A DNA stretch of 20,028 bases, from positions 1 to 20,028 of IMG/VR virus record IMGVR_UViG_3300044635_002264; one strand, 5' to 3'. A program made the position numbers and the translations under genes. Below the pieces are notes generated by a model that saw only the letters and a program-made list of their open reading frames with translations, was not told the origin of the DNA and did not search any database. Shown here one piece after another: positions 1-20,028 of this stretch (position 1 is the stretch's first letter; each line of letters opens with the position of its first letter). This DNA comes from a virus.

Positions 1-1
1 T

Positions 2-568
2 CTGTATGCAGGATCAGGAGCTCATTTTGATGTAGAAAACAAAGTGGGTCAGCGTGATGATTTTGAGCATGTCGTAAAAGCCATCATCGACACACGTCAC
101 AAATATCAGTGGGTGTTCATTGGAGCATATCCGCTAGGACTCAAATCATACATTCAGAACAAAGACATCGAGTTTCATCAATGGCAAAAGCTGTATGAGT
201 ATCCCAAGAAGATTGCAGACTTGGAAGTGCAGATGTCGGTAGCACCTCTTCAAGACAACAGCTTCAACCGTGCAAAATCAGATCTCAAGTACATTGAAGC
301 ATGCTGCTATGGTATACCAGTTGCATGTCAAGACATGGAGACCTACAAGAATGCTGAGATAAAATTCCGCACCGGTGAAGAGATGATTGCATGCATCGAG
401 GAAGAACTTGGTCGTGCTGGTAGGTACAAGAACCAAGCCATTCAACGTCGCAAAGTGGCAGAAAATCGCTTCATGGAACACGACAAGAATCTTGACTGCT
501 ACATGGAACTTTACACCCTTCCATACAGAGATCCCAAGCGTGTAAATCTTGCGCGATACAATCCTTGA
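2..568 (+). CDS. Glycosyltransferase, GT-B fold (GT4-like), C-terminal part
   Basis: The frame is open to the left window edge, so this is the 3' part of a gene that starts upstream; a GTG at 44 is internal. The visible 188 residues begin with a Gly-rich YAGSGAHFD segment followed by DDF, as in the second Rossmann domain of GT4-type transferases. The segment DLKYIEACCYGIPVACQD matches the E-x(n)-G-P nucleotide-sugar donor-binding motif of that superfamily. The expected reaction is transfer of a sugar from an activated donor; the acceptor (DNA base, virion protein or host surface glycan) cannot be read from sequence. A second, unrelated GT-A-type transferase lies at 8542-9228. The gene ends 30 bases before the polymerase, and the -35-like TTGATG of the polymerase promoter overlaps its stop codon. 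The fold call is fairly sure; specificity is unknown. Confidence 0.75.
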   Translation: MYAGSGAHFDVENKVGQRDDFEHVVKAIIDTRHKYQWVFIGAYPLGLKSYIQNKDIEFHQWQKLYEYPKKIADLEVQMSVAPLQDNSFNRAKSDLKYIEACCYGIPVACQDMETYKNAEIKFRTGEEMIACIEEELGRAGRYKNQAIQRRKVAENRFMEHDKNLDCYMELYTLPYRDPKRVNLARYNP

Positions 569-585
569 TGCCACATGATGCACAG

Positions 586-591
586 TATACC
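586..591 (+). promoter_or_regulatory. Possible -10 box of polymerase promoter
   Basis: TATACC lies 7 bases upstream of the ATG at 599. A TTGATG at 565-570 is the best -35, but the 15-base spacing is short. An AAGG at 594-597 sits too close to the ATG to be a good ribosome binding site. Weak on its own; supported by the same layout at other genes. Confidence 0.35.
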
Positions 592-598
592 ATAAGGC

Positions 599-2095
599 AT
601 GCTAGGTTATCGTAATGCGTGCTACAATCCACGCGAACAAACTGTAGAGGTTTATACTTGGTCAGAAGAAGGTGCTCGTATAAGTTATACGACTCGATTT
701 GCACCATACTTCTTTGTGGAAGATCCCAAGGGAGATGAGACCAGTATATTCGATACTCGTCTACGCAAGCGAGCATTCAACACAGGATTTGACAAGACCA
801 AATATCTCAAAGAAACTGGTCTCAAGCGATTGTATGAAAACTTTGGTGTGGTGCAGCATTGTCTGATGGATTTGTACTGGCAACACAACGAAGATGAAAG
901 CTTCTCCAAGTTTCCGCTCAAGATATACTACATTGATATTGAAGCTGTTGCAGAAACGTTTCCAAATCCTGCAACAGCAGAGCATCCCATCAATGTGATC
1001 ACCATTTTTGATAGCATGAGTGATTGTTTCTATAGCTGGGGATTGAAGCCGCACAAACCCAAAGACGCAGCAGTAAAGTATGTGTATTGCAAATCAGAAG
1101 TAGACTTGCTGACCAACTTCATTGAGTTTTTCAAGAACGATCCATGTGACATCTTGAGTGGTTGGAACTCAGCCAACTTTGACATTCCATACATCATCAA
1201 TCGCATCAAGAACATCTTGGGTGATGCAGCTGTCAATGAGTTGTCGCCGATGAAGAGAGTATATTTCAGAACGTTCATGGGTGCATTTGGTAAAGAGCAA
1301 GTAAATTATCACATTGATGGTATATCATGTGTTGATTATCTTGACATTTACAAACGCTTTTCATTCACCAACCGAGAAAGTTACAAGTTGGATTTCATTG
1401 GTGAGCTAGAACTAGATGAGCGCAAGGTTGACTATGGTGACAGAGATCTGTTGACGTTGATGAAAGAAGACTGGGATGTGTTTGTTGATTACAACATTCA
1501 AGACGTTCGGTTGCTGGTCAAGCTAGAAAAGAAATTGCAATACATCAATCTGTTGAGAATGTTGGCGTATGTTGGTCTCACAACGTTCGAAGGTGCCATG
1601 GGAACGCTGAGTGTGATCACAGGTGGTGCAGCAATTCAAGCTCGCAAACGGGGTCAACGTGTGTCAACATTTGTGCGTGATGAAGATGATGGAAGCAAAA
1701 ACCCTGGAGCATATGTAGCAGAACCACTTCCGGGGTTTCAAGAGAGCATTGTGAGCTTTGATGCTAACTCACTATATCCAAACGTGATGATCAGTCTCAA
1801 CATGTCACCAGAAACCAAGGTGGGTAAGATCATTGAATCTGATGATGAGTCAATAACAGTGAGACATGTGAATGGTCAAATCTTCAAACTTACCAAGGAG
1901 AAGTTTGCTAAGTTTGTCAAGAAAGAAGAGATTGCCATATCGCGTGCCAAGGTGTTGTTTAGTCAGAAAACCAAAGGCATCATACCTGCGATGGTTGATC
2001 ATTACTATCAAAAACGAAAAGATGTGCAGGTAGAAATGGAACAATATGAGCGTGAGCTCGAAGCAGTTGAAAATCAGTTAAAACAAATACAATGA
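599..2095 (+). CDS. 43A: Family B DNA polymerase, N-terminal part (gp43A: exonuclease plus motif A)
   Basis: This 498-residue product is the front half of a T4 gp43-type replicative polymerase. The 3'-5' exonuclease motifs are all present: Exo I YIDIEA (D113, E115), Exo II GWNSANFD (N193, D195) and Exo III YNIQD (Y298, D302). Polymerase motif A follows as SFDANSLYP (D388), which carries one of the two catalytic aspartates. The protein ends in a charged coiled-coil-like stretch (residues about 470-498), which corresponds to the fingers helix before motif B. It stops at TGA 2093-2095, so motifs B and C are on the next gene. Frame 2100 continues the same helix one frame over. T4-like Aeromonas phages are known with gp43 split into A and B subunits near this position, so a two-subunit polymerase is plausible. 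A +1 frameshift at the UGA or a sequencing error are the alternatives. Confidence 0.9.
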   Translation: MLGYRNACYNPREQTVEVYTWSEEGARISYTTRFAPYFFVEDPKGDETSIFDTRLRKRAFNTGFDKTKYLKETGLKRLYENFGVVQHCLMDLYWQHNEDESFSKFPLKIYYIDIEAVAETFPNPATAEHPINVITIFDSMSDCFYSWGLKPHKPKDAAVKYVYCKSEVDLLTNFIEFFKNDPCDILSGWNSANFDIPYIINRIKNILGDAAVNELSPMKRVYFRTFMGAFGKEQVNYHIDGISCVDYLDIYKRFSFTNRESYKLDFIGELELDERKVDYGDRDLLTLMKEDWDVFVDYNIQDVRLLVKLEKKLQYINLLRMLAYVGLTTFEGAMGTLSVITGGAAIQARKRGQRVSTFVRDEDDGSKNPGAYVAEPLPGFQESIVSFDANSLYPNVMISLNMSPETKVGKIIESDDESITVRHVNGQIFKLTKEKFAKFVKKEEIAISRAKVLFSQKTKGIIPAMVDHYYQKRKDVQVEMEQYERELEAVENQLKQIQ

Positions 2096-2099
2096 ACAT

Positions 2100-3463
2100 A
2101 TGACAGCAAAACAATTACAACAGCGCAAGCTAGAGCTTGAGACCAAGATCAAGCAGCTAGACGCTAAACAGTTGAGTCTCAAGATTTTAATAAATTCGAC
2201 ATACGGATTACGTTGAGTCCCATCAAGTTAGCGATAATTGATGAAAATCTCTTTAATTGCTGGAAACCTAAAGCCGCAAGCCATGGCAATCAGCAGCGAA
2301 GCTTCGACAGAAGAACGTTCAACGACTATCACGCAAGTGAGTAGACACAAGTGTGTCGAAACGGGAGACACCTCTAGTAGGTGATGATATAGTCTCATCT
2401 GCATGGAAACATGCAGCAGCTCGCAAGAGCGCAAACGACAGTAACGAGTTGTTTGGAAGATAATGATTTTGGCAACAAGCAAGCACCAATTGGTGATGAT
2501 GATATTGCATCGTCCATCACTTTAACTGGTCAGGCAGTAGTGAAGCAGGCTCGTGAGATAGCCAAGAAATACATTAGCGAGCAATCGGGCATAACAGATG
2601 AGCGTGTGCTCAATACTGTGAATGTTGCAGGTGATACAGATTCGTGTTATGTTTCTTTGAAGTTGATACCGTTCAAGTTTGCAGAAAATGGTAAACTAAC
2701 CAAAGATGCATATCAACATGCTGATCAGTTGAATCAGCGACTCAACAAGGAGATCATTACGTATGCTGCAGCAGCTTTCAATTCAAAAGATTGTAGGTTT
2801 GTGTTCAAGCGTGAAGCATTGGCAGATACCGGGTTGTTTCTAGAAAAGAAGCGCTATGTGATTCACTTGCTCGATAACAAGGGTTTTGCATGTGACAAAT
2901 GGAAGTATACTGGTGTTGACGTGGTACGTACCACCATGCCCAAAGCCGTCAAACCATATGTCAAGCAGGTGATCGAGACCATGTTGACCACAAGATCAAC
3001 TGCCGCAACCAATCAAGTGCTCAATCAAGCATATGATGTGTTCAATGCGCTACCCATCGAAGACATATCACGAACATCTGGCATCAAGGGGTATGAAAAA
3101 TATGCCAACATGTGCAACGACTTCAAGATTGCCAAGGGTGTACCCAATCATGTCAAAGCAGCGTACTACCACAATCTGTTGATTGATAAGTTGGGGTTGG
3201 ATCGCAAATATGAAAAGATAGCTAGTGGTGAGAAGATCAAATACTTCTACGTGCAACAACCCAACAAGTATGGAATTGATTGTATTGGGTTCAAATACAA
3301 ATTTCCTGCTGAGATGGCAGCACTGTTTGTGCCAGACAGGGAGAAGCTGTTTGAGAAGATTGTGTATGCAGCCATCGAGCGATTCTATCTAGCTGTCAGC
3401 TGGACTCCCAGAAAGCCATCACAACAAGTACAATATGAACTGCTTGATTTGTTCGGTGAATAG
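2100..3463 (+). CDS. 43B: Family B DNA polymerase, C-terminal part (gp43B: motifs B and C), interrupted by a group I intron
   Basis: Predicted exons are 2100-2208 and 2466-3463, giving 368 residues when spliced. Exon 1 starts four bases after the 43A stop, encodes a coiled-coil-like run and ends in motif B (LKILINSTYG). Without splicing it stops at TGA 2214-2216. Exon 2 resumes with FGNKQAPIGDDDIA, then motif C (VAGDTDSCYV, catalytic Asp), KKRYVI of the thumb boundary, and a C-terminal LLDLFGE resembling the gp45 clamp-binding tail of T4-type polymerases. Joining U2208 to A2466 creates a UAU (Tyr) codon, giving NSTYG-Y-FGNK, the expected motif-B continuation. 43A plus 43B total about 866 residues, close to T4 gp43 (898). 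An ATG at 2411 lies inside the intron P9 helix and is not a credible start for the C-terminal part. The frame upstream of 2100 is open back to 2082, so fusion to 43A by a +1 shift is possible. Confidence 0.85.
2209..2465 (+). ncRNA. Group I self-splicing intron (IA-like), no ORF, in DNA polymerase motif B
   Basis: Helices found by hand: P1, exon GGAU 2205-2208 with GUCC 2217-2220 and the expected U-G wobble at the 5' splice site; P2, CATCAA 2221-2226 with TTGATG 2238-2243; P3, TCTCTT 2248-2253 with GGGAGA 2363-2368; P4, GCTG 2259-2262 with CAGC 2291-2294; P7, GACTAT 2324-2329 with ATAGTC 2389-2394; P7.1, CAC-GCAA-GTG 2330-2339; P7.2, GACAC 2344-2348 with GTGTC 2353-2357; P8, CACCT 2369-2373 with AGGTG 2379-2383; P9, CTGCATG-GAAA-CATGCAG 2399-2416; P9.1, GCTC-GCAA-GAGC 2419-2430. 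The GTTCAACGACTA and GATATAGTC blocks are the classic R and S core sequences. The pair P7.1/P7.2 points to subgroup IA, as in T4 td. The final base is G2465, as expected. It is too short for a homing endonuclease gene. Confidence 0.9.
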
Positions 3464-3471
3464 CATAATAT
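3444..3471 (+). promoter_or_regulatory. Sigma70-like promoter, leaderless layout
   Basis: TTGATT (3444-3449), 16 bases, TAATAT (3466-3471), then 6 bases to the ATG at 3478. It overlaps the end of the polymerase gene. The predicted transcript start coincides with the start codon. Confidence 0.55.
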
Positions 3472-3477
3472 AATGAT

Positions 3478-3840
3478 ATGTCCAAGAAGATTACTTTCAT
3501 CGATCAAATCGGCAGAACCATCCTAGCAGAGGAAGTCGCAACAACCGACACTCAACTAGTGGTGAAAAACCCCGCGATGATCAACGTCAACCAATTGCAG
3601 AATGGTCAGTTGCAAGTTCAATTGTATCCTCTATTCTTTGCAGAATTTTTAGCTGAAGCTTCCAGAGTTGCAGGTACAACTTGGAAGTTTAATCTTGCAC
3701 AGATTGCTACCACTGATGATGCAGTGGTAGATCAGCGACTTGTTGATCAGTATGATCGAGTATTTGGAGCAAAAGCTCCTGCAGCTTCAGCACCAGCTGA
3801 AACCCCCGTCATCAAGTTGTTTGACGACGAAGGTAAGTAG
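3478..3840 (+). CDS. Small conserved-looking phage protein, possible Sm-like fold
   Basis: The 120-residue product starts with a beta-rich domain (about residues 4-60) with a pattern like IDQIGRTILAEEV, LVVKNPAMINV and GQLQVQLYPLFF. I read this as a possible Sm/Lsm-type barrel like small proteins found near polymerase and recA genes in marine T4-like phages; I cannot prove the fold. A flexible Ala/Pro linker (about 98-108) leads to a C-terminal VIKLFDDEGK. That tail resembles the LLDLFGE end of the polymerase, so both might touch the sliding clamp; this is inference. It has its own leaderless-type promoter and is followed by a strong terminator at 3869. Function otherwise unknown. Confidence 0.7.
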   Translation: MSKKITFIDQIGRTILAEEVATTDTQLVVKNPAMINVNQLQNGQLQVQLYPLFFAEFLAEASRVAGTTWKFNLAQIATTDDAVVDQRLVDQYDRVFGAKAPAASAPAETPVIKLFDDEGK

Positions 3841-3868
3841 TCCGTAGTAGTGTTATAGAAGAAGCATT

Positions 3869-3904
3869 AGACCTTGTGATCTTTATGGTCACAAGGTCTT
3901 TTGT
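3869..3904 (+). terminator. Rho-independent terminator
   Basis: An 11-bp perfect stem (AGACCTTGTGA 3869-3879 with TCACAAGGTCT 3889-3899), a 9-base loop and a T-rich tail. It lies 28 bases after the Sm-like gene and just before the uvsX promoter, so it insulates the polymerase unit from uvsX. Confidence 0.9.
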
Positions 3905-3905
3905 G

Positions 3906-3933
3906 TTGAATATACTTATGCATAGTATAACAT
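3906..3933 (+). promoter_or_regulatory. Sigma70-like promoter of uvsX, leaderless layout
   Basis: TTGAAT (3906-3911), 16 bases, TAACAT (3928-3933), then 6 bases to the ATG at 3940. It starts directly after the terminator tail. No Shine-Dalgarno sequence lies between -10 and ATG. Confidence 0.6.
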
Positions 3934-3939
3934 GATCAC

Positions 3940-5049
3940 ATGGATAAAGACGTTTTAAAAGCACTAGAGACTCTCGATGATGGAAATCCGTTTGCGACAT
4001 TCTTGAACCAATCAACACTATCAGTTGTTGACAGTTGGATTGATACTGGTAGTTACATGTTGAATGCCATCATTAGTGGTAAAATTCGTAACGGTGGCAT
4101 CCCAGATGGTCGTGTAAGCATGCTTTATGGGGAGTCGATGACTTTTAAGACTTCCATTGTTTTGCGCATTCTTGCTAATGCACAGAAAAATGGTCGCATA
4201 CCAGTTATTTTTGATACTGAAAATGCAGTTGATCCTGAATCTGCTGCTCGAGCAGGACTCGACAACAGCAAGGTAAAATACATACCAACATTCAACATCG
4301 AACAATGTCGCAACAATATTCACAAGTTCTTGACCAACGTCAAAGAGCAAGGTCTAGAAGGTAAGTTCATCATTGCTGTAGATTCGCTGGGTAATCTAAT
4401 GAGTCAGATGGAACAGACTCGTATTGAAAAAGACTCCACTAGCATGGACATGGGAACTAGAGCTCGAGCAATCAAATCATTGCTTGTAACTGCAACCCAA
4501 TTAGCGGCAATTACCAAAACACCCATCATCTTCACCAATCACTTGTACGATAACCCTGGTGAGTTGCACCCAACGTTGGTAAAGAATATGCCTGGAGGAA
4601 AAGCCTGTATCTACTTACCAAGCATCAGTTTACAGCTAATGCGCAAACCCATCAGAGAAGATGATAAATCCATCAAAGGCAATGACTCAACAACTGCAAC
4701 GCTGCAGCGTAATTATGTTGGTGTGTTGATTAGAGCTCTGACTGCAAAGAACCGTTTCATCAAACAATACCTTGAAGGTGAAATCTTTGTATCGTTTGAC
4801 AAAGGTGTCGACAAATATCATGGTCTTCTTGATCTGGCAGTTGGGCTTGGTGTCATCGAACAATCTGGAGCAACTTACGCTTTTCAAGGACAAAAGCTTG
4901 GGTATGCCAAGAGCTTTCAGAATGATGTAGAATTCTGGGAGAACAAGATCATTCCGTTGATCGAAGACAAAATTCGTGTAGAATGGGCGTATAGCTCCGA
5001 GCAAGACACGCCAGAAACAGATGATTCTTCAGTTGAGGATGCCGCTTAA
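3940..5049 (+). CDS. uvsX: UvsX-type RecA recombinase
   Basis: The 369-residue product (T4 UvsX: 391) is a RecA-family ATPase that forms filaments on single-stranded DNA and drives strand exchange for recombination-dependent replication and repair. The Walker A loop is GESMTFKTS (about residues 64-72), the phage-type variant in which FK replaces the SGK of bacterial RecA. Walker B is KFIIAVDSLGN (about 142-152). DMGTRARAIKSLL, PIIFTNHLYDNPGE and MPGGKACIYLPS match the UvsX central region and L2 loop area. The C-terminus is acidic (TPETDDSSVEDAA), as in proteins of this family that contact UvsY or gp32. The start follows a terminator and a clear promoter. Confident. Confidence 0.95.
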   Translation: MDKDVLKALETLDDGNPFATFLNQSTLSVVDSWIDTGSYMLNAIISGKIRNGGIPDGRVSMLYGESMTFKTSIVLRILANAQKNGRIPVIFDTENAVDPESAARAGLDNSKVKYIPTFNIEQCRNNIHKFLTNVKEQGLEGKFIIAVDSLGNLMSQMEQTRIEKDSTSMDMGTRARAIKSLLVTATQLAAITKTPIIFTNHLYDNPGELHPTLVKNMPGGKACIYLPSISLQLMRKPIREDDKSIKGNDSTTATLQRNYVGVLIRALTAKNRFIKQYLEGEIFVSFDKGVDKYHGLLDLAVGLGVIEQSGATYAFQGQKLGYAKSFQNDVEFWENKIIPLIEDKIRVEWAYSSEQDTPETDDSSVEDAA

Positions 5050-5060
5050 TTTCATAACTA
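5033..5060 (+). promoter_or_regulatory. Possible sigma70-like promoter inside the end of uvsX
   Basis: TTGAGG (5033-5038), 16 bases, TAACTA (5055-5060), then 8 bases to the ATG at 5069. A weaker match than its neighbours but with the same layout. Confidence 0.35.
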
Positions 5061-5068
5061 ATGATTAT

Positions 5069-5284
5069 ATGAATTCCATTGGAACCATCACACAACGATT
5101 GCTTGATGAATTTGGCAGCAAACCCATGACCATTCGCACAGAATCCAACGTGCTCATCATCCGAGCTGGTAGCACTGAAACACGATTTGTCAATTGGCAA
5201 GATGTTGCTCTAGAAGAAATCGTACGTTCGGTACATGGCTGTTTGCATGAATCCACTGATTCTCGAGTTTTGTTGCGCGGGTAG
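5069..5284 (+). CDS. Small hypothetical protein (71 aa)
   Basis: I do not recognise a family. The product from ATG 5069 begins MNSIGTITQRLLDEFG and is a compact alpha/beta-looking chain without membrane segments, ending VLLRG. The frame is also open upstream to 5021, inside uvsX, but the ATG at 5069 has a promoter-like sequence in front of it and gives a cleaner N-terminus. It follows uvsX on the same strand and converges on the tail-collar gene, with 32 bases between the stops. No terminator is visible in that gap. Confidence 0.55.
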   Translation: MNSIGTITQRLLDEFGSKPMTIRTESNVLIIRAGSTETRFVNWQDVALEEIVRSVHGCLHESTDSRVLLRG

Positions 5285-5316
5285 CACAACAAAAATATTC
5301 ATCTGTAAGTTATAAT

Positions 5317-5841
5317 TTAGAATTTAATACAAGGTAGCAATGCAACGTTGCGAGGACGCGTTTCATTTCCTCCCCCAGCATTGGTACTAGTAGTAGTTGA
5401 CCCTGTATTAAACCCACCTCCAGTGAACGCTGGAGTAGATCCTGTTGCAGTACCCTGAACAATAGCAACAGTATGCGTGTGATTCTCTATCAAATCTCCT
5501 TGTGCCGATCCAAATACACGCCCCGAATCAATGCCCCTCGTACGATCCCATCCTCTAATGAACTCACCACGTAGATCTGGCAGATTAAATGTTGTTGTAC
5601 CGTTACCAGCTCCATAAATTGTTCCAATCGCTAGCCACAGTGCACTGTAGTTACTACGAGGTACAGCTACACCATTGCATTCTAACCAACCAGCAGGAGC
5701 AGCTGACATTGCGAAAAACATGGTTGCTCCTGCAGGAATACCCACGCTCCAGATAGTACCGCCAGTTCCATCTGCGGCAAGCATGGTACCTGAAACTGCA
5801 TCAGTTGAATTAATAAGATTAGAAGACACTTTTGTTAACAT
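5317..5841 (-). CDS. Tail fibre protein with phage tail collar domain
   Basis: The 174-residue product has a short N-terminal segment (about 1-30) and then a classic tail-collar / microcystin-dependent-protein domain. Its marks are MFFAMSAAPAGWLECNG, SNYSALWLAIGTIYG, FNLPDLRGEFIRGWD and the C-terminal ETRPRNVALLPCIKF. This domain forms distal parts of tail fibres or short-tail-fibre collars in T4-like and other phages. The Gly/Thr/Ser-rich stretch before the C-terminus (about 128-157) is probably the variable receptor-binding loop. It is a short protein, so it is either a fibre tip subunit or a modular adhesin. It is transcribed alone, against its neighbours, from a perfect TATAAATA late promoter 6 bases before its ATG. 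Confidence 0.88.
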   Translation of the reverse strand: MLTKVSSNLINSTDAVSGTMLAADGTGGTIWSVGIPAGATMFFAMSAAPAGWLECNGVAVPRSNYSALWLAIGTIYGAGNGTTTFNLPDLRGEFIRGWDRTRGIDSGRVFGSAQGDLIENHTHTVAIVQGTATGSTPAFTGGGFNTGSTTTSTNAGGGNETRPRNVALLPCIKF

Positions 5842-5862
5842 ATAAATTATTTATATGTTAAC
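5834..5862. repeat. Perfect 29-base palindrome over late promoter and start codon
   Basis: Arms GTTAACATATAAAT and its exact reverse complement flank a single central base (5848). The palindrome covers the late promoter, its start-proximal region and the start codon of the collar gene. Confidence 0.9.
5848..5855 (-). promoter_or_regulatory. T4-like late promoter (perfect TATAAATA)
   Basis: On the minus strand TATAAATA is followed by 6 bases and the ATG at 5841. It matches the T4 gp55-dependent late consensus exactly and lies inside a 29-base palindrome. Confidence 0.85.
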
Positions 5863-5945
5863 TTACCTTGATATGTATTTTTTTGATATTTTTTTACAGC
5901 ACATTACAGGGTAACATCAGCATAGATTTTTACAGATACATCCTT

Positions 5946-5951
5946 TATACT
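5946..5951 (+). promoter_or_regulatory. -10 box before queC-like gene
   Basis: TATACT, 6 bases before the ATG at 5958. No good -35 is visible at 16-18 bases upstream, where the sequence is T-rich. The spacing to the ATG matches the other leaderless-type promoters. Confidence 0.45.
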
Positions 5952-5957
5952 CAGGGT

Positions 5958-6692
5958 ATGAATCAAGTAGTAGTACCCATCAGTGGTGGCATGGACTCAA
6001 CAGTTCTTTTGCACTGGGCATGCACCATGTACACATCAGTTCACGCCATCAGCTTTGATTATGCTCAGCGACATCACCGTGAACTAGCATGTGCTACTGC
6101 TCAGGTTGAATTGTGCAAGATCAAGTACAACATACCCATCACACACAGAACCATCGATGTGAGCTTCATTCGCAGCATTGCACCCACCAGTTCATTGACC
6201 AATGATGACATTGCAACTCCTGATGTGCGTGTAATTCGAGGTGAAGCTCAACCCAAGAGCTACGTACCCAATCGCAACATGATGTTTCTCAGCATCGCAA
6301 CTGCATATGCAGAAGCTCAAGGTGCATCATCTGTATGGCATGGAGCAGCTCAAGCAGATAGCCTGGCAGGGTACTTTGATGGAGATGAAACATTCGTCAC
6401 AGCAATGAATGCTGTGAATGCTCTCAATCGTGAACATCGTATAATGATTGAAGCTCCATTGCTCAACATGAGCAAAGCTGATATTGTTCGCAAGGGAGTA
6501 GAACTTGGAGTAGACTTCACAAAGACATATACGTGTTATGCAGGAGGTGAGTTGGCTGATGCAAATTCAGCAAGTAGTAGCTTGAGGATAGCTGGCTTTT
6601 TAGAAGCAGGTTACGTTGATCCTATTAAATACATACAACAAGATCGATTGGATCAAGTGTATGCACAACGAGGATGCCGACCCATTAAGTGA
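5958..6692 (+). CDS. queC: QueC-like 7-cyano-7-deazaguanine synthase (PP-loop)
   Basis: The 244-residue product fits the QueC family, which makes preQ0 from 7-carboxy-7-deazaguanine with ATP and ammonia, for tRNA queuosine or for deazaguanine DNA modification in phages. The PP-loop is PISGGMDSTVLL (about residues 7-18). The family segments VPNRNMMFLSIA, DGDETFVTAMN and EAPLLNMSKADIV are present. The usual C-terminal zinc site (C-x8-C-x2-C-x2-C) is degraded: C193 is kept, but the other three ligand positions read D201, S204 and S207. Activity may therefore be altered, or the protein may act on another substrate. The frame is open upstream to 5868, but ATG 5958 gives the correct family N-terminus and has a -10 box six bases ahead. 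The tail overlaps the next gene by 32 bases. Confidence 0.82.
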   Translation: MNQVVVPISGGMDSTVLLHWACTMYTSVHAISFDYAQRHHRELACATAQVELCKIKYNIPITHRTIDVSFIRSIAPTSSLTNDDIATPDVRVIRGEAQPKSYVPNRNMMFLSIATAYAEAQGASSVWHGAAQADSLAGYFDGDETFVTAMNAVNALNREHRIMIEAPLLNMSKADIVRKGVELGVDFTKTYTCYAGGELADANSASSSLRIAGFLEAGYVDPIKYIQQDRLDQVYAQRGCRPIK

Positions 6693-6939
6693 GTATTCGA
6701 CAGTATGGATTGATCATGACTGTTTTGCACAAGCAGTTGCACAACAGTTTGCAACAGATGCATTTGTAGGTAAAGATCTGTATAGTTGGATGGATGATGT
6801 GTTGCGTAAAGAAATACTCCGACACTGGGGCATTGGGTATTTCAGTTATGACTCCAGTTTATTTCCTCGCAACAAAATGATGGTAGTTGTGGAAGACGTC
6901 CACAAATTTACAGTAGCACAATTGCGCTACAATTGGTGA
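6661..6939 (+). CDS. Hypothetical protein (92 aa) overlapping queC
   Basis: I do not recognise a family. From ATG 6661 the product is acidic at the N-terminus and carries several aromatic residues (YSWMDD, HWGIGYFSYD). It ends VAQLRYNW. There is no signal peptide or membrane segment. An earlier in-frame ATG at 6616 would lie deeper inside queC and adds a sequence that looks like out-of-frame queC translation, so 6661 is preferred. The gene overlaps queC by 32 bases in another frame and its stop abuts the stop of the convergent gene with no gap. Probably cotranscribed with queC. Confidence 0.55.
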   Translation: MHNEDADPLSEYSTVWIDHDCFAQAVAQQFATDAFVGKDLYSWMDDVLRKEILRHWGIGYFSYDSSLFPRNKMMVVVEDVHKFTVAQLRYNW

Positions 6940-7824
6940 TCAACGACCATAACGCTCATCAATCATGAATTGATGCTGACGAGCTTTAACGCGTTGTTCC
7001 TGTAGCAATTGATCAGTTTGACGAGCAGTTAGCTTTACTGACTCAACCTGCACCTTGCTCTTGACTGCAGCATAAACATCCATTGCAACTGGTGTTCCAA
7101 GATCCAATAGATTTTCCATGAACTCTTCTGTTGTAGATGCATCACGAAGAGCCTGCACAATGCTCTCATCTTCACGAAGAACATCATCCAAAGTCTCACC
7201 TGTCTTCAATTTGAGTCTACCAAAAGCATGCATCATTTTATATACATTGGATATTTTTTCACCTGTACGTTCAGCACTTTCAATCTCTTCATCAGAAGCC
7301 TCAACGTCAGCAGGTTGTTCAGGTTTAACTCCTCCATCAAGCTCCTTCTTTCTCCATTTTTCAACTTTTTCACGCTTGTCGACTTCACCTGTTTCAGCTA
7401 CTTCCTCTGTACTCTTGGCACGACGACCTGCATGCAGCGTGCTAGCTACAGTCTTGAATTTCTCAATGTCATCAAATGTATCGTTGATTGCAACTTGCAA
7501 TTGTTCCATGCTCTGATCGCCACCTTCAATGGTAGCCAACCTAGCAATATGACTTGATTTCAAATGTCTAGGTACCTTGACATCTGGAAAATACTTCACA
7601 AGTTCAGGTGTGTCGATAATGATCTGACCCACGAACTTGTACAATTCAGCTTGAGGCGATCCCATGAATTGCATGGAATGACCACTGCTCTTGAGAGCTT
7701 TTAAAAACTTTTGCTCAGCCTGCTTCACAATGTTCAACACCCTAGCTTCAGCAATCAAACGTTGGTGATCAGCAGGATGATATGGTGCACGATTTGCCCA
7801 GCCTGGACGTGGTAGAATACTCAT
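6940..7824 (-). CDS. Late phage protein of unknown function (294 aa)
   Basis: The start at 7824 (MSILPRPGW) is set by a late promoter 5 bases upstream; the frame is open a further 96 bases but that part lies beyond the promoter. The product is largely helical and very charged. About residues 150-200 are rich in E and K (VAETGEVDKREKVEKWRKKE) with coiled-coil character, and the C-terminus is basic with several Gln residues. There is no signal peptide or membrane segment. An early helical region includes YKFVGQIIIDTPELVKYFPDV. With late transcription and this composition a scaffold, head-core or neck-associated role is possible, but nothing in the sequence assigns one. Confidence 0.7.
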   Translation of the reverse strand: MSILPRPGWANRAPYHPADHQRLIAEARVLNIVKQAEQKFLKALKSSGHSMQFMGSPQAELYKFVGQIIIDTPELVKYFPDVKVPRHLKSSHIARLATIEGGDQSMEQLQVAINDTFDDIEKFKTVASTLHAGRRAKSTEEVAETGEVDKREKVEKWRKKELDGGVKPEQPADVEASDEEIESAERTGEKISNVYKMMHAFGRLKLKTGETLDDVLREDESIVQALRDASTTEEFMENLLDLGTPVAMDVYAAVKSKVQVESVKLTARQTDQLLQEQRVKARQHQFMIDERYGR

Positions 7825-7829
7825 GGAAA

Positions 7830-7837
7830 TATTTAGG
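7830..7837 (-). promoter_or_regulatory. T4-like late promoter (CCTAAATA)
   Basis: Minus-strand CCTAAATA followed by 5 bases and the ATG at 7824. It fixes the start of the 294-residue late protein. Confidence 0.7.
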
Positions 7838-7843
7838 TTTTTC

Positions 7844-7872
7844 TTGAGCTTTTGCTGCAACCTCGCTATACT
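7844..7872 (+). promoter_or_regulatory. Sigma70-like promoter of glutamine amidotransferase
   Basis: TTGAGC (7844-7849), 17 bases, TATACT (7867-7872), then 7 bases to the ATG at 7880. It is divergent from, and immediately next to, the late promoter at 7830-7837. Confidence 0.65.
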
Positions 7873-7879
7873 ACATGAA

Positions 7880-8545
7880 ATGTGTGCTATATACGGGTCC
7901 AAAAAACGTACGTTGTTCAATATTCTGCATGATGCAACTCAATCTCGAGGAGTGTATGCCTTTTCTGCAGCGTTTCTCAATCACAAGAAACGCAAACTGA
8001 ACATCATCAGAATGCATGGTCATCCCAAGGATGTAGAAAAGATTGAACACAGTACTGGAGATGCATTGTTTCTGGGACACAATCAGGCTCCAACGTCCAG
8101 CATGCGTGACTATGATAAATCTACAAGTCATCCATTTGTAGCTCACAATTGGGTGGTGGCTCACAACGGGGTGCTGACCAATCACAAGGACATCAACAAC
8201 AAGTATTGCAGTTGGAACAAAAATCCTGTTGATACTAGTTGCATACCCAATTTATTGCATGCCCTAGAGACCAAACATCCAACTGCTACCGAGCAGAACA
8301 TCATCTGCGAAGCATTGAGCATGTTGGAGGGAACGTTTGCAGTATGGATCTTCAACGAAAAGACAGGCAATACATTCATTGCTCGTCAAGGTAGCACATT
8401 GTTTGCGAATGCTGAGACTGGTGACTTTTGCAGCATTGAATCCAAAGGGTGGATTGAAGTACCAGAAGGAAAGTTGTACAAAGTTACAACGACGTTTGAA
8501 CCAGCAGGTGAATTTGCTTCAACATCGCCATTTTTTACATTATGA
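7880..8545 (+). CDS. Class II glutamine amidotransferase (Ntn hydrolase)
   Basis: The 221-residue product starts MCAIYGS, so removal of Met exposes the catalytic Cys2 of an N-terminal-nucleophile glutaminase of the GlmS/PurF/AsnB type. Further glutaminase marks are R23-G24, GHNQAPTSS (about 66-74, Gln replacing the usual Arg of GHxR), AHNGVLTN (about 94-101) and D118. The protein is a stand-alone glutaminase domain with no synthetase, isomerase or PRTase part. It would release ammonia from glutamine for a partner. Candidates in the window are the QueC-like enzyme (fused Gat-QueC proteins are known in phage and archaeal deazaguanine pathways) or a sugar pathway linked to the downstream glycosyltransferase. 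An earlier in-frame ATG at 7823 is rejected because Cys must be residue 2. Its stop overlaps the next ATG (ATGA). Confidence 0.85.
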   Translation: MCAIYGSKKRTLFNILHDATQSRGVYAFSAAFLNHKKRKLNIIRMHGHPKDVEKIEHSTGDALFLGHNQAPTSSMRDYDKSTSHPFVAHNWVVAHNGVLTNHKDINNKYCSWNKNPVDTSCIPNLLHALETKHPTATEQNIICEALSMLEGTFAVWIFNEKTGNTFIARQGSTLFANAETGDFCSIESKGWIEVPEGKLYKVTTTFEPAGEFASTSPFFTL

Positions 8546-9228
8546 TCAACAGAATAATTTCAGCAACCAGAGCAAGCACTGAAGAAGCCATCGCAAAGCT
8601 ACCACTGGTGCGTAGCGTTGAAGAGCGATTGTTTGGAGGAGAGTATGAGCTTGTGACCAACAACACTCGCGGCTTACCAGCAGTATACAATGAAGCACTT
8701 GAAGTATGGAAGCGTCAAGATGCAAGATGGTTGGTGTTTGTGCACGACGATGTGTACATTGATGATACACATGTGTTCACCAAGCTTGATGAAGCACATC
8801 AACAACACGGGTTCAACATTGTTGGTCTTGCAGGATGTACGGATCCAGTGATCAAATCTCACAACTTGTGGCATGTGATGGCACCAAGAGACAAGCTGTT
8901 TGGGTATGCAGCACACCCTGCAGGTCGACCTGGACAGATTCAAGTATCATCATTTGGACCATCACCAGCAAGAGTAGCATTGATTGATGGGTTGTTCATC
9001 GCGGTTCATGTTCCAACTGTCACGAAGACCAATTGGAAGTTCAACGAGAACTACACCTTCCATCATTACGATCTTGCAAGCTGCATTGACGCCAACCGAC
9101 AAAGATTGAAGATTGGTGTTGCTCCCATCAACGTGATTCATTCATCACCAGGATTGATGTCGGTGAATGACGCAATCTGGAGCAAGAGCAATGATCAGTT
9201 CTTGAAAGAGTACGCATCAGGTGCATAA
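8542..9228 (+). CDS. GT-A fold glycosyltransferase (GT2-like)
   Basis: The 228-residue product looks like a GT-A transferase. It has TRGLPAVYNEALEVWKRQDARWLVFVHDDVYI, where NEAL and VHDDV (about 66-71) match the acceptor-side helix and metal-binding acidic motif of GT2-type enzymes. LIDGLFIAVHV and ENYTFHHYDLASCIDA (about 171-186) resemble the conserved second half of small virus and bacterial transferases. It would move a sugar from a nucleotide donor; the acceptor is not known. It overlaps the amidotransferase by four bases (ATGA), so the two are translationally coupled and may belong to one pathway, perhaps making or transferring an amino sugar. That link is inference. Confidence 0.78.
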   Translation: MINRIISATRASTEEAIAKLPLVRSVEERLFGGEYELVTNNTRGLPAVYNEALEVWKRQDARWLVFVHDDVYIDDTHVFTKLDEAHQQHGFNIVGLAGCTDPVIKSHNLWHVMAPRDKLFGYAAHPAGRPGQIQVSSFGPSPARVALIDGLFIAVHVPTVTKTNWKFNENYTFHHYDLASCIDANRQRLKIGVAPINVIHSSPGLMSVNDAIWSKSNDQFLKEYASGA

Positions 9229-9229
9229 T
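9202..9229 (+). promoter_or_regulatory. Sigma70-like promoter of gp41 helicase
   Basis: TTGAAA (9202-9207), 16 bases, CATAAT (9224-9229), then 6 bases to ATG 9236. It lies inside the end of the glycosyltransferase gene. Confidence 0.5.
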
Positions 9230-9235
9230 AACATC

Positions 9236-10561
9236 ATGGATAAAATCGACTTGGATCATTTTGAGAAGATCTTTGCTCTCAAAATGTTGACTGATGAAGA
9301 GTTCTTTTCATCAGTTGTTGATGTTGCCGATCCAGATTATTTCAAAGATGATGCCATCAAGGACATCTTCATCATTCTCAAAGACTACTTCATCAAGCGG
9401 GACACCATACCCAACATCACCGAAGTAAAGAACTATCTCACAACACCTGAACTCAAAGAGTCGTTCCGGAAGATCTTGACCATGATACAGAACATGGACA
9501 AGACGTTCAATCGAGATGAGTTGATGAAGAATGCTGAACGCTATCTCAAAGAGCGAGCAGTGTATAAGACCATGCTTGATGTTGCTGATAAACTACAACA
9601 AGGCAAAGCAGATACATCATGGGTACTAGATCAATTTGAGCGTACATGCAACATCAACTTGACCACCAACTTTGGATTGGATTTGTACAACAACATCGAC
9701 CAATTGGTAGATGACATCAATAAAGATGAGCCCATGATTCCATCCAGGTGGAAGTGGTTGGATGATCAACTTGGTGGAGGTTTTTTGAAAAACGGTAGAG
9801 CGTTGTATGTATTTGCTGGGCAGACCAATGTTGGTAAGAGTATCGTGCTAGGCAACATTGCAGCCAACATCGCTCAGCAAGGCAAGACAGTTTTGTTGGT
9901 ATCACTTGAAATGTCAGAGATGATGTATGCCAAGAGGCTGAGCTCATATCTCACCAAGATACCCATCAAGCACTTGAGATCAGAAGTGATCACCATGAAG
10001 TCTGCTCTACAAGACATACATCAGAGCAATCCAAGAGGACGCATCATTGTAAAAGAATTTCCGCCAAGTACCATCACTGCCAATCAATTGTCTGCATTTG
10101 TGAAGACTTTACGCAACAAAGGTATCTTTCCTGATGCTATTGTGTTGGATTATCTCAATCTGCTGCACACCACGCAAGGCAACAACTCCTACGAGCGCAT
10201 CAAGCATATTTGTGAACAAGTGCGCGCAATGACCTACAATTTTAATTGTCCAGTAATTTCAGCTACTCAAATCAATAGAGGTCAGTTTGATGTAGCTGAA
10301 CCAAGCTTAACAGGTATTTCAGAGTCCATTGGACTGGCAGCAACAGCAGACTTCATTTGTAGTGTGTATCAGATGGAAGATGATGCTGAGAACGGTATTC
10401 TTCGCATGGGCATGATGAAGAATAGGTTTGGTGCAAATTTTGGTACCTCAGCATTCTCCATCGACTATACTACGTTGTCCATTGTGGAAGATGATGAATT
10501 GAATTCATTGACAGATGCATCAGAAAGTGCAAGAGACACACTTGCGGAGTTTGCAAGCTAG
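9236..10561 (+). CDS. 41: Replicative DNA helicase, DnaB/gp41 family
   Basis: The 441-residue product (T4 gp41: 475) is a hexameric 5'-3' replicative helicase. An N-terminal helical domain (about 1-155) is followed by the RecA-like core: RWKWLDDQLGGGF at the entry, Walker A FAGQTNVGKS (about 193-202), LLVSLEMSEMMYAKRL with the catalytic Glu (about 220-235), Walker B AIVLDYLNLL (about 301-310) and ISATQINR (motif H4). The C-terminus is acidic and Ser-rich. It begins the replication cluster that also holds gp32 and gp45. A GTG at 9221 is in frame, but ATG 9236 has a promoter 6 bases before it and a better N-terminus. The next gene follows directly. Confidence 0.95.
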   Translation: MDKIDLDHFEKIFALKMLTDEEFFSSVVDVADPDYFKDDAIKDIFIILKDYFIKRDTIPNITEVKNYLTTPELKESFRKILTMIQNMDKTFNRDELMKNAERYLKERAVYKTMLDVADKLQQGKADTSWVLDQFERTCNINLTTNFGLDLYNNIDQLVDDINKDEPMIPSRWKWLDDQLGGGFLKNGRALYVFAGQTNVGKSIVLGNIAANIAQQGKTVLLVSLEMSEMMYAKRLSSYLTKIPIKHLRSEVITMKSALQDIHQSNPRGRIIVKEFPPSTITANQLSAFVKTLRNKGIFPDAIVLDYLNLLHTTQGNNSYERIKHICEQVRAMTYNFNCPVISATQINRGQFDVAEPSLTGISESIGLAATADFICSVYQMEDDAENGILRMGMMKNRFGANFGTSAFSIDYTTLSIVEDDELNSLTDASESARDTLAEFAS

Positions 10562-10589
10562 TTGAACTTTGATGCAACGCATGTATATA
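10562..10589 (+). promoter_or_regulatory. Sigma70-like promoter before DHH-like gene
   Basis: TTGAAC (10562-10567), 16 bases, TATATA (10584-10589), then 5 bases to a GTG at 10595 in the reading frame of the next gene. The -35 box directly follows the gp41 stop codon. Confidence 0.45.
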
Positions 10590-10594
10590 CATGT

Positions 10595-11485
10595 GTGAGC
10601 AAAGAAGTAGTGTGGACCAATTTTGGACTTGATGGTATAGGGTCATACCTGGTCCTTCGATGGCTCCGAGGCAAGGACATTGAAGTACACTACACCACAC
10701 CCAAGCGCTTTCGTGACGACTTCCTTCACTGGCAGATCAACTCAGGCATCAACACCTACTCCAAGATCTTCATTGTCAACTTGGATCTCACCAAGAGCAT
10801 TGATGTAGCTGATCTGCCCAACTGTGTGATTGTGGATAATCATGCCACACACATCGAACGCAAAGATCTTTACAATGCAGCGCGAACTGCAGTTGTTGAA
10901 GCAACATCTACAACTCGACTGTTGTTTAGAATATTTCGCAGTGAATTGGTCAAAAAGCTTGCTCCAGCGCAGATCAAGCTGATCGCTCTAGTGGATGACT
11001 ACATTTCTGGTGTCAACAAGATGCCAGCATCCAAACTGCTGAATGCGCTGTATTGGGGCATTTCTGGTGACAAGATGCAAAGATTTGTGCAAGACTTTGA
11101 TGCAGGCTTTCAAAGCTTCACTCCACTGCACAAAAACATCATCACGGTGTATTTCAAGCGCTATCGCCAACTCATCAACGAATTGGACATTTTCGAGGGA
11201 AGATTGCCATTTCAGCACAAAACTTACAAAATATTCAGCACCTTTGCGGATAGCTCGTTGGATGAGATTTCACAACACATCATGCAGAAACATCAGGCAG
11301 ACGTGGTGGCCATGGTGAATCTCAAGACCAAATCAGTTTTCTTCAGAAAATCCGCAAATTGTCCAATTCCATTGCCAAAACTTGCAGAACGCTTGTGTGA
11401 TGGTGGTGGAAGCGATTTTTTTGCAGGCGGTGAATTGACCGACAAATTTCTTAATTTTTGCAAAACTCTCCAACAAGTATGCTAA
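10595..11485 (+). CDS. DHH-family phosphoesterase-like protein
   Basis: The product (about 296 residues) resembles DHH/DHHA1 phosphoesterases (RecJ, NrnA and phage relatives), metal-dependent enzymes that cut single-stranded DNA or short oligonucleotides. The marks are an N-terminal GLDGIGSYL, FIVNLDLT and CVIVDNHATH in place of the canonical DHH. Near the C-terminus, GGGSDFFAGG resembles the GGH-x-x-AGG substrate loop of DHHA1. Several usual metal ligands are changed (GLD for DxD, DNH for DHH), so it may use a modified site or be inactive. It sits between gp41 and the 33-59-32 region, so a role at the replication fork is likely. The frame is open from TTG 10562, directly after the gp41 stop; GTG 10595 is preferred because it follows a promoter-like sequence at the standard spacing. 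Both starts keep every motif. Confidence 0.65.
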   Translation: MSKEVVWTNFGLDGIGSYLVLRWLRGKDIEVHYTTPKRFRDDFLHWQINSGINTYSKIFIVNLDLTKSIDVADLPNCVIVDNHATHIERKDLYNAARTAVVEATSTTRLLFRIFRSELVKKLAPAQIKLIALVDDYISGVNKMPASKLLNALYWGISGDKMQRFVQDFDAGFQSFTPLHKNIITVYFKRYRQLINELDIFEGRLPFQHKTYKIFSTFADSSLDEISQHIMQKHQADVVAMVNLKTKSVFFRKSANCPIPLPKLAERLCDGGGSDFFAGGELTDKFLNFCKTLQQVC

Positions 11486-11772
11486 GCAACGCCCTAATTG
11501 AAAAACGTGAAACAGAACACAACTTTTTGAGTTTCTGCAGCTTGCTCTGCATGTTGTCTGGAAAAAGATTGAATTTACCCAATGTCTTCTTGTTGGTGCT
11601 CAAAAACGTAAAATACAAGCAGATCCTCAAACAACTGGTGAGCATCGATACTGACTTCGAATTGTTCAAATTGTTCATTGAATACGACCCAACACTGAGC
11701 AAAAGCAAGTACATCTCAAAATTCTTGAATTCTCGTGAAGGTCGCGCTACACTGGCGTGCAATGTTGAATGA
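11479..11772 (+). CDS. Small helical protein upstream of the gp59 candidate (97 aa)
   Basis: No family is recognised with certainty. The product is almost entirely helical: NFLSFCSLLCMLSG, VFLLVLKNVKYKQILKQL and a C-terminal EYDPTLSKSKYISKFLNS. That last segment has a loose resemblance to the EYNP...SSYIFKLL region of T4 gp59. In T4 the gene order is 33-59-32, and this gene holds the position of gene 33 (late co-activator, 112 residues). I see no clamp-binding hydrophobic tail of the gp33 type at its C-terminus. Start ATG 11479 overlaps the preceding stop; its 3' end overlaps the next gene by 11 bases. It is therefore a translationally coupled member of the replication operon. Confidence 0.6.
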   Translation: MLSNALIEKRETEHNFLSFCSLLCMLSGKRLNLPNVFLLVLKNVKYKQILKQLVSIDTDFELFKLFIEYDPTLSKSKYISKFLNSREGRATLACNVE

Positions 11773-12418
11773 TTTTGAAAAACGCATCTACAACGAGTAT
11801 TTGAAGTCTTCTCGCGTTGCTGCAGGTCAACCATACCGACTGCGCAAAAACTTCGACGACATAGATCCAAGCACAGAACTCTATGTAAAGCGAGTTGCCC
11901 GCGTGTTGAACAAGTTTACCAACATGTCCATGCAGGACTTCTTCAGAGCACCGTATGTGGTGTATGGATCAAGTGAACGCTTCGATTTGAAGTTCTTCAC
12001 GTCTCCTAGAGCGTTAAAGACTTACACACTGTACATTCAGCAGGAAGTCGATGCTGATCCAGATTCAAGCGTGGTCATGCAGCGTGTCATGAATTCTCTG
12101 CAGTTCCTCAAAGAATTTTGCGTCACGCATCAAATCACACCAGAAGCATACGCTGCACACCAAACCAACAGCATGCCCACTTTCTTGGTGCATCTCAAAG
12201 AACGCAAGATCAGCACGTACGTCATGCTGGAACTACCCAACACCATTGCCCATCTCAAGAAAATCGAAGCAGACGTGATGAAGTTCATGTTTGGTGAAAA
12301 TTTTTACAACAATCTCAACATCTACAAAACTCGATACTTTGCATCAAGATCATGCAAGATGCTGGTGCGAGAAGGTCTGAAGAAGATTCAAAATGCAGTT
12401 GTTTCACAAGCCCAATAG
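11762..12418 (+). CDS. Candidate gp59-like helicase loader (218 aa)
   Basis: Length (218 against 217 for T4 gp59), all-helical character, and position directly upstream of gp32 in the same direction match T4 gene 59. That protein loads the gp41 helicase onto gp32-coated DNA. The second half (about 100-218) has ITPEAYAAHQTNSMPTFL, HLKERKISTYVMLELPN and YKTRYFASRSCKMLVREGLKKI, a pattern of conserved-looking amphipathic helices. The C-terminal third is basic, as expected for a DNA-binding protein. Sequence identity to T4 gp59 is too low to see by eye, so this call rests on synteny, size and helix content. The N-terminal third has many Arg/Lys and aromatic residues. Start ATG 11762 overlaps the upstream gene; an upstream in-frame ATG at 11735 lies deeper inside that gene. 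Confidence 0.5.
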   Translation: MLNDFEKRIYNEYLKSSRVAAGQPYRLRKNFDDIDPSTELYVKRVARVLNKFTNMSMQDFFRAPYVVYGSSERFDLKFFTSPRALKTYTLYIQQEVDADPDSSVVMQRVMNSLQFLKEFCVTHQITPEAYAAHQTNSMPTFLVHLKERKISTYVMLELPNTIAHLKKIEADVMKFMFGENFYNNLNIYKTRYFASRSCKMLVREGLKKIQNAVVSQAQ

Positions 12419-12426
12419 TCTACAAT
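12399..12426 (+). promoter_or_regulatory. Sigma70-like promoter of gp32
   Basis: TTGTTT (12399-12404), 16 bases, TACAAT (12421-12426), then 8 bases to ATG 12435. It gives gp32 its own promoter in the operon, as expected for a protein needed in bulk. Confidence 0.5.
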
Positions 12427-12434
12427 CATAGTGT

Positions 12435-13304
12435 ATGTTTACATCATCAATGTTTCAATCCATCAAGAGTGCTCTTGCCAAGGATGAATCGCAAAGCAAC
12501 ACAAGCTATCGCGACATCATGAAGCTAGAGATTGGCAAGACGTATACCGTACGTTTGTTGCCCAACATCAACAATCCAGAGAAAACGTTCTTCCATTACT
12601 TCATGCAAGGGTGGACAAGTTTTGCTACTGGCCAGTATGTACAAGCGTTGTCGTTGCAGACTTTTGGAGATCGTGATCCAATTTCAGAAGAACGCTACAA
12701 GATCTTGCGACTAGGTAGTGAAGAGGACAAGAAGAAAGCTGAGACTGTGACTCGTGGTGAGAAGTGGTTGGTGAACGCTTATGTTGTGGATGATCCAACC
12801 AATCCAGAGAACAATGGAACAGTCAAGATGATTCGTTATGGTCGTCAGCTGGCTAAGATCATCGATCAGGCCATCAATGGTGAAGATGCAGATGAGTTTG
12901 GTCCAAAGATTTTTGATCTGTCCAAGGATGGGTGCAATCTCAAGATCAAGGTAGAGAAGCAGCAGAATTTTCCATCATATGTTAGCTCACGCTTCACTTC
13001 ATCAAGCGATCTTGGATTGAGTGATGCCAAGATCAAAGAGTTGTACGGTAAAGTGCATGATCTTGAACGTGCGGTACCAGCCAAGACGTATGATGAATTG
13101 GTTGAGATGTGGTCAGAGCATTTCTTGTGCAAGGGTGCTGGTGCAGCAGTAGCTGCAGCTCCCATCAAGGCCATGGCAGCTTCTGCACCAGTTGTAGCTG
13201 CAGCTGCAGTAGCTGAACCAGAGTTGTTTGCTTCATCTGGTGATGATGAAGATGATGTGCTTGATGATGAAACTGTAGCAGAGTTGCTCAAAGGACTTGA
13301 CTAG
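12435..13304 (+). CDS. 32: Single-stranded DNA-binding protein gp32
   Basis: The 289-residue product (T4 gp32: 301) binds and protects single-stranded DNA and organises the replisome. The N-terminus (FQSIKSALAKD) supplies the cooperativity segment. The OB-fold core includes YTVRLLPN, GWTSFATGQYV, GEKWLVNAYVVDDPTNPENNGTV, FGPKIFDLSKDGCNLKIKVEKQ and FPSYVSSRF, all typical of gp32 of marine T4-like phages. The last 30 residues are strongly acidic (DDEDDVLDDE), the protein-interaction tail, after an Ala/Val/Pro-rich linker (about 235-262). No Cys occurs in the first 165 residues, so the zinc-binding site of T4 gp32 (H64, C77, C87, C90) is absent. ATG 12435 is preferred over 12450 because it fits the promoter spacing and supplies the N-terminal arm. 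Confidence 0.93.
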   Translation: MFTSSMFQSIKSALAKDESQSNTSYRDIMKLEIGKTYTVRLLPNINNPEKTFFHYFMQGWTSFATGQYVQALSLQTFGDRDPISEERYKILRLGSEEDKKKAETVTRGEKWLVNAYVVDDPTNPENNGTVKMIRYGRQLAKIIDQAINGEDADEFGPKIFDLSKDGCNLKIKVEKQQNFPSYVSSRFTSSSDLGLSDAKIKELYGKVHDLERAVPAKTYDELVEMWSEHFLCKGAGAAVAAAPIKAMAASAPVVAAAAVAEPELFASSGDDEDDVLDDETVAELLKGLD

Positions 13305-13306
13305 CC

Positions 13307-13708
13307 ATGGATGAAGTAGCACCAGATGAAGATGTTAAAGACATCTTGATGCAGTTCTTGGGACAAACATACAGTGAGATTCACAAGTTGGATAGTCACA
13401 TTGTTGGCACCTCTGCGCATCTCAATCCCAAAGCACATGCATTCAAACAGACTGCTACCCAAGTACTAAACAGCATTGCTACAGCACCGCAGGTCCAACA
13501 ACAAGGACCTGCGGTTGTGGTGCCTGCTGTAGTACCTGCTGTTAGCATGCCAGTTGTTGCACCAGATGTTGATCGTAATCAAATGGAGTTTAACTTTGAT
13601 AACTCTGCAACTGCAAAGAACATCATGAGTAAATTGGATACCATCATCAGCAGATTAGATCGTTTGGAAAAAAATGTTGCCAACATCCTAGATATCATTG
13701 GTGCATAA
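13307..13708 (+). CDS. Hypothetical protein between gp32 and clamp, coiled-coil C-terminus
   Basis: I do not recognise a family. The 133-residue product has an acidic helical N-terminal part (about 1-60), a Gln/Pro/Val linker (about 61-88, with alternating VVPAVVPAV) and a C-terminal coiled coil of about 30 residues (IMSKLDTIISRLDRLEKNVANIL). A QMEFNF motif just before the coil resembles a clamp-binding PIP-like peptide; this is suggestive because the next gene is the clamp. It starts two bases after the gp32 stop, so it is translated from the same message. A perfect 11-bp inverted repeat (13486-13515) is embedded in the part coding for the linker. Confidence 0.6.
   Translation: MDEVAPDEDVKDILMQFLGQTYSEIHKLDSHIVGTSAHLNPKAHAFKQTATQVLNSIATAPQVQQQGPAVVVPAVVPAVSMPVVAPDVDRNQMEFNFDNSATAKNIMSKLDTIISRLDRLEKNVANILDIIGA
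13486..13515. repeat. 11-bp perfect inverted repeat (hairpin) inside gene 13307-13708
   Basis: Stem ACCGCAGGTCC (13486-13496) with GGACCTGCGGT (13505-13515), loop AACAACAA. It is GC-rich against AT-rich surroundings. There is no T-tract after it, so it is not a standard terminator. Confidence 0.85.
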
Positions 13709-13721
13709 GCAACAATTTGAT

Positions 13722-14468
13722 ATGCAATTAACCTTCAACAACAAGTCAAACTTCTGCAGCAAGTTTCTTGTTCCTATATCTCGCATCAGTGATCTGAGCA
13801 TCATCAGTGTGAATGCTCAGAATGCTGGTGAGATTACAAGTCTCAACAAGACCATCGACAACAACACCATCTTGTTTGCAAAATGTAATGATGCTACTTT
13901 GGACGCTACACAACGTGTGGACTTAAACGTACCTGATGTGAAGAAGTTTGTCAAGGTGTTTGACTGCATCGAAGATGAAACCATCGTGGTGCAGCTCAAC
14001 AACAACAACATCGAGTACAAGTCACCCAAAACCAAGTTCAAGTTTCATTTGCTTGAAGATGGGATCATTGCACCACTTGGTCATAGTCTCAAGAAGATCG
14101 AGAGCTTTGAGTATGATACTCATTTCAAGATGGACATTGCTACATACAACAACATTGTGCGCAGCAGTACGTTCATCACCGAGAGCAACAAGATATACAT
14201 CTATACAGATGAGCATGGTGTGTCGTGCGAGTTGACCGACAAGAGCAGACATAACCTAGACAGCTTCACCACTCAGTTGGCAGATCGTTACGAGGGTGCA
14301 GAGATCATCAAACCGTTGCCATTCTCATTTGACAACATTCGCAATGTATCCACACTGCGCGCAACCGAGCTTGACGTCAAGATCAATACCACCAAAGGCA
14401 TATTGTGCGTTGATGTGCATGATGAAGACTATCATCTGAAATACATATCAACAGCCATGGTGGTGTGA
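13722..14468 (+). CDS. 45: DNA polymerase sliding clamp gp45
   Basis: The 248-residue product is the PCNA-like trimeric clamp that tethers the polymerase to DNA; in T4 (228 residues) it also activates late transcription with gp33 and gp55. The pattern is two clamp domains: MQLTFNNKSNFCSKFLVPI, a first-domain strand set ending in DVKKFVKVFDCIEDETIVVQL, a linker with LLEDGIIAPLGHSL and the second domain with FEYDTHFKMDIATYNNIVRSS. It closes with a strand pair (KYISTAMVV). These match family topology more than strict sequence identity. Start ATG 13722 is used although the frame opens at GTG 13698, which lies inside the preceding gene. The 3' end is followed by a new promoter for the next gene. 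Confidence 0.85.
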   Translation: MQLTFNNKSNFCSKFLVPISRISDLSIISVNAQNAGEITSLNKTIDNNTILFAKCNDATLDATQRVDLNVPDVKKFVKVFDCIEDETIVVQLNNNNIEYKSPKTKFKFHLLEDGIIAPLGHSLKKIESFEYDTHFKMDIATYNNIVRSSTFITESNKIYIYTDEHGVSCELTDKSRHNLDSFTTQLADRYEGAEIIKPLPFSFDNIRNVSTLRATELDVKINTTKGILCVDVHDEDYHLKYISTAMVV

Positions 14469-14470
14469 CA

Positions 14471-14498
14471 TTGATTTCATCAACACACAACATAATTA
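14471..14498 (+). promoter_or_regulatory. Sigma70-like promoter, leaderless layout
   Basis: TTGATT (14471-14476), 16 bases, TAATTA (14493-14498), then 6 bases to ATG 14505. This is the same layout as the promoter at 3444. Confidence 0.55.
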
Positions 14499-14504
14499 AC
14501 TACA

Positions 14505-14855
14505 ATGCTCAACAAACGCCAACAAAACAAAATCCGTACACCAGGTTATTTCATCAAGCGCATGCGTGATAGTGGTTTTGCTACATTGCGCGTGTTTCAG
14601 AGCTATGGTGAACATGATCCCAGAAGATGGACAGTTCTGGTGGATCCATCACGTGCATCCATCTACATCACATGCTACAACAACAAGAGCTTTGTAGACG
14701 AGATCATGTTTGAGTTCAATGATGGTGGCAATCTCTTTCCTAAAAATTACAGCGTGAGTACTGAGTCCATCGAAGTAATTGTGCAGCACTTGGTGGATCG
14801 TGGAGTACAACCCATTGATCGGGAAGGAGCGTACTATGCTGAGAAAGCAAAGTAA
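14505..14855 (+). CDS. Hypothetical protein with own promoter (116 aa)
   Basis: I do not recognise a named family. The basic N-terminus (MLNKRQQNKIRTPGYFIKRMRD) is followed by alpha/beta sequence with DPRRWTVLVDPSRASIYITCYNN and a C-terminal helix (IEVIVQHLVDRG). There is no membrane segment and no recognisable catalytic motif. Its basic N-terminal segment, position between the clamp and primase genes, and early-type promoter suggest a DNA-metabolism accessory protein, but this is only context. The ATG is fixed by the promoter 6 bases upstream. A late promoter for the next gene lies 9 bases after its stop. Confidence 0.6.
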   Translation: MLNKRQQNKIRTPGYFIKRMRDSGFATLRVFQSYGEHDPRRWTVLVDPSRASIYITCYNNKSFVDEIMFEFNDGGNLFPKNYSVSTESIEVIVQHLVDRGVQPIDREGAYYAEKAK

Positions 14856-14864
14856 ACGTGGCAA

Positions 14865-14872
14865 GCTAAATA
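14865..14872 (+). promoter_or_regulatory. T4-like late promoter (GCTAAATA)
   Basis: GCTAAATA followed by 5 bases and ATG 14878. It lies in the gap after gene 14505-14855. Confidence 0.65.
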
Positions 14873-14877
14873 CTCTC

Positions 14878-15204
14878 ATGGCAAGCGATGCAGAGGGTGG
14901 CAAGCCAGCACCAAAAAAGCCCAAAAAGAGAGTCACCCAATCTAGCATTGACTCGGATCAATTGCAACGTCTCCTGAAAGAAGCATTGCAGGAGTACGCA
15001 GAAGAGCGTACCATGAAGCATTTGGATAACGCAAATGCCATCAGCGGTACTCTGGAAGAGTTTCTACAGACATTTGTGTTGCTAGGATATGATCTCAACG
15101 GCACCCCTGTAACCATTGTCAACACCAAGACGCAGCAAGATGCTGATGCATTGTCAACTGCTGTGACCAGATTCTTCACGCAGCATGGTCACGGGCATGA
15201 TTAG
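14878..15204 (+). CDS. Small late protein (108 aa), basic N-terminus
   Basis: I do not recognise a family. The frame is open from 14779, but a late promoter 5 bases upstream of ATG 14878 sets the start. The N-terminus is unstructured and Lys/Pro-rich (GGKPAPKKPKKR), followed by helix-rich sequence (DQLQRLLKEALQEYAEER; TLEEFLQTFVLLGYDLNG), then TPVTIVNTKTQQDADALSTAVTRFF and a terminal HGHGHD run. Late expression suggests a virion or assembly protein. The His/Gly tail is a curiosity. The 3' end overlaps the next gene. Confidence 0.55.
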   Translation: MASDAEGGKPAPKKPKKRVTQSSIDSDQLQRLLKEALQEYAEERTMKHLDNANAISGTLEEFLQTFVLLGYDLNGTPVTIVNTKTQQDADALSTAVTRFFTQHGHGHD

Positions 15205-15520
15205 CAAGATATTCAAATGCAAGCATCCTCGCAAGCAACACGTCTATGCGGTCGTGACCGGAGACTATTGCGGAGAAATGTTTGTCTTTGCAGAACAAGT
15301 AGCAGGACACTACAACTTCATATCCATACCCAAGAACATCAATCGCAGTGTGCCTGCCGATAAGTTCATCACAGGATTTACCAACGGCATTGTGGAACAC
15401 GTAGAACGATTGCCTAGAGATGTTTATCAACTGTTGATGAAACAGTATGAATACAACATCAACAACCCTAAATATGATCATGGACATCGTAAGAGCAGTG
15501 AAGATAGTGTCACCAATTAG
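15197..15520 (+). CDS. Hypothetical protein (107 aa)
   Basis: I do not recognise a family. ATG 15197 gives MISKIFKCKHPRKQHVYAVV; an in-frame ATG four codons earlier (15185) is possible. The middle (YAVVTGDYCGEMFVFAEQ, YNFISIPKNINRSVP) looks like a small beta-barrel-type domain, with helices in the second half (DVYQLLMKQYEYNI). It overlaps the previous gene by 8 bases and carries the late promoter of the following gene inside its 3' end. No promoter of its own is apparent, so it is probably coupled to the upstream gene. Confidence 0.5.
   Translation: MISKIFKCKHPRKQHVYAVVTGDYCGEMFVFAEQVAGHYNFISIPKNINRSVPADKFITGFTNGIVEHVERLPRDVYQLLMKQYEYNINNPKYDHGHRKSSEDSVTN
15467..15474 (+). promoter_or_regulatory. 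T4-like late promoter (CCTAAATA) inside upstream gene
   Basis: CCTAAATA followed by 5 bases and ATG 15480. It is read within the 3' end of gene 15197-15520. Confidence 0.6.
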
Positions 15521-15689
15521 TGGTCAACCAGTTGTACCTCGTGTTACTGAGCGTCTGTATGGCAATCACATCTACCATGAAGCAGTGTGGAATGATCCTG
15601 CATCTGGCACGTTCATCCGCAAGGGCGTGGTAAAGGTTGTTGACGCAACAACTGGTGAAGACGTCACCAATCAAGTTGTACGTCAGTAG
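15480..15689 (+). CDS. Small late protein (69 aa)
   Basis: No family recognised. The start is placed at ATG 15480 (MDIVRAVKIVSPISG) by a late promoter 5 bases upstream, although the frame is open from 15447. The product has a beta-rich pattern (VTERLYGNHIYHEAVWNDPASGTFIRKGVVKVVDATTG), a short-strand architecture that would fit a small virion or baseplate-type subunit, but this is speculative. It overlaps the preceding gene by 41 bases in a different frame. The primase promoter begins inside its end. Confidence 0.5.
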   Translation: MDIVRAVKIVSPISGQPVVPRVTERLYGNHIYHEAVWNDPASGTFIRKGVVKVVDATTGEDVTNQVVRQ

Positions 15690-15704
15690 GAACAAGTATA
15701 CAAT
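15676..15704 (+). promoter_or_regulatory. Sigma70-like promoter of primase
   Basis: TTGTAC (15676-15681), 17 bases, TACAAT (15699-15704), then 6 bases to the GTG at 15711. It gives a leaderless GTG start. Confidence 0.55.
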
Positions 15705-15710
15705 CCATAC

Positions 15711-16739
15711 GTGATTGTAGTTCCAGAAGAGTACGTTGTACAGAAGTTTTTTCAATTCTGCGGTGCACCCAAGCACAACCGATACAACAAAACGTATCAG
15801 GGATCTTGTCCCATATGCAGAGAGGGCAAGAGTTGGCTCAAGAAGCAAAGATGTTATTATATTCCCAAGAACAACAACATCTTCTGTCACAATTGTGGAT
15901 GGAGCAGCACACCGCTAGCTTGGATTCAACAAGCAGGTCGATTAACGTTTCAAGACATCAGAGCTGAGCTTGATGAACTAGACACCACCACAGCTCCTGT
16001 ATCAACTACAGTAGAGATCAAGAAGCCTGCTGCAACATTGCCACATGATGCCATCAACTTGAGTGATCAAGCACAGACATCATTCTATGCGGGAGAGATT
16101 GTGGTGCAACGAGCACTTGAGTTCATACAAGCTCGTAGACTTGATCAGGCCATCAATCGACCTGCAGCATTCTATGTATCGTTGACCGATAAAGTTCACA
16201 AGAATAGATTGATCATACCATTTGTTGATGCTGGCGGTAAGATAGTTCACTATCAGACCAGGACCATTCTGAGTGCAGATGAAAAAATGCGTCCACGTTA
16301 CATGTCCAAGCAAGGTAGCGAAAAGACTTTGTTCAACTTTGATCATGTTGATGCAGAGCATGACACAATATATGTGTTTGAGGGTCCACTCAATGCATGC
16401 TTTTGTAAAAATGGAGTAGCAGTTGCCGGAATTCAGGATGAATCACACAGAACGTTTACCACTAGACAACAAGAGCAAATGCAATCATATCCATTTCATA
16501 CACATGTGTGGGTGCTTGATTCACAATGGATTGATGATGCAGCGCTCAACAAGAGCAAGATATTAGCTGCAGCTGGTGAGAAGATCTTCATATGGCCAGA
16601 GAAGATTGGCAGAGCATATAAAGATTTTAATGATCTAGTGATAGCTGCCAAGCTAGATCAAGTGTCAACCAAGTTTATTGACGATCACACCTATAGTGGA
16701 TTGACAGCAGAGATAAGATTGCGTGCCATCACGCGATGA
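15711..16739 (+). CDS. 61: DNA primase, zinc finger and TOPRIM (gp61-like)
   Basis: The 342-residue product (T4 gp61: 342) makes RNA primers with the gp41 helicase. An N-terminal zinc-binding domain has CPIC at about residues 33-36 and CHNC at about 59-62, separated by the expected beta-strand spacing. A TOPRIM-like catalytic domain follows: KNRLIIPFVDAGGKIVHYQTR, YVFEGPLNACF (E224) and HVWVLDSQWIDDAA (D270). The motif IGRAYKDFNDLVIA near the C-terminus also matches primase relatives. The start is GTG 15711, with a promoter 6 bases upstream. Its stop abuts the stop of the convergent late gene. Together with gp41, gp32 and gp45 it completes the lagging-strand set in this window. Confidence 0.88.
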   Translation: MIVVPEEYVVQKFFQFCGAPKHNRYNKTYQGSCPICREGKSWLKKQRCYYIPKNNNIFCHNCGWSSTPLAWIQQAGRLTFQDIRAELDELDTTTAPVSTTVEIKKPAATLPHDAINLSDQAQTSFYAGEIVVQRALEFIQARRLDQAINRPAAFYVSLTDKVHKNRLIIPFVDAGGKIVHYQTRTILSADEKMRPRYMSKQGSEKTLFNFDHVDAEHDTIYVFEGPLNACFCKNGVAVAGIQDESHRTFTTRQQEQMQSYPFHTHVWVLDSQWIDDAALNKSKILAAAGEKIFIWPEKIGRAYKDFNDLVIAAKLDQVSTKFIDDHTYSGLTAEIRLRAITR

Positions 16740-17189
16740 TTATGCACCACGCAATGCAGCATTATCAGAATTTGATTTGTACAAATTGAGCATTTGTGTC
16801 AATCCTGCAAGCTCTTTAGCAACCAAAGCAATCTTTTTGTCTTCAGCAGCTTTAATTTTACCAAACAATGTCTCTTTGTCGGCTTTGGATAGAACTGATT
16901 GCACTGAGTTTGGATTGGCTCCATTGATGAAATCAGTAAATTCAGCAATCTTCACAATCCAACCATCAAGCATATCAGTCATCATGGCGTGAGATTTAGC
17001 AGCTGCCATGGCAGCTTCTTTGCTTCCAGAATGTACATCAAAGTCTTCTGGAGCAGATCCTTGATCAAGCGTGGAAGCCATGGCATCAGCATCACTCATT
17101 GCTGCAGGGTCTTGTGCGACATCTGCTACTGGTGCTTCATCTGCTTCATTGAGGGTGCGAAAAAATGCCTTGCTAAAAAGGTTACTCAT
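16740..17189 (-). CDS. Small late protein of unknown function (149 aa)
   Basis: The start ATG 17189 (MSNLFSKAFFRTLNEADE) is fixed by a late promoter 5 bases upstream; the frame is open 24 bases further. The N-terminal 60 residues are acidic and Asp/Ala-rich, probably disordered. About 55-145 are helical, with MMTDMLDGWIVKIAEFTDFINGANP, SKADKETLFGKIKAAEDKKIALVAKEL and a C-terminal NLYKSNSDNAALRGA. Its late control, size and helical, acidic composition fit a head-core or assembly accessory protein, but no family can be named. It converges on the primase with no gap, and diverges from the late gene at 17225. Confidence 0.65.
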   Translation of the reverse strand: MSNLFSKAFFRTLNEADEAPVADVAQDPAAMSDADAMASTLDQGSAPEDFDVHSGSKEAAMAAAKSHAMMTDMLDGWIVKIAEFTDFINGANPNSVQSVLSKADKETLFGKIKAAEDKKIALVAKELAGLTQMLNLYKSNSDNAALRGA

Positions 17190-17194
17190 GATGA

Positions 17195-17202
17195 TATTTA
17201 TG
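17195..17202 (-). promoter_or_regulatory. T4-like late promoter (CATAAATA)
   Basis: Minus-strand CATAAATA followed by 5 bases and ATG 17189. It is back to back with the plus-strand copy at 17211-17218, separated by 8 bases. Confidence 0.7.
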
Positions 17203-17210
17203 TCGATGAG

Positions 17211-17218
17211 CATAAATA
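17211..17218 (+). promoter_or_regulatory. T4-like late promoter (CATAAATA)
   Basis: CATAAATA followed by 6 bases and the GTG at 17225. It supports a GTG start and late timing for that gene. Confidence 0.7.
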
Positions 17219-17224
17219 TTCCTT

Positions 17225-17587
17225 GTGAAGAGCAGAATTTTTAGAGAAGATACCACCATCTCAGACCCGAATCGTGCTGTTGCTGGTATTGGACCAGGAG
17301 CTCGTGATGATGGCAACATTGATGTAAACGTTCCTGCAGAAGCTGACAAAGGAAACACAGACGCTCCCAAGATTTTGCCATTCCAGATCGCAAATAGTGT
17401 GCCAGTCATCGCAAATTACATCACCGAGTTGATGACCATGAACAACAATCTCGAGCAATATGCATCAAGCAGCGACACACCTGCGCACAAACGTGAGGTA
17501 GTCAACAGACTCTCAGGATGCATCAAGAAGATCAACACTATTTTTGCTCGAGATGTCATTAGATTGCTTGATAAATTAGCGCTCTAA
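17225..17587 (+). CDS. Small late protein (120 aa), GTG start
   Basis: No family recognised. A GTG start is accepted because it lies 6 bases after a late promoter and the protein reads well from there (MKSRIFREDTTISD). The first half is flexible and Gly/Asp-rich (GIGPGARDDGNIDVNVPAEADK). The second half is helical (ILPFQIANSVPVIANYITELMTMNNNLEQYA, HKREVVNRLSGCIKKINTIFARDVIRLLDKL), with coiled-coil tendency. Late promoter and helix content suggest a structural or assembly protein. It is divergent from the 149-residue late protein and so may be expressed with it. Confidence 0.6.
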   Translation: MKSRIFREDTTISDPNRAVAGIGPGARDDGNIDVNVPAEADKGNTDAPKILPFQIANSVPVIANYITELMTMNNNLEQYASSSDTPAHKREVVNRLSGCIKKINTIFARDVIRLLDKLAL

Positions 17588-17596
17588 CATTAAAAT
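17568..17596 (+). promoter_or_regulatory. Sigma70-like promoter, leaderless layout
   Basis: TTGATA (17568-17573), 17 bases, TAAAAT (17591-17596), then 6 bases to ATG 17603. It is one of the best matches in the window and overlaps the end of the late gene. Confidence 0.65.
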
Positions 17597-17602
17597 AGTA
17601 GC

Positions 17603-18037
17603 ATGATTATATCCATAGTGCGATCTCTGCTGGTTTTGATCACACTAAGCTCGTGTGTTGCATTTGCATTTTCTGCTGATGCATGGGGGTTTGCTCGTGT
17701 ATTTGCAATTACATCCATCGTACAGATTGTGATGTACAACATTTATCGTCAAGTGGTAGTGATGTTCATGGAGAAAATCACCAATGATCGCATCAGCGAG
17801 TACACCAAACAGGGTGTAGAGGTGACTTGTCCATGCTCGCGAGCCATCAAAAACCTCATTCCCATTCAATTGAACACTGACAACTCATACAAATGCTTGG
17901 ATTGTGCGCGCAATGTGACAGTAAATGTAGAGGTCAAGACGTTTTTGGAGACACAACCAGTAGATCTTGACAAATCAACAGCAGCATTTGATGCAGTATA
18001 CACCGAAGTAACTGAAAAAACACAAGATGGAATTTAA
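17603..18037 (+). CDS. Membrane protein with two helices and a Cys4 zinc-ribbon-like motif
   Basis: The 144-residue product begins with two hydrophobic segments (about 4-24 and 30-48) joined by a short loop, then has a cytoplasmic-looking domain with CPC (C76, C78) and CLDC (C98, C101). These are a likely metal-binding site in a small ribbon-type fold. The tail is acidic. With the N-terminus beginning MIISIVRSLL, the first helix could be a membrane anchor rather than a cleaved signal. The function is unknown; a phage protein at the inner membrane that interacts with host factors is a fair guess. It has a strong early-type promoter, and its stop overlaps the next gene by 11 bases. Confidence 0.7.
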   Translation: MIISIVRSLLVLITLSSCVAFAFSADAWGFARVFAITSIVQIVMYNIYRQVVVMFMEKITNDRISEYTKQGVEVTCPCSRAIKNLIPIQLNTDNSYKCLDCARNVTVNVEVKTFLETQPVDLDKSTAAFDAVYTEVTEKTQDGI

Positions 18038-18434
18038 ATCTGAAGAGCTAATCAACGCTAGCATGGTGCCACCTGACTCCATCACCACTCAGTCACCTGT
18101 GGTGACTGAGCAACACATCATGCAACAGATTGTAGAGTTCTTTGGTCGCAAGAACTTCACGCTCATCAAATCATTTGAACACGAGATGTTGATGACCAGC
18201 GCAGCACACAACACCAATGAGTTGTTGTGTAGTGTGCTGAAATGTGCGAGAAATCACTTTATTTCGTTGTATGACAGCTCGGAAACTACCTATACTCAGC
18301 ATGTAGCTGTCATCAACAAGGTTTTTGACAACATCATCAGTCTTGTTGAGCTTATCAACACCATCAACATCAAATCGGACAAAAACAAACTAGCAGCATC
18401 GTTACTAGGAAACATCATAAAACACAACATATGA
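18027..18434 (+). CDS. Hypothetical helical protein (135 aa)
   Basis: No family recognised. The start overlaps the end of the membrane protein gene and the stop overlaps the ATG of the next gene (ATGA), so the three are translationally coupled. The first 25 residues are polar and probably disordered (MEFKSEELINASMVPPDS). The rest is helical, with several Leu/Ile heptad-like runs (QQIVEFFGRKNFTLIKSFEHEML, VINKVFDNIISLVELINTINI). No motif is visible. Its pairing with the membrane protein suggests a common role. Confidence 0.55.
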   Translation: MEFKSEELINASMVPPDSITTQSPVVTEQHIMQQIVEFFGRKNFTLIKSFEHEMLMTSAAHNTNELLCSVLKCARNHFISLYDSSETTYTQHVAVINKVFDNIISLVELINTINIKSDKNKLAASLLGNIIKHNI

Positions 18435-18718
18435 GCAAAGTATCAATCAAAACGCGCAAAGGTGTAGAACATGTAATGACTCTTGAAACTTACGCGCGTT
18501 GGATGTGTCTGATGGAAGCAATTGATGTTATCGACAAGACAGCCAAGGTGCACAACATTGATCTTGACAAGCGTACAGACTGGATCAAGCCATTAGCAAT
18601 TCAAAAATACATCAATGAGCGCTACCCTGGCATGTTGCATGATGTTCGTGTCGAAGAACATCTAGATGTAGAGACGTTTGACGTCAAGCGAGCGCTTAGT
18701 ACTGCCACAGCTGAATAG
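18431..18718 (+). CDS. Hypothetical protein (95 aa)
   Basis: No family recognised. The product is small, charged and alpha/beta (VSIKTRKGVEHVMTLETYARWMCLMEAIDVIDKTAKV). Its ATG overlaps the preceding stop. The 3' end overlaps the convergent late structural gene by 23 bases. No membrane segment and no known catalytic motif. It is the last of the three-gene early cluster that begins at 17603. Confidence 0.5.
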   Translation: MSKVSIKTRKGVEHVMTLETYARWMCLMEAIDVIDKTAKVHNIDLDKRTDWIKPLAIQKYINERYPGMLHDVRVEEHLDVETFDVKRALSTATAE

Positions 18719-19247
18719 CTCTTGGCTGACCATTGACAGTGACCATCATGAACTCTCCAGTTGCTGTGAGAGTAGTTGGTGACTCAAATGTACTCAAAGT
18801 CTGAACATCAAATACATCTGCACTGATTTCTTGCAGGATTGTTTGTGAATCAATTGCTGGAGCTGACCACACTGCGCTAAGAGACCCAACAGTCTCATAT
18901 GAGCTCTGCCAATTAGCGCTTGCAGCCTGCAGACCTGTGCTAATGATGTATCCAACCCCACCATCACCCCATGTGCTGCTGTTGTCTTGAACTGTAGTTG
19001 TAGTTCCAACCCAACTTGCACTAGTTGTATTTGTAGTGTTGTATGCTGCATCCCAATTTGCAATGGGTTGTTGACTTGTTAAAGCTGTTGTGATGGTACC
19101 GCTTGTTACCTGAGCAATGGTTAGCAGTGTAGCTTTGCTGGTGATGTAGCTACCAGCAACCGACAACACACCAACATCAACAACCGTAAAATCTGTCAAC
19201 AACGGATTTGTTGTTTGTGGAAGTGTGTATATGTACGAGTCAGCCAT
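18696..19247 (-). CDS. Late structural protein, Thr/Ser-rich, tail-fibre-like (183 aa)
   Basis: The product is rich in Thr, Ser, Ala and Trp and lacks charge. It has loosely repeated blocks such as NWDAAYNTTNTTSASWVG, DNSSTWGDGG and NWQSSYETVGSLSAVW, spaced about 30-35 residues apart. Such Trp/Thr/Asn repeats with low complexity are common in phage fibre shafts and appendage proteins. A beta-rich N-terminus (MADSYIYTLPQTTNPLLTDFTVVDVG) could be the attachment segment. It starts at ATG 19247, 6 bases after a late promoter. I cannot name a family; the structural assignment is from composition and timing. It may pair with the lectin-like gene that precedes it on the minus strand. Confidence 0.65.
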   Translation of the reverse strand: MADSYIYTLPQTTNPLLTDFTVVDVGVLSVAGSYITSKATLLTIAQVTSGTITTALTSQQPIANWDAAYNTTNTTSASWVGTTTTVQDNSSTWGDGGVGYIISTGLQAASANWQSSYETVGSLSAVWSAPAIDSQTILQEISADVFDVQTLSTFESPTTLTATGEFMMVTVNGQPRAIQLWQY

Positions 19248-19253
19248 ACTGTA

Positions 19254-19261
19254 TATTTAGC
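19254..19261 (-). promoter_or_regulatory. T4-like late promoter (GCTAAATA)
   Basis: Minus-strand GCTAAATA, followed by 6 bases and ATG 19247. It overlaps the region just after the lectin-like gene. Confidence 0.7.
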
Positions 19262-19266
19262 AGTTG

Positions 19267-19992
19267 CTATGATCTTCCCTGGAAGTGAAAATCTTTAATT
19301 TTTAAGTTTGATTTGTAGCTTGCGCTCACAGGTGTTGCAAACGATATACCAATTTTGCACATGGTATCTTCAATGAACAATAAACCTGTTGATGTGCTGC
19401 TGATGAGATTGTATGTACGTGTCGGGTAATCGTACATGTGTATGTTGAGTGTTTGTCCAAGATTTGTCAAATTGAAACGTAAAGTTTTGAAGGTTTCAGT
19501 AGATTCAAGAATGTTGAATGGAGCTGAGTAAGTACCCACATGTGTATAGTTGTTTGATGCTCGTATAGAGTAAGAATTGTGCAAAGCAGCAGACAATCCT
19601 GTAATAAATCCCCGCTGTTGAGTACCAAACAGCCCTGTTGAATCAAAACCAACACCCAGTACCGCACCACTCAAACCATTTTGATATGATTCACCAGTGT
19701 TGTCGCCATCTGACACACGAATAAATCCGTTGAACTCAGGCGCAGCAATGGACAATTTGTCTTCCTCTGTAGGAGCAATCAATAAATTATCAGTGACAAT
19801 GTATGGACCATAAGCAAGACCTGATCTGATGCCACCTCCTGTTAATACAGGTGTGTTGGCATCATACAGAAACGTGGTAAACCCTCCAGTTGAACCTGGT
19901 GATCCACACAGACTGAACTGGAAAGACCACGTGATATCGTACTTTGCGTTAAAAGCAGAAGTCAACGCAAAGTTGCATGCAGTGTCTAACAT
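19267..19992 (-). CDS. Lectin-like (concanavalin A-type fold) late structural protein
   Basis: The 241-residue product looks like a beta-sandwich of the L-type lectin/ConA-like group: YDITWSFQFSLCGS near the start, FTTFLYDAN, GGIRSGLAYG and GAVLGVGFDSTGLFG (about 110-124) are typical of such folds. The C-terminal half is a long beta-rich run. Such domains in phages bind glycans at the virion surface or decorate the capsid or fibres. ATG 19992 is taken over the TTG three bases earlier because a late promoter lies 6 bases upstream of the ATG. It is followed by the Thr-rich late gene after a 19-base gap, on the same strand, and the pair may form one adhesin unit. No signal peptide. Fold call moderate, ligand unknown. 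Confidence 0.65.
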   Translation of the reverse strand: MLDTACNFALTSAFNAKYDITWSFQFSLCGSPGSTGGFTTFLYDANTPVLTGGGIRSGLAYGPYIVTDNLLIAPTEEDKLSIAAPEFNGFIRVSDGDNTGESYQNGLSGAVLGVGFDSTGLFGTQQRGFITGLSAALHNSYSIRASNNYTHVGTYSAPFNILESTETFKTLRFNLTNLGQTLNIHMYDYPTRTYNLISSTSTGLLFIEDTMCKIGISFATPVSASYKSNLKIKDFHFQGRS

Positions 19993-19998
19993 CAAAAG

Positions 19999-20006
19999 TA
20001 TTTAAG
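19999..20006 (-). promoter_or_regulatory. T4-like late promoter (CTTAAATA)
   Basis: Minus-strand CTTAAATA followed by 6 bases and ATG 19992. It is 3 bases from the divergent copy at 20010-20017. Confidence 0.65.
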
Positions 20007-20009
20007 AGC

Positions 20010-20017
20010 TATAAATA
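20010..20017 (+). promoter_or_regulatory. T4-like late promoter (perfect TATAAATA)
   Basis: TATAAATA on the plus strand, followed by 6 bases and an ATG at 20024. A perfect match to the T4 late consensus. Confidence 0.8.
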
Positions 20018-20023
20018 CTTTCA

Positions 20024-20028
20024 ATGGC
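20024..20028 (+). CDS. First codons of a late gene running off the window
   Basis: Only ATG plus two bases are inside the window. The call rests on the perfect late promoter 6 bases upstream. The product is not visible. Confidence 0.5.

Follow-up and report, generated by a model that had tools for sequence, protein, structure and literature searches.

The split polymerase gene and its intron

The window (the whole stretch of 20,028 nt analyzed here) carries a T4-type family-B DNA polymerase gene in two cistrons on the plus strand. The first cistron, 43A (599 to 2095), encodes the N-terminal part of the split enzyme, a predicted chain of 498 amino acids comprising the exonuclease, palm motif A, and the first fingers helix (Pfam DNA_pol_B_exo1 and DNA_pol_B; PHROG 262 and 2062). 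This reading frame ends with a TGA at 2093 to 2095, and the polymerase sequence resumes in another (+1) frame at an ATG at 2100, which is also present in the related contigs L001, L117, L119, L120, and L122. The second cistron, 43B, consists of two exons and is predicted to yield a chain of near 368 amino acids. Exon 1 (2100 to 2208; 36 full codons and 1 nt) encodes the second fingers helix and, of motif B, the first half (...LKILINSTYG, with the T that opens the following codon), and exon 2 (2466 to 3463, with the stop codon at 3461 to 3463) encodes the remaining part of motif B, motif C (GDTDS), and the thumb (Pfam DNA_pol_B; PHROG 262 and 1918). Two PHROG families of split length match the halves, namely 2062 (502 positions) for 43A and 1918 (382 positions) for 43B.

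The alignment puts the break at the fingers tip, 113 nt upstream of the intron and close to where the gene is split in Aeromonas phages 25 and UP87. A T4-type DNA polymerase is of the split type (43A/43B) when its two cistrons part at the fingers, and this is the arrangement found here. By analogy, gp43A and gp43B would be expected to assemble into one polymerase; in phage 25, the two proteins are reported to purify together along with polymerase activity (review, PMC2988022). Polymerases of such build are easily annotated as broken genes. The preliminary description of this DNA had overlooked the split and the fact that it accompanies the intron. The lack of a Shine-Dalgarno sequence before 43B is uninformative because the other gene starts inspected in this phage lack it as well: the regions upstream of about 20 gene starts in the window (1 to 20028) have no Shine-Dalgarno-like motif, which hints at an unusual mode of initiation or an unusual host.

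Three other features of the window were recorded. An intergenic hairpin at 3860 to 3905 (agaccttgtgatc...ggtcacaaggtct), followed by T-rich sequence, is a possible terminator, and this stretch is 98 to 99% identical to L001, more than its surroundings. A region with a minus-strand tail-collar ORF (5276 to 5983) is replaced in L001 by other, plus-strand ORFs (9174 to 10573 of that contig), with flanks that are 84 to 86% identical. A QueC-like gene for 7-deazaguanine synthesis (5868 to 6692) is located in the replication region and possibly relates to DNA modification.

The segment between the two 43B exons (2209 to 2465, plus strand; 257 nt, last base G2465) is a group I intron without an ORF. 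RF00028 is the sole Rfam match of the whole window in cmscan (2179 to 2416, plus strand; 97.3 bits, E 2.1e-24, full model; gathering cut-off 50 bits), so the covariance-model search that the preliminary description had proposed upholds its identification of the element. It contains no endonuclease ORF. The intron is inserted in the codon following NSTYG, behind its first nucleotide (phase 1), in motif B (Kx3NSxYG) of the polymerase, as had been claimed. The 2208-2466 join preserves the frame, with LKILINSTYGYFGNKQAPIGDDDIASS in the product and TACGGAT/ATTTTGGC in the predicted ligated exon DNA; the spliced reading is NSTYG-Y-FGNKQAPIGDDDIASS. The predicted U2208-A2466 join, likewise put forward before, is exact, since intronless relatives read the same around it (NSCYGYFGNKQAPIGDDDIASS at the same place in L002), whereas the unspliced 43B frame meets a stop two codons inside the intron (...NSTYGLR*).

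All helices listed in the preliminary description (P1, P2, P3, P4, P7, P7.1, P7.2, P8, P9, P9.1) are present, together with P5, P6, and P9.2. P1, which the Rfam alignment misplaces, was assigned directly from the sequence (2205 to 2220): exon GGAU (2205 to 2208) pairs with the internal guide GUCC (2217 to 2220), placing the U2208.G2217 pair at the 5' splice site. It is followed by the P2 hairpin with a GCGA tetraloop (2221 to 2243). P3 (2248 to 2251 with 2365 to 2368), P4 (2257 to 2262 with 2291 to 2296, P5 inside), and P7 (GACUA 2324 to 2328 with UAGUC 2390 to 2394) come from the RF00028 match and a comparison of six introns, those of the window, L001, L117, L119, L120, and L122. Inside P7 lie P7.1 (2329 to 2340), P7.2 (2344 to 2357), the 3' strand of P3, and P8 (2369 to 2383), and the 3' domain consists of P9 (2399 to 2416), P9.1 (2419 to 2430), and P9.2 (2432 to 2455). 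P7.1 and P7.2 between P7 and P3 define the group IA2 subgroup, in which the window intron is placed by having both.

The window intron is 97.3% identical to that of L001. Across the six introns, pairs were counted on hand-anchored helices, as a MAFFT alignment shifts the P1 loop by one base. P1 is invariant in all six; P7.2, P8, P9, and P9.1 show double-sided (compensatory) changes. The P2 and P9.2 hairpins re-form from differing sequence (P2 in L117, L119, L120, and L122), except that the P9.2 stem is weakened in L001. The fold is supported by these compensatory changes and by the maintenance of the two hairpins. Pairing with the 3' exon (P10) is weak. The RF00028 match takes in the P3-P8 catalytic core, and the element also has the U.G pair at the 5' splice site, the terminal G, and the in-frame exon join of a group I intron; guanosine-dependent self-splicing is predicted.

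Split, intron, and intein in related phages

The related contig L001, with 86% DNA identity to the window over 5.3 kb, shares both split and intron. A search based on conserved sequence downstream of motif B, which kept loci with a motif-B intron within reach, also retrieved L117, L119, L120, and L122, which share the GGAU site and the same kind of split. The introns of these four (RF00028, 104 to 115 bits) and of L001 are homologous at the GGAU site (103 to 115 bits for the five). Split and intron thus occur together in six uncultured-phage contigs, the window and five others, some of them near-copies. In all six, the stop/ATG break lies 113 to 336 nt upstream of the intron, and the gap sequences differ, the distance from stop to ATG being 4 nt in the window, 15 to 16 nt in L117 and L119, and ~236 nt in L122. 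Since the split is kept in six contigs with different gaps, we reject a sequencing error as its cause. A frame break in the polymerase of L092, with ambiguous bases close by, is likely due to sequencing.

L002, L031 to L035, and most other loci have an unsplit, intronless polymerase. L123 and L124, on a deeper branch, are split and have no intron, so the split can exist alone. In L123 (1 to 4669), the halves are separated by two unrelated ORFs, one nucleotidyltransferase-like (minus strand) and one PP-loop ATPase-like, and an apparent intein is found within the exonuclease part of 43A. When RF00028 was run over the contigs of 50 relatives, matches above the cut-off were obtained only in L001, in L005, and at one distant place in the L089 contig. 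Exact intron-core patterns retrieved only already known contigs among viral contigs and none among prokaryote genomes.

A further element is found at motif C. L117, L119, L120, and L122 contain both the intron and a motif-C intein, motif C is intact in the window and L001 alongside their intron and split, and L036 has the intein and neither split nor intron. In L036 (186 to 4361), the motif-C intein is itself split, its N half ending at 2345 and its C half starting from 3405; between them lies a VSR-type endonuclease ORF of 357 aa, a homolog of the Aes508 one (34%, E 2e-48). L122 has the same split intein with a shortened endonuclease ORF.

The L005 intron (L005, 2213 to 3486), closely related to the window intron and also ORF-less, is located close to the beginning of a glycosyltransferase-like gene that directly precedes the polymerase. 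It follows a freestanding DUF7487 endonuclease-like ORF by ~150 nt, and L006 lacks both.

Probable joint spread of the split and the intron

In the 43A protein tree, the six split and intron-bearing sequences fall in at least two places: the window and L001 group with L002 (93/95), and the other four lie among L031 to L036 (100/100). A single clade of the six, a group named after the pattern had been seen, is rejected in this tree (AU p 1.5e-46). A local mosaic is evident as well. Identity between L119 and L033, an unsplit, intronless allele, is 91 to 98% in 43A and falls to 63.5% over the final 75 nt of exon 1, while for two unsplit alleles of similar divergence, L031 and L034, identity in the same 75 nt before the intron site is 85%. 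Over its last 45 nt, L119 exon 1 is most similar to the other alleles with an intron in the L119 group. Likewise, the end of exon 1 in the window is 73 to 78% identical to intron-bearing L117, L119, and L122 and 69% to L002, its nearest intronless polymerase relative, whereas 43A shows the reverse (67 to 71% and 77%, respectively). Between the window and L001, identity at codon third positions reaches 0.89 close to the intron, against 0.70 elsewhere (Fisher p 0.001); a rise, though a weak one, is seen in just one of the control pairs, L031/L033 (p 0.08).

Because of the polyphyly on the 43A tree and the L119/L033 mosaic, the split, exon 1, and the intron behave as one mobile cassette, and the simplest reading of these alignments is that the three moved as one block by recombination. 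The patchy distribution and co-converted flanks are those of a trans-mobilized intron of the phage 25 type. The 257-nt intron, with no endonuclease ORF, does not belong to the mobile introns that encode their own enzyme. In the 20-kb window fragment, Pfam scans and, as the main test, searches with the endonuclease families PF24308, PF01541, and PF13392 found no endonuclease, and the minus-strand frame in the 236-nt gap of L122 gave nothing convincing in Pfam and nothing in phage records as an endonuclease remnant. Collaborative or trans homing has been described (review, PMC2988022), and mobilization of this intron in trans by a separate, putative endonuclease is plausible. The endonuclease-like ORF beside the closely related L005 intron and the motif-C split inteins of L036 and L122, with the full VSR-type ORF of L036, are two clues in this direction.

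Given the fold, the exact junction, the split, its co-occurrence with the intron in six contigs, the polyphyly, and the mosaic, we consider it very probable that a self-splicing, ORF-less intron resides in 43B of a naturally split polymerase and that the split, exon 1, and the intron have spread together. An exogenous G would attack the RNA after U2208, and ligation of the exons at A2466 would allow synthesis of gp43B, with the second fingers helix, motifs B and C, and the thumb; gp43A would be translated from its own cistron, and the two chains would then form one polymerase. The fingers-tip split, exon 1, and the intron would pass jointly between related phages by recombination, most simply by homing and co-conversion begun by an endonuclease supplied in trans; homing as the driver is what we infer from the pattern of spread. 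A stronger version, in which the fingers-tip split lies inside the co-conversion tract of the ORF-less intron, so that a single homing step would convert the unsplit polymerase of another phage into an enzyme of two chains, as would have occurred independently in two phage lineages far apart, is regarded as tentative, at somewhat short of an even chance. If it is true, gene fission itself would be contagious between phages.

Two of the alternatives concern the history of the cassette. The intron and the split may have been dragged along as co-converted flank by the VSR-like endonuclease in the motif-C split intein, 176 nt downstream, with no dedicated intron endonuclease. This agrees with the co-occurrence of intron and intein in L117, L119, L120, and L122 and with the homology of the L036 enzyme to that of Aes508, but the window and L001 have the intron and the split with motif C intact, and L036 has the intein with neither, and we regard this route as unlikely. 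We give still less credence to an ancestral intron and split that were lost together several times, without recent mobility. Losses can explain the 43A tree, and the deeper-branching L123 and L124 are also split, but the intron and the split would have to disappear together, with motif B restored exactly, several times over. Moreover, simple loss is disfavored because it does not generate the L119/L033 mosaic, in which two nearly identical alleles differ in the tract around the intron and that tract resembles other intron-bearing alleles.

The remaining alternatives concern the expression of the gene. With the intron in 43B only and the unspliced frame closing so soon, splicing could, in line with the control of polymerase output proposed in the preliminary description, act as a switch that times this output by limiting gp43B while gp43A, with its exonuclease, is made regardless; most relatives thrive without the intron, and we judge such a role quite improbable. 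A bypass of the stop at 2093 to 2095 by +1 frameshifting or ribosome hopping, giving one polypeptide, would fit the +1 frame of 43B, the gap of just 4 nt before its ATG, and the imperfect repeat of 13 nt that flanks this gap. Such a programmed event over the repeat is disfavored by the L122 gap, which contains many stops, and by the L117 and L119 gaps of other sequence, and the in-frame 43B ATG is kept in all; the probability of a bypass is accordingly very small. A gene interrupted and in two frames might also suggest that the polymerase gene has decayed and its intron is dead, or that the assembly is at fault, which is scarcely credible since independent contigs (86% identity) share the structure, a conserved protein, and compensatory intron changes. 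Joint spread of the split and a self-splicing intron is therefore our preferred reading.

Comparison with known phages

The preliminary description knew of no intron described in this gene at this codon, but gene 43 introns are reported in phages 25 and JSE (review, PMC2993671); that of phage 25 lies in motif B, 3 nt downstream of the present site, and that of JSE at motif A. Intron 25.g43B of Aeromonas phage 25 is ORF-less and predicted to use a freestanding endonuclease (review, PMC2993671). In phages 25, UP87, Aes508, G2285, and PSD2002, the motif-B introns, with splice points deduced here from P1 and the reading frame of the records, interrupt the second codon past YG, each after its first base; the window intron interrupts the first codon past YG in the same phase and is thus one codon (3 nt) upstream. 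A tree of intron cores, based on short alignments and with several weak branches, rejects a joint clade of the window group and the phage 25 group (AU p 6e-4). A shared origin with the introns of the phage 25 lineage is therefore rejected, and neither site nor descent is shared with Intron 25.g43B, which suggests that almost the same target was colonized independently by two intron lineages.

The records of the Aeromonas phages hold different sets of elements: phage 25 has the split, a Seg-type gene, and the intron; UP87 has the split and the intron and no endonuclease gene; Aes508 has the split, a Seg-type gene, the intron, and a motif-C split intein; and Aes516 has the split, the intron, and the split intein without the Seg gene. 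Like those of phages 25 and UP87, the window polymerase is split at the fingers tip, with a 43A that is also 498 aa, and as in the phage 25 group an ORF-less group I intron interrupts motif B of 43B in phase 1. The motif-C split intein of Aes508 and Aes516 is found in relatives of the window. Unlike phage 25, the window has no endonuclease gene between 43A and 43B, and its polymerase is only ~28% identical to those of cultured phages.

Other systems share single features with the window. The Escherichia coli T4-type phages G2285 and PSD2002 have a short group I intron in motif B, but their gene is not split at the fingers tip, the site is 3 nt downstream, and the intron is of the other lineage. 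JSE and G2494 also have a group I intron in a T4-type gene 43, but at motif A (DLTSL/YPS), and the G2494 intron has an ORF. In 44RR (43A/43B with a short intercistronic gap), the split lacks an endonuclease gene, as in the window, but there is no intron. Collaborative or trans homing systems likewise involve an intron without its own endonuclease; the window differs from them in that no candidate enzyme was identified in it. In the UP87 (3391 to 4918) and PSD2002 (1815 to 4756) records, the polymerase is deposited as separate CDSs and the group I intron between them is unannotated.

The arrangement is thus already known from Aeromonas phages, and what is new here is the other intron lineage and a site one codon away. 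The Aeromonas-phage set of fingers-tip split, motif-B intron, and motif-C split intein recurs in a distant lineage of uncultured phages, where the intron differs in ancestry and sits 3 nt away. This recurrence allows one to test if the elements promote one another's spread and if gene splitting goes along with introns. Most interesting is the evidence of a gene split traveling with an intron.
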